DNA of 64,000 nucleotides from Cyprinodon diabolis (taxonomy: Eukaryota; Chordata; Actinopteri; Cyprinodontiformes; Cyprinodontidae): the NCBI GenBank assembly GCA_030533445.1, contig CM060064.1, positions 20,915,626 through 20,979,625 of the forward strand. Reading direction: 5' to 3'. Made by a program: the position numbers and the translations under genes. Under the pieces are notes generated by a model. That model saw nothing but the letters and a program-made list of their open reading frames with translations. It searched no databases and was not told where the DNA came from. Positions within the stretch are counted from its first letter, which is position 1. Every line of letters starts with the position of its first letter. Below are positions 1-64,000 of this stretch, piece after piece.

Positions 1-1487
1 TTTGATATTTATAAACTGGTTTTAAAATTACCCTGTGATACATTTATAGTAAATTTGATTAAAATAAAAAATAAAAAAAAGAATAAAAGGGAACAGACTA
101 TTTAATCCAGAAGAACTTTAGATTGAGCCCTCTCTTTTGACAGAATCAGAAGGGTTCATAATCGAAAGGATGCCCAATGCTACTTAGTCTTCAGGAATGC
201 TCAAAACTTTGTCAATACTGACACCGTGTGGCCATCATATATTAATCCATTTTTTTTCTTTTTAAATGAGCAAAAGCTTCTAAATAACAAATGGTTTGCT
301 CATGGATAATTTCAGCATGTGTTAACCCTAAAGACTTTCCAGGTCTTTGCTCTTTGGGGAATTTGTAATAATGGATAACACAACAGAGTTTATGGAGATT
401 TTTTTTCCCCCAGTCTTTAATTTGTTAATAAATTCTCCAAAAAACATTACTCTGCTAATCCCACTGATGTTTTTACAGCAATAATTCTAATATTTTACAT
501 TTGCTACAATCTACGAGATAGAATTGAAAAACGTTTAATCCAAATTGACAGACCTATGAGAATATTTACATAACGTTGTTTTAAAAGCAGAGTTATAACA
601 TCTCTGTTAAAATATTCAAGTGGGTTGGTTTATTTGGGAGCCATGAGTTTTGAATTATTTCTCAGATTCACCTAGAAAACTTAATGGACATTTTGACCTG
701 ATGCCTAAAATTAAACCAAAATCACTGAACAATATTAGTTTATAACTGTTTGTAACTAGGTCATCATTGGGAAAAACAACACATAGAAAGAAACCTGATT
801 AGCTTGTTCTGCCATGTTTGAGGTTTTATGTGTTTATATCTGTTAAATTCTAGCTCAGGCTTGCAGTCAGAGACACACCTGTACCCTGAGTTGAAACAGT
901 CCCATGAGATTCCAGCTGTTGTCTGTCTGGCCTTAATTAATTTTATAAACGCTTTTTATGTTTTTCTTATTTTACCTATTTGAGAATTTTATTTTCCCCC
1001 TATTGTCGGAGTTTTGATTTATAAAACGTTCATTACTGTGTATGACCTTAGCTGTTTGTTGCTATCACTGATAAAATGTGTGAAAGGCTTTAAAAATGTG
1101 TCACATTTGCATACGCTCACACTAAACAAATGTAGCACTGAAATTTTTAATTCAGGCACATTTAGTAATCTATTTGTCGTTTCCCACGTACCTGGGGTCT
1201 GGTGACAGAGGCAACAGCTCCAGGAGGAAACCCCAGACTCCCAAGCAGCACCCTTCAGCTTCTTATAGAACAGGGATATGCGGGGATCTCTCCAGAGTTA
1301 AGCTAAACAAGTCATTTAGAGACACAAATATAAAGTTACATTTTGATTAAAAAAAAAACGTATTGTTAAATATCTGCTGTAGGAAATATGTTGGAATTTT
1401 AAACAGCCAAAAATTTATTTGTATTTGAGGCTTTAAAACCAAGGGAAACAGAAGTCATTTTATTAAAAGGAAGCTTGGATTTTCTTC
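1..1487. other. AT-rich non-coding stretch
   Basis: No gene is visible. The sequence is AT-rich with short homopolymers and only short, unconvincing reading frames. Around 1190-1320 there is a slightly GC-richer patch that may be an old repeat, but I could not identify it. Confidence 0.5.
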
Positions 1488-1540
1488 TAACTGGAGAGAA
1501 CCCACACAGGGAGAACATGCAAACTCCACATGTGTAATTA
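1488..1540 (-). repeat. Remnant of a fish LINE 3' region
   Basis: The string gagagaacccacacaggg followed by gagaacatgcaaactccaca is a short relic of the same family seen much more completely at 7853-8250 (gagagaacccacggacgcac, gagaacatacaaactccatg). Only this conserved core survives. Orientation is inferred from the longer copy. Confidence 0.55.
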
Positions 1541-2137
1541 CAAAGTTTGCAAACTGGGTTGGTATTGCTGTAATGCTTAAGAAACCTTAACGCCATGCTC
1601 CTCTGTCACGTAAGAAATTGTTGGACTGATCAAGCCAGAATGTCTCATGGTCCAATTATTTCTATGCTTACAATCCATGTCACTGCATGTGTTTAGGGAA
1701 TATACACTATGTAGAAATATTTCTAAATTTCACAAACAATAGGGTATTGTCAGTCAGGGGGGGTAACAACAAAGGAAGCGTTATAGCTCAACGCAAAACA
1801 AGGAAGAGCACAGGCAAGTGATTTCAGCACGCCTACCAACCATTGCTTGTTTTAGTGACTAAAGAATGTTTTTACTGGGATCTGAAAATGCCCAACACAG
1901 TTGCAAAAGCTTGCTAAAGCAGCACTGCACTTGGAAAAACAGCCTTTTCCTACACCAGGGACGTATTCACATTTTGTCATATTATAGCCATAAACCTTAA
2001 TGTACTTTACTAGGAATATATCTATTAAAATCACACAAAATAGCTCATTTTTGTTAACTAGTTGAAAGCGATACGCTGTTTTTAACAAAGAAAATTCGAG
2101 AACATGTGAACTGTGGACAGACAGATAATAAATATAT
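1541..2137. other. Non-coding stretch
   Basis: No gene or recognisable element is seen. The region leads into the (GATA)n microsatellite. Confidence 0.5.
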
Positions 2138-2780
<643 letters not shown>

Positions 2781-2970
2781 GTGATTGGTTGGAAAGGCTT
2801 TCCGTCAGAGCTGGTTTCCTCCAGCAGACGAGCTGCGGCCGCCGCTGCCTTAGTGACGGTTATCTTCTGCCAGTCCGGCCCATCAAATAATGATATCCAT
2901 GCTCTGCACGGCTCTACTTATTTCATCGACGGACACACCTGACTCTTCCTACTGATTCTCTCCCGGAAAG
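2781..2970 (+). other. paqr7: Candidate first non-coding exon/promoter region of paqr7
   Basis: This stretch is CpG-richer than its surroundings (for example gctgcggccgccgctgcc near 2832) and ends in a good splice donor, cccggaaag|gtagtt, at 2970/2971. It lies on the same strand about 9.2 kb upstream of the splice acceptor in front of the paqr7 coding exon. Known fact: PAQR7-type genes carry the whole coding sequence in one exon preceded by non-coding 5' exons. Inference: this is the first exon with the promoter around 2660-2790. The exon start is a guess and no transcript evidence is available; it could belong to another transcript. Confidence 0.35.
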
Positions 2971-3783
2971 GTAGTTTTTCCTCCTTTCTTCTGTGCGACC
3001 TGATGGTTTGTAGCATCAATGGTATCTCGCCGCTTAATATCAGACAGCATACCGAGAGAGAAGCGCCTGGAAGGCATAACCCGGACAGCTTTTTAACGCT
3101 ATTCAGCGACTATCGTGATGTTAATAAACATAGAAAAGGCATAATCAGAGGAAGCACTAAGCCAAGCGTTGATCTTAGATTAGACTGGAAATTTAGTTTC
3201 CGATTATTTCAATTTAAAAAACCGCGGATCAGGTGCAGATCAGTTCCCAGCAGCAACAGGCCCATTTAGGCCCGGTTTTAATTCGCGCAACCCACACAAA
3301 TCCGTCTCATATTGTAGTCGACGTTGTTTGTTCTCCCTCATCTATTAATATTTTAAAGGATGTGAGAGCTTTCTGGACGCTGAAGGGCGTGGAGCTGTGA
3401 TGGAGCTATGTTACGTAATCCTCCATTCATCTGTCACGCCTCTCCTCCTCATCCTCTGCACATGTTCATCTCTCTTAGGCTGATCTGCGCAGGGAAGGGA
3501 AGCATACAAATGGGATCAATAGCAGACATGTTGGATGTATGGATTCAAAATCGAATTGCTAGACCTTCATTAAAGGCGAACTGGACATGGATTCACAGAT
3601 AAAATAATGCATTTTACAACTTCAGCGCTGTTTTAAAACGTGATGGCATTTTTTAAAGGGTAGACCAGAGTCCTCAGGGGAAATGCTGATGAAAGCAGTA
3701 AATATCTGATTTACAAGATAGGATCTCTGAAATATCTTTATTTTAAATTCAAAATTAGTAGGAGCTTGAGTTAACAAACTGAT
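2971..3783. other. Candidate first-intron start; non-coding
   Basis: Moderately CpG-rich to about 3500, then AT-rich. Short reading frames here resemble no protein family I know. Best read as 5' intron or promoter-proximal DNA. Confidence 0.4.
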
Positions 3784-3791
3784 GTTGTAAG

Positions 3792-4461
3792 CAGAGGCGT
3801 ATCCAGAACATTTTTATAAAGGCAACAACCAATGTATACTGAGGGGGGGCCGAAAATAGATAGGCGCCAGAACCTCATGGTTAATCTACACTGTTCCAAC
3901 AGGAAAATTAACAAGCACAACATCAATATGTTCTAAATAAAGACAAACTATACTTTCCTACAGCCTTTGCTAACAAATAGATGCATATATTTAAACATTC
4001 GTCTGGATAAAAGGTATAGTGGAAAAAATTCTTTCAGGTTTGATTTCTGGGGTGAACATCTTTTCCATTGTCAGTACATACCCACTTTTATTAATGATCA
4101 TTATGCATAAAATTGATATTTAAAAGTTTATTAAGTTTTTATTCAAATTGTTATTTATCTATGATTTCAATTAAGACTCCTAGATGACTGGCAGAGAGAC
4201 AAATTTCTCTGTAACTTATATATAATGCAAAATCTATTTCTGAAAAGAGCATGAATTCCATACTTTATATCTTTCATTTTAGTATAATGATGTGCATAAT
4301 TAACCACAGTCTTTTTGATTTCAGGTAATTGTTTATATATGAAGAATTTAAATGTTTTAAATATTCCACTTGAGAGTATTACTGCTGCTACCATCTGTAT
4401 TAGAGGGAAATAATTGGTAGGGGGTGACCACAGCCTGGCCCCCCATCTAGCTCTACCCCTG
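3792..4461. mobile_element. Non-autonomous hAT transposon (MITE)
   Basis: The element is flanked by a perfect 8-bp duplication, GTTGTAAG, at 3784-3791 and 4462-4469. It starts CAGAGGCGTATCCAGA and its other end read in reverse is CAGGGGTAGAGCTAGA, so the ends are imperfect inverted repeats with the CAG start typical of hAT. An 8-bp target duplication is the hAT signature. It has no transposase. The GGGGGGCC-rich subterminal segments also face each other. Confidence 0.85.
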
Positions 4462-4469
4462 GTTGTAAG

Positions 4470-6025
4470 CACGTGGACTTTTAGCTGTCTGAAAACAACT
4501 CACAAAAATGACTAAGCATTTTATACAAATGATGATTTAGAAACCTTTGAACTATTTACATTAAATAGGATGTTAAGACAGAAGCTGATGGGTCTTTAAA
4601 CAGGAAATGAAGGTTTAAGCTAATGCTCCACCATTGATCTTCCTGTTTAAAATGTCCTACAAGGAGACCATGTAAAGCACTTCTTGTAAGAGTAACTGTT
4701 TGTTCTAAAGCAAGGGATGTAAAGAGCATTTCAGTATTAGTTTCATATAAAAACATCCTTGGTTGTGTACTCTCTTTCCCATTTTCTCAGTGATTCTGTG
4801 TGAATAAACATCAAAAAAGAAATCACACAGATGGTTTAAATACCAGTATTCTTTGAAGATTAGGGTTGTTTAACATGGTAGGAGTCAGAGTAGCCTCTTG
4901 GACGAGTACTTTATATTTACACAAAATACAAACGTCAACAGTTACTGTTGTTTAAATATCAACTGCTTACAAACTTTTAACAGAAAACAATAAATGAAAA
5001 ACTTTTCCTTTAAGACAGATCCTAACCCTCATTGAACTACAGTTACTACTGAGCCTATACCAACCTTAAGCAAAAGATTATCAAAATTATTTTCCTACAA
5101 AACAGATCAGTTTATGTGATGTTTGTATATATTCGCTAACTTTAACTACATAACTACAACTTAAAGGTATAATGCAGGATTTTCGTGAAATTTTTAAAAT
5201 GCAATCCACATGCACAACCCTGTACCTGCTCTTGAGAGGGGACGCCTATTAAACGCATGCGAGAGCATGTGCAAGCACATTTTTTCCTTGTGCACCCTCT
5301 GTTTAAAAGTTGTGGTTTGCATCACTCATATAAGCTTCCTTTCCAAAAGATTTGCCATTTTTCCACTATGTCAGTCTCACCACCGGAAAGTGAAAATGGG
5401 GATAAGCACGTAGGACAGCCTTACATAAACATATCACCAGAATGATTGACAACTAGGTGGACCACTTATTTTGATGATCCACCTGGAAAAAAGAACATCC
5501 TCCACTACACCTTTAAGTACAACTTCAGTTACATATTGTCCCAGCATCCCCTTTCTGCATATCACACCCTAAAATGTTTAGCCCAGCCAGGCTATTGGAG
5601 ATCTTTCCATTTTTAAAACATTATTATTTAAATGTCTCATTCATATACTGTATTAACGAACAGTTACTTACAGGAAGCAAGTTTATCTCTGCACATAGAA
5701 AAATGCAAACTTGGCCAACAGAAACTTGAAGCCAGAAAGACAAGGAATTAAAATGAAGGAAAAGGCTGTCGTGTTTTCATAAATCCACCAAAGTACACAA
5801 CCCAAGTTTGAGATTATTGTCAGAGCTCTTTCTTAAGTGGAAACTCCTCAATCTCCTCTGTGGATCTAAAGCTTCTTTCATCCACTATCTCATCTTCCTT
5901 GCTTTTCTAACTAGCATGGCTAGTGTCCACTGCTGACCACAAACAATCATCCGCCCCTTCAGCCATCACAGCATACATGTGTTGAACCATATAATAACTG
6001 CAGTGCAAAGCACTTCCTGTTTGTA
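4470..6025. other. AT-rich non-coding stretch
   Basis: No gene, RNA gene or element with clear ends was recognised. Short frames are present but have no codon or family signal. Confidence 0.5.
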
Positions 6026-6115
6026 ATGTAGGGTTGAAACAATTAATCCGATTAATCATGATTAATCGATTATTGAAATAATCGCCAACCAATTTACTAA
6101 TCGATTAATCGTTAA
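6026..6115. repeat. TTAATCGATTA-rich palindromic repeat remnant
   Basis: The segment contains several overlapping copies of attaatc/gattaat (aattaatccgattaatcatg, attaatcgattattg, aatcgattaatcg), giving dense self-complementarity. Similar strings are common in short fish DNA transposons beginning TAGGGYTG. One such end, tagggttgaaac, is at 6027. The matching far end was not found. Confidence 0.45.
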
Positions 6116-7852
6116 CTGAAGTTTAGAGACTCTAAACCATGCCTTTATCTGACAGAGCAACCCACTCAGAGCATTAGACTGTAATAAATAAACATTTTGC
6201 AGAAAAAAAAAACATTTTGTTCTTCCAATATGCTCTATCCAGAATTCCTCAAGTGGAAAAGTCTTAGCTTCACCTGGTTTAATTTTGTAAAAAATATTCT
6301 TTGGTGAACCCTTGGCTATGCGATTATAACTGCTACACGCAGCTACTGTTACCAAACTTAAAGACTGCTTTTAGTTCCCACTTTTCCCAGTTGAACAGCA
6401 GATGGTTTGAGCATACAGAATGGGATCTTTGTCTATTGTTTCTTTGCACAATCTCTCTAGATTGTTTAGAGTCCTGGGTTGTCCTATGGGGCTATTTCTG
6501 AATTTCAGCCCACATGTTTTCTGCCCATTTCAGATTGATGCTTCTGTGTCTGGTTAACTACTTTTCTTTCAATTCAGTAATTTCCTCACAGTGGTTTTCC
6601 TGTTGAGATGCATTTTCATTCTTGTAGGCAAAGCAACAGCATTTATTTTTTATGTCTTGCTATTTAAATGTTTTAAATCTAAAGGGGTTCTAATAGCATT
6701 TCCTATCCTCCACTATGCTTAACAGTTGTCCGTCATACTTTGTTTGACATTAGACCTTCCTTAAGTAGTTATTGAGTTTTGAAGGTTTGTTTACATCCCT
6801 TTAAATTCTCTGTAATGCGTGTAGTTCTAAGATAAATATGGGTCCTCATCCAGAATTGTTTATCAGTTGTTTTTTTTCTCACCTTTTTATTTTTGTTCTG
6901 ACCAAATATGCAATTTTAGGCAAGTCACTGTTTTCTGATTGATAAGATTAAACACTCACTAGGCTTACCTAAATGGTGTCTTCTTTTATCTTTTACAATT
7001 TGAAGAGCCTCTAATAAATATCATAGATACTCTAAGCAACCTTAACAAATAAGCAACAGTCATAGTGCATTATATGCTTTAATGTTCAGTGAACTCCAAA
7101 CCGAGAAAGGGAGGAAAAGTGAAAAGGGTGTGGTTTTGACAATCGGAAGTCAACGACCCATGATTACTGATTAGAGTCCTCCTTACCTGCATAGCATGAA
7201 AGATCATATGAGAAGCAGGTTTGTCTCAGAACTGCCTGAAAACTAGAATCTTACCTAAGTTTAGAGAGGAGGGAATAATTTGTTGTTTATTTTTCCCATG
7301 ACATACCAGTTATATACACTGAGGACCATTAAGTATTTGAGAAAGTAATCTGTTTGTAAATATAGAGATGTGTTAATTTATTATAGTCAAAAACCTGTTT
7401 ACCATTTCACTATTTTACAGTATCTTCTGTAGTGTGCATATTCTAACTATTTATCGTTAAAAATTACAACAAAGCAGAAAAATTAGGTACAATTTCTTTC
7501 TAACAATTTAAACCAATGCTGATCGATTCATTTGTAGTTCAGTCAAGTTGCAGTGGGGCTTTGCAGGTCACTGTTTTTGCAATACAATCACAGTTAAACA
7601 AAACACAATTTTCAGATCACAGAGGCACCTAATTTTGGTCATATTACCTAAAATGAGTAATAATACACAGACCTTCTCACCCCGGCCCCTTAGGTGGCAG
7701 TAATACGTTTAAAGCACGTTTGCTGACTCACTTTAGGGAAGAGAGAATTGCAGCTTGTGCGCAGATCCATGCATGTGTAGTAAGCCTTTTTATCACATAA
7801 CAGCTACATTGAAGTCCTGCAACAACAGAGTCTGGACAAGCAAGCTTTCAGA
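6116..7852. other. AT-rich non-coding stretch
   Basis: Nothing recognisable: no long frame, no paired termini, no RNA gene. Confidence 0.5.
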
Positions 7853-8250
7853 TCATTTTTCTGTCACGCTTATCCCGTCTGGGGTCGCGACGGGTGCTGG
7901 TGCCTATCTGCAGCTGTCTAAGGGCGAGAGGCAACCTGGACAGGACGCCAGTCCATTGCAGGGCACCACAGAGACAAACAGGACAAAACATCCATTCACA
8001 TTCCATTCACACATACAATCTCACCTAAGGAGAATTTTGAGAATAGCATTAACCTAACAGTCATGTTTTTTGACTGTGGGAGGAAGCCAGAGTACCCGGA
8101 GAGAACCCACGGACGCACAGGGAGAACATACAAACTCCATGCAGAAAGACCCCGGGTCGGGAAACAAACCCGGAACCTTCTTGCTGCGAAGCAGCAGTGT
8201 TGCAGCAGTGTAACCCACTGCAACACTGTGCAGCCATGTGCAGCAAGCTT
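7853..8250 (-). repeat. LINE 3' region, reverse orientation
   Basis: Read on the minus strand this is a well-known fish non-LTR retrotransposon 3' region: a conserved block with ggagaacatac-type and gtacccggagagaaccc-type strings, then gcaacctggacag-type text, then the tail cgcgaccccagacgggataa followed by gcgtgacagaaa. The same tail occurs on the plus strand at 10145 and in related form at 26128. It is 5' truncated, with no reverse transcriptase left. Confidence 0.7.
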
Positions 8251-10139
8251 TCAAGTTCATAAAAAAATAAATCAATGCTGGGGTAAAACCTCAACATGTT
8301 TGTGTTTAGTGCAAAGTAAAATTCAAATATAATCACAATAGCAGTATAGGTTGAAAAGAATCACAATTTAGATTTTTGACCAAGTCCCTCAGCCCTAGTT
8401 GTCAAAGTTAAAATAATTTCCTGCCTAATAAAATAATTTAATTTACTTGTCAGTGTATCAGCAGCTTCCCTTATTATTGATGATTGTGATACCAACCTTT
8501 GGCCTTTGTTGTATCACATTTTTCTTTCAGCAGTCAACTGAAAATAATGGATTGCGTCAGTTACAGTAGTGTGATAGGAATGGGTTGGGGTGTCAATAAG
8601 TAGACTTTCTTAATTTAATGAAAGTGGGATTTTTTCCCCTAGGAGTAACTGTACCGAAATTAAAATTGAGTAAATGTTTTCATTATTATTAGTTTAGAAT
8701 AAGATTATGCCAGTGTTATTATTTGGTTTCCAGATGCATATAAATACATTCGGAACATTATTGAATATTGTATGATTTTTCATTAACTCAATTTGCTTAA
8801 TGAAACACAATAATCACACACAGTCTGATGTTTTCAATTGCCCTTTTTTCATTCATTATGGTGATTTTCTGCTTACGATAAATGAAAAACTGCTTTCAAA
8901 GTCAAACAAAATTGGAAATGTTCTTTTTTTCCTTCATTATATAAACACCCTTAAACAAACAATGTTTTTTTTATTCTTTTTGTGCTGTTCATTGGTGCTG
9001 CCATCTTGGCATCCTCATCAACAAAATAACACACAGTCACTCAAATCACATGAGTATATCCATAGTGGTGGGATACCAACTGCATCAGGCCTCGGAATAT
9101 TAACATGAAAGGCAATGATCCAACTCAATAAATCAAAACATGCCAAAAAGCCACCTGTATGCAAAGGGAAGTGGGGAACAAGCAGCAGCACGGCTACAGT
9201 TAATCAGCACAGAATGACTGATGTGCTTGCATCTTGATGGGAAGGTGTGTTTGCACTTTACTTAGTGCAGTTTGTACGAAACGTTTGGGCTTCTGGTTCA
9301 GGTAATAGATCAAGGATATCTTTTAATCTACTTTTGTTATGTTTCGTGGCGTGTAAATTATTATGTAGCATATGTCAGTTATAAATGTATTGATGCATGT
9401 TAGCAAGAGTGTGATTTTTTTATGAAAATGATTGCAAATCATTTGACTTCAATTTTGTAGAGGATTAGAATATTATAAGATACCTTTAAAGATATTAATA
9501 CAGAAATTTGGGCTTAATAAAGATTATGTTCAATGTTTCAAACAGTATCTGTAATCTGACAAACTAAAGCCTCTTATATATAAATATCGTTTAGATAGCC
9601 TTACAGTGACACAGTGTGAGAAATCCACTTTAATAAGAACAATGTCAGTTTTTTCAGCTGTAATAGTTAATTATAACAAACTCATTACTTCCTGTTACCG
9701 AAGTGGTAGGAAAAAAGTTTAAATAATCCTACTGAAATAGCCAAAATGGGAATTGATGGCTAATCAGCCCTTTACCTATATAGAAAATAGAATTTAGCTG
9801 ACTAAACTTTGTTCAGTTATAAACTTAAGATTCCTCTTCTGGTTTTGCATAAGATAAAAGGCAGTTAATAACAGACTACACCTGTACCATGGAGGAACTA
9901 TGGAGTACCAAGAGGGTCACTAAAAAACAAAACCAGTTTTAAATTTTACATGTTTTTGCAATTTTAAAATATGCAATTTGAAATCCTATTTGAAACGTCT
10001 TATCCAATGTCACATTTTAAACTGAATTAATGAATAGTATTTATTAAATACTTGAATTTGAAAAGGAATTTTAAAATTCTGTTTATAAATGGAACTTTCA
10101 AAACCAAAGTTCATAAACCTGATTATAAATACCTTTTCT
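8251..10139. other. AT-rich non-coding stretch (putative intron)
   Basis: No gene seen. A frame of about 100 codons near 8800-9108 is AT-rich and matches nothing known to me. Confidence 0.5.
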
Positions 10140-10144
10140 ATAAA

Positions 10145-10200
10145 TACCTCACGACCCTAGCAGGGATAAGCGTGACAGAAAATGGATGGATGGATGGAAA
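10145..10200 (+). repeat. LINE 3' tail ending in (GGAT)n
   Basis: The string acgaccctagcagggataag then cgtgacagaaaatggatgga is the 3' tail of the family at 7853-8250, here with its terminal ATGG repeats intact. Only the last ~55 bp is present. Confidence 0.65.
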
Positions 10201-12136
10201 TAATTTGTTGAGAAGATGTGCCAAGACAAGAGATCGACAGATACAAGTTTTCTTTAGGGCCGATCTTGAAAGCAACTATTTTAACATTAGTCTAACCAAT
10301 CCCCGATATGTGGGAGCACATTTTTAAAGCTGATGTTTCGTTTTCTTTCTCTATTTGCATGATACAAATGACACCATGGTAACAAATTACAGAAACATTT
10401 ATTAACAAATCAAACAAAACATTGACAGTAGATAGCAAATGAACGAAGGAGCAATGCACTTCATATGATCTCAAGTCATGGCTGCTGAATACACAAATGA
10501 ATCAGTGGATGCATGCACATATATCGGCCAATGGCGATAAAAAATTATAATATCAGACAATGTATTTGTCTATCTCTATAAAATACATCATACTTTCCCT
10601 GGTAAACCGTGCCTTATCCTACAAGGTAATACAATGAGACACACAGAAAAAGTGTAGCTGCAGACCTTTTATGGTCTAACTAAAACATCTTTCTTATCTT
10701 TACTCTGGGTAATTTGCAGCAGATCTGTGGTAAACTGACCATTCAGCTGCTGTCCCACTGACAACTTTACAATGATAGCTTTTACCTATGCAAACACTTC
10801 CATTAGCAATGGAGCTAAGGTCACCTTTATAAATGGTAAAATAAACACGCTGAACATCCCAAAGCTCAGTCTTCAACAGTGACTTCTTGCATCTCTATGT
10901 AAATGAGTCGATATAGGAAAACCCAGGTAACTAGATATACCTTACCTAATATGTCAGCAGCATAGATAATATCTAAAAATAATCATTAAATGTTGAGTTG
11001 AAACCATCCAATCTGACTAATTGGATGTATCAATTATTATTCACATATGTCCCCAAAACAAGCCTATTTTATATAGTTGCCTAACTTCTTATGTTTCAGC
11101 AATTTTAGTTAGTCTTAGCACAGATACAGTATTTCCTCCAGCAGCAGAACCTAGTGAGTGAAACTGAGCTCATGAGCTGACTTCATCTTTTCCAGGTGAT
11201 CACAGCTAATAAATAAAATAAGAACTTCAATTATTATGTGTGTCTTTTATTGATTGCAAACATCAATGGGTAGATATATCACTTTTGGATGATCTTGTAC
11301 CCTATATGGGCTTGTCAGTCTTGCAAATGCAATTTCCTACGAAAACTGTTACATTATCAGCTAGTACACCTCTACTATGAGCAGAAAACTCACTAAGACA
11401 AATCAGGACATGAACGTCTGATCACAATTTACATCATATTCTATGTTCTTATTTAGTCCCAGGTGTAGAATACCACCTGAGTGGACGTTCTTTGCCTGGA
11501 GACTGCAGATCATTCCCTCTTATTGGTTAATTTTTTTCTCGTAACGAAAAAAAAAAAGATAGTAATGCACTGCATTCAGAAAGAAAACTCAGAAAGCAAC
11601 TCATTTACCAGCAATGTCCGATAGATAAACACCAACATATTATAATTTATTTCATAAACTATTTTACATAAAAGTAAAGCTCTCAAAACTAAAATAATCA
11701 AATTGAACATATTTTAGTTCATGTTTAGGTAGTACACATATTTCAGTATTTAAATGTCGTTTAGTGTGGATGTGCTAATTTGAGCATCATTAGTAGCTAA
11801 CAATTAACCGGTTTAAAAGTTTTTAGGAAGGAAAATCATTCCTTTCTTTTCTCTTAAGTAGCATGACCCTACTACACAAACAGAAAAATGTTTGATATTC
11901 TTTAAAGTAATCCAACTTGACCAATACCTCAAAGAGCCTCAGGAATAGAGGAGGAATCAGATTGCACCTTGATAGACACACTCCCCTTTGACCGGACATA
12001 TTAAGCTGTTTTAATATTGTATCATTAGGAACACCAAATAAATGTGTTTCTTATAATGCTAGACATGAAGTCACAAATACACACAGAAGTTTTTTCTCTG
12101 TCAGATTCAACTGTTCATTTCTTCTTTCCCCTCTAG
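10201..12136. other. AT-rich non-coding stretch (putative paqr7 intron)
   Basis: No gene seen. The last 40 bases are pyrimidine-rich (ttcatttcttctttcccctctag) and end in the splice acceptor at 12135-12136 directly before the paqr7 coding exon. Confidence 0.5.
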
Positions 12137-12149
12137 TCTCCTGGTTGCG

Positions 12150-13208
12150 ATGGCCACAGTAGTGATGGAGCAGATTGGCCGGCTTTTTATCAACGCCCAG
12201 CAGCTCCGACAGATCCCTCAGCTGCTTGAGTCAGCCTTTCCAACACTGCCTTGCACTGTGAAGATTTCTGATGTCCCAAGGGTGTTCCGCGAGCGTCACA
12301 TCCTCACCGGCTACAGGCAGACGGATCAAAGCTGGCGGTACTACTTCCTCACCCTCTTCCAGAGGCACAACGAGACCCTCAATGTCTGGACCCACCTTCT
12401 GGCAGCGCTTATTATCCTCGTGAAGTGCCAGGAGATCTCAGAAACGGTGGATTTTCTGCGTGATCCCCATGCCCAGCCCCTCTTCATTGTCCTCCTGGCA
12501 GCCTTCACCTACCTCTCCTTCAGTGCTCTTGCCCACCTCCTCTCTGCTAAGTCAGAGCTCTCATACTACACCTTCTACTTCCTCGACTATGTCGGGGTGT
12601 CTGTCTACCAATATGGCAGTGCTCTGGCTCACTACTACTACGCCATAGAGAAGGAGTGGCACAGTTCAGTGCAGGGTTTCTTTCTGCACACTGCTGCATT
12701 TTTGGCTTGGCTCACTTGCTTCGGGTGCTGCTACGGCAAATACGCAAGGCATGATCTGCCCAAGTTTGCCCACAAGCTCCTCCAAGTGGTGCCCTCTGCC
12801 TTGGCTTACTGCTTAGACATCAGCCCGGTGGTCCACCGTATCTACAGCTGCTACTGGGAGGGCTGCTCTGACCCAATAGTGTTGTACCATGTCTACCATG
12901 TGATCTTCTTTTTAATCAGCGCCTATTTCTTTTGCTGTCCACACCCTGAGAGTCTGCTCGCTGGGAAGTGTGACTTCTTTGGGCAGGGCCACCAGATCTT
13001 CCATGTGCTGGTGGTGGTGTGCACCCTGACGCAGATTGAAGCCCTGCGAACTGACTTCACAGAGCGCCGCCCTCTCTATGAGCGCCTCCACGGAGACCTC
13101 GCCCATGACGCAGTGGCGCTTTTCATCTTTACCACCTGCTGCTGCGCTCTCACCGCGTTTTACGTGCGTAACCGTGTGCGTGCCTCCCTCTATGAGAAGA
13201 AGGAGTAA
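12150..13208 (+). CDS. paqr7: Membrane progestin receptor alpha (PAQR7)
   Basis: A 352-codon intact single-exon gene of the PAQR family, a seven-helix membrane receptor that binds progestins at the cell surface; in fish, membrane progestin receptor alpha is known to mediate steroid-induced oocyte maturation. The start MATVVMEQIGRLFIN and end matching the usual family length support this ATG, which follows a splice acceptor (ccctctag at 12129-12136) by 13 bases. Visible family features: RHNETLNVWTHL at residues 72-83, a metal-site His129 (SALAHLL) and Asp146 (FLDYVG) spaced 17 apart, and His281/His285 in GQGHQIFH, the same spacing as in adiponectin receptors. Several hydrophobic helices follow residue 80. 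It resembles the alpha (PAQR7) more than the beta (PAQR8) type. The CDS is clearly more GC-rich than its flanks, as expected for a real exon in AT-rich DNA. No disruption seen. Confidence 0.96.
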   Translation: MATVVMEQIGRLFINAQQLRQIPQLLESAFPTLPCTVKISDVPRVFRERHILTGYRQTDQSWRYYFLTLFQRHNETLNVWTHLLAALIILVKCQEISETVDFLRDPHAQPLFIVLLAAFTYLSFSALAHLLSAKSELSYYTFYFLDYVGVSVYQYGSALAHYYYAIEKEWHSSVQGFFLHTAAFLAWLTCFGCCYGKYARHDLPKFAHKLLQVVPSALAYCLDISPVVHRIYSCYWEGCSDPIVLYHVYHVIFFLISAYFFCCPHPESLLAGKCDFFGQGHQIFHVLVVVCTLTQIEALRTDFTERRPLYERLHGDLAHDAVALFIFTTCCCALTAFYVRNRVRASLYEKKE

Positions 13209-14552
13209 AGACAGTTTATTCAAAAGCAAAGGGTATTAATTTATTTGACTTTTCAGTGATGGTTTTAAAATAATTAACGTTTTCGTCTAATGGAAATATT
13301 GGTTTGTGAAAGTGACTTTTGCTTATATCTTCTGCCAAACTACAGTGAAGTAATGTGACTGAGGATGTGATTTTGTGACTTACAGAGAAGAAAAGGGAAA
13401 CTTTGAATTTGTCAGTAGCCATGCCAATTCTATTTAAAGATGCAACAACTTTTATTTTATACAGCTCAGTAGATGCATTAAAAGTCTTTTTAAAATCCCC
13501 TTTTAACTTTATTCTCTATCAGCTACCTGCCTTAATCAGATTGTAGCATTTAAAGTAATTCAATAAGTTCACTACAAATTTATAAAAGAGAATTTAATCA
13601 TCCAAGCAATATATTTTTACCTACAGAGTTTTGCCCAGCCCTTTAGTATTGAAGCATGTGTATCTGTGATTTAAATGGATAGTCTTTAATTTTTTTATGT
13701 GAGGTTCTAAAAGGCTATAAATTCATTATCTCTTATAAAGGATGCTAGAAGTACATAAGATTGTAAAAAAGAAATCCCCAGACAAGTGCCCTCACAATGA
13801 GACATGTTGAAAAACTTACCTTTTTATTATTATTTTTTTTTTTTTAATTTAAGCTAAAGGAAGCTTCACTGTGCTTCACAGAAAACTACACAGACATAAT
13901 TTATTGGAGAAAGCTTATTCAAATGCACACAAAAATGATTTTCTAAACAAATCTGAAAAGGTAGAATATTCCTCTCAGGGTTAATAAAGCGTTCTTGATG
14001 AAATCTGGCCTTAAGTCTGAGCTCAGAGGAAGCAGCGTGTACTTCTGGGTTAGAGGTCATCATGAGGGACTGATCAACCAATCAGAGGCAGATTTGGAGT
14101 ATTTAGGATAAAGTGATTGGTATGCTTTTCCTTTAGAAAGCTTTACTGACTATGATTATAGATAAACCAGATTTTTTTTAACTTAATACCTTCATTAATT
14201 TTCCATAATCAAAATGTTCCCACCAATTTTAATTTTCAACATCTAGATAGGTTTATATATAAATCAAGCTTTCAAATGCAAGGGGAGTAAATGTTTGTCC
14301 ATTAGGCAGAAACAAATAGGGTCAGCATGCAGAGCCTGCATACATGCATAATATGCAAATCAATATAGGATGCTAGCTGTTCTCTATTATATTGCACATG
14401 TTAAGATAGAAAGGACATTCAGTAGATGTTATTATTTTTTCATTTCATGTCCGGTCTTTTTTTCCTTTCCAAAAATGGAAACAATTGGTTATTTGGGCTG
14501 TTTTCATATCTAAATATTACAAAGTTGTATGAATTATACAGGAATTTCAAAT
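13209..14552. other. 3' UTR of paqr7 and downstream non-coding DNA
   Basis: The first few hundred bases are presumably paqr7 3' UTR. Candidate poly(A) signals are ATTAAA at 13477-13482 and AATAAA at 13983-13988; which one is used cannot be told. The rest is AT-rich with no gene. Confidence 0.45.
13477..13482 (+). terminator. Candidate poly(A) signal (ATTAAA)
   Basis: A common variant hexamer about 270 bp after the paqr7 stop codon, followed by T-rich sequence. Chosen only by position; other hexamers exist further downstream. Confidence 0.3.
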
Positions 14553-14556
14553 TTAA

Positions 14557-14954
14557 AGGAATGGTACACCCAAAACATGATTAGCCTTCATTTTCTACTC
14601 ACCCCCATGCTGAACAACACTCTGGAGTACTTTTTGATATCTCAAATGCATCTGGAGATCTGGGAGGCTTCTTACTGTCTGCTGACATTCAAATAATGGA
14701 GGTCTATGGTGCCCGAGGCAGAAATGTCCATAAAAGTCCACAAAAAACGTGTCAATATTCCTCCATACTGCTCGTCCAATGTATTCCAAGTGTCCTGAGT
14801 GGGTAGCGTCCATAATTTACTCGAAACAAAGTCATTTAGAATGTTTTTAGAGCATAAACAGTAGTGTATAGGATTTCCTAAAAGCGCGCGCCTGCGAGTT
14901 CATGAACCTACGGAAACTGCGGCAGACCAAGCCAGATGAAAGTGCGCATTCAGC
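14557..14954 (+). repeat. Left arm of long inverted repeat
   Basis: Pairs with 15079-15467 with few mismatches. The main difference is about 10 extra bases (gcgcgcctgc) near 14886. The arm includes the terminal repeat and most of the element. Confidence 0.9.
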
Positions 14955-15078
14955 GTCTGCTCTTGATAATGCAAGCGTAGAAGAAGAAATGTGCTGTTTA
15001 CCTGTGCAAAGAAAGAAACAACGAAAGAAAAATGTCTGAGGACTTCAGTTTTGAGGAAGAGCATGAGTTCTTTGCCGA

Positions 15079-15467
15079 GCTGAATGCACACTTTCATCTG
15101 GTTTGGTCTGCTGCGGTTTCCGTAGGCTCGTGAACTCGCTTTTAGGAAATCCTATACACTACTGTTTATGCTCTAAAAACATTCTAAATGACTTTGTTTC
15201 GAGTAAATTATGGACGCTACCCACTCAGGACACTTGGAATACATTGGACGAGCAGTATGGAGGAATATTGACACGTTTTTTGTGGACTTTTATGGACATT
15301 TCTGCCTCGGGCACCATAGACCTCCATTATTTGAATGTCAGCAGACAGTAAGAAGCCTCCCAGATCTCCAGATGCATTTGAGATATCAAAAAAGTACTCC
15401 AGAGTGTTGTTCAGCATGGGGGTGAGTAGAAAATGAAGGCTAATCATGTTTTGGGTGTACTATTCCT
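15079..15467 (-). repeat. Right arm of long inverted repeat
   Basis: Reverse complement of 14557-14954 apart from scattered substitutions and the 10-base gap. Confidence 0.9.
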
Positions 15468-15471
15468 TTAA

Positions 15472-17302
15472 GGTCTGACATAATCAGTGCATTGAGTAAC
15501 AAAATGTCTGTCTGTTATGATAAACCTTAACAGGTCAATAACCAACTTTACCATAACATCCTATTAAGGTCATGGGCTTCCCATAGTTTGGAGACCTAGA
15601 TCTGCATTCTCAGATAATAAGGAGTTATTTTGGTTTAACCTTCTTAGATTTTCCACGTAGATATTTGAAGTGATCTGGAAAAAAGCAGCGAAAAGTTGAA
15701 GTTGACATTTGAGGAAGGTTATAGGAACTCTAACTATATACAACTTCACAGAACCTCTATTAAAAGATTAAAACTATCCATTCATTTTATCCAAGCAATG
15801 ACAATGTTACGCATAATTTAGAACATTTTAGAAATGTATTTGAAAACCACATATTGTATTTATAGAAGCCAAAATATTTATTAGGTTACCTACTTTTAAA
15901 AATGAGGCCGGTACTCTGTATAGGTTCATCAATGGATGACTGGAGTCTTTTTCGTTTAACGTAACAAGTATGATTTCTGTCGTTTTTTGATCTAAGGGCT
16001 GAAACGTCAGCTTTCACCTCACATCCCATGATGTCAGTGCTTTGCGTGCATGTTTTCAATCAGTGACGGTGACGAGAGTTGATCCACAAATGCCAAGTCT
16101 GAGTCGGAATGTTCAGGTTTTAGATGTGTCGTTTTGTTTTTGTTTCAATCTTTTTTATGTGCCTCTACGCATGTCCTTTGGTACATATGTGGATGTTAAG
16201 TGTGTGAATGTCAACGACAGCTTAGCCTTGCACTTTTTACTTACCTTGTAAATAAGTTATATTTCTCCAGAGAGAGAGAGAGCTAGGTCTCATTTTTACG
16301 ACATCTTACACAGTTTAGAACTTTTTATTTTTTTTTTTATGGAATACGGTACGTTAATATTTTTGTCAGATTTTATTGGTACTCATACATTGTTTCATAC
16401 TGCCTCTTTGTTACTCCAAATGAGACATTTATTGTCCTCGGAGTCCTTGGTTGAATTTTTTTTTTCATGAGACTATCTCACATGGCTTTATCGCAAATGT
16501 CACTTGGATTTTTATCATAAAATCTCAAATGTCAGAGATGATCAATATTCATTACCTCGCTCTCTGTTCATGACTGTGTTTAATGTGCCAATGAATCTGT
16601 TATTACTTCAGTAATGGCGGTACTACTGAGAGATATCTGATCGGAAAATTTGTCTCGGCCTGACTAAGATGCTGTTACTGGTGCGATTTAAGCGTTAAGG
16701 TCCAAAAAAAAAAAAAAAAGTGAAACAAGTGACGTTAAATATGGCATTTCTATCTCGGTTATGCACTGCCTGAATCAACATTGTATATATACTGTAACTG
16801 ACAGTGCTGGCTATGTTTACGTGCAGGAAAACCGTATCCGGTTCTTCTTATTTTGTGTGGGTTTTTATGGAATGATTTAGAGCAAAGGGAACCCTGGAGG
16901 AAAAAGGCTGGATCCCAGTTCATTTTCTTTAAAGGAGTGAACTGTTTTGCAACGGGACCCAGGCTGTTTTCATGCAGCCTAATGCTTTATTAAAAGGTGT
17001 CATTATAGGCAAATGATTTCCAGTTGGTAAATGATGTCTGTAAACATCTCACCAGCCCTTCTTGTATAGTAACATAAGGACCAAAGCAGCAACTATACAT
17101 TTAACTTTATGTCCTCTGTGAATTGTTAAAAAGGAGAGGGAACAGCTACAAGGCTCATAGCTCAGATAATCTGATAGATTATTTGAGTTGCATAGTGACA
17201 AAACTTGACAAAGATCTGTACAAGAATATGGCCAGTATTCTCTGTTTGTGTGTGTAAACATAGCCTCAGATGGTACCTAAGGTTTTTCTCTCTTTCTTTC
17301 AG
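15472..17302. other. Non-coding stretch with a CpG-containing middle
   Basis: No gene is recognised. About 15900-16900 is less AT-rich than its neighbours and holds a 69-codon frame at 16042-16251 without family resemblance. It could be a UTR or non-coding RNA exon linked to the candidate terminal exon at 17303, but nothing in the sequence proves this. Confidence 0.35.
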
Positions 17303-17410
17303 AAAAGCAGGGTCAGATGGATCAGAATGGATTCTGTCTCTAATTATATCTGTAACTGACTGTACTAATATTATGTGCTATTTAAGAAAATAAAGTGTTA
17401 CTGTAATTTA
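17303..17410 (+). other. Candidate terminal exon with poly(A) signal
   Basis: A strong acceptor (tttctctctttctttcag, ending 17302) is followed by about 86 bp and then AATAAA at 17389-17394. One frame would end a protein with KQGQMDQNGFCL and a stop; another stays open longer. It could be the last exon of a non-coding RNA, an alternative paqr7 3' end or a chance match. Confidence 0.25.
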
Positions 17411-18368
17411 AGAAGTGATGTGTTTTTTCCCCCACTTAATAAACATGTCAAATAATCAATTCAAAGTTACTTTAAATTAATCAAAGAACTGATATAGCCA
17501 CAGTTGAGACTTATTACAATTTTGTTTGCTATAGAAAATTGAATTAAAAATTACAATTTCTCAAAAGCAAAAAAGCTGGGTTAAAAAATATTTATATCCT
17601 TAATAATTAGAAGAACAAATCGTTATTAGCATTACAGCTATCAAAACTTTTCTAATTGCTGGCCATCATATTGCCTGTTTTTATCTGTATTTTGTAGATT
17701 TATCTTACTGATGAGCTTCAGGTCTTGCAGTTTGGATGGCCTCTTGCAATCAGCCTAATATTTGGCTTCCTCCACAGATTCTCCATTAGATTAAAGCTGG
17801 ATTTTTGCCTCAATATCACTTCAACTAAAAATGAATCATGTTGGTTCAATCTGCTTAATGTTAGTGTGTAACTTCACCGTCTGTGAATGAATAATGTTGC
17901 TGTGAAATGATTACTTGACCTTAAACATCTAAAAACTCATATTAGCTGAAATATGTTTGTACATCATAATTAGTGGTTGCAAGGTGCAGAACTTTCCCAA
18001 ATGTGATGCATGCATACTGGATGAACAATCATAATGATAATTTAAAATGCACCCAGGCTTGCATGAACCTAAAAACATTTATCATAATCCATTGCCTGCA
18101 TTAAATAAATAAATCTTAGAAATAATAGGTTGATAAAGAGTTGTCTATGAAAATATTGACAACAGTTTTTGAAAATCGTTATCAATATCATGTATATTAC
18201 TGTTAGATTATCCAATGAATCAGGGGGAAATTCTACTCTGAAACAAAAGAAACTGAGATGCACATTTAATATAGCAGTTAATTTAGATGAACCATTCTTT
18301 AAAGAGCTGGAAGACATCAGTAAAGTACCTTCATATAAAGTTGCATTCATTTGATCTGTAACTGGCAA
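17411..18368. other. AT-rich non-coding stretch
   Basis: Nothing recognised. It ends at the 3' end of the LINE beginning at 18369. Confidence 0.5.
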
Positions 18369-21190
18369 TATTCAATTTTCAATTCAGTTTATTTATATAG
18401 CGCCAAATTCACAACACATGTCATCTCAAGGCACTTTACAGTTCAACCAGATCATACAGTCAAATTGATACAAAGTTTTCTATCTAAGGAAAACCGGTTG
18501 ATTGCATTGACTCATTGACTCAAATACAATCCCTCACACTAAGCATGCTTGTAGCGACAGTGGAGAGGAAAAACTCCCTTTTAACAGGAAGAAACCTCCA
18601 GCAGAACCAGGCTCAGTGTGAGCGGCCATCTGCCGCGGCCGACTGGGGTTCAAGGAGACAGAAGCAGAGATACAAAAAGCAGCTGTAAAAGGCGGCCCCG
18701 TCCAGGAAACACACAGCCAGGCAGACGAGCTCCAAGGCAGCTCCCATGCCAGAGGATGAAGAGAGCACATCCACCCAGCCACGGCCAGAGAAACAGGACC
18801 ACACTGGAAAACAGGCCGATCTCCAACATCTACAAACAAGGGTGTTGATGGAAGCAGCACAGCTGATGTTTCTTTCCTGGGTGACATCACAGCCAAACAG
18901 GAACAGACGAGGCAAAGCTACTCTGAGGAAAAGCAGAGAGAGCAGAAGGTTAGAGATTGAACAAACAGATTCTGCAGAATAGGAGAACAGAGAGAGAATG
19001 AAGCAGAATGATGAAATGGGGGTCCCTATGTCCTCCAGCAGTCTAAGCCTATAGCAGCATAACTTTAAAGACAGCTCCAGATAACCTGAGCCACCCTAAC
19101 TATAAGCTTTATCAAAAAGGAAAGTTTTAAGCCTAGTCTTAAAAGTAGACAGAGTGTCTGCCTCACGGACTAAAACTGGTAGTTGGTTCCACAGGAGAGG
19201 AGCCTGATAACTAAAAGATCTGCTTCCCATTCTACTTTTAGAAATTCTAGGAACCACTAGTAAACCTGCAGATTGAGAGCGAAGTGCTCTGTTAGGAACA
19301 TAAGGAACAATCAGATCTCTGATATAAGATGGAGCTTGGCCATTTAAGGCTTTATATGTGAGAAGGAGGATTTTAAATTCTATTCTTGATTTAACAGGAA
19401 GCCAATAAAGAGAAGTCAGGATAGGAGAGATATGATCTCTCTTTTTAATTTTCATCAGAACTCTGGCTGCAGCATTTTGGATCAGCTGAAGGCTTTTAAC
19501 TACAGTTTGTGGACTTCCTGATAGTAAAGTATTACAATAGTCCAGCCTTGAAGTAACAAATGCATGGACTAGTTTCTCAGCATCACCCCTGGACAGGAGA
19601 TTTCTAATTTTTGCAATGTTCCTCAGATGAAAGAAGGAAATTCTAGAAAACTCTTTGATATGGGATTTAAATGACAGGTCCTGATCAAAAATAACACCAA
19701 GATTTTTTACTTTATTATCTGAAATCAGTTTAATCCCATCCAAATGAAGTGACTGGCTAATCAGCTTCTTTTTCAGAGACTCTGGTCCAAAGACTATAAC
19801 TTCTGTTTTGTCTGCATTCAGAAGCAGAAAGTTAAGAGTCATCCAGGTTTTTATGTCTTCAAGACATGCCTGTAATCTATGTAATGGGTTAGCTTCATCT
19901 GGATTTATAGACAGATATAGCTGGGTATCATCAGTATAACAGTGGAAATTAATCCCATGCTGTCTAATAACTCTACCAATTGGGAGCATGTATAAAGTAA
20001 AGAGAATTGGTCCTAGCACTGATCCCTGTGGTACTCCACAGGTAACCTTTGAGCGTGTTGAAGATCTATCATTAACATAAACAAACTGAATTCGATCAGA
20101 TAGATAAGATTTAAACCAGTCTAGTGCTGTTCCTTTAATTCCAACAAAATATTCAAGTCTTTCTAAAAGAATATTATGGTCAACTGTATCAAATGCAGCA
20201 CTAAGATCCAACAGGACGAGCACAGATACAAGTCCATTATCTGAGGCCATGAGAATATCATTAGTGACTTTCACCAGAGCTGTTTCAGTGCTATGATGAG
20301 CTCTAAAGCCAGACTGAAACTCTTCAAAAAGTTCATTATGGTGTAAGTGGTCGCAAACCTGTTTGGCAACTACTTTCTCAAGAATTTTGGATAAGAAAGG
20401 AAGATTGGATATAGGTCTATAATTAACCAAGTCATCTGGGTCAAGAGACGGTTTCTTAAGCAGAGGTTTAATTACAGCAACCTTAAAAGCTTTAGGTACA
20501 TATCCCTGTAACAGAGATAGATTAATCACATCTAAAATGGAGGAGGAGATCAAAGGGAATACCTCCTTAAATAACCTGGTTGGAACTGGATCTAACATAC
20601 AAGTTGAAGGCTTAGATGAAGACAATAATTTTGCTAATTCAGAAAGTTCAACTGGATCAAAGCAGTCTAAACCCGGTTCAGATTCCATGACTACCTTAGG
20701 TACAATCGCGGATAGAGGAGTGCTTATGATCTTATTTTTAATAAGATCAATCTTATTTATAAAGAATCCCATAAAATCATTGCTGCTAAGAGCAGGTGGA
20801 ATGGACGGTTCAACAGAGCTTTGGCTCTGGGTGAGTTTGGCAACTGTATTAAAAAGAAATCTAGGATTATTCTTATTCTCCTCTATTAATGAGGAGAAGT
20901 ATGCTGCTCTTGCTTTACAAAGGGTCCTCTTATACAGCAGTAAACTTTTTTTCCAGACTAGGAAGGACTCCCGCAGGCCTGTGGAGCGATATTTTCTCTC
21001 CAGTTTCCTAGCATTTTGCTTCAAAGTACGCAGCTCTGCATTAAACCAAGGAGCAAGCTTTCTATTTTCAACGGTTTTCATTTTCAAGGGAGCTGCGTTG
21101 TCTAAGGCAGTACGCAGAGATTATATTGCTTTTAATCAAGTAACAGTAGGAGTATTTGAAAAACTGGCAAATCAGGTATCTGATTATAAC
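18369..21190 (-). mobile_element. CR1/L2/Rex1-group LINE, 5' truncated
   Basis: A non-LTR retrotransposon of about 2.8 kb on the minus strand. It contains the 3' UTR (18369-19095) ending, on the minus strand, in ggcgctatataaataaactg followed by short AATTG-type repeats, a tail shared by many fish LINEs, and the reverse transcriptase frame. The N-terminal endonuclease domain is absent and the frame is interrupted by stops within about 100 bp upstream of 21087, so the copy is 5' truncated and dead. Two further 3' pieces of this group lie at 31245 and 39178 on the plus strand. Confidence 0.88.
19096..21087 (-). pseudogene. LINE reverse transcriptase (N-terminally truncated)
   Basis: An open frame of 663 codons encoding the connector, reverse transcriptase and C-terminal domains of a CR1/L2/Rex1-group LINE. 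Visible motifs: ANYRP-type [13 protein letters not shown] (222-234), [13 protein letters not shown] (292-304) with the first catalytic Asp at 294, [10 protein letters not shown] (351-360), and [11 protein letters not shown] (383-393) with the catalytic pair Asp386-Asp387, Thr replacing the more common Ala of YADD. The C-terminus ([29 protein letters not shown]) is typical of the group. There is no natural start: the frame begins at a TTG within the family's coding region and stops lie just upstream. The length of open frame suggests a relatively young copy. Confidence 0.9.
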
Positions 21191-21295
21191 ATTGAATATA
21201 TTTAAAGGTTGTGTAAAAATGTAGGTACATTTAAATATCATTGAAAATATATACTAGTTAACATTTCTAACATTTCTAGTTAACTTAAAACTTAA

Positions 21296-21793
21296 AGCTA
21301 CAGTGTGTAATAATTACAGGGATATACAGTCAGAAATGTAATATATTATACATAACTATGTTATTTATCATCATCTACGAGCTCAGCCTCTTAACCTTAA
21401 TATTTGCGTTGCCTTAGAATTCGTTATTTATAATTACATAGGAGCGGGTCTCGCAGCCATGGAGGCAGACATCTTTGCTCTACGGCAGCGCAGAGCCAAC
21501 AAACTAGCGATTGCGAGATCGCCCATTACGCTCGAAAGTAACTACGGCAAGTTGAGAGAGATGAACTGAGACGGTACTGAACACACATACTAATGAAATA
21601 CTATCTGTAAAATTATCTATGTAAACAAACCTCATCACTTGAGAAGGTAGGTGATGCGGACGTCGTGGAAGACATTTTGTCCCGTAACGCTCACCGTACT
21701 GTTGGGGGGGAGAAGCGGTGGGGGGGAGATGTTCATGTTGCTGCAGTCTGCAGTCTGCCCGCTAGATGTCGCTGAAAATTACACACTGTAGCT
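21296..21793. mobile_element. TTAA-target short DNA transposon (MITE)
   Basis: A 498-bp element flanked by TTAA (21292-21295 and 21794-21797). Its ends are inverted: AGCTACAGTGTGTAATAATT on the left, and the right end reads AGCTACAGTGTGTAATTTTC in reverse. It is internally GC-richer than the surroundings, with no transposase. It belongs to the same target-site class as 14557-15467 but to a different family. Confidence 0.85.
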
Positions 21794-21797
21794 TTAA

Positions 21798-24700
21798 AAT
21801 TCGAAATGCATAAACATTATGATAGAGTAAAACAAATTCTAGTTTACTGTATATTAGCCTGACCTCCAAGCAGCTCCGCAAACGGGGGAGATAGATAACC
21901 TCAGAGCAACGAATCTCAAATTCAGACAAGAAGTCCAGTAGCTGATTGATTGTTTGACTTTATTGATCTCAATGTGGAGAAATTTACTGCACTATTTCCT
22001 TCAAAAAGTTACCTTAGTTACTAACTTATTCTAAATAACTAATACAGTAATTGAGCCAGCACAACCACATCAAACCACGCCTTAAGAACCATAACATTGA
22101 GAATCATCCTATGCTCTGAGGGGATGGGCTCGGTCTTCCGGCATCCCTGTGATGACAGCATTATTACAGAGCAGCATTGATCCTATGTTAGCTCACCATA
22201 AACAGTCAACAGGAGTTTTTTTTCTTTACAAATAATTGATTTCAGCCGTTTTTGAGGTTCCCCACCTTGCAGCAGGAATATGTTAAACATCAGGTCCTGG
22301 GCCTTTAATTTATTTGTGACTAGTTTCATAGACATAACCACCTGCCTAAATAGTCAGGGGTGAAACCGAAACAGAGTAAATGAGCTGTGCTCTTCCAGCC
22401 CCAGGTTAGAGGATCTGTTAAAAGGCAAACTGTCGTGTAGTCTTCAAACCTGACCTTCATGGAAGACTGCCAGTAAGGAAGCCATTGTTGAGAAGAACCA
22501 ATCAGGAGTCCTGTTTGCTGTTTGCCATAAGCCATGTGGGGCACAAAGCGATCATGGAAGAAGCGGTTTGGTCATTTGACATTAAAATTTGCCAACATAT
22601 CTTTTGTGTGCTGCTAAACTTGCATCGTGAACACACCAGTTCAATGCAGCAATGATGGCAGAATGATTTTGTGGGGAAGTTGATAAGTTAATGTTTAGAG
22701 CTCAAATCAGGAGGATCAGTAAACTGTGAGTTTTGCGGCATGGTGTTTAAAGCTAGAGTTACAGAGAAAATTGGATCAAAGCATATGTTAGAATGCTCTG
22801 GTTAATCTGGACTAAAACCCCCAAAGAAAAGCAGTGTCTTTAATATAAATGCAGGTTGTTAATATTAATGCATTGTCTTTAAATGCGCATTGGTTAAAAA
22901 ATATCCAAAAGATTTGCACAGGTATTTGAAAATATTGCATTTAAAAAATTTTGTATATAATTTTTTTTTTTTTGCTTATTATATAATATGAATCAGAAAG
23001 AAATTCCGGTGGTGTTTAACATTTTTTTCAACACATTGTTACTATCGTTTAAGTTACATTGTCCAAAGAAATTTGATATCCAACTCGATCACAAAATTTT
23101 AACTCATAGGGTTCTCTAAATTTGAATGAATAAAAAGTTTAATTGAAGATGAGCATGAACATACCCTGCAACATCAGAGAACTGAGAGATTTCCATCCAA
23201 GTGATGTACTTCTTTTTATATTTGCGGTCTACAAATGCTTATAAAGCGGTTGTTATATATACTGTATATATTGTTTCACATCCTTATACAATTTATGATT
23301 ATCTCTGCACCACTAGAGGGCAACCTTGTTATTTGGTAAGAGTCACCATTTAATGGATAATGTAAAGATGACATTATTAGGTGAGGTATTTTGGACTAAA
23401 ATAAAAACCATTATTAAAACGAAATTGCTAATAGGTTGATTAAAAATGCAGTAAATAATAACATTAATTTGTATATTTTATTCGTGACATTTGTGTTTTA
23501 GTGATACTGAAGAATGCAAACCCTTACTGTTCATCATTAGTCATGTTGATACTGAATGCTTTAGAACTAAATAACAGATACATCTACAATTACTCTCAAC
23601 CAATAAGTTAAATAGTTGTTGGGAAAAGAGAACATTATGATTTGGACTTTCTGATTGCAGATAAGCGCCATAACCCCTTTCAACATGTTTTACATCGGCA
23701 AAGGTGACGTTTAAACAATGTTTCTACCCTATAGGGGGCACAAGAGATCCTTATGTGTTTCTGAATTGGACCCTTGCACATTACTGATGTGTCCCAGCAC
23801 TTTAAGAGAAAAGTGAAGGTCAGTTAAAATACTTTGGTTTTAACTGATATCAGTATTTTGTTGTGAGCCACGATACCCTTAATTGATCAGCAATGCTTTG
23901 CATACTATTTTTGTCTTTGGAATCCACCTTAAGTGGAGATAAATAGATAAATAATTTGCTTAAAGCATAAAACAATAGTATAACCATCCAAACCCTGATC
24001 CTGGAACAATATCTGAAGCATCATCTAGCCCACGCTGTGGGTGGCACATATGGTTTAAAAATGAAAATATGCTTGTTTGTATATTAAGCAGGAGTTGAGC
24101 AGGCTGTGGTTTTAATGCAAATTTTTATTCACATTTTCATGCATTTTTAAGATATTTCAAAGGTTTGTGTGGGAAAGAAGATCGCCTTGCCTTTTATATG
24201 CATTCATGAGTATCTTAATTCATAATGATTAAGTTGACTTTATGCACTCCATGTATGTATAATTCACATTTTCCCCTGCATTGGTGTAATTTTCTATTTG
24301 GTGTTAATTAGAACAAGCCTGATATGGACAAGAATCATTGAATTCTAAGCCCAGAAATGGGATCTTGATATGTCTGCCTTGGATTTGATTAATTCACAGT
24401 ATTACACACTCAGACGGTCCTAAATCAAATGGCAGAGATAGCGATAATTGCCTTACAGGCTGCTTCCTGTCCTCTAACTATCAATTTCTTCCTCAGAGTC
24501 CATCAATTTTCAGAGGTCTGCTTGTGGAGCCGATGAGCGGCCCTCTCCTGTGGGCGAGTTGCTTTGCACCAGGGTGGCTCGTCTCCATTTCTTTTCTTAA
24601 TGCTTCATTTCCTTTTTGCCTTTTGTGTTGAGGTTATGGAGGAGGCAACGTTGGCAGGCCTGCTTCATGTTTTGTAATTAAAGGTTTGACACGTGGAACA

Positions 24701-25369
24701 GAATGGCTTTTCTCACAGCCATCATAGTGCTTTCTATATTTGGCAGGTGACAGACAGGCTGAAGACTTCTATTTCCACTTTAGTTGGACAAATCTCCATT
24801 GTGCTACCATCTATTTTCCTCAAACATCTTTCAGTTTTTGTACTATTTTAATATGTTCTCCTACTTCAAGAAAAAAGAAATCTGTAAAACTTTGAAAATG
24901 ATCTTGCTTGGGAATGGTTTAGAAGCTGTGGAGAAAGGTTATTTTAAGAAGATTATAAACACTTTTTACTTGGATTATCCTCTGGTGTATTAGTGTTGTA
25001 AAAAATTAGAGATGCTTCGACAACTAATATTTTTTAAAATTTTCTAACCTTCTGATTGCATTTGAACCAATTTCAGATTTCTAATTATTAATAACAAAAA
25101 TGGAAAATTATGTGATTATTTTGGTTGCAGAGTTAATGCAATATGTCTTTGTGAGTCACAGTAAAACAGGTTCTTTACTGTTATTTCAAAACCTAGAAGG
25201 AAATTATTATTAAGTCACAGTTTTGATAATAATGTGATTAATACTGCTGGGATGGCTGCTAGATTTACACAATCTGTCTTCCTGTGCAAATTCTGGGAAA
25301 TATACATCTTTATATTTACAAACCAATTAAGCCTTCCTGTCATTTTATATGTGTGAAGAGGTCTCAAAG
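21798..25369. other. Long stretch without a recognised gene
   Basis: No gene found in 3.5 kb. At about 21955-22000 the text gactttattgatctcaatgt then ggagaaattt looks like the reverse complement of the SINE tail at 63510-63545, so an old SINE end may lie there. Reading frames around 22326-22544 and 24784-24993 are short and unlike known families. Confidence 0.45.
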
Positions 25370-25466
25370 TCTAAATGAAAAGCAGACATGTTTTGGGATA
25401 GGATAGATTTTGTTGGAATGCAACATTTTGATGACAAATAAAGCTGATTATTATTATTATTATTAA
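25370..25466 (+). repeat. Possible retroposon tail with (ATT)n
   Basis: The string gacaaataaagctgattatt followed by ATT repeats resembles the simple-repeat tail left by a fish LINE or SINE. No body of the element was recognised upstream. Confidence 0.3.
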
Positions 25467-26127
25467 CAAGATTAAAAAATTCTTAGTTTTAAGTTTTCTT
25501 CTCTCAGTATGAGTTGCCTCATCAAACACTGGTCTCTGCTCTGTGCAATCCTTAATCAACCTGGGAATCGAGCAGTTCTGCCACCAGCAGATATCTCAGA
25601 GCATCTGATGAGTACATCAACATTGGTTGGTGTCTTTGAGATTAGAGATGTTTTAGCGTCCCTCATACTAACTGGTAAATTATCACGAACTGGAATGGAA
25701 AAAAAAAATTCAGGCCAGGATTTTTTTTTCAAAACTGAGGCCACCACAACCTGATTAACAGAAAATAAATTGACCAACTGAAATTAACATTCTAAGTTAT
25801 CTATTTGAAATCATAAATTAATGAATGAACTGTTTAATTTAATAATAGTTACACCTTACTCTAAAAGCATAGCCTAAGAGATCAGGAAAGAAACAATAAA
25901 GTCTGTGGAGCAAAGCAGCAGGTTCCATCACAGCTTCATCCCTGACCCTTCGAGAGTTTTGGAGTCAGATGACCCCCTCAAGGTCCTGCCTCACACACCA
26001 TCCATCATCCTTCTCCATCACCCAGGACAGTGCTGATTACTGATTCTGTCCCAGAGGTTAACATCCTTGTCCTTTTTTTTATATACAATTAAACATTTTT
26101 CAACCAGATTTGAATTATGCAATATAT
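25467..26127. other. AT-rich non-coding stretch
   Basis: Nothing recognised; two overlapping short frames on opposite strands at 25509-25777 have no family signal. Confidence 0.45.
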
Positions 26128-26258
26128 AGCATGTGTATACTGGCAACCTGACCAGGGTTACCCTGCATCTCGCCTGTAGACAGCTGGAGATGGGCACCAG
26201 CACCCCTTGCGACCCCAGCTGCAATAAAGTGTTATGGAACATGGATGGATGGATGGCA
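26128..26258 (+). repeat. LINE 3' tail ending in (GGAT)n
   Basis: The text ggcaacctgaccagggttac, then cagctggagatgggcaccag, then ccttgcgaccccagctgc and a terminal atggatggatgg is a plus-strand 3' end of the family at 7853-8250. Confidence 0.7.
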
Positions 26259-29200
26259 TGTGTACAACTCCATGTTTTTGTGATTATTTGCTTTTTTAAT
26301 TCATATCTTCTTTTAGTTTTCTAGATTTATTACATTTCTGAGAACACTGCTTTCTTCTTTTCATATCTTTCTTTGGGATTTGCAAAAAAAAAAAAATCAA
26401 AAAATCTTATCCAGATATATTTAGGTGATGCAGACCTGAAAGTCAGCAAAGTGAAGCAGTTTTATGGTCCAAAATTGTGACTAAAGGTTCCTGCTCTTAC
26501 TCCTAACTGCTGCTGTCGAACACTTCCTTGACAGCGGAGCTCTTACAGTTCTAGTGCTGCTCACCGTACTGGATCTTCTTTCTTTTCTTTTCTTAAAAAA
26601 AAATTTATCAAACATGCACCTAGAGTTCCATCAATTCAGATTCACTTGTTGACTCTTTATATACTCTGGAAATGTTCATATAACAGCAAATATGTTTTTA
26701 ACCCTTTCAGGATCTTTTATTGTTAAGTAAAATTTTAATAAAATTATATAATACAAGGATTTAAAAATCTGTGGATTTTGAGATGTGTTCACCAAAAATC
26801 TGAATTCATGGACATTGCAGCAATGAACAAATCACAGCCTAACATTAATTTTGTCCTTTGTAAAAATACTCTTTTTTATTGTTATTAATTTAGTTTTTGA
26901 CCTTTAGGTTCCTCAAAGTTAGCAGCCACCCAGTACTCACTGTACTGGGAGGCTGCTCAACCAGCACTCCAGAAACAGAAATGAAGGGACAAGGAGGTGT
27001 TTCATCTGCTTCCTAATGCTGTTCAGTTTAGGGGAACAGAGACCTGAGTAAAATGAACAAATGTTAAGCAAGCATTATTCAAATAGAGCCACTGGTCCCG
27101 CCTGATCTAGAACCAGCTTCCAAGCCAGGCCAGCAGTTATGCAAGTCAGTAGGAGATTTCCCAGCTCTACTGATGGCCAGTCCACCCCTGCCTCAGCTCA
27201 TGGGACCTCTGCTCAGCTAAGCTATATTTATAATAAAGTCCCCAAGAACATGATATACAGCACCTAAGATTAAAAAGATAATAACAGTTGCTTATATTTT
27301 TAAAACAAAACCCTACTTACAAAAAACAGGACAACTCCTTCAATTCTTCCCACTTTATTGCTTAACATTGAAAAATACTTAATATGATATGTATCCTTAA
27401 CTCTTTTTGTATTTTTGATTATACATTAATTGTTCACTCACAGAGGCACTGATGTCTAAACTAAGGGGAGAAAAATGACTGGTCTAGAATATTTAATTGG
27501 AACTAAACAAAAGCGAGATGACATGTAGGACTCTACTGTCTCACTCAGGAAGGATTTTGAAAAATGTGTTTCTCTTCTTGTTGACATTTAAATAAATAGT
27601 TTGTGAATAACGTCCCTGTGCAGAAGATCAATACTGCTTGCATATTGGGCTTTTAAATAAAGAGCAAGAGGAGAGTTTAAGGGCTCAGCCTTAAGACTTG
27701 TTACAAGGAGAAACAGCGGCAACAATATTAAATTATATAAATATTATAAAACACATTTTCTTTATTATTGAGTTTAGTGAGCCAAGAACTAATTGAAACC
27801 GATTTTAGTTTAAATGGAGAAATGCTAACCCTAAATTATGTTGGAATAATGATCAACTTTTCTCACCTTAACATGAAAAAAACTTTTTGCTGAATTTTTG
27901 GAAGAGTAGCCAACTGCGACCTTCACTTTTATTGGCACCCCTGATACAAATTTGCAAATAGCTCAAAGTAAATGCATCTTATATATGTAATGTGAAAATG
28001 TCCTCCAGAGATGGCTTTCCTTTCTTTAATTTCCTTTTCACCATGGTTTCAGCTTTCTCAAATATATCTCAAATTATAGAGTGTAGCTTGCAGAGCAGAT
28101 ATGTGTAACCTAAAGCTAGATGCTATTTGCTTTTAGTTATTTTCCGAGTTCATCACATCGGCACAGATCTACATTGAATAACTGTAACATTTATGTATTT
28201 TTCATTTGAATAATGGCCAATAGAAGCTGACCACTTTATTACATTATATCAGAGAAAAACAGATGACAGGATTGCAAAGAAGTATTTCCTCTATGATTGT
28301 GTATATAAACATATCAAATAAAAAATTATTCCAATGTCATAAAAACACAACACATATGCTTCTGTACATCTTTACCAGAAAGCTAGGTTTAAAAATCCAA
28401 AATATGTTTAAAGAAAATCTCCTTAAGTGTAGAATATTTTAGTCTTAAACAACAGGTTGAAACAATCTGTGCAATACAATTTGGCCATGTTGCCATGGGA
28501 TGCATGAAAATGATAGTTTTCAACTTTATTTTCCTAATAGATACATGTTTTGAATAACTACTATAAAACACCCAGAAAACAGCCCTTAAATATCTAAAGA
28601 GTAATCTCAAGTCAGATGCTAACTTCTGGATCATTAACCAGCCTTGTATTTGCTCATAGTCCCCAATCCCTTTATTATTTCAATTACAAAAAGCAATAGA
28701 AAACCATTTTGGGCACAAAATAAACACTCTCTTCATAATTTTCCACAGCCAGAGTGCTTGTGGCGCCTTGTAAAACATTGGGCGGCTTGGCAGTTTGCCA
28801 AATCAAAAACATCCAGTGGATGAAGGTCCAACTCATAAGAATGTCACCTTGGTGAAACAAATGAGCCATGAAAAAACAATCTAAAGTGTGCGAGCACTTT
28901 TTGAGTTCATTTCTTATTCACTATAAAGCATTTCAGGTTTTCCATGCTTAATAAGGTAAAAATGTTAAGCTCACAGCTAAATCAAAAGCACAAAAGGTAG
29001 AATATGATGCAAAACATAAGTCAAGCTTTTCTCTATTATTGCATACAGAAAATTTCAACGAGGATAGATAAATGACAAAGTTATAGAGAAAATGATGCAG
29101 TGCAAAGAAAGAATGAGTTGAAAAAATCTATATGTCTCTACGTGTCTCAAACTTTTCAAAAGTGTGGTTGATTTATGTCCAAGGTTGTCGCAAAGCCACT

Positions 29201-29842
29201 TAAATGTAAAAAAACTGCATTTATAACATTTATCATAATTTCGCATTCACTGAATAGAGTTTAAACAACAAAATCCATTAGTTATTGAGTTTACAGCCAG
29301 GGCCATTCCTAACACTACAGGTTTTTGTTGATTATATTTGATTGAACTACTGATGAATTCATTTGATTACATAAAATAATGATTAAGAATGCCAGCTTAA
29401 AAGACTCTTTACTTCGACTCATTTAACTTAAAAGAATGAACATAATTATTTTAAAAACAAGATAATAAAAGATTGATGACAAATGCACAAAAGTCTGAAA
29501 TCAACAGACATCTTGTACAATTTTGTCCTTTAAACACAATAATGTTTAAATGCCAATAAAAAAAATAGAAGTACTCCTTCTTCTGTTCCTAAAATAGACA
29601 AACTTCTGTGTCATATCACCATACATTTATCAATATATTACCTAGCTGGAAAAAAGTATCAATGACTACCACAAATTAATAGAAGTAGCTTGTTCTTATC
29701 TTACCCAATAGCCATTTAGCACTGCTTCTCTCCCTCCGGTTGTTTTTAACCCAGGTATAGATAGACCCGGTGTCATCGGGTGAGAGGTGTGCCGTAGGAG
29801 TGGCCATCTTAGGTCAGACCAAGCTGCCATCGGAGACTATGG
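26259..29842. other. Long stretch without a recognised gene
   Basis: AT-rich, with a less AT-rich patch near 26900-27200. No coding exon, RNA gene or paired termini were identified. Confidence 0.45.
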
Positions 29843-29890
29843 GTACTGAGGCTGCATCCTCCAAGGACCAGGTCTACTTCTCACTACTGT
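29843..29890. repeat. Decayed relative of the 34197 MITE
   Basis: The string gctgcatcctccaaggacca followed by ggtctac closely matches gacgcatcctccaaggacgc then ggtctac at 34218-34244. Only this short block is recognisable. Confidence 0.35.
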
Positions 29891-31244
29891 TCTGTGTGGT
29901 AATAACATTTTCGAGCAGTTTCAGCTGAAGTACAGTCATGGTGGAAAAAAACTAAAATAAAATGAGCCTGTGTCTTCAGAGTTTTACAGACAGGATTGTT
30001 CTCGGTTGGATTAATATGAATTACGCAACATGCTCTGCAGCGTTCTATGAATATAATACCAACCTAAAACATTCAGTCTCATCTAAAAGCGACTCTTTTA
30101 CCTCCGCTTCATCTTTTCTGTTGCCTTGATACGGCTTGCTCCAGCAATCAGGTCAGCCACTGATCGGGCCTATTCATCATGGGCTGCTTGAGGAGATACT
30201 GCAAGCTGGCAGAGGTGAGAAGAGGAGGACGTGTGTCCTATCTGAAGGTCTCTCTTTCTTGCCAATCCCCATAACCACTCAAGGATAATGAATTCCCCCA
30301 TCCTTCCTCTTTAACCTCCCTGTATGGCCAGGTTACAAATCCCAAACTCATTATAATGAGATAACCAGAAAGTGGGAGAAGTCTCCGATACCCAGACAGT
30401 GTATTTGTCTCTCAGCAGGGCTGTGTGAGTGCAGCTTAGGGGGTAGCTATAGTCTTGTTTGTAAGGTACTTTTGTTGAAACAAGGTTTTACTTAGAGATG
30501 GCGTGAGGAAAAGTAGACAACATGTATTGCTTCTGCCAAATTAACATTTTCTACTGTGAATATTAGGATTGCCTTTGCATTGCATCATCTTTGTTACAAA
30601 CACTTGTTCTTGTTCGTATAAGAAACTAGACGAAGATTTATTTTTGTCGGAAGTGACGTTGTGGTGAAAAAACGTTTTCAAATAATGATCTGTATAGCAG
30701 TCCCTGATTAATCATCACTCAGCAACCTGTTGTATTTAGGGCCATGCATTTTTTTTTGCAATGACATTTCATGTAGAGGAGAGACTACTTTTCCGGTCTG
30801 TCTGTGTCATGTGACACTCTTTGTGCTGAGTAAAGTATTTTGATATTTCTTGAGACTCAGTTTTTTCTTCAGGCAAACTTGGCAAATTTTCCTGGTGTTT
30901 CTGTAAATAAAGCATGTTATTACACTTCTCAACAAGCCGCAAGTGCTGTTATTGACCCCTCCCTTCTCCCTCAGCATTCACTGGCAATTCAGTCCATGTG
31001 CAGCACGGCCTCCCAGCTGCAATCTGAACATGAGATGTTTTTTGGTCCACGTCCAAACAGCAAAGCTCTTGCTGTTTGATATTGCTTGCTGCTCTAATTG
31101 CTGTTGGCTGTGAAGTTAAGTATAAGATTAAAAAATAAACAGACTTGAAATGAAGAATCTTAAGAAACTCTAAAAATAGATTAGAAGTAAAATAACAGGA
31201 TTGACAGGAGAAAAACAATTTGTAGTTGAAAACATACACATCTA
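29891..31244. other. Non-coding stretch
   Basis: No gene established. A short ATG-led string (MGCLRRYCKLAE) at about 30179 runs to a donor-like gtgaga, but no partner exon is visible, so it is not called. Confidence 0.4.
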
Positions 31245-32495
31245 TAGCCTTTGAAAATTAAGCTGATTAGTCAGTCATTTCATTTGGATGGTATTAAATT
31301 GATCTCAGATACTGTAATAAAGTAAAAAAATGTTGGTGTTATTTTTTTTTATCAGGACCTGTCATTTAAAACCCATATCAAATAGGTTTCTAAAATTTAC
31401 TTCTTTCATCTGTGGAGTATTGCAAAAATTAAAAATCTCCTGTCCAGGGGTGATGCTGAGAAACTAGTCCATGCATTTGTTACTTCAAGGCTGGACTATT
31501 GTAATTCTTTACTATCAGGAAGTCCACAAACTGTATTAAATCCCTTTAGCTGATCCAAAATGCTGCAGCTGGAGTTCTGATGAAAATTAAAAAGTGAGAT
31601 CATATCTATCCTATCTTAGCTACTCTTCATTGGCTTCCTGTTAAATCCAGAATAGAATTTAAAATCCTCCTTCTCACATATAAAGCCTCAAATGGCCAAG
31701 CTTAATATGCAGGTTTACTAGTGGTTCCTAGAATTTCTAAAAGTAGAATGGGAGGCAGATCTTTCAGTTATCTGGCTCCTCTCCTGTGGAACCAACTACC
31801 AGTTTTAGTCCGTGAGGCAGACACCCTGTCTATTTTTAAGGGAAGGCTAAAAACTTTCCTTTTTGATAAAGCTTATAGTTCCAGTGGCTCAGGTTATCCT
31901 GAGCTATCTCTATAGTTATGCTGCTATAGGCTTAGACTGCTGAAGGACATAGGTACCCCTTTTTTATCATTCTATCTTTTCTTCCATTCTGCAGAATTTG
32001 CTTTAGTAGTTCGATCTCTAACATTATGCTCTCTCTGCTTTTCCTCATAGTAGTTTCATCTGGTCTGTTCCTGTTTGGCTGTGACACCATCCTGGAGAGA
32101 AATATCACCCGTGCTGCTGCCAGAAACACCTTTGTTTAAAGATGTTGGTGATCGGCCTGTTTTTCAGTGTAATCCAGTTTCTCTGACTGTGACTGGCTGG
32201 ATATGCTCCCTTCATCTTCTTACATGGGAGCTGGCTCAGAGCTCATCTGCCTGGCTGTGTGTTTCCTGGACAGGGCTCCTGTTGGAGCTGGTTTACAGTT
32301 GCCTTTTATATCTCGGCTTCTTTGTTTACGTCTGCTTCTGTCTCCTTAAACCCCAGCCGGCCTCGGCAGATGGCCGTTCACACTGAGCTCAGTTCTGCCG
32401 GAGGTTTCCTCTTGTAAAAGAAAGTTTTTTCTCTCCACTGTCACTACAAGCATGCTTAGTGTGAGGGACTGCCTTTGAGTCAAGTCTGGAAAATC
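31245..32495 (+). mobile_element. LINE copy 2 (CR1/L2/Rex1 group), truncated and decayed
   Basis: Plus-strand homologue of the LINE at 18369-21190. It begins inside the C-terminal part of the reverse transcriptase (counterpart of [10 protein letters not shown]) and runs through [20 protein letters not shown] and FDKAYS into the 3' UTR. It has in-frame stops and small indels, for example near 31327 and 31545, and ends at about 32495 without the tail seen in the first copy. Confidence 0.85.
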
Positions 32496-33846
32496 TGTCC
32501 TGTTTAAATGTTTAATAGGATGCCCAATGGTGGTTTTTATGCATACAAAGGTATTTAATCTCCAAAACTAATAAATATCCTTGCTTGCCACAAATAGTAT
32601 TTTCCTGTTCCAAGAACCCATTACCTGAATATTTCCTTTTTCCTCTTCTTCCCAAAAATTTCCTTTTTTTCCCCCCTTCAAAAGCCTCCAGATGGCTCAA
32701 GCTCTTTTTGTTGAGGCCCATCAGCATGCTTTCCGCGGTTATCTCTCCTCACTGATGCACACTATTTGATTACCAGTGCACCTACAGCACTGGTTTCGAT
32801 TTTCAGACTGAACGTTTTGAGCGATTTTTCCACACTTGTTTCGTTGAAAATGAGAAGTCATTTTAAGTCTTCCTTCAGAGTCAATACCACTGATGTCATT
32901 ACAGTTTCCTATAAAACTATTTGAATGATAAAATGGTTTAAACAACTTTTGTGCTTCTTCTTTCAGCAGCACAGAAAAATGCTTGTACTTTAAATGTTTG
33001 GATTTATGTTTTATTTTTCATTTATAACTCTGAGTGTAATTCTTTGGGTTTTGAAATTGGATAGGCAGAGTTAGTGACTTTTTGAATGATTACCTCAATG
33101 CTGTGGATTAGCACAGAAATTGTTACAGAAATTTCAGCATAAGTAGAAAGATGATAAAAGGAACATGTTGGTATACAGTTTATTTCCTCAGCTTTCCTAA
33201 ATGGACTTTCTGTTCCTCAAAGGCGAGAAAATGTTCAACTTGGCAATGCTCCCTGAGCCTCTACTTTACATTTTAGAACTGCTTACTTGGCAACAATTCA
33301 AGCAACCCAGAGAGATTTTGTTTTGAATGATGCCATGAATCTAGATTTGAACTTTCCAGGGGTATATTGCATAGTTTTCACTCTAAAACAAAAGAAGAGA
33401 GTTTGAAACTTCTCCCATCAGTACTTTTTCTTCAACAAATGCAATGCATCAAATTAATCAGCAGCCACACAGAATGCAATGCCTTCTAATTTCAAATGAC
33501 TCACTAATGTTTAGGAGGGGTGGTATTTTTCTTAAAACAAAAATTGATAAAATTAAAGGAGATAAAACTTTTTATATCTTAATATACTGTTCAGATGTAT
33601 AAATATTTGTCCTGTTTGTCATACACATTTTGTATAGCTTCAGCTTAGGATTTATTCAGCACAAAACCAAATATAAATAAACACAGTGACAGGTATTGGG
33701 TGCTTTTAGGTTTCTGCTGCAAAGGTGATTCTGTCATCTACAGGTCAATCTGTCAGGGTTGGGTGGAAGTTGGTTGAGGAATGTGTGAATTGAAGTTGTA
33801 GAGAGAGTTACACTCTAAGTTTTGTATTTGTAGGATAAAAAAAACA
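32496..33846. other. AT-rich non-coding stretch
   Basis: No recognised gene or element. Confidence 0.45.
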
Positions 33847-34196
33847 AAGTGTCAGGGTTTGTTTGTGGATTGTGGACCCAAAAGCAGAGGCAGGCAAGCA
33901 GAGGTAAATTTTTTGTTGATTTAATGAAGAGAACTGAAAAACAAAGCCCAAAACCACAGATAACAGGAATCCAAAAACCAAATGAAGACAAAGTCCAAAA
34001 AACAAACGAGAAACCAGAAGTCCAAAAATTCAAAGATCTTAAAAAAAAAGAAAACACAAGTAAAAACTTTACCAAAAACCTAGGAGTCATCAGGGGAAGA
34101 ACTGTAACCAGGAGGGAGGCTCAGAGAGACGAGTAGGAGGAAGACTGATGAGGTTAGATGAGGACCCAGCAAAGAAGAACAGAACAGAGAGAGTAT

Positions 34197-35225
34197 GGCT
34201 CTGTTCGAAAACCTGGGACGCATCCTCCAAGGACGCGGTCTACCTAGACTGGATCCTTCGAAGTCCTTGAAAATAAGGAGACCGGAAGAGTTTTGGCTGT
34301 GAATTCGAACCGGTCTACCCTTCGGCGGTTTTACCGCCGTATGCTCTGTTGCTTAGCAACCGTGATAGTTGACACACAAAGCAGGAAAAGAATGAAAACC
34401 AAAGTTTGTTTATTTATTTATTTTTTATTATAAAGTGAACAAAGACTACACTCACAAGAATCCAGAGTGGAATAAAGGTTCCAACCACCGGGAGCAAGAA
34501 CAAATAAAATCAAATGTAATGATAGAAACCTTAGTCAGTTAAATAAAATGCAGCTTTCATTCTGCACATCTCTGATGTTTCTGCTATTTTCAAACATCCA
34601 TTACTGTAAAAATGTCCATAGCTGCATATTGGTTATTTCTTCTCCAGTTTTATATTGTTAAAACACTTTACAGAATTGTATTTTTTTATATTTTAACTCT
34701 TCCCTATTATGTTATTCTTCGACATTTTTCAAAGGTCCATATTTGTATGACCATTTTTAATAATCTTTCTGCTGCTATAGATTTCCCCATTGAGTGACTA
34801 TAAAGGGATTTTCTATTCTATAAAAGGGGTAGAAATATATAAGTAAATCTAAACAATGTATGTACAAATATATCTCCAAAATCTCTAATATTCAACAACA
34901 AAAAATACTTAGTTAAGCATAATATGCAAGGAGCAATAAAAAAATCTAACTCCTATCAGATTTATAGTTCCCACTCTGCAGATCTATTAGAATCTGCAAT
35001 TACAGCCGAACTCATTTATACAGTAACAGATTAAAACCTTTAGATAAACCAAACATTACCGCCACATATCTGACTCAATAAACATTAAAACAACTATTTT
35101 CATTCATTTCAGACGGAACTATTCACAGACTTGTATCTTATTAAACTGAACTTCCAATTTTCACCACTGTTCAGCGCTTCGAATCTGGCATTCTAAGGAC
35201 GCGTCCTAGGTTTTCGAACAGAGCA
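34197..35225. mobile_element. Harbinger-like MITE
   Basis: A 1,029-bp element with inverted ends: left GGCTCTGTTCGAAAACCTGG, right (reversed) TGCTCTGTTCGAAAACCTAG, both continuing GACGC. It is flanked by TAT (34194-34196 and 35226-35228). A 3-bp AT-rich target duplication fits PIF/Harbinger. The interior is AT-rich, with no transposase. The superfamily call rests on target size and terminus style only. Confidence 0.7.
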
Positions 35226-35383
35226 TATTTGTAGGAGACTGAAACAAAGAGAGGGTTAACGAGCAGATTAGGAGCAGGTGTGAGTAGAGCAGAAACAAGA
35301 AAAGAGCAAGAGAAAAAAGGAGACACAAGAGGGCAGGAGACGCCAACAAATAAAAAACCTGATAACTGAATATAACCAGAAAG

Positions 35384-35750
35384 AACAAAATAAGAATTAA
35401 ACCACTAAGATTATGAAACATGGAGTAAAGAAAAACTGAACACTCAAAAGAAAAACATGACAGAACCAAGACTGAAATAGCAACTAAGAATAAACAAGAG
35501 AACACAGCAAAATAAAAATAAAACCACTAACACTAGAAAACAAGGAGAAAAGCAAAACTGAACACTAAAAATAAAATAAAGCAGAACCAAGACTTAGACA
35601 GTAACTGAATAAAACCCAAGGATCACAACAAAATAGGAATTAAACAATAAAAACCTATAAAACAAAGAGCAAAGCTAAACTGAATATCAAAAGAAAAACA
35701 TAGCAGAAACAGAAACCTAACTCAAAGACAAAGGTAACTGAAAGGCCAAC
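35384..35750. repeat. Tandem repeat, about 3 units of ~121 bp
   Basis: Three successive units begin near 35384, 35506 and 35628, each with aacaaaataRRaattaaa-like text, then gcaaaactgaacact-like text, then gcagaaccaagac-like text. Divergence between units is moderate, so the array is not recent. Confidence 0.7.
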
Positions 35751-37499
35751 ACATTTTCAGTCCAAAGTTGTCAAATAATGATGCCAGTTAGCTTCATATC
35801 AGTATGTTTTTTATTCTGTTTTAGCGTGCTAAATTAGCTTGGTAGCTTTGTTGGCTAAAATAGAATCAGATCATCCTCCGTCAGATTTTCATGGTCACTA
35901 ACCTGTGTTTCCTCTCACCAGAGTTACCTGCCTCAGACGCCCTAGCCGCTGCTCCTGCAGATCTGCAACATGTTTGTCAATGGATTAATAACCACATTTA
36001 AGGAATCCCACTGTCTGTCTTGCCTGAATACTGGGTCCCTCTGTTATGATTCACTACAACTACAACCTTTATGAACTCTACGCATCAGTTAGTGACAAGA
36101 TGGGTATCGCCGTCTTGACAATATCTGACGGGTTGGTATTGAGACTTAATTAGAAGAGCACAGGTTAAAATAAGACAATGAGTAGCTGAGAGAAGGTGAA
36201 GATACTTAACTAAAAACAGACTGGTGTGATGTGACATTTTGTTATTATAGTCGAAAAAATTATGCAGTCATTTGTTTCATTGTCTTGTATATTATGTTCT
36301 ATTTAATATTGTTTTAATTTAATTGTTAATTTCTATGTGCTGTTCTTCTGAAGCGAAAATCTGTCAACGGTCCCATATGAATTAAAAGTTCACATTTTCA
36401 TATAAAACAGAGTTCCTTGCCCATTTTTCTAACAATGCGATAAGTGTATCTTGACAAAATCTAAATAGAAGTGTCTGAGGAAACCAAAAACTAGTTGAAG
36501 TCGGCGGTGGGGGTTTGGATTTCCCAGTTCTGTGAATAAGTCTGATAGATGGTGCCAAGCCTGACTGAGCGACATGGTAACTGAACCACTGAAAGGGTTG
36601 ATTTAAAAAAAAAAGAAAAAATAAATCTCTGCAGGACTGTCACCCTTTGCTTAAGCCATTTTACTCCCTTTCTGCTCTGTCGAAAAAGTACTTTCACACT
36701 TGGTTAAAGAGAGTTTTTAGTGCTAAAAAGAAAGGAAAAATCAACATGATCCCAATTAACTTTCAATAATTCCTGTCAGAAAACTATGGAAAACAGCTGT
36801 TGCAGGATGTTTTTTCATTTGTTCTAAAAATAGTTTTGTTTTCAAGATTGAATCTATTTCATAAACTACTACACAAATATTAAATAAAACTGCTTTTCAC
36901 AATGGCACACTTTTAGACTAGGCATAAAAATGTGCTATTGAATTGTATTGGTGCAGTGTTTTTTATTTCTTAATAGGAAGAAGGTTATTACATTTATCAA
37001 GGGGCAAAGATAACAAAACGAAGAGAAATAAATAACTTAAGAAATATATGAAATGTAAAAACAACTTGGTATAATTTCTTTACTGCTACTCCTGCATATT
37101 TTTGTTGTGTTCATGTATTATTACTTTTATCTTTGGTTGATGTATGGATGTTAAACGTACATGTCTCCTTTTTTCTGTATGGATGTTCTGCAAAGTTGAG
37201 ACAGAAGTTGTCTGAGAGTTTGAAGGTTGTTATTAAGATTCTGTGGTGTAAGGCAGCCCACACTCACTGTAAATGTCAGTGAGATATTTTATTTCTTGGC
37301 AAAAGGTATGTTTATTTTTAATAGTTAAGATAATGTATTTTTATGTTGTTTGGTTCACGTTTTGCAAATGTGTAAAATGATTGCATTATTTTTTTGTGTT
37401 GAGTTATTTCTTGTTGAAAGTTATCGCGAGATTTGCATTTACGTGAAAGGCGACGTGTCTTGAATAAACTTAGAAGGCGCAGAAGCTTGGAACAGAGCT
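35751..37499. other. Non-coding stretch
   Basis: No gene recognised. The last 100 bp before 37500 contains CpGs (atcgcgagatttgcatttac, gtgaaaggcgacgtgtcttg) and could be promoter or 5' UTR of the candidate at 37500, or part of an unrecognised LTR. Confidence 0.4.
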
Positions 37500-37931
37500 A
37501 TGTGGAGCAGCCTTGTGTTTACTGTAACTGTCAAGGTATTTGTAGTTATGTTTGTAATATTTTTGCAATGTTATTGGTTATGGTGTTTTAATTACTTAAT
37601 ATTTTAATTTAGAGTGGACGAGGAAGAATTAAACTGTTAAAGACCTCCGAAGTGGCAGGCGGTCACGAGGTAACTTCTGTTAAAGCACGTGTCACCTAAT
37701 TGTCTGTAAATGTATCGATATCTAAAACTTTGTCTTCTATTTCTGTAGTTTTCACGGCGTTTCATAAAGAGCCCGTCTAAAGGAAGCCGTGCCAGTGTTG
37801 TCACTTTGGAGTTACACTCACCATACTCTGCTCATTTCTTTCATGAATTAAGTTTTGTCCAATGGCAATATGTGTTATCTTATACTAAGATATCACCTTC
37901 TCCAAACTTGTCTTTGACTAATGGTTTGTGA
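37500..37931 (+). CDS. Candidate three-exon small gene, unknown
   Basis: I do not recognise this protein. Three segments join in one frame across consensus splice sites: 37500-37535 (ATG start, then caag|gtattt), 37613-37669 (ttttaatttag| ... cacgag|gtaact) and 37749-37931 (ttctatttctgtag| ... TGA). The first two are exact multiples of three, the third is open for 60 codons, and the total is 91 residues. The product would be basic at its middle (SGRGRIKLLK, FSRRFIKSPSKGSR). No domain, signal peptide or membrane segment is evident. Chance is a real possibility, since an open stretch of this size is not rare, and the segment could also be part of an unrecognised retroelement. Confidence 0.25.
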
Positions 37932-38176
37932 AAAATATCCATGTACACTCGTGGATTTACTATAGGCTATGACTGATATCTTCCTTAGTCCTTTCCCTGA
38001 CATATCAATGATAACAATATTATAAATGACCGTTTTTTTTTCTTTTTTCTGGAAGTCTGAATATCACCTTCCTCAGCCACATCTCAACAACACATTTTTA
38101 TTCCGCCCTCGTCCTTTACTTATTTGAATGTAAATCCCATTTCTCAGTCATAAAATCTAGCCTCCATATATAAACA

Positions 38177-38252
<76 letters not shown>

Positions 38253-39177
38253 TTTTTTTTTCTTTTCTACTAGCTTCTGTGCTGTTACATATTCATGTTT
38301 TCTGTGTATTCAGGTGGGGTCATCCCCAAACCACTCCCCTTAATTTAGTTTAGCTTATTGCATCTTCATAACTGCAGCACTTTGATTGGATAACACCTGC
38401 CTCATATCTGCTCCAGAAAACATTACATCAATTGCCATTTTAACCCACTCGCCACTGAATTCTTCTGTTACTACTATTCTGCTTTTAGCTCTTTGATTCA
38501 TCCTCCTCAAAATTGCCCAGTTGCTGTAAGGTGGTCAAAATTATTTTTCATTAAAGGTCTCTCTACATAATCCGACTTACCTTGCATTGTTGAATGCTCC
38601 ACATCAGACTAATCACAACATTTAAATTGGTTGTGTGGAAGATTTTGAATATCCATCAAAAACAAACATGAAACTGACAAAATCAGACTCAATAGAAAAG
38701 TTTGGAAGAAATGTGAAAACAGCACATCAGGCTGAGTTTTAAACACTAACATTAGTATCTGACTTTTATCTTAATGCTATTGATAAACTCAAGGGCAATT
38801 TTATAATTTTTAAAGGAATCTGGAAAGATGCTGGGCACCGTTAGCTAAAAATGTGAAACATATAATGAGGTCAAACCTTTCCTCTAATAAATCTGCAATT
38901 AGAGACTGACTGAAGCTCAATTTCAGATTTAAGAAAATAATTCTATTTATATATGAAACAAGATTAAAATTCAGTTCTTTTTAAAGTTAAAAATAATTAG
39001 ACAAAGAAGGCAATACAGGGTGAAAAACGGAAGTATTTTACACATTGTTATGTTTTTAAAGCAGTGATTTTTTTCTGGGAAATCTTTACATCTTTACGCC
39101 TTTGTGGAAACAGTACATTTCCAGCCTCAAAACAAATATTAAAACCTCACCTAGTTATGGGTAACTTGTCGACATGG
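37932..39177. other. AT-rich non-coding stretch
   Basis: Apart from the AT microsatellite at 38178-38252 nothing is recognised. Confidence 0.45.
38178..38252. repeat. (AT)n microsatellite
   Basis: About 75 bp of AT dinucleotides with one CA interruption near 38238, followed by a T run. Confidence 0.95.
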
Positions 39178-39451
39178 GCAGATGGTCACTCAAACTGAGC
39201 CTGGTGCTGCTGGAGGTTTCTCCCTGTTAAAAAGGAGTTTTCCTCTTCCCTTTGGCTACATGCCTGCTCGGTGTGAAGGATTACTTAAGGAAATGCAAGC
39301 GAAAATCGCTGCCGCAAGCTCATGCAGGAAGAGCATTTCTATGACTGGATGCAGTCAACTGGTTTTCCTAACCAATCTTACAGTATTGTCTCTGTAAATT
39401 GCTTTGACATGACATGTTTTTTGAATTGGTGCTATATGAATTAATGAATTG
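39178..39451 (+). repeat. LINE copy 3, 3' UTR fragment
   Basis: The text cagatggtcactcaaactga, then gcctggtgctgctggaggtt, then tgctcggtgtgaaggatt matches the last part of the 3' UTR of the LINEs at 18369 and 31245. It ends in ggtgctatatgaattaatga, the counterpart of the gcgctatataaat tail. No coding part remains. It looks like a related subfamily. Confidence 0.75.
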
Positions 39452-40049
39452 CCAGAGACAGTTTTTTTTTTGTCATTTGCAGCAGCTAATCAGCTAATGA
39501 CCTCGATAAATACTGACATTTCCCAGAGTAACCTAGATTGTAATTTACCTGATTTTTCTTAAAATCAATTAGAAAAAAATCTGTGTTAAGGTTCATGAAC
39601 ATTTCCAAAGTCTAAAATTAAGACATCTATTTTTCCTCCAAAAACCATCTTTGAAAATAAAAACTCAGAAGGACTTTTTGCATCATGGCATGCCGATATG
39701 TCCACTATGAACAATGAAGTTCCACTTCTTGCGAACGCACAACTATGCATTATCACTTAAAATTATAGTTTCATACAAATTAACATCTAATTTGATTTTA
39801 ATCTAATTTTAATTGCTCCTAAAAACTTATACTGTAAAAGGTCCTAGCTAGAAAATTTTGCAAGCATGTTTAAAGATTATCTTCGCTTCCAGACATGCCA
39901 CTTTCAAGTCAAAATAAAACAGCTGATTTTGTAACAGGCAGGTGACTTGCTCACTTCAAGTTCTCAAGTTGGGGAAATTAATAACTCCTCAATGGGAGTA
40001 AGCTCCTCTAAAGAGACAACAGTATGTATTAAAATTCTGTGTTGAACAA
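39452..40049. other. AT-rich non-coding stretch
   Basis: Nothing recognised. Confidence 0.45.
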
Positions 40050-41275
40050 TTATTTTATTTATTTGAACATTCTTTATTTAAGATTATTAGGAATCCAAAA
40101 CATATACATATGTATATTTATGCATGCACTTACATAAAGAAAAAACAAAACAAAAAAACAATTGACATTTAGAAGTTCTCATCGGCTCATATGAAAGAGA
40201 AATGTTTATATCCAGTGTCTTTCATTAAAAGAGAGAGACATGTCAAGGGGATTAGCAGTTTTTTATAACACTTAGCATCTTTATCAAAGTGGCCATCCAA
40301 AGTGGGAAATAGCTGGGGTCCAAACACTCAGAAAAATGTCCATTTTTACATGAAGTTTTGCTGTTATCTTTTCCATTGTATACACATTCTTCAATCTTTC
40401 TTGCCACTGTTGAAGGGTGGGAGGCAAAAGCTTGAGCCAAGACAAAGTTATCATTTTTCTTGCTACTAGTAGCAGAATCTGTAGTAACTGGACTTCCTTT
40501 TTCCCAATATCGTCTCCTGGGGTCAAACCCAGTATATAATGCAGTGGGTTCAGTGGTAACGTGAACTTGAGTATATTTTTAATTTCTGTCTGAACCCCCT
40601 GCCAGAATGGAATCAGTACTGGGCAGTCCCAAAAAATGTGAGTTTGATCCCCAATCTGATTACAATTCCTCCAACACACATTTGTAGCATTTCTGTCATA
40701 TTTTGAAATACTGAAAGGTGTTTTGAAGAATCTCATTTTTAATTTCCAGTCAAATTCCTTCCAATTTGGACTGTGGGTGATCTTAAAACCTTTTTCACAA
40801 ATCTCCTCCCACTCCTCATCTTCAATAACAATATTCATTTCTAGTTCCCACTTTTGCTTTATGTCTATAGAGCTGTCAGAGAAATGCATCTGTAAATGTT
40901 TATATAGATTAGATATGATCTTCCTCTTATTATTTTCCTCCACACATTTTATCAAAAATATTTCCAAAGGTGAACTATTTTGTTTCAATTTAGGCCATTC
41001 TTTATGTGATAGAAGATAACCCCTAATTGTAAATACTTATAGAAATCTTTTGAGCATAATCCATATTTATCCTGTAATTGCTTAAATGTCTTAATATTTT
41101 CTCCACTGAATAACTGATTAATTATTATTAATCCTTTCTGAGCCCATCTCTGATAACCCGTATCTAGTTTGTTTGGAAAAAAGTCAGTAATCTTTGCTAT
41201 TTTTATCATGCGTGATATAGTTAAAGGTGCTCCTATATGTACAATTAATCCACTCATTTTCTATTTTATTTATTT
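40050..41275 (-). mobile_element. L1-clade LINE remnant (3' part)
   Basis: Minus-strand 3' piece of a fish L1-like element: the C-terminal coding part plus a short A/T-rich 3' UTR with an AATAAAG string near 40075. It is heavily 5' truncated and the reverse transcriptase core is not present. Confidence 0.75.
40284..41257 (-). pseudogene. L1-type ORF2 C-terminus, frameshifted
   Basis: Two abutting frames (41257-40985 and 40988-40284) read as one C-terminal L1 ORF2 segment with a frameshift at about 40985-40990. The second piece (234 codons) contains CWRNCNQIGDQTHIFWDC, the Cys-His-Cys knuckle typical of L1-clade ORF2 ends, followed by FWQGVQTEI and LGLTPGDD. The first piece has GAPLTISR and QRWAQKGLIIINQLFSG, which fit the region just after the reverse transcriptase. 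No intact product is possible. Confidence 0.8.
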
Positions 41276-42505
41276 GGGAGACTATTTATACTGCTATGTA
41301 CAAAAGTAAAAATAAATCATCATAAGACATGGAAAAGTTATCCCCACAAATTGGTTTGTTTTGAGACAGGTGCAAATGTATGAACCATTACTGTGCTTTT
41401 TGCTTTGTTGATTCTTTAAAGTCATAATTTTTGATTCTGTTCTAATTGCACAAAGACTGTGTGTCAAACCTTGGCATAAATTTGTGCCCACCTTTATATA
41501 TGCTTTTTTCTTCATAATATCATTCTACTTTTGTCATTTTTGATGGTCCAAATATGTTTTCTTGCACACAGAATCTTGTTCCATAGTTTAGTATCGTATG
41601 AATGTGTCCTTTGTGACCAAAACGACCAAAAGGATATTTTTTGTATGAGTTTGCACCTGACTTTCAGAAGTAGTAAAATATTCAGAAACTGTGGCTGCAG
41701 TTGTGTTTCAGACCTGGAAAATTGCTTCACATGTGGTAAATTTATGCATTTAAATATCCCAAAACCATGAATTTACATGGCTTGGTAATTAGAATATGAT
41801 CTACATATTGATGAAGGCAAACTAGATAAAAAGGTTTGCACACGTGGTCTGCTTAATTGCAAACATGAATCACTTTGCACCTTCTTTGAAGATCTGCTCT
41901 GCACATAAAAACATGTTAGCACCGTTTGAACCCTTTGAAGATCAGGCCCCTAGTGTTTCAAATCACAGCACAAAACAGTAGCACAGACCCTTCCATTCAG
42001 TGTTATGCAGGTGACAAGAAAATAGTGCAGGAACATTTACTCGCAGTAAGCTCTGCAAATGCGTTTGAAGAATGTTGAGAATTCTTATGTATGGTTAATA
42101 GTATTTCTGGTGTGTTTCTCTTACTGGCTTCCATGTTTGCAGACTGCTTTTGCCAACATTACATACTTAGCTTTAGAAATCCTTAAAAACTTATGTTATT
42201 GGCTCAGGAACCAGAAAGAAGACATGGACTGCACAAGGCACTGGAGTAGTTCTGCATCATACCTCTAGGTTTTGAAGGGTGAAAAATTTGACTCAGATAA
42301 TGTCGATGGAGAAGACCAATTTTTTAATAAGGAAAGTTACTTCCATCTCCAGGTGGCAAATAAGAATGATATTGGTTAGTTTTGCAGTACATTCATAGCT
42401 TAAGTCATTGCTTTAGCTGAAAGAAACTGTTGTGTATTACATGGCTGATTCAAAACAGGCTTTGGCTTTACAGAAATGTAAATAAATAAACTTACAACTT
42501 ATTGT

Positions 42506-42507
<2 letters not shown>
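41276..42507. other. AT-rich non-coding stretch
   Basis: Overlapping short frames on both strands near 41512-41770 have no recognisable family. Confidence 0.45.

Positions 42508-42561
<54 letters not shown>
42508..42561. repeat. (AT)n microsatellite
   Basis: About 54 bp of AT dinucleotide immediately before the hAT element target site. Confidence 0.95.
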
Positions 42562-42563
<2 letters not shown>

Positions 42564-42585
42564 GTCATTTTCCTAAGGGTATTCT

Positions 42586-43327
42586 CAGTGGTGTCAAAAA
42601 TACACACATTTGTTACTTAAGTACTTAGAATTATAGATACTACAGTTTAAAAACACTCAGGTAAAAGTTGAAGTATCAACTTGACTTATTTACTCAAGTA
42701 AAAGTGAAAAAGTATGGGCTCCAAAAACTACTTAAAGTAAAAAAGAATAAAGTGACCTTTAAAAAATCAGCCAGATGCCACTATATGAATTGAAAGCTCA
42801 ATTTTTCAACTATTTCGAAAAATTCTTTGAGATAGGGCCAAGGATGAGGGAGGTCTTCTTGGTCTCCATCTACCCATACGCTCACGCCTGTGTCCGACCT
42901 TTTAGACATTTCAACATCTTTTTCTGAATCCTACATTGTAGCATGGCATAGACAATTCATGTTTGCAGTTTGAAGAACACCTGCTTGCTTCTGATGATTT
43001 CCTTTAGCTAACCAATGAGTGTTTGTGTTATATGACTCATCCAATCACACTCGTTTTCACTAGATGCAGATGGAGCCAATGATCTGCATTGAATGTTGCG
43101 CATATTGTAAAATAAATATTCATAAACATTAAACCAAAACCAAGAGTAACCAGTAATGTTTGCTTTAAAAATGTAAGGAATAGAAAGTACAGATACTTGT
43201 ATGAAAATGTAAAAAGTAGAAGTCAAAAGTAGGAAGAAAAATAAGTAATGGAGTAAAGTATAGATACCTTAAAAGGGTACTTAAGTACATTAACGAAGTA
43301 TTTGTACTTTGCTACTTGACGCCTCTG
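42586..43327. mobile_element. Non-autonomous hAT transposon (MITE)
   Basis: A 742-bp element flanked by a perfect 8-bp duplication GGTATTCT (42578-42585, 43328-43335). It begins CAGTGGTGTCAAAAATAC, and the other end reversed is CAGAGGCGTCAAGTAGCAAA. Subterminal segments contain repeated acttaagtac/aagtaaaagt motifs, as is usual in this abundant fish hAT group. No coding capacity is evident. Confidence 0.9.
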
Positions 43328-43845
43328 GGTATTCTACCATAACTTACAATGATATTCTACAGTCATGGCCAAAAGTTTTGAGAATGATTCAAATGTTAAG
43401 ATTTACAAAGTCTACTGCTTCAGTTTTTATAACGGCAATTTGCATATTGTCCAGAACGTTATAAAGAGTGATCAGCGTAACAGCAATTAATTGCAAAGTC
43501 AATATTTCCCTAGAAAATGAACTTTATCCCCCAAAACACATTTCAACGTCATTGCAGCCCTGTCCTAAAAGGAACAGCTAACATCGTTTCAGTGATTGCT
43601 CCATTAACACAGGTGTGGGTGGTGATGAGGACAGGGCTGGCACTGCATGAAAAGTGAGATTTTCGTCCCCGTAAACTCCTGTAGATCTCCCTGATTTTCG
43701 TCAGTTTCCGACAATTTGCAACCCGCGCTTGTCCGCGTTTGTCGTGCCACAAATTGTCGGAAACGGACTCTGACGTATGTGGAGAGCGATCAGCTGTACT
43801 AATGGCCCTAATTAGCATATGAATGCAGCAAACCCGCGCGGCTGG

Positions 43846-44012
43846 CCAGGTCTGGCTTGAATAACCTACTCAGTATTGGCTAAAACCACTACTCAAACAA
43901 GTAAAATCGCTCGTGATTGGCAGCAAAACCACACGTGGCCACGCCAGGCTTTAATTTTCTTACTGAGTATTGGACGGAACCACTTCTTTTTAAACAAGTA
44001 AAGTCCCTCGTG
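43846..44012 (+). repeat. Diverged tandem duplication inside the CACTA element
   Basis: Two units of about 80 bp share the texts cagtattggctaaaaccact / gagtattggacggaaccact and aacaagtaaaatcgctcgtg / aacaagtaaagtccctcgtg. Confidence 0.6.
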
Positions 44013-44017
44013 ATTGG

Positions 44018-44118
44018 TTGGCATATATATATATATATTTACATATAAATTTACATAAATATATATATATATTTATTTATTCATATATTTATTCATTCAT
44101 ATATTTATTCATTCATAT
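44018..44118. repeat. AT-rich simple repeat
   Basis: Runs of ATAT followed by imperfect units of tcatatatttattcat. Confidence 0.85.
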
Positions 44119-44417
44119 GCTGTGTATTTATGTTATCCTACACTACTACACAATTATTAGGCTACCATCAAGGACATGAATGAATTTATACAGGAAATGA
44201 ACATTTGCCAGGAAGCTGTTTATGCAAAGAAAGAGCTTTATTAAAACAAACACAACTATATACAACGCGTATCCAAACAGATGCGTATCTAAAAATTACA
44301 AGTCAGTGAATGGTCCGTTTACTTCCTCGGGGTTGGAGGTAACTGGCAGCATTCCCTCCGAGGCAGGTCCGATGTGCAGACGCCTACTGTGCGTGGCTCT
44401 GTACTTCGGCATCGCTT

Positions 44418-45221
44418 CTAATCGGGACTGCAGCTTAACACAGAGTTCAGTGAGATTCGGCCTACGAAATGGCGGCGAGCAGATTGCTTGGCAGCCTCTG
44501 CACGCAACGTGTTCTCAGGCTGCGTATATCTGAAGCTCCTGCGTACCGTCTCAAAATACGTCTTACAGGCAGCTGGAAAACAATTAAATGAGATTTGTAT
44601 GAATAAAAAATCAAACGCAAGTCACAGTAACAAGGAAGGAGAAAACATTAAAACAAGTCACTTACACACAATGTCGTCTTTATCAACATCGTGCAAATCT
44701 GGACTTGCTGATATGGCTCCGAGCAAATAGGAGGTCTGTGAAAACAAAATGTACAGCTATGATCGGTATCTATCCGTATCCATTTCCTTTTACCATTCTT
44801 CTTACCCTTGCTCCGGTTCATAGCGCCTGCAATTAGTCTCCGAGTTGTGAAGACGGCGTACTGCTTCCTGTGAATCACAAAAAATACACTTTAATAAAGC
44901 TTGTTCTTGCAAGGCTACTATTAGCCGTAGCTTTAGGCTAGGCTGCTATTAGCCATAGCTTTAGGCTAGGCTGCTATTAGCCGTAGCTAAGGCTAGGCTG
45001 CTTTTAGCTTAGCAGGCAGTAATCGAACATATATTTACCGCTAGCATCTCTTCTTTGAGTTCGTCTTGTTCGACTGCAGAGTCGCCATCAAGTCCAAGAG
45101 GAGTTTCACCCCGAAATCCCACATACTCCTCTCCAGACCGCCTGCACAAAGCAAAGCATACATCCTCCGCTGTGGCTCCAGACCGCTCCGCTCTGAGTTT
45201 CTTGGAGATCGTAGAGAGCAT
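44418..45221 (-). pseudogene. Possible multi-exon gene carried by the CACTA element
   Basis: On the minus strand four segments have splice consensus: 45221-45039 (ATG start; MLSTISKKLRAERS, ending ATGCTAGCG|gtaaat), 44867-44806 (ttcacag| ... gcaagg|gtaaga), 44735-44666 (tttcacag| ... ttgtgt|gtaagt) and 44572-44418 (gttttccag| ... TAG). Segments 3 and 4 join in a shared frame giving LLGAISASPDLHDVDKDDIV and then CKTYFETVRRSFRYTQPEN, a coding-looking sequence of a kind I associate with unnamed fish proteins, though I cannot name the family. Segments 1-2 do not join 3-4 in this frame without single-base differences, so the copy may be frameshifted or the model wrong. It is enclosed by the element ends, so it would move with them. 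Confidence 0.35.
44913..45014 (+). repeat. 28-bp tandem repeat, ~3.5 units
   Basis: Units of ggctgctattagccgtagct plus ttaggcta, starting at 44913, 44941 and 44969 with a partial fourth. It lies in the presumed intron between segments 1 and 2 of the minus-strand gene. Confidence 0.9.
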
Positions 45222-45472
45222 GCGCGAGATGAACCAGGGTTTCCGCGGATCATTAAAAATAATTACAATTCATTCATTTTTTTTTAATCAAGGCCTTAAT
45301 TGGCACTAAAATTATTTAAATATGTTTATCGAAGTATTTATAATTCTTTCATAAAAAATGCTTATAAAAACAATTTCGTCAGATATATTATATCGCTATT
45401 AATTTGCGTGGAACTGATCATAAAGCCGTATGTTCGGAAAGGAAGCTCCAGGCGGAGAAAAAGCTAGAGGAT

Positions 45473-45483
45473 ATATATATATG

Positions 45484-45514
<31 letters not shown>
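45473..45514. repeat. (AT)n(GT)n microsatellite
   Basis: AT repeats followed by about 12 GT units. Confidence 0.9.
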
Positions 45515-47446
45515 TTACATACATACAGGAGTCATGGAACTGTGCTTACAGGTCCTTCATATTTCATGTACACTAATAACTTGTGTACATGGTTCTTGTT
45601 GATGGCATTAAAATAATTTCTAATAGCATTAAAATAGCATTAAATTAGAGTCACTCATTCCTGTATGAACCCTGTGAGCGCTTTATTTAATATGACATAT
45701 TAAAAAAATCCCACCATCATCCAGCATATGTTCAGTTTCTGCCCAAATGTATATATATATTTTTGTAGATTTTTGTAACGGGGATAAGGATAATTCAAAA
45801 CTGCTTTTTTTGAATGAACTTGTTCTCTACTCCCAAACTCAGCATCTCTTTTCATTCCTGTAATAAGAAGTTTCTTTTGAATGGATTTGATTAAAGTTTA
45901 AGTCCCTCGGTATAAAATAAATATTTTGATGGAGATGAGAAATCTGCTTCCTCGTTGGTGAATAACCAATAGTTTGGATCCAATCATTTAAATAAACGGT
46001 GTTAGTTTTTTTTTATATATATAAGAATTGTGCTATAATTTCTTGTCACCGATCTGTTGCTGCTATATTTTAATTTGAAACCGGAATTTGTCGATGTTCT
46101 TTTTCCTGTTTGGTGCGAATGCAATTGCGGATCTTGACCTGGCCGGACCTTATGACCACAGTGTACCAATCTTCTGATGGCTACTTCCAACAGGATAATG
46201 CGCCATGTTATAAAGTGAATCATCTCAGACTCATTTCTTGAAACTTTTCCACTTAAGTAATTGTGAATTGAGCATATTGACAGACAACATTTTATTTTTT
46301 CTCTTAAATGCAATTGTTTTTTAAATAATTACTGCTCTAAACGTATTGCTCTGTCAGCTAAAGATCTGTTTTGGTCTCTATACTTTAATTAAATAAATCA
46401 ATTCAAGCTAAAATGTAAGAGGTTATACTGAGCCTGATCTCTTTGTATCAGAGATTTTCTTACCTTTTAGAAAAATGTCACTTGGGTAAAACTCCCCCTG
46501 CAACCCTGATTTGCATTTGTATAGCCCACAGCATTTTCATTTACATGTTAAAGCCTCCCCTAGAATTCCATGGGGGGAGGCATGGGGGGAACACTGCCTA
46601 AGAAAGTCCACGTCAATTTCTGACAATTTACGGGAGTTTTCGGCGAAGCCTGCAAATTGCCGTAAACTGCCGCTAACCTGAAGTTCCACGACAATCTACA
46701 GTACCGCATATTGACGAAAATCCCACTTTTCATGCAGTGTGGAGATCAATCAGTCATGATTAAGTAAGAATGACACCACTGGACACTTTAAAAAGATGCT
46801 GGTGCTATGCATCATTGTTTCTCTTCTGTGAACCATGGTTATCTCTAAAGAAACAAATGCAGTCATCATTGCACTGCACAAAAATGGCCTAAGAGGCACT
46901 GGCGTGTTCAGGGAGTGGCCTTGGGGCCACCCCAAGTGCCACCCCAAAATTTTAAAATATGATTGGCTATATGCCCAGTCAGAGGCGGGCCACTGCACTG
47001 AACGTAAAATGCGCTCTTGTTTTGAGTTGAAGTTGAAGAAGGCGCGAAGAAGACGTTGATGAACCTACAGGTGAATACATTCTCCAGTCTATCAGAAAAC
47101 AGCACGTCTCTGGCGCGACGTTGTGAAATATGTGAGTAGCCTACATTTTACTACACTTACTGTGCCTGTAGTTAGAAGCTGTAATGGTAATAAGCTAAAC
47201 ATGTACCCTGTCTTGTTTTATTTGTTTTATTGTAATTGGCACACGGCTGTCGTCTCCTCATCTCGTTAGAAAACACTGTTTTGACTGTCAACGATGCTAA
47301 CGCTAACATTTAGCTACTCTGTACTGAGTAAAACTGTTATATTAGACCCCTATAACATCATTTACATTTCATTTTCATTCTTGTGTGTGCACAATTATTT
47401 ATTGTACTACATATAAGAATGTCGTGCATTATGGGACTATTACAGT

Positions 47447-50224
47447 ATGAAAAGAAGTCAGAATATTAAAGATTTCTTCGCAAGGAAGAGATCTAAGATA
47501 GAGCCAGAGCAGGGGCAGAGCAGTCAGTCACAGGATGAGAGCCAGCCTTCAGCCTCAGCTGTACACATTGGTATGTGAAATCCTGATAGTTCAAGTTTGT
47601 TCTCATGTTTAAACTTACTAATTTGGTTTGATTGTACCAAACCTCTTAGTTTACTTAGGAAAGGCTGATTGTATCATCATTCTAATCACAGCTTATGTAT
47701 TATTATAGAGTCACCCTCAACATCACATACACATCAGGGTATGTATGAATTTACCTTCTTTAAAACATTATGTGCATTGATTCGAACTGAGATATTTCAA
47801 ATATACTACAGTGTCATATACTGTCATTAAGTGTGTAGACAATTTTTTAAACAATACTGGTGTGAAAAGCCTAAATGTGACAATTTGAATTATAATGAAC
47901 TGATAAAATCTCTATATATTGCTACAGGTGTGTCCAGTGCTGAGGTTCTTGCAGGCCATCCACAGGGGGATAGTGGTGTGGGAGCCTCTTATAGCCAGCC
48001 GGGACCTATTGGTATGTCTTAACAATTCATTTTTCATATGAAGTATAATATACTTAGTCACATTTTCATTCTAATGACAACCTATGTGTTATTGCAGAAT
48101 CAGGTGAAGATTCTTGTGATGAGGGCCCTTCACCATCACACATGCAGCATAGTATGTATGCTTTACCTTTTTTTAAATTAACATCACAGTATCTGCTTTT
48201 ATTTAGATCAGGATACCAATAATACTGGTGTTTAAAATCTAAATGTGGCAAATTGAAAAATATTTAAATTAATAAAATCTCTGTATTGCTACAGGTGTGT
48301 CCAGGGCTGATGTTCTTGTAGGCCATCCACAGGGGGATAGTGGTGTGGGAGCCTCTTATAGCCGGCCCGGACCTATTGGTATGTCTTAACAATTCATTTA
48401 AGTTAGTGACTTATGTGACACTAAAAGGTCCTGATTCCCATACATTTGTCACTTACAGATATTTCACAGTCAAGAGCAACAGGACCCACTCAACCCCAGT
48501 TAAAGCTGTATCCAAAAACCATGCAATGGGAGAAGAGGAGGTCGTTCAATCCATCCTGGTACAACAGGTTTTCATGGCTTGAGTACTCAATAATGAAAGA
48601 CTCCACGTACTGCTATGCATGCAGGCAGTTCTCTTTGCCTAGCACGTCAGAATCTGTGTTCACCTCAGAATCCGGCTTTTCACATTGGAAAAAGGCAATG
48701 TATAAAGATGCTGGCTTTAAGTTGCATGAAAAATCAGATTCTTACATTACTGCCATGTTAGCTTGGAGTGAACACAAGAGGGCTGCACTTACAGATGCTT
48801 CTGTATTAAACATGATCAACAAAGAGTACAAAAAGAAGGTCGAAGAGAAACTGTTGCAGATGTATTGCTTTTGACAGCCACACAAAATATGGCACAAAAG
48901 GGCACTGTGAGTCTGAGCAGTCTGACAACAAAGGGAATTTCTTAGAAATTCTTGAAATGATTGCTAAACACAATCCTGTGGTAGCCAAAAACATGAAAGC
49001 AAAAGGCAATGCCAAATACATAAGCAATACCATACAAAATGAAATTCTGCAGTGCTTAGCCAGTATGGTGCAGGATTCCATTGTGAAAGAAGTGAAAGAG
49101 AGTGAGGTATTCTCCATCATCGCTGATGAAACCAAAGATCTCCAAAAAAAGGAACAGCTGTCATTAGTACTTCGATATTACTATAATGGGGCTGTGCATG
49201 AAAGCTTCCTTGAATTCCAGCACGCACAAAATCTAGATGCTAAGGGGCTTAGTGACATGATCATCAAGTCTTTGAAAGCTATGGCCTTCAGTACAAATCA
49301 AACCTTGTTGGACAAGGTTATGATGGCGCCTCAGTAATGAGTGGTAAACATTCGGGTGTGGCAGCCAGAATCAAGACAGAGGCTAAAACTTCGTTTTATG
49401 TCCACTGTAATGCACACTGTCTAAACCTGGTCTTGGTTGACACTGTGAAGTCAGTTCCAGAGGCCGATTGTTTCTTTTCGCTACTTAAGAAGATCTATGT
49501 ATACATGTCAGGCTCTTATGTGCACCAGAAATGGCTTACAGTCCAGAAAGAGATGTATGGTGGCACACCTAGAGAGTTACAAAGATTAAGTGACACAAGA
49601 TGGGCATGTAGAGCATTAGCTTGCAGGAATCTGATGGATAGATTACCAGCTGTGTTGTGTGTTCTTCAAAATATAAGTGCAGAAAATCACAGAGACAGGT
49701 CCATTGATGCTAGAGGTCTGCTTGCACAGATTGACCTCACATTCATAGGCCTCCTTGCAACCTTCCGAAAAGTTTTCGGTGACACAAAGCTGCTTTCTGA
49801 CCTGTTGCAGTCACCCTCAGTTGATTTAGCTATGGCAGCAGACATGGTGGAGTCACTTCTTGATACTTTTCAAGAGTATAGGACTGAGGCATTTAGTGAT
49901 AAACTGTGGAATGATATAGTAGAGACAGCCAAACACTGCAACATAGCTGTTGAGAATGCTGAGAATAAAAGAGCACACAAAGTCAGCACCAAACTTTGTG
50001 GGTCGTATGTGACATGCACTATAGGCCTGCACAACAGTAATGCAGACAAAGATGCATTCAGGCAGAAACTATTCTACCCCATCCTTGACACCTTAGTTGC
50101 TGAAATAGAAAGAAGGTTCTCAAAAATGAACTGTTCAGTAATTAAAGGTATACAGGCCTTAAATCCTAAAAGCAGTACATTCCTTAAAGATGATCAGGTC
50201 TTTGACTTTGGAAAAATATATTAG
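47447..50224 (+). pseudogene. hAT transposase (TTF zinc finger, ZMYM1-like), decayed
   Basis: Exons with consensus sites and consistent phase: 47447-47570 (MKRSQNIKDFFARKRSK), 47709-47738, 47928-48011, 48098-48151, 48295-48378, and a main exon from 48459. The main exon encodes a TTF-type finger (SWLEYSIMKDSTYCYACRQF), then EVFSIIADETKD (first catalytic Asp), QGYDGASVMSGKHSGVA (second Asp), and HCNAHCLNLVL. Frame breaks occur at about 48858, 48901 and 49290-49310. The frame stops at 50224; text after it (gaggaagatcttactcatga) fits the family for a few residues, then jumps to terminal sequence, so the C-terminal dimerisation domain has been deleted. It cannot make a working transposase. Confidence 0.88.
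47655..48395 (+). repeat. Tandem duplication of two exons in the hAT gene
   Basis: 47655-48035 and 48050-48395 are tandem copies. Each holds an ESxxxSxS-type exon (47709-47738, 48098-48151) and an 84-base exon (47928-48011, 48295-48378) with the introns between them. The 84-base exons share nearly all bases, including ggccatccacagggggatag and tggtgtgggagcctcttata, and all exon lengths keep the reading phase. Confidence 0.85.
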
Positions 50225-50826
50225 TGTAATGAGGAAGATCTTACTCATGAGCTTCACCAGGCTAGAGGGTGTGTATTTTCTTGTGTGCATGTGTGTGTGC
50301 ATATGTGAGTGTATATGTCTGTGCGCAGGCGGTCCTGCTCATACTTCATGCCACCCCTGCATAAGTCAGTGCCCCACTGGTGCCACCCCTATCAAAAATG
50401 TCTGGACACGCCCCTGCTAAGAGGAAAGAGAATCGCAGCTAGAAAGATTGCACCTCAGTCAACAATCTATTGCATCATCAAGAACTTCAAGGAGAGAGGT
50501 TCCATTGTTGCCAAAAAGGCTCCAGGGCGCCCAAGAAAGACCAGCAAGCACCAGGACCGTGTCTTAAAAGTGTTTCAGCTGTGGGGTCAGGCTACCAGCA
50601 GTGCAGAGCTTGCTCAGGAATGGCAGCAGGCAGGTGTGAATGCATCTGCACGCACTGTGAGGCGAAGACTCTTGGAGCAAGGCCTGGTCTCACGGAGGGC
50701 AGCAAAGAAGCCACTTCTCTCCAGGAAAAACATCAGAGACGGACTGATATTCTGCAAAAGGTACAGGGAGTGGACTGCTGAAGACTGGGGTAAAGTAATT
50801 TTCTCTGATGAATACCGTTTCCGATT

Positions 50827-51371
50827 TGTTCTGGCTCCTGTCAGTTTTATTAGTAGCACCCTTGTGGTGTTTTTATGTTACTGCAGTTCTAATGAGCAGG
50901 CTTTTCCAGTGTTCATACATACAGCACTTCATGCTACACCACAGGTTAAGTTGCCTAAATCTTGGAGCGGAACCAACAGTGAGTATTTGCATAGTCGGTT
51001 CTTGTAGTTGTTTCTTACCTATCTGTATTATTTTAGACTGTTTTAGGGACCTCTTTTTTAAGTTTAAACCCTGCTAACAATGCTAACGCTAATCGCGAAG
51101 CTAATCGCTAGCCTGAGGCTAGTCAGGATGCTAATTTCAGTTAGTTTTTGAATTTCTTATTTGTTGCATTGTTGAATGTGCTGCATTTTTCTTTACAATT
51201 CTGTCTTATGTGTTCAATAGATTGGAACTGTTAAATCTAAATTGTAACACACTGTATATTTCATTTGTATTGCAGTTTTACAAAAAATAACTGAGAAGAT
51301 TCAGTAAAGCAGCCTTAATCACAGCTACTGGCTCTCTCGTTTGTTCGCTATCTGTCAGCCAGGACAGAATA
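50827..51371. mobile_element. Candidate solo LTR inserted in Tc1
   Basis: A 545-bp segment interrupts the Tc1 catalytic domain with a 5-bp target duplication CGATT (50822-50826, 51372-51376). Its ends are TGTTCT and AGAATA, that is TG...CA-type termini with one change in the last dinucleotide. A 5-bp duplication fits an LTR retroelement. No internal region is present, as expected after recombination between two LTRs. Family unknown; strand not determined. Repeated gctaatcgc-like text lies near 51078-51120. Confidence 0.7.
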
Positions 51372-51900
51372 CGATTGTTTGGGACATCTAGAAAACAGCT
51401 TGTTCGGGGAAGATGAGGTGAGAGCTACCACCAGTCTTGTCTCTAGCCAACTGTAAAGCATCCTGAAACCATTCATGTGTGGGGTTGCTTCTCAGCCAAG
51501 GGAGTCGGCTCTCTCACAGTCTTACCTAAAAACACAGCCATGAATAAACAATGGTACCAGAATGTCCTCCGAGAGCAACTTCTCCCAACTGTCCAAGAGC
51601 AGTTTGGTGATGAACAATGCCTTTTCCAGCATGATGGAGCAGCTTGCCATAAAGCAAAGGTGATATCTAACTGGCTCAGGGAACTAAACATAGAGATTTT
51701 GGGTCCGTGGCCTGGAAACTCCGCTGATCTTAATCCCATTGAAAACTTGTGGTCAATCAACAAGAGACGGGTGGACAAACGAAAACCTAGGAATTCTGAC
51801 AAAATGCAAGAATTGATTGTGCAAGAGTCCAGAAGTTGATTGAGAGCATGCCAGGGAGAATTGCAGAGGTCCTGAAGAAGAGGGGTCAACCTTGTAATAA

Positions 51901-52317
51901 ACAGTTTTATTAAATTATAAATAAATAGTTAAATACTGTTTAACCTAAATAGATATTAGATATTACATATAATCAATACAGTTATTTCCAAATTTTAGCT
52001 TGTTTTGATATTTACTTTTTGACTTCAAAATCTATTTATTTATTTAACCCTTGTTCACACACATATATATATTTTTTTCAATATGTATTCTTTTACATGA
52101 TAAATTATTGTTTTTTAAAGATGTTTTTAAAAAATTTTAATTTACAATTTATTTCAGTATTTCAGAACTTATTTATTTATTAAATACAATTCAAGGAATT
52201 GTTGTTTTTTATACCTATATAACACTAACATACATATATAGATATATATCTCTCTATAAATACCTAGAGAGATATAGATATAAATATTTATATTTATTTA
52301 TATATAACTGTATCAAG
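51901..52317. other. AT-rich non-coding stretch
   Basis: Strongly AT-rich, with short alternating AT and a palindromic patch (atatatctctctataaatac followed by ctagagagatatagat near 52240-52280). The missing Tc1 3' inverted repeat was looked for here and not found. Confidence 0.5.
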
Positions 52318-52413
52318 CTGTACGCTAAGAATGAGAGAGACATCCACTTACTGATCCATACCACCCGGATCTACAGCACACTAGAGAAGTGTGGTCGGAT
52401 GGTGACTAAGTAG
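52318..52413 (+). pseudogene. LINE reverse transcriptase fragment
   Basis: A short frame LYAKNERDIHLLIHTTRIYS then LEKCGRMVTK and a stop. It resembles the segment after the catalytic motif in a fish R4/Dong-like (Rex6-type) LINE, with about eight residues missing between IYS and LEKC. Only this ~96-bp relic is visible. Confidence 0.55.
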
Positions 52414-54820
52414 TGGACAGTGGGTGAGGAAGAATTTTTATATAAATATATATATGTGGCAACCTGGGAGGGGTGGTTGGATTTTCTCTTTTTGCTTTTT
52501 ATGAAATCCAAATACTAGATATTAAAGTTAAAGTAGGATACCAACAACGCCACCTGGAATAGCTCCAGGAAAATAAAATAATGACACAGGTACGTTCTAC
52601 TGGAAATGAGACAAGATTCAAATAATTTTTACAAAAGTTTATTAATTCAATATTCTTCCTTTGTTTAAAATAGTCACAATAATCTGCAATTAGATGGTTA
52701 AAAACAGTGCATGCATTTTAATTGAAATTAATTGTAAAATATTTAAATTTTAAAAGGAACCTGAGGCTTACCAGTGGGAGGGGGAAGTGGTGAAAGAAAA
52801 AAGGGGCAGCATCCAGTGAAGAAAAAGGATCACCCTGGACACTACAAAAACACAGCAAACAAAAAAAAGAAAGGTGCTCCCACAAAACACACAAAACAAG
52901 ACACCGCCACCAGGGGTCACCACCGCCACCACAGAAGCCTCAGTCCCTAAAAGAAAGACAACAAAAAAAAATAAATAAAACAATGAGTAAAACAGTGGGA
53001 CAACACTACAATATTGCACTTTTATCCAGATGGAGTGCCATCAATGCTCCCGACATCAGGGGAAAGTCAAAATAGATCTCTCAAAACAGTTCCTTTTAGG
53101 CAAAACAGCAGCGAGTATGAAATCCAGTATAATGATAATCAAGACTCATCAGGAGGCTAAAAGAAAAATAAAGCAACCCATCAATACAACTGCTGATGAA
53201 ACTATTATGCATGATAGCTGCTTACCTGTTGCATTACCAGGCTGCCAAATAAACGGTTTCACAATTCCGCCTATGCAGCGCAGCTGTAACAAAATGCTGT
53301 GTAAAGGCTTTGTTTATATGGGGTGGGTGTTATTTAGCCATGCTAGCCCTTACCTTCCCAGCACCAAGCAAACAAACGAACAGATCAGTCCGGACTCTGA
53401 AGGAGCAGCAAAAGAGGCTAAACGGAGCAAACCAGTTTGCATTAATAACTAAAATAAACGCTGACAAACAGAGAAACAGCCACGCTTACCCAGCACAGTT
53501 CAGCAGACAAAGGAGCCAAAATGATGACGTCATGACGCAAGCAGCTTCATGGCAGATGGGACCTGCTTATATGCAGCAGCCGCAATTGATCTTAAAGTGG
53601 CAGCGTACCATTTATGCTGCTACATATATATATATTGTTCTGGAAAAATCATCAATGTTTCCATCCATCTCCATTATAGAATGTAGAGCAGAGCACCAAA
53701 AGTGTTCTCCGTCTGACGTCAGCACATGCAGATTGGTTTTTGTTGTAAATGTAGGATATTTCTGTTAGAAATATACCTGTTTGATTACTAACAACTCAGA
53801 ACTTAGTTCTGCTTTTTTAATGCAAAACAACATAAAAATCTATATCGCCTCATCAACCCCTTAAAATAATTATTAGTATAATTAATATAATCCAGCTTAT
53901 ACTTATTTACATAAGTCATCTGGTTTCTTGACTTTCTGTGCCTTTTTGCACCCGTGTGCTCAAAGTTTGGTTAACCTACCATTAAACTTCATTGAATGTA
54001 ACTTGCATGTTAAATTCAACAAGCTCTGTTTTGTTAAGCGTTTCTTTTTTTATACAGACATTTTTTGGGTATTGTATATATTAAGTTTGACTTCTATGCC
54101 AAATGCCCTGTTAGAAACAGTTAATAGAATAAAATAAGCACTGAGTTGAAAATTACCTGGTATATGGTGGATAATCTAATTTAATCATTTTTGTCTCTCG
54201 TTATTCTTTTTTGTACGGTGGAGATCTTTTGGCTTTATTAGTTTGTCCTGAGTAAAAGTTTGGTTTGAAACTAACTTTGTAGTGCTAGTTTTCTTCTTCC
54301 ATTGATGCATGAAGATAATTTTTAACTACATTTTTAAATTATTCTTCAAATCTTAATGTTATTACTTGTAAATGCAGCTCCAAAAACCACACTTGCCAGA
54401 AGAAACACTAAACCCTTACACTAATTAACTCAAGAATGTCCTGGGCACAAGGGGATCTTGGAGGCTTGGTAATAACATAAATCAAAATTAGATATTTAAT
54501 TAAAATAACAATTTTTCTCAATAAACTGTTTCTAATGATGTAAAATCCTTTTATAGTTTATTAGTTTTGGCAAGGTACTGTAATATTGTATTTTCTGATC
54601 TACTTTAATGACAACAAATAAGGCTAAATTAGTATTTCTTACATTAGATTGTTTACAGGTCTTGCTGTCTTTTGCCACTAAGCAAAAAGAGACGCTCCTC
54701 ATAGATGAAGAAAAGAACATTAAAGTTTCTGTCCTTGTTGTTAGTCTCTCTTTGATTAAACAAAGAGATACAAAATCATTGAAGTGTCACTCAGTAAACC
54801 ATGACAGTGTATAACAAGTC
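52414..54820. other. Stretch without a recognised gene
   Basis: Two overlapping open frames (53030-53452, 140 codons; 53310-53768, 152 codons) do not resemble any family I know, and their composition gives no support for coding. The segment 52450-53630 is bounded on both sides by tatatata and begins gtggcaacc / ends (reversed) gtagcagc, so it might be an insertion, but the evidence is weak. A perfect TGACGTCA lies at 53525-53532. Confidence 0.4.
53525..53532. promoter_or_regulatory. Perfect cAMP response element palindrome
   Basis: TGACGTCA is the canonical CREB/ATF site. It occurs in a short CpG-containing patch. No linked transcript is known, so a function is not claimed. Confidence 0.3.
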
Positions 54821-55544
54821 ACTGGAGGTGTGGAAAAACAATTTACACAGGGAGAGAGATGATGCAGATAGTTGCTTTGCTCAGAAAGATAAAGCTAAAG
54901 AGGGCAACAGAGATTATCAAGGAGGTGGAGAGGAAAGACAAGATTGAATACCCAGTGCTCCATAAAGATTGGACCCTTTCCATCCACAAACCTTTAATCT
55001 AAAGGCATAGATTCCCCGAGGAGGATGGCAGGATAAGAACACGGTGGAGCAGAGCAGCAGGACTTGAAAATCAGGCAATGAGACTTGGACTCATGGGGTT
55101 GGTTGTACTCAAGCACAACAGATGGCGGTAAGTGTTGGATGTTAGAAAACAGGCAAAGCGTCAAACTCATTAAGATTTCTCCTGGGTCACAAGCATAATG
55201 CCAGGAAGGAATGAATCAGTTCAAAACAAGGACTTCTGAAATTTGGACAGCTTTAAATTTGGTTAAGTATTATTTTGCAAACTCATTATTATATTATTTG
55301 TACATGTTACTTTACATTTAACATTAACTTCAATTTTTTTTATTGGTATTTCATGTGCAAGACCAATGCAAAGATTTTCAAAATTACTGAAAAGGATATA
55401 TCTCTGGATTTCACTTCTCCCTCATACTCTGCAGTTTCTCCCTGACAGGTCAGTCTGATGCTGCCACTCCTTCTTTAAGAGGTCAACCTGCTGCAAATCA
55501 TACTCATCCACCAAGCCAGGTCAGTTTTTCCTGTGGTCTCAGGC
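54821..55544. other. Non-coding stretch
   Basis: No gene recognised. The purine-rich segment 54840-55060 may be an old LINE piece but has no diagnostic motif. Confidence 0.4.
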
Positions 55545-55775
55545 GTCACAGCCATGACCAACAGCTAGCTTCACGAGTTCACATGTTTCCAAGCAATACA
55601 AGGCCTTGTCTCTATAAAGACTCCAACTCACTGCGGATCCAGACATTTGAATTGAGAAAGCTTCATGGAGGGGAAGCGAAACATCTTCAAACCTTGGAAA
55701 CCAAGTCCAGTGGATTGTTTTTTAAACTTTTACGGAATGACTATGACATGGATGACTGAGAATCTTCATCAGCTG
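55545..55775 (+). repeat. Penelope-like element end, probable
   Basis: The string ggaagcgaaacatcttcaaa followed by aaccaagtccagtggattg and ending ggatgactgagaatcttcat is a widespread fish repeat end that I associate with Penelope-like elements. A Penelope GIY-YIG fragment lies 4 kb away at 59793 on the other strand. Confidence 0.5.
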
Positions 55776-55779
55776 AATA

Positions 55780-56060
55780 AAGGGCACTGTCTCGCTAGGT
55801 GTCAAAAGCCAAACCGAAAAGGTGGGTTTTGACAAGAGATCTCAAAACAGTGAGAGAAGAGGCCTGTCTGATGCTGAGACAGGCCATTCTAGAGCTATGG
55901 AGCTCGAAAGTTCAGTCCCCTCTGAGCTTCCGCTTAGTTTGAAGCTCTCTCAGGAGCAGCTGATAAGCTAAGAGAGCTGTGTATAAGGATGTAGAATCTC
56001 AGAGAGGTATGGTGGGACAAAACCATTCAGGTATTAAAGAGCAAATAAAATTATTTTGAA
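55780..56060 (-). pseudogene. LINE reverse transcriptase C-terminal relic
   Basis: On the minus strand the text reads LNGFVPPYLSEILHPYT and later RPLLSLF and DLLSKPTF with stops and a frameshift. This matches the C-terminal end of fish CR1/Rex1-type reverse transcriptases. No intact domain remains. Confidence 0.65.
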
Positions 56061-56188
56061 ATTAATTCTAAAATATATATCTTTAGTCTTTTACCCAATG
56101 TTGGACTTCTGGACCGGCTGTTAAAATCCAGTTGTTTTTCACCAATTTAGCAAATTAAACTGTAGCTATCAGCAGTGTTATTGATCAC

Positions 56189-56642
56189 CAGTGTTGGGCA
56201 CGTTACTTTGAAAAAGTAATTAGTTATAGTTACTAGTTACTTCTCCCAAAAAGTAACTGAGTTACTAACTGAGTTACTCCACAATAAAAGTAACTAGTTA
56301 CTAGTAAAAGTAACTATTGCATTACTTTTGCGTTTCTCGCCCCCGTAACCCTCACCACCCAGCCCCCTTTCTGCCTAAATCTGCACTAACGTTGCACTAA
56401 CCATTCAGTCTATTTGCAGAGTTTTTGGATGTGGGTGGGGTGTCAGCTTCACGCAGCTGCGCACGAGTCCTATCATGAAAAAAGGTTCATTGTGCGACCT
56501 GAGTAACGCGCAGTAACGGGGTGTCTGCAATGGTAACTGCGTTATAGTTACAGTCAAAGTAATTAGTTAGATTACTCGTTACTAAAAGAAGGTAACGGCG
56601 TTAGTAACGCCGTTACTTTCAACGCCGTTAGTCCCATCACTG
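56189..56642. mobile_element. Non-autonomous hAT transposon (MITE)
   Basis: A 454-bp element flanked by a perfect 8-bp duplication TTGATCAC (56181-56188, 56643-56650). It begins CAGTGTTGGGCACGTTACTT, and its other end reversed is CAGTGATGGGACTAACGGCG. The interior is a series of gtaacta/gttac repeats in both orientations, as in the very common fish hAT MITE group. Confidence 0.92.
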
Positions 56643-56807
56643 TTGATCACCAACCAAAGGAAATGATCTCTATTTATTCAAGTGGTAACCAAATTGTTCA
56701 CTTTTAAAATAATCACAGTGAACAATAGTTACAATTATTGGTACTTTATTGCCTGATAATACATATTACAGTATTTTTGGCCAAAAACTCTTGTCGTGTA
56801 TGCCCGG

Positions 56808-57745
56808 CTTAAGACCTTAATGATGTGGGATGTCAAGGCAACAGTACAATAGTCACTCAGGACTGTTGGCTGAGACTTTTTTGGTAGTGAAACAGGGCAG
56901 GAAGTGTTCTACATCACTGGAACTGTCTCCTGGGTCAGGCCAAGTTTGAAAAGGTGCGGTAGAATCCCGCAGAGCTGCCTTGCACAGGCCTTCAGGACTC
57001 TGGGGCTGACACCATCAGGACCTGGTGACTTATTATGATTCAGTATAATCAGTCTCTCAAGTTGTCGAGTGGTCCCATTTTTTGATTTCTGATTTCCCTG
57101 GCCATTTCACCCTGACTTTGTAACAAATACCTGACCACTCAAGTGGAAGCATCAAAAGTCATCTGGATTAAACACTACCTGTCAAACAAACCACAGTTTC
57201 TGAGACTGAATGATGAAAGAGGTAGTCAGCAGCACAGGAGCACCACAGGAGACACTACCCTGACCATTCATTTCTATTCTGTATACCTCCACCTTCATTA
57301 CAAAAAAAAGAGTCATCTGCAAAAATACTCAGATGACTCTATAGTCAGGGTGCATCAAAGATGGACAAGAATCTGAGTACAGAGATTGGGGAGATTTGCT
57401 TTGTTGCATGGTGTGGAAACAATAATCTGATCCTGAATATGAACAAAACAAGAAAGAGCATTGTAGAATTTAGAAGAATTAGGAAGAACTCAAATGCAAT
57501 TCACATAGCAGAAGTTCAGGTTGTGAAGGAGTATAAATACCTCAACAACAAACTTGACTGGAGACACATCTGTGAAGTAATAGATGCAGCATAACTTCTA
57601 CAAATCTGTTGTGGAAAGGGTAATCTTTACTGCCATCTGCTGGGGTAACAGCATGAGAGCAAATTACTTAACAAAGCTTAACAAGCTAATAAAGACGTCT
57701 GGCTCTGTTCTAGGTACTATAACCTCTGGAGATGAGTTCTTCTTA
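56808..57745. mobile_element. LINE fragment with 5' inversion (twin priming)
   Basis: The left part (57075 down to 56808) encodes on the minus strand the early reverse transcriptase region: KSPGPDGVSPRVLKAC, then a stop replacing the usual Trp, then PKKSQPT and ALTSHIIK. The right part (57143-57745) encodes on the plus strand later regions: WIKHYLSNKPQFLRLND, HLQKYSDDS (catalytic-motif position), LILNMNKTRKSIVEFRR, EYKYL, and after a frame change FYKSVVERVIFTAICWGNS and LNKLIKTSGSVLG. The two halves are inverted relative to each other, with roughly 80 residues missing between HIIK and WIKHYL. Confidence 0.8.
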
Positions 57746-59319
57746 AAATAAAGAACATTTTAAAGAGCAACTTTATGAGATTTACTCTTCCTTAGATTTT
57801 AAATTTTTTTAGCACCACATTTCGAGCTGCCATTAATTAGGCCACTTTTATTGCAGTTGTACATGCATGCTTCTCCTCAACAATAAACATAACACATAAG
57901 TAAAGCATTAATGAAGCCGGGAAGAGGCTTCAGAAAACTTCATAGCATGTGCAATTAGTCCCCCATAAGCATCTCAATCATAAGAGAGTCATGTCCTTTT
58001 CTCGGTTAGATTCTTAATTGCATGCAAATAGGAACGACCCAGGTTCAAGATGGGATGCAATAATTCCATCTCACCACAAAGCTCAACATTAGAGCAAAAT
58101 TAAGCATAGATGTGTACTTCACTGTGAGCCTCATAATGAAATGCTTCATGTTTTTGCAAACTTGTTCAAACCCCTAGAAAAGCTCTACTGGGTCAGGACC
58201 TCCTAAAGTGTCATTAAAGTTAGATTATTCATGTTTCGGTTGTATCCTGAAATCCCTTCTTGCATCAGTCGATTTTCTTCCTGAGTTCCAAAAATCCTCA
58301 TCCTCCAGTGCTTCAATCATGAGTCAGGTCTGATCTGCCATACTCTTCTATTCCCTCACCTCCCTCAGCCATCTGTCATAGTGGGGTCCTAGCTGCCAAG
58401 TAGCTCCTTTGAAAACATTTTTAAGCTCATCCTGTCTTATTCTCAAATCATTAAATAGTTGAAATATTTCTCAGTTGGTTCCGACGCTCATGTCCCAGGA
58501 ATAATGCAGGCGACTCATAATGCATATTTAGAGTCATATTACATGTTTGGCAGTTGTCCCCATCATCTGAGTACATGTCTCATCAAATGATTAAGGCTAG
58601 TATATGCAGAAATGTTTTCATGTTAGTAGATGTTTAATTTAGCTTTAAAAGAATGTTAATGTTAATGTCTTCCTCCAAACAATAAGTCACCTTTGAATAT
58701 TACATTTAATAGAGAATATGACTGAAAAGCTTACTAAGCATCACATATAAGTGTTCAGGAGAGTCCGTATTAAAATTAGCTATTGTGACTGCCACTGTTT
58801 ATTATTTCTTATTCTGTTTGCAGTTATATAAAACCTCAATTTTAATGTAACTTTGCATTTTGTTTGCATTCAGATATAGTTTTTTTTTTTTTAATCTTGC
58901 AGCCAACAGAGCTCTGTATTTTATTTCACATTTCATTTATGATACTTACGCCCCAATGAAAACTGCCACCACACAACACATTGCTCCAGGGTAAAGAGAA
59001 GTTTCTAAAAATCCTCTTCGACCTTAACCGAAAAGCCTTAAGAAACGCCTTTTAAAACTGAAATGTTATTGTCTCATAGATAGAAACTAGTGCTTGATTA
59101 AATATTCTATTTAAATACCTTTGTGTTATCATGGATGAACCTCTTCTGCTTATCACCTCATGCCAGTCCTCTCCATAAATATTTACCACAGGAAGCTGTG
59201 CCTGAAGAAGAATCCCAATTCAGAGTCTGCATGGCTTTGTGGGAAAAACAGGAAAGTGTGGTGTACCACTGAGAATTAGATTGAAGTTAAGAAAATTTAT
59301 ATTAGCATCTCTAATGTGC

Positions 59320-59320
<1 letters not shown>
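57746..59320. other. AT-rich non-coding stretch
   Basis: No gene or element recognised. Confidence 0.45.

Positions 59321-59407
<87 letters not shown>
59321..59407. repeat. (TA)n microsatellite
   Basis: About 87 bp of perfect TA dinucleotide. Open frames across it on both strands are artefacts. Confidence 0.97.
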
Positions 59408-59409
<2 letters not shown>

Positions 59410-59792
59410 TTCATATATCCCACCATATATGCTACAATCATCTGAGATTATGGGCGTGTCTGTGGTGAGATAGACACAGTGTAAACTGTTCCATAGTCTC
59501 AGACTTTATACTGCATCCAGGTTTTAGCGATGAAGTGCTGTTTGATGCAAGATCTTCTTATCAAATGCAAATTCGTGATACTCCTCTTTTTTTTTTAACC
59601 AAAAGAAATGTATGAGTCAAAATTTCAGCAGGCTGTTTGAAAATGAAAGTAACCAGGACCTTGGCAATGCAATATTTTCCCATACTGACTAAACAAAAGA
59701 TGGTAGTAGGAAGCTTTCTTAATTCAAAATGTCTGGATTAGCGTTGAGTTCTGGGGTTTTATAGAATATCCCAAGAAAAGCCTTGTAATGGC
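59408..59792. other. Non-coding stretch
   Basis: Nothing recognised. It may include the 3' end of the Penelope-like fragment that follows on the minus strand. Confidence 0.4.
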
Positions 59793-60170
59793 TTAGAAAA
59801 CATTAACACTGAAACTGGAAAACCATCTCCACCCCTTAATGATGGGAGTCGTTGAGGTCCTTATTGCCTTGCAATACTCGATACTTTTTGAGAGCTGAAA
59901 CCTGAGTCCACCCCTTCTGTTTAAGGTTGTTTTTTCTCTTTTAACATAAATGCTTTCCTTCACACCCCTTTCAAACCACATGTCTTCTTTATCTAAAATG
60001 TCAACATTCTGGTCCTCAAATGAATGTCCCTTGTCCTTAAGGTGTATGTAGACAGCAGAATCTTGTCTAGAGGAGGTAGCACGTCTGTGTTGAGCCATAC
60101 GTTTGTGTGTTTGGTTTCTCCAATATAAAAATCAGAGCATTCCTCACTGCACTGAAATGCAAATACAACT
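59793..60170 (-). pseudogene. Penelope-like element GIY-YIG endonuclease, C-terminus
   Basis: The minus strand reads CSEECSDFYIGETK, then after a frameshift near 60100 MAQHRRATSSRQDSAVYIHL, KGHSFEDQNVDILDKEDMWF, ERGVKESIYVKREKTTLNRR, GGLRFQLS. These are the characteristic end motifs of the GIY-YIG nuclease domain fused to Penelope reverse transcriptases. The reverse transcriptase itself is not seen upstream, so this is a 5'-truncated piece. Confidence 0.8.
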
Positions 60171-61228
60171 CTGGATGGACTGGACCCATAAGGGGCTCTG
60201 ACTTGGGGACTGGCCCGCTAAGGGGCCCTAATCCACTAAGGCTCTGACTAAGGAAAGGCTGACTGGCATGTAGCTGATGGAGATGGCAGGAAATGAAAGA
60301 ATTCTTTATTCTCCCCATAAAAGAACTCCCATAAGTGGGACTCCTTAAGACACAGAGCTCTGACTGCGAGGGGTGTGGGAACTGGCTTAAGTGTTTTCAC
60401 CTGTGAAGCTAGCTGTTGGTCATGGAGGTGACGACTGAGACCACAGGGACTACCAACTGGGTTTGGAGGTGAACAAAAGCTGGCGGCAGACTGACCCATA
60501 GGAAAGGGAGTGGCTGGTTAAGGCTGACCCACTGGAGAAGGAGTAGTGGCGTCAGGCTGACCCACTGGAAATGTGGTAGCATTTTTCCTCCGACGGCGGT
60601 GTTTGTGCTAGGAGGTCTGTTCATGAGATGCTTCAGAGGGTGAGAGTGAAGTGGAATCCAAAGATTAGGGTGAAACTGTTTAAGGAGGGGTTAAACGGGT
60701 AGATACTGCATTTAATGTGATAGGTTGTGTTCGAGGTGGAGGAGGCTTATTAAAAAGCTAAGCAACAGGAGCCTTTTGGTTACACTCCACCTCTTGAAAA
60801 ATGTCCAGTAACCCCAGAGTTGACAGGAGAGTAATTTGAGGATTTAAAATATTTTTAAGTTCTGCAGTAGCAACTACTCATTTCCAAGGTGGGGTGTGAG
60901 TGGCGACTTTGTCCAGAGCAATCCAAATGACATAAACAAAATGTAAAAATGCAAAGAATCAAAAAAACAGGAAAAATCAGGGAAAACCCACACTGAGAGC
61001 CAGAGACAAGGAAGCAACTAACAACAACAAGGAACCTGCATTGAATGACTGAAGAGTTGGTGACAAACAAAAACAAAAACCAGAGTCCAAAGCAACCACC
61101 AAAGGTGGGTAACTAAAAAGCAGAGTCTATGGAGGCCGGCCGTGAGGCCTGTGTTGTAGAAGTTTCTGGAGGTGACGAAGGAGGGCCTCTGGAGGTTGGC
61201 CATGAGGACTGCGACTAAGGAGGGCCTC

Positions 61229-61560
61229 TGGAGGCCAGTGTCTCTGCAACAGGAATCTTGGGAGACTGGCGTCTCTGCAGCAGGAATCTTGGAGGCCAGC
61301 ATCTCCACAGCAGGAACCTTAGAGGCTGGCATCTCTGCAGCAGGAACCCAGGGAGCCGCAGACTGAGGCACAGGAACCAAGGGAGGCGCCAACTGTGGCA
61401 CAGGAACCCAGGGGGCAGAGGAGGTGTGGAGCGCCCTCTGAAAGGCCCTTGGAGGCTTGGAGCAACTGCAAGGGGCCTGGGAGGTATGGAGCGCCCGCTG
61501 AGGGGCCTGGGAGGCGTGGAACGCCTGTTGAGGGGCCTGGGAGGTTTTGCAAACTTGGAG
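61229..61560 (-). repeat. 30-bp coding-type tandem repeats
   Basis: Two arrays. 61229-61410 has units of gcaggaatcttggaggccag plus catctccaca (10 residues each on the minus strand, FLLQRCQPLR-like). 61440-61560 has units of tgaggggcctgggaggcgtg plus gaacgcctgt (PPRPLSGRSI-like). The unit length is a multiple of three. Confidence 0.8.
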
Positions 61561-61725
61561 CTCATACAGTGGGGCCTCGGAGTTCTCACAACTCTGGAGC
61601 TCTCACAGTTATCGCCATTTGAATCTTCCTACAGTTCAGGGATCTCTGAATGGCACAGAGCATGCTCATAAAGAGGATCTAACTGTGGTGGAACACTGAA
61701 GGGACCTGAGTAAGGAGAAGCGGTT

Positions 61726-61925
61726 CCGACTGGGGACTGGAGATGCTAACAGGGTCTAACTGAGGAGTGGAGACGCTAGCAAGTTCTGAGTGGGGACTGG
61801 GGAGTGGAGACACTAAAAGGGTCTGACTGGGGAGTGGAGACGCCTACAGGTTCAGACTGGGGAGTGGAGATGCCTACAGGTACTGACTGGGGAGTGGAGA
61901 TGCCTTACAGGTTCTTACAGAGGGG
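61726..61925 (-). repeat. ~30-bp tandem repeat array
   Basis: Repeated units of gactggggagtggagacgcc plus tacaggttc, with some units changed or one base longer (gccttacagg), which breaks the frame. Confidence 0.85.
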
Positions 61926-61984
61926 CTAGGACACTAAGTGGACCTGACTGAGTGGATTACAGTGAGGGGAGTTAACTGAGCAGA

Positions 61985-62145
61985 AAGGAGGGCTGGCCCT
62001 CTAATGGGCTCTGGCTTGGGGACTGGCCCACTAAGTGGCTCTAGCTTGGGCTCTGGAGAGCTAATGGGAACTGGTCTGCCAAAGGGCTCTGACTCTGGGA
62101 CTGGCCAGCTAAAGGGCTCTGACTTGGGGACTGACCCACTGGAGA
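61985..62145 (-). repeat. 30-bp tandem repeat, Ser/Pro-rich when read on the minus strand
   Basis: Units of aaagggctctgacttgggga plus ctggccagct. On the minus strand they read GQSPSQSPLA-like. The same unit also occurs near 60185-60245 in module B. Confidence 0.8.
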
Positions 62146-62230
62146 GTGAGTAGCGGCTTCAGGCCGACCCACTGGAAAGGTGGTAGCAATTTTCCTCCGG
62201 CTGTGGTGTTTGTGCTTAGAGGTCTGTTCA

Positions 62231-62569
62231 TTAAATACTGCAGACAGTGAGGGTGAAGTAGAATCCAGAGATGTGGGTGAAACTGTTGAGGAGGGATGGA
62301 ACTGGCAGCTTCTGCAGGTGATGTGATTTTATCTTGTGGTCGAGGTGAAGCTGAGCAACAGCAGCCTTTTGGGTTCCACTCCACCTCTTCAAAAATGTCC
62401 AGTATACATGGAGTTGACAGGAGAGTAATTTGGAGAATTTGGAGAACTCTGCAGTAGCACCTACCCGTCTCCAAGGTGGGGTGAGGGTCACAATGTTGTT
62501 CAGAGAGAATCGAAAGTTCTTAACAATATCTCCCATTCTTCCTCCAATGTTTAAGTCTGCTGGATCCAT
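62231..62569 (-). pseudogene. Gag-like start of LTR retroelement, degraded
   Basis: An open frame of 112 codons starting MDPADLNIGG. The start context resembles gag beginnings of fish Ty3/gypsy elements, but no matrix, capsid or zinc knuckle motif is visible. The homologous stretch in module B (about 60900-60620) is not open. Identity is an inference from context. Confidence 0.4.
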
Positions 62570-62950
62570 ACTTTTGGCTGGTTCCTTCTGTCAACATTTG
62601 GGGTGAAGATGCTTGAGGACCCGAATGGTGCAGACATACAAAAATGCAGAAATACAAAGAAACAAAAAAACAGAAAACATCAGGGATAACTCAAGTGAGG
62701 AGCCAGAGAGGAGGAAGCAAGTAACGACAACAAGTAACCAGCACTGAGTGACTGTAGAGGTGGTGTATACAAGGGGAACAGAACAAAGGCTGGGCTAATG
62801 AGCTGAATATAAAGTAGATGTAGGTCGAACTAACTAGAAGGAAGCCAAGGGGAAAGGAAACAAGCAGAAGGGGGAAACAGAGAGTAACTAAAGACTGCTT
62901 GAATATAATGGAAACCAAAGATTTTACCAAATATAATAACTAATAACTAA

Positions 62951-63334
62951 AAACTCAGTGTCCCAAAAGGGGAGAACCATAACAGCTATAGTTTTAACTG
63001 ATCAAGTGAACCTCTCATTTTCTATCATATTTCCCCTTGTGACATCCTAAGGAGCCTGTTTTTCCACACAGACCATTTCAAGTTCTCATAAGCCAAGAGG
63101 TGAAGCATGTCAGTGAAAGGGTTTGTGGACCTAATACACAGGCCTCGTAAATCATATGTCTGTTACAAAATGTTTATCAGCCAAACTCGTTTTCACAAGG
63201 CTGGATCCAACGGTCTTGCTCCTTTATTAGTCTTACTCAGACTGGTTACAATGTGACATTGTGGGTTGCAAAGGCTAAGAGACTTAAATATATCAGAAAC
63301 GGAATATATATATGTGAAATTTTATTTTTTATAT
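62951..63334. other. Non-coding stretch
   Basis: Nothing recognised. Confidence 0.4.
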
Positions 63335-63555
63335 TTGTGAATGGTGGCCTAGTGGTTAGGGCATAGAGCTTGGAATCCTGAGATTCTGAGTTTGAGCCCT
63401 AATCCCACTACTACTACTTTGGGTCTCTGAGCAAGACCCTTAACCCCACAGTACTCCACGGGCACCCTACGACGGCAGCCCACTGCTCCCCAAGGGGATG
63501 GGTTAAATGCAGAGGTACATTTCTCCAATGTGAGATCATTAAAGTTAAAATATCA
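63335..63555 (+). mobile_element. tRNA-derived SINE
   Basis: The start gtggcctagtggttagggca is an A-box-like tRNA head, and tctgagtttgagccctaatc is a B-box-like element (consensus GGTTCGANNCC, decayed). It continues with gagcaagacccttaacccc and ends ccaatgtgagatcattaaag plus an A/T tail. This is the layout of a common fish tRNA-derived SINE. The internal promoter is probably inactive. Confidence 0.7.
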
Positions 63556-64000
63556 TTATTAATATGCAATTGTTAGGAATCCAGTTTGTGTGGGTTGTGT
63601 GTTGTTTGTGTTTTCTTCCTCCACCACCAGGTGGCGCCCGGTTCTCGCTGGCCCTTCCACACATCTGCGGATGGTTGGCTTATTATCTAAGGACTCTTAA
63701 GCGGCTGACTGCAACTACCTTGATGCCAGTGTGTTTGTGTCATGATCGGTTTAATATCAAACCCACATGCAGAACACAAAGGAGGCTGGGTAAAAGTTTA
63801 ACAGAGTTCATTAAGATGTTTGACACAAAAGACATGAACTGGATCTGGAACAGGTCCGGGGTTGGGTTCACTGAAGTCTGTAGAGATGATTGTTTGATTA
63901 GCTGGGCAGGCATATGATTAAAGAGTCCTTTTAGATTATTCTGATTCTACCTTGACCGAGTCCAGGCTTTCTCTTGTGAGAGAGGGAACCGTTGGGTCCA
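63556..64000. other. Non-coding end of window
   Basis: A frame at 63564-63917 has no known family. From 63737 the text (catgatcggtttaatatcaa, acccacatgcagaacacaaa) resembles the start of the repeat at 33847, suggesting another retroelement-derived repeat that continues beyond the window. Confidence 0.35.

What the first reader, a model, noticed from the sequence alone, without database searches (positions are those of the whole stretch)
43360..51900. One Tc1 transposon broken by three insertions of three different classes, each with its own target duplication
Seen directly: a Tc1 copy is split at 43640, 46896 and 50826. Each gap holds an element with paired ends and an exact duplication of the Tc1 target: TGG (3 bp, CACTA type), CTAAGAGG (8 bp, hAT type) and CGATT (5 bp, LTR type). 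Removing each makes the Tc1 text continuous. Established: these sizes are the signatures of the three superfamilies. Inference: this spot tolerated, or attracted, repeated insertion, and it gives a relative dating in which Tc1 predates all three.
Basis: partly seen in the sequence, partly recalled or inferred. Interest (0 to 1): 0.75.

Follow-up and report, generated by a model that had tools for sequence, protein, structure and literature searches.

The report
Fish transposon split by three others
An old, dead jumping gene in a fish genome was struck by three other mobile elements of different kinds, each leaving its own scar; this is ordinary genome archaeology, except that one of the three carries a broken relative of a little-known vertebrate gene.

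Summary
A Tc1-type copy (43360 to about 51889) is split by three inserts, each flanked by an exact duplication: TGG (43641-46739), CTAAGAGG (46897-50416), CGATT (50827-51371). With the inserts and one copy of each duplication left out, the Tc1 text aligns without a gap over 377 residues (89%) to P0002, an uninterrupted relative, across all three joints. Six variants with the wrong number of copies at one joint were all worse: slightly at the first joint, strongly at the other two.

Corrections: the Tc1 copy lacks its 3' end. The hAT insert lacks its C-terminal dimerisation part. The third insert is at most a solo LTR, judged by structure only. The CACTA-like insert has CACTG ends and no recognised transposase. 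"Tc1 predates all three" is sound; "attracted insertion" has no support.

A side finding may matter more: the CACTA-like insert carries a decayed, intron-bearing gene related to C14orf93 (DUF4616). One of 36 related fish proteins has a tail matching this insert's own end repeats, suggesting that gene and transposon travel together. The nested structure itself is ordinary.

The parts
43360..43640 (+). Tc1 piece 1: 5' terminal repeat and leader, preceded by TA
   Evidence: 28-bp end found once in the window, 0 expected in shuffles; residues 1-44 of P0002 match 43517-43648 at 84%
43638..43640 (.). target duplication TGG, left copy (right copy 46740-46742)
   Evidence: one copy gives the best match to P0002, by a small margin
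43641..46739 (.). CACTA/EnSpm-like (CMC) insert, 3099 bp, CACTG...CAGTG ends
   Evidence: 27-bp inverted ends, 26/27; no transposase family among the 20 stop-to-stop frames of 60 aa or more that overlap it
43895..44017 (.). subterminal direct repeat of the CMC insert (26 bp at 43895 and at 43992, 92%)
   Evidence: family D13; matched by the C-terminal tail of P0255
44299..45100 (-). decayed intron-bearing C14orf93-like (DUF4616) gene inside the CMC insert; pieces about 45100-45047, 44867-44808, 44735-44670, 44570-44475, 44466-44299
   Evidence: 36 related proteins; tblastn of P0251, P0260, P0247; splice-like flanks; the uppermost piece is weak, E 0.23-3.6
46740..46896 (+). Tc1 piece 2: end of leader and start of transposase; begins with the TGG copy, ends with the CTAAGAGG copy
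   Evidence: P0002 residues 41-96 match 46739-46906 at 79%
46889..46896 (.). target duplication CTAAGAGG, left copy (right copy 50417-50424)
46897..50416 (+). hAT insert, 3520 bp; first 15 bases of its two ends agree at 12
   Evidence: 8-bp duplication and ends; DUF4371 PF14291 E=1.2e-20; 644 relatives at E<=0.001, best 120 listed
48458..50266 (+). hAT transposase remains, frameshifted; C-terminal dimerisation part missing
   Evidence: P0144 residues 212-322, which hold PF05699 (residues 229-295), have no match in the window at E<=0.01
50417..50826 (+). Tc1 piece 3: transposase, open frame
   Evidence: HTH_Tnp_Tc3_2 PF01498 E=4.3e-16; P0002 residues 91-227 at 90%
50822..50826 (.). target duplication CGATT, left copy (right copy 51372-51376)
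50827..51371 (.). presumed solo LTR, 545 bp, ends TGTTCTG...CAGAATA
   Evidence: 5-bp duplication and short imperfect ends only; no TATAA, AATAAA or ATTAAA in it
51372..51889 (+). Tc1 piece 4: catalytic half, two stops and a small frame-changing deletion near 51827, then truncated
   Evidence: DDE_3 PF13358 E=5.7e-10; Sleeping Beauty 5cr4 E=3.4e-23; P0002 residues 225-377 and 386-406

Best explanation
A Tc1-type DNA transposon inserted at a TA and later decayed. Separately, a CACTA/EnSpm-like element, a hAT element and an LTR retroelement each integrated into it by its own enzyme. Filling of the staggered cuts produced the 3-, 8- and 5-bp duplications. The LTR element was later reduced to a solo LTR, presumably by recombination between its two LTRs. 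Shown: the insert boundaries, the duplications, the Tc1 empty sites against an uninterrupted relative, and that hAT and Tc1 carry broken transposase genes. Inferred: the enzyme class of the first and third inserts and the solo-LTR step. No function of the locus as a whole is proposed: it reads as a stack of dead elements.
For: Gapless 377-aa match of the joined text to P0002 across three joints. Six wrong-copy-number controls were all worse. Alignment A1 (query and 13 relatives) shows no insertion or deletion at the hAT and LTR joints. Inverted ends agree at 26/27 for CMC and at 12 of the first 15 bases for hAT. Domain hits for hAT and Tc1. A 2025 paper calls CAC...GTG ends with 3-bp duplications consistent with EnSpm, and 8 bp usual for hAT (PMC12730594, passages seen).
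Against: No transposase was found in the first insert. The third insert ends in TA, not CA, and shows no TATA or polyadenylation signal among the words tested. The first joint is covered by one relative only and the copy-number control there is weak. No orthologous empty site or second copy of any insert could be examined: nine whole-genome requests did not complete.
Confidence: 0.95

Rival explanations
1. Assembly artefact: the inserts are misjoined repeats.
For: Not tested with reads; transposon-rich stretches are hard to assemble.
Against: Exact duplications beside element ends at three joints, and the best fit to P0002 with one copy of each duplication; misassembly would not be expected to make these.
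Confidence: 0.02
2. The spot is an insertion hotspot that attracted the three elements.
For: Three inserts totalling 7.2 kb within 1.35 kb of Tc1 text.
Against: Different element kinds, unrelated target words, joints spread over 556 bp. No genome-wide rate was available for comparison.
Confidence: 0.05
3. The third insert is not a solo LTR but another kind with 5-bp duplications, such as a hAT5-like or other non-autonomous DNA element.
For: No LTR signals found and ends only 7 bp and imperfect; hAT families with 5-bp duplications exist (PMC12730594, passage seen).
Against: A TG start and near-CA end with a 5-bp duplication is the retroelement integrase pattern (recalled knowledge); no longer inverted ends were found in its outer 120 bases.
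Confidence: 0.2

Closest known systems
Tc1/mariner of fishes (relatives named from Xiphophorus, Serrasalmus, salmonids, carp)
   Same: Transposase 89-90% identical to P0001-P0004; HTH and DDE domains; TA before the 5' end
   Different: 3' end missing, broken by stops, a small deletion and three inserts
CACTA/EnSpm (CMC)
   Same: CAC...GTG inverted ends, 3-bp duplication, direct repeats near the left end
   Different: CACTG rather than CACTA end; no transposase recognised; carries a DUF4616-like gene
hAT elements of fishes, often annotated zinc finger MYM-type protein 1-like
   Same: 8-bp duplication, DUF4371, 90% identity to P0121 over 278 residues
   Different: Frameshifts; dimerisation part missing; imperfect ends
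Solo LTRs
   Same: 545 bp, TG start, 5-bp duplication
C14orf93 / RTFC / P19 (DUF4616)
   Same: Five of five fish relatives of the cargo gene scanned pass the PF15394 cut-off
   Different: The window's own joined pieces do not reach PF15394 (0 families); decayed and lying inside a transposon

Membership tests
Tc1/mariner | HTH plus DDE transposase | tested here: met
   PF01498 E=4.3e-16, PF13358 E=5.7e-10
Tc1/mariner | Paired terminal repeats flanked by TA | tested here: not met
   5' end present with TA; 3' end absent from the window. Filed as a truncated copy, by its transposase.
CACTA/EnSpm (CMC) | CAC...GTG ends with 3-bp duplication | tested here: met
   criterion from a PMC12730594 passage
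CACTA/EnSpm (CMC) | CACTA-type DDE transposase | tested here: inconclusive
   No transposase family in 20 of 20 frames of 60 aa or more; a non-autonomous copy may lack it
hAT | 8-bp duplication and hAT-type ends | tested here: met
   end type by recalled knowledge
hAT | hAT transposase with C-terminal dimerisation region | tested here: inconclusive
   DUF4371 part present; PF05699 part present in P0122 and P0144 but without a match here at E<=0.01
Solo LTR | 5-bp duplication and TG...CA ends | tested here: inconclusive
   5 bp met; ends TG...TA
Solo LTR | Identity to the LTR of a full-length element in the same genome | not testable with these tools
   Nine whole-genome requests unanswered; they asked for a Tc1 piece, and no LTR query was sent

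The most novel reading that the evidence does not exclude
A CACTA-like transposon family of bony fishes regularly carries a DUF4616 gene as its second gene (full CACTA elements have two, the second of unknown function: PMC4158355, passage seen). The vertebrate gene C14orf93, linked to thyroid function and microglia attraction and without a known molecular activity, is then either its donor or its domesticated descendant. In support: the gene lies inside an element with inverted ends and a 3-bp duplication. One annotated fish protein (P0255, Alosa sapidissima) has a C-terminal tail that matches this element's end repeats (score 68; maximum 46 among 100 shuffled tails). The relatives look multi-copy in some fishes: 8 of 36 hits are named Fundulus heteroclitus, on 7 different contig lengths, though these may come from more than one assembly.
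Probability: 0.3. Interest if true: 0.6.

Novelty: new member of a known kind. Interest (0 to 1): 0.3.

Why it matters
Nested insertions give a relative order of transposon activity and are common in transposon-rich genomes (recalled knowledge); this one is a clean textbook case. What could matter is the cargo: if fish CACTA-like elements carry a DUF4616 gene, the origin of an uncharacterised human gene becomes testable by comparing fish transposons.

Tried and rejected
A 3' end of Tc1 further downstream (a fourth, larger insert): local alignment gave no match above shuffled controls, and the C-terminal tail of P0002 gave no match better than E=0.23; an insert longer than the remaining 12 kb is not excluded. 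Relatives elsewhere: a Tc1 protein piece in phage records, window 50425-51950 in plasmids, a Tc1 and a hAT protein piece in viral contigs, the CMC and Tc1 end patterns in viral contigs and the CMC end pattern in prokaryote genome contigs: none found. Tc1 piece 3 against solved structures: no match; piece 4 matched Sleeping Beauty. RNA families at gathering score: none in the window. AlphaFold2 model of P0247, a fish DUF4616 protein: mean pLDDT 55.2, too poor for a fold search, which was not made. Papers: C14orf93 with transposon 0, DUF4616 0, C14orf93 with transposable 0; the other listings showed nothing on this locus by title and abstract start. CpG observed/expected is 0.86 in the CMC insert against 0.28 hAT, 0.31 Tc1, 0.42 LTR and 0.37 window, varying widely in 300-base steps. 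This would fit the CMC insert being youngest, but base composition is not a clock, so it is not used as evidence.

Full report
Observation. The sequence was read and measured directly. The Tc1 copy begins at 43360 with a 28-bp end that occurs once in the window, just after a TA. Insert one is 43641-46739 (3099 bp), duplication TGG. Insert two is 46897-50416 (3520 bp), duplication CTAAGAGG. Insert three is 50827-51371 (545 bp), duplication CGATT.

Proof of three insertions. The joined text, with the inserts and one copy of each duplication left out, was compared with P0002, a 438-residue relative from an unnamed source found by protein search (1042 relatives at E<=0.001, best 120 listed). P0002 is open upstream of the usual start, so it also covers the first joint, which lies in the leader. 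The match runs over residues 1-377 with 89% identity and no gap, in one frame, through all three joints. With both copies or no copy of one duplication, 6 of 6 variants were worse. At the first joint this meant a 1-residue gap and a score of 668 or 664 instead of 673, a small difference because three bases do not change the frame. At the second and third joints the match on one side was lost. In alignment A1, 13 relatives show no indel at the second and third joints; 1 of the 13, P0002, reaches the first. Without any joining, the window matches P0002 in five pieces.

What each element is. Tc1: HTH_Tnp_Tc3_2 and DDE_3 domains and a sequence match of piece 4 to the Sleeping Beauty structure 5cr4 (piece 3 had none). 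It is dead: two stops in the coding part, a small frame-changing deletion near 51827 and a missing 3' end. hAT: DUF4371, 90% identity to P0121 over 278 residues, but the part that holds PF05699 in P0144 has no match here at E<=0.01, and the coding sequence is frameshifted. CMC: inverted ends 26/27 with CACTG. All 20 stop-to-stop frames of 60 aa or more that overlap it were scanned with Pfam (4, 10, 6), without a transposase family. Third insert: structure only.

Cargo gene. The minus strand of the CMC insert between about 45100 and 44299 matches a fish protein family: 36 hits, 24 of them named C14orf93 homologue or C14orf93-like, 33 of 36 listing PF15394, 34 named from fishes and 2 unnamed. 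The query was joined by guessed splicing. Its first 67 residues and one middle piece were read in frames that most relatives do not use; later tblastn of relatives against the window gave the pieces listed here. The pieces at 44867 and 44735 directly follow AG, the piece at 44570 follows it two bases on, and GTAAG stands within a few bases behind the pieces ending at 44808 and 44670. This reads as an intron-bearing gene rather than a retrocopy. About 50 residues are missing at 44475 (P0247 residues 235-284). The joined remnant itself does not reach PF15394, while five of five relatives scanned do. P0260 matches the last 60 residues at 97%.

Link of gene and transposon elsewhere. A scan of all 276 fetched proteins against the window pointed to the C-terminal tail of P0255 (Alosa sapidissima), which was then tested on its own. 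It aligns with the CMC left subterminal repeats, outside the gene: 12 of 13 residues at the repeat near 43992 and 9 of 9 at the repeat near 43895. The score was 68; the maximum of 100 shuffled tails against the whole window was 46, and the rest of the window gave 35 and 32. The tail was chosen after the scan, so this is not a blind test. Of the 36 hits only P0255 shows such a match below E=0.1 outside the gene; other listed matches there had E of 0.16 or more. The window's species is not known, so it cannot be excluded that it is itself an Alosa or a close relative.

Interpretation. Tc1 predates all three inserts; none of the three is nested in another, so their order is open. No evidence favours a hotspot. 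Mouse and human work describes C14orf93 as lacking a recognised catalytic or structural domain (PMC10163356 and PMC5322522, passages seen). A transposon link was not found in three searches of the held library, which lacks most subscription journals and preprints.

Verdict. The phenomenon is ordinary. The cargo gene is the part worth a second look.

Noticed in passing
43895-45100: C14orf93-like (DUF4616) gene remnant inside the CACTA-like insert; one fish protein's tail matches the insert's end repeats.
   Followed up: partly
46149-46220: Weak match to other Tc1-type transposases (7 matches, best E=0.072) inside the CMC insert; possibly a second, older Tc1 scrap.
   Followed up: partly
46243-46403 and 6099-6262: 73% inverted match between the right half of the CMC insert and a place 40 kb away; shared repeat of unknown kind.
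   Followed up: no
47911-48032 and 48278-48399: 122-bp direct repeat (94%) inside the hAT insert, an apparent partial duplication.
   Followed up: no
12069-13205: 379-aa open frame with a HlyIII domain (PF03006, E=1.6e-56), a likely host gene of the PAQR kind (name recalled).
   Followed up: no
19099-21120: 674-aa open frame on the minus strand with a reverse transcriptase domain (PF00078, E=9.9e-38), probably a LINE.
   Followed up: no
43641-46739: CpG observed/expected 0.86 over the CMC insert against 0.28-0.42 over its neighbours, with wide local variation.
   Followed up: partly
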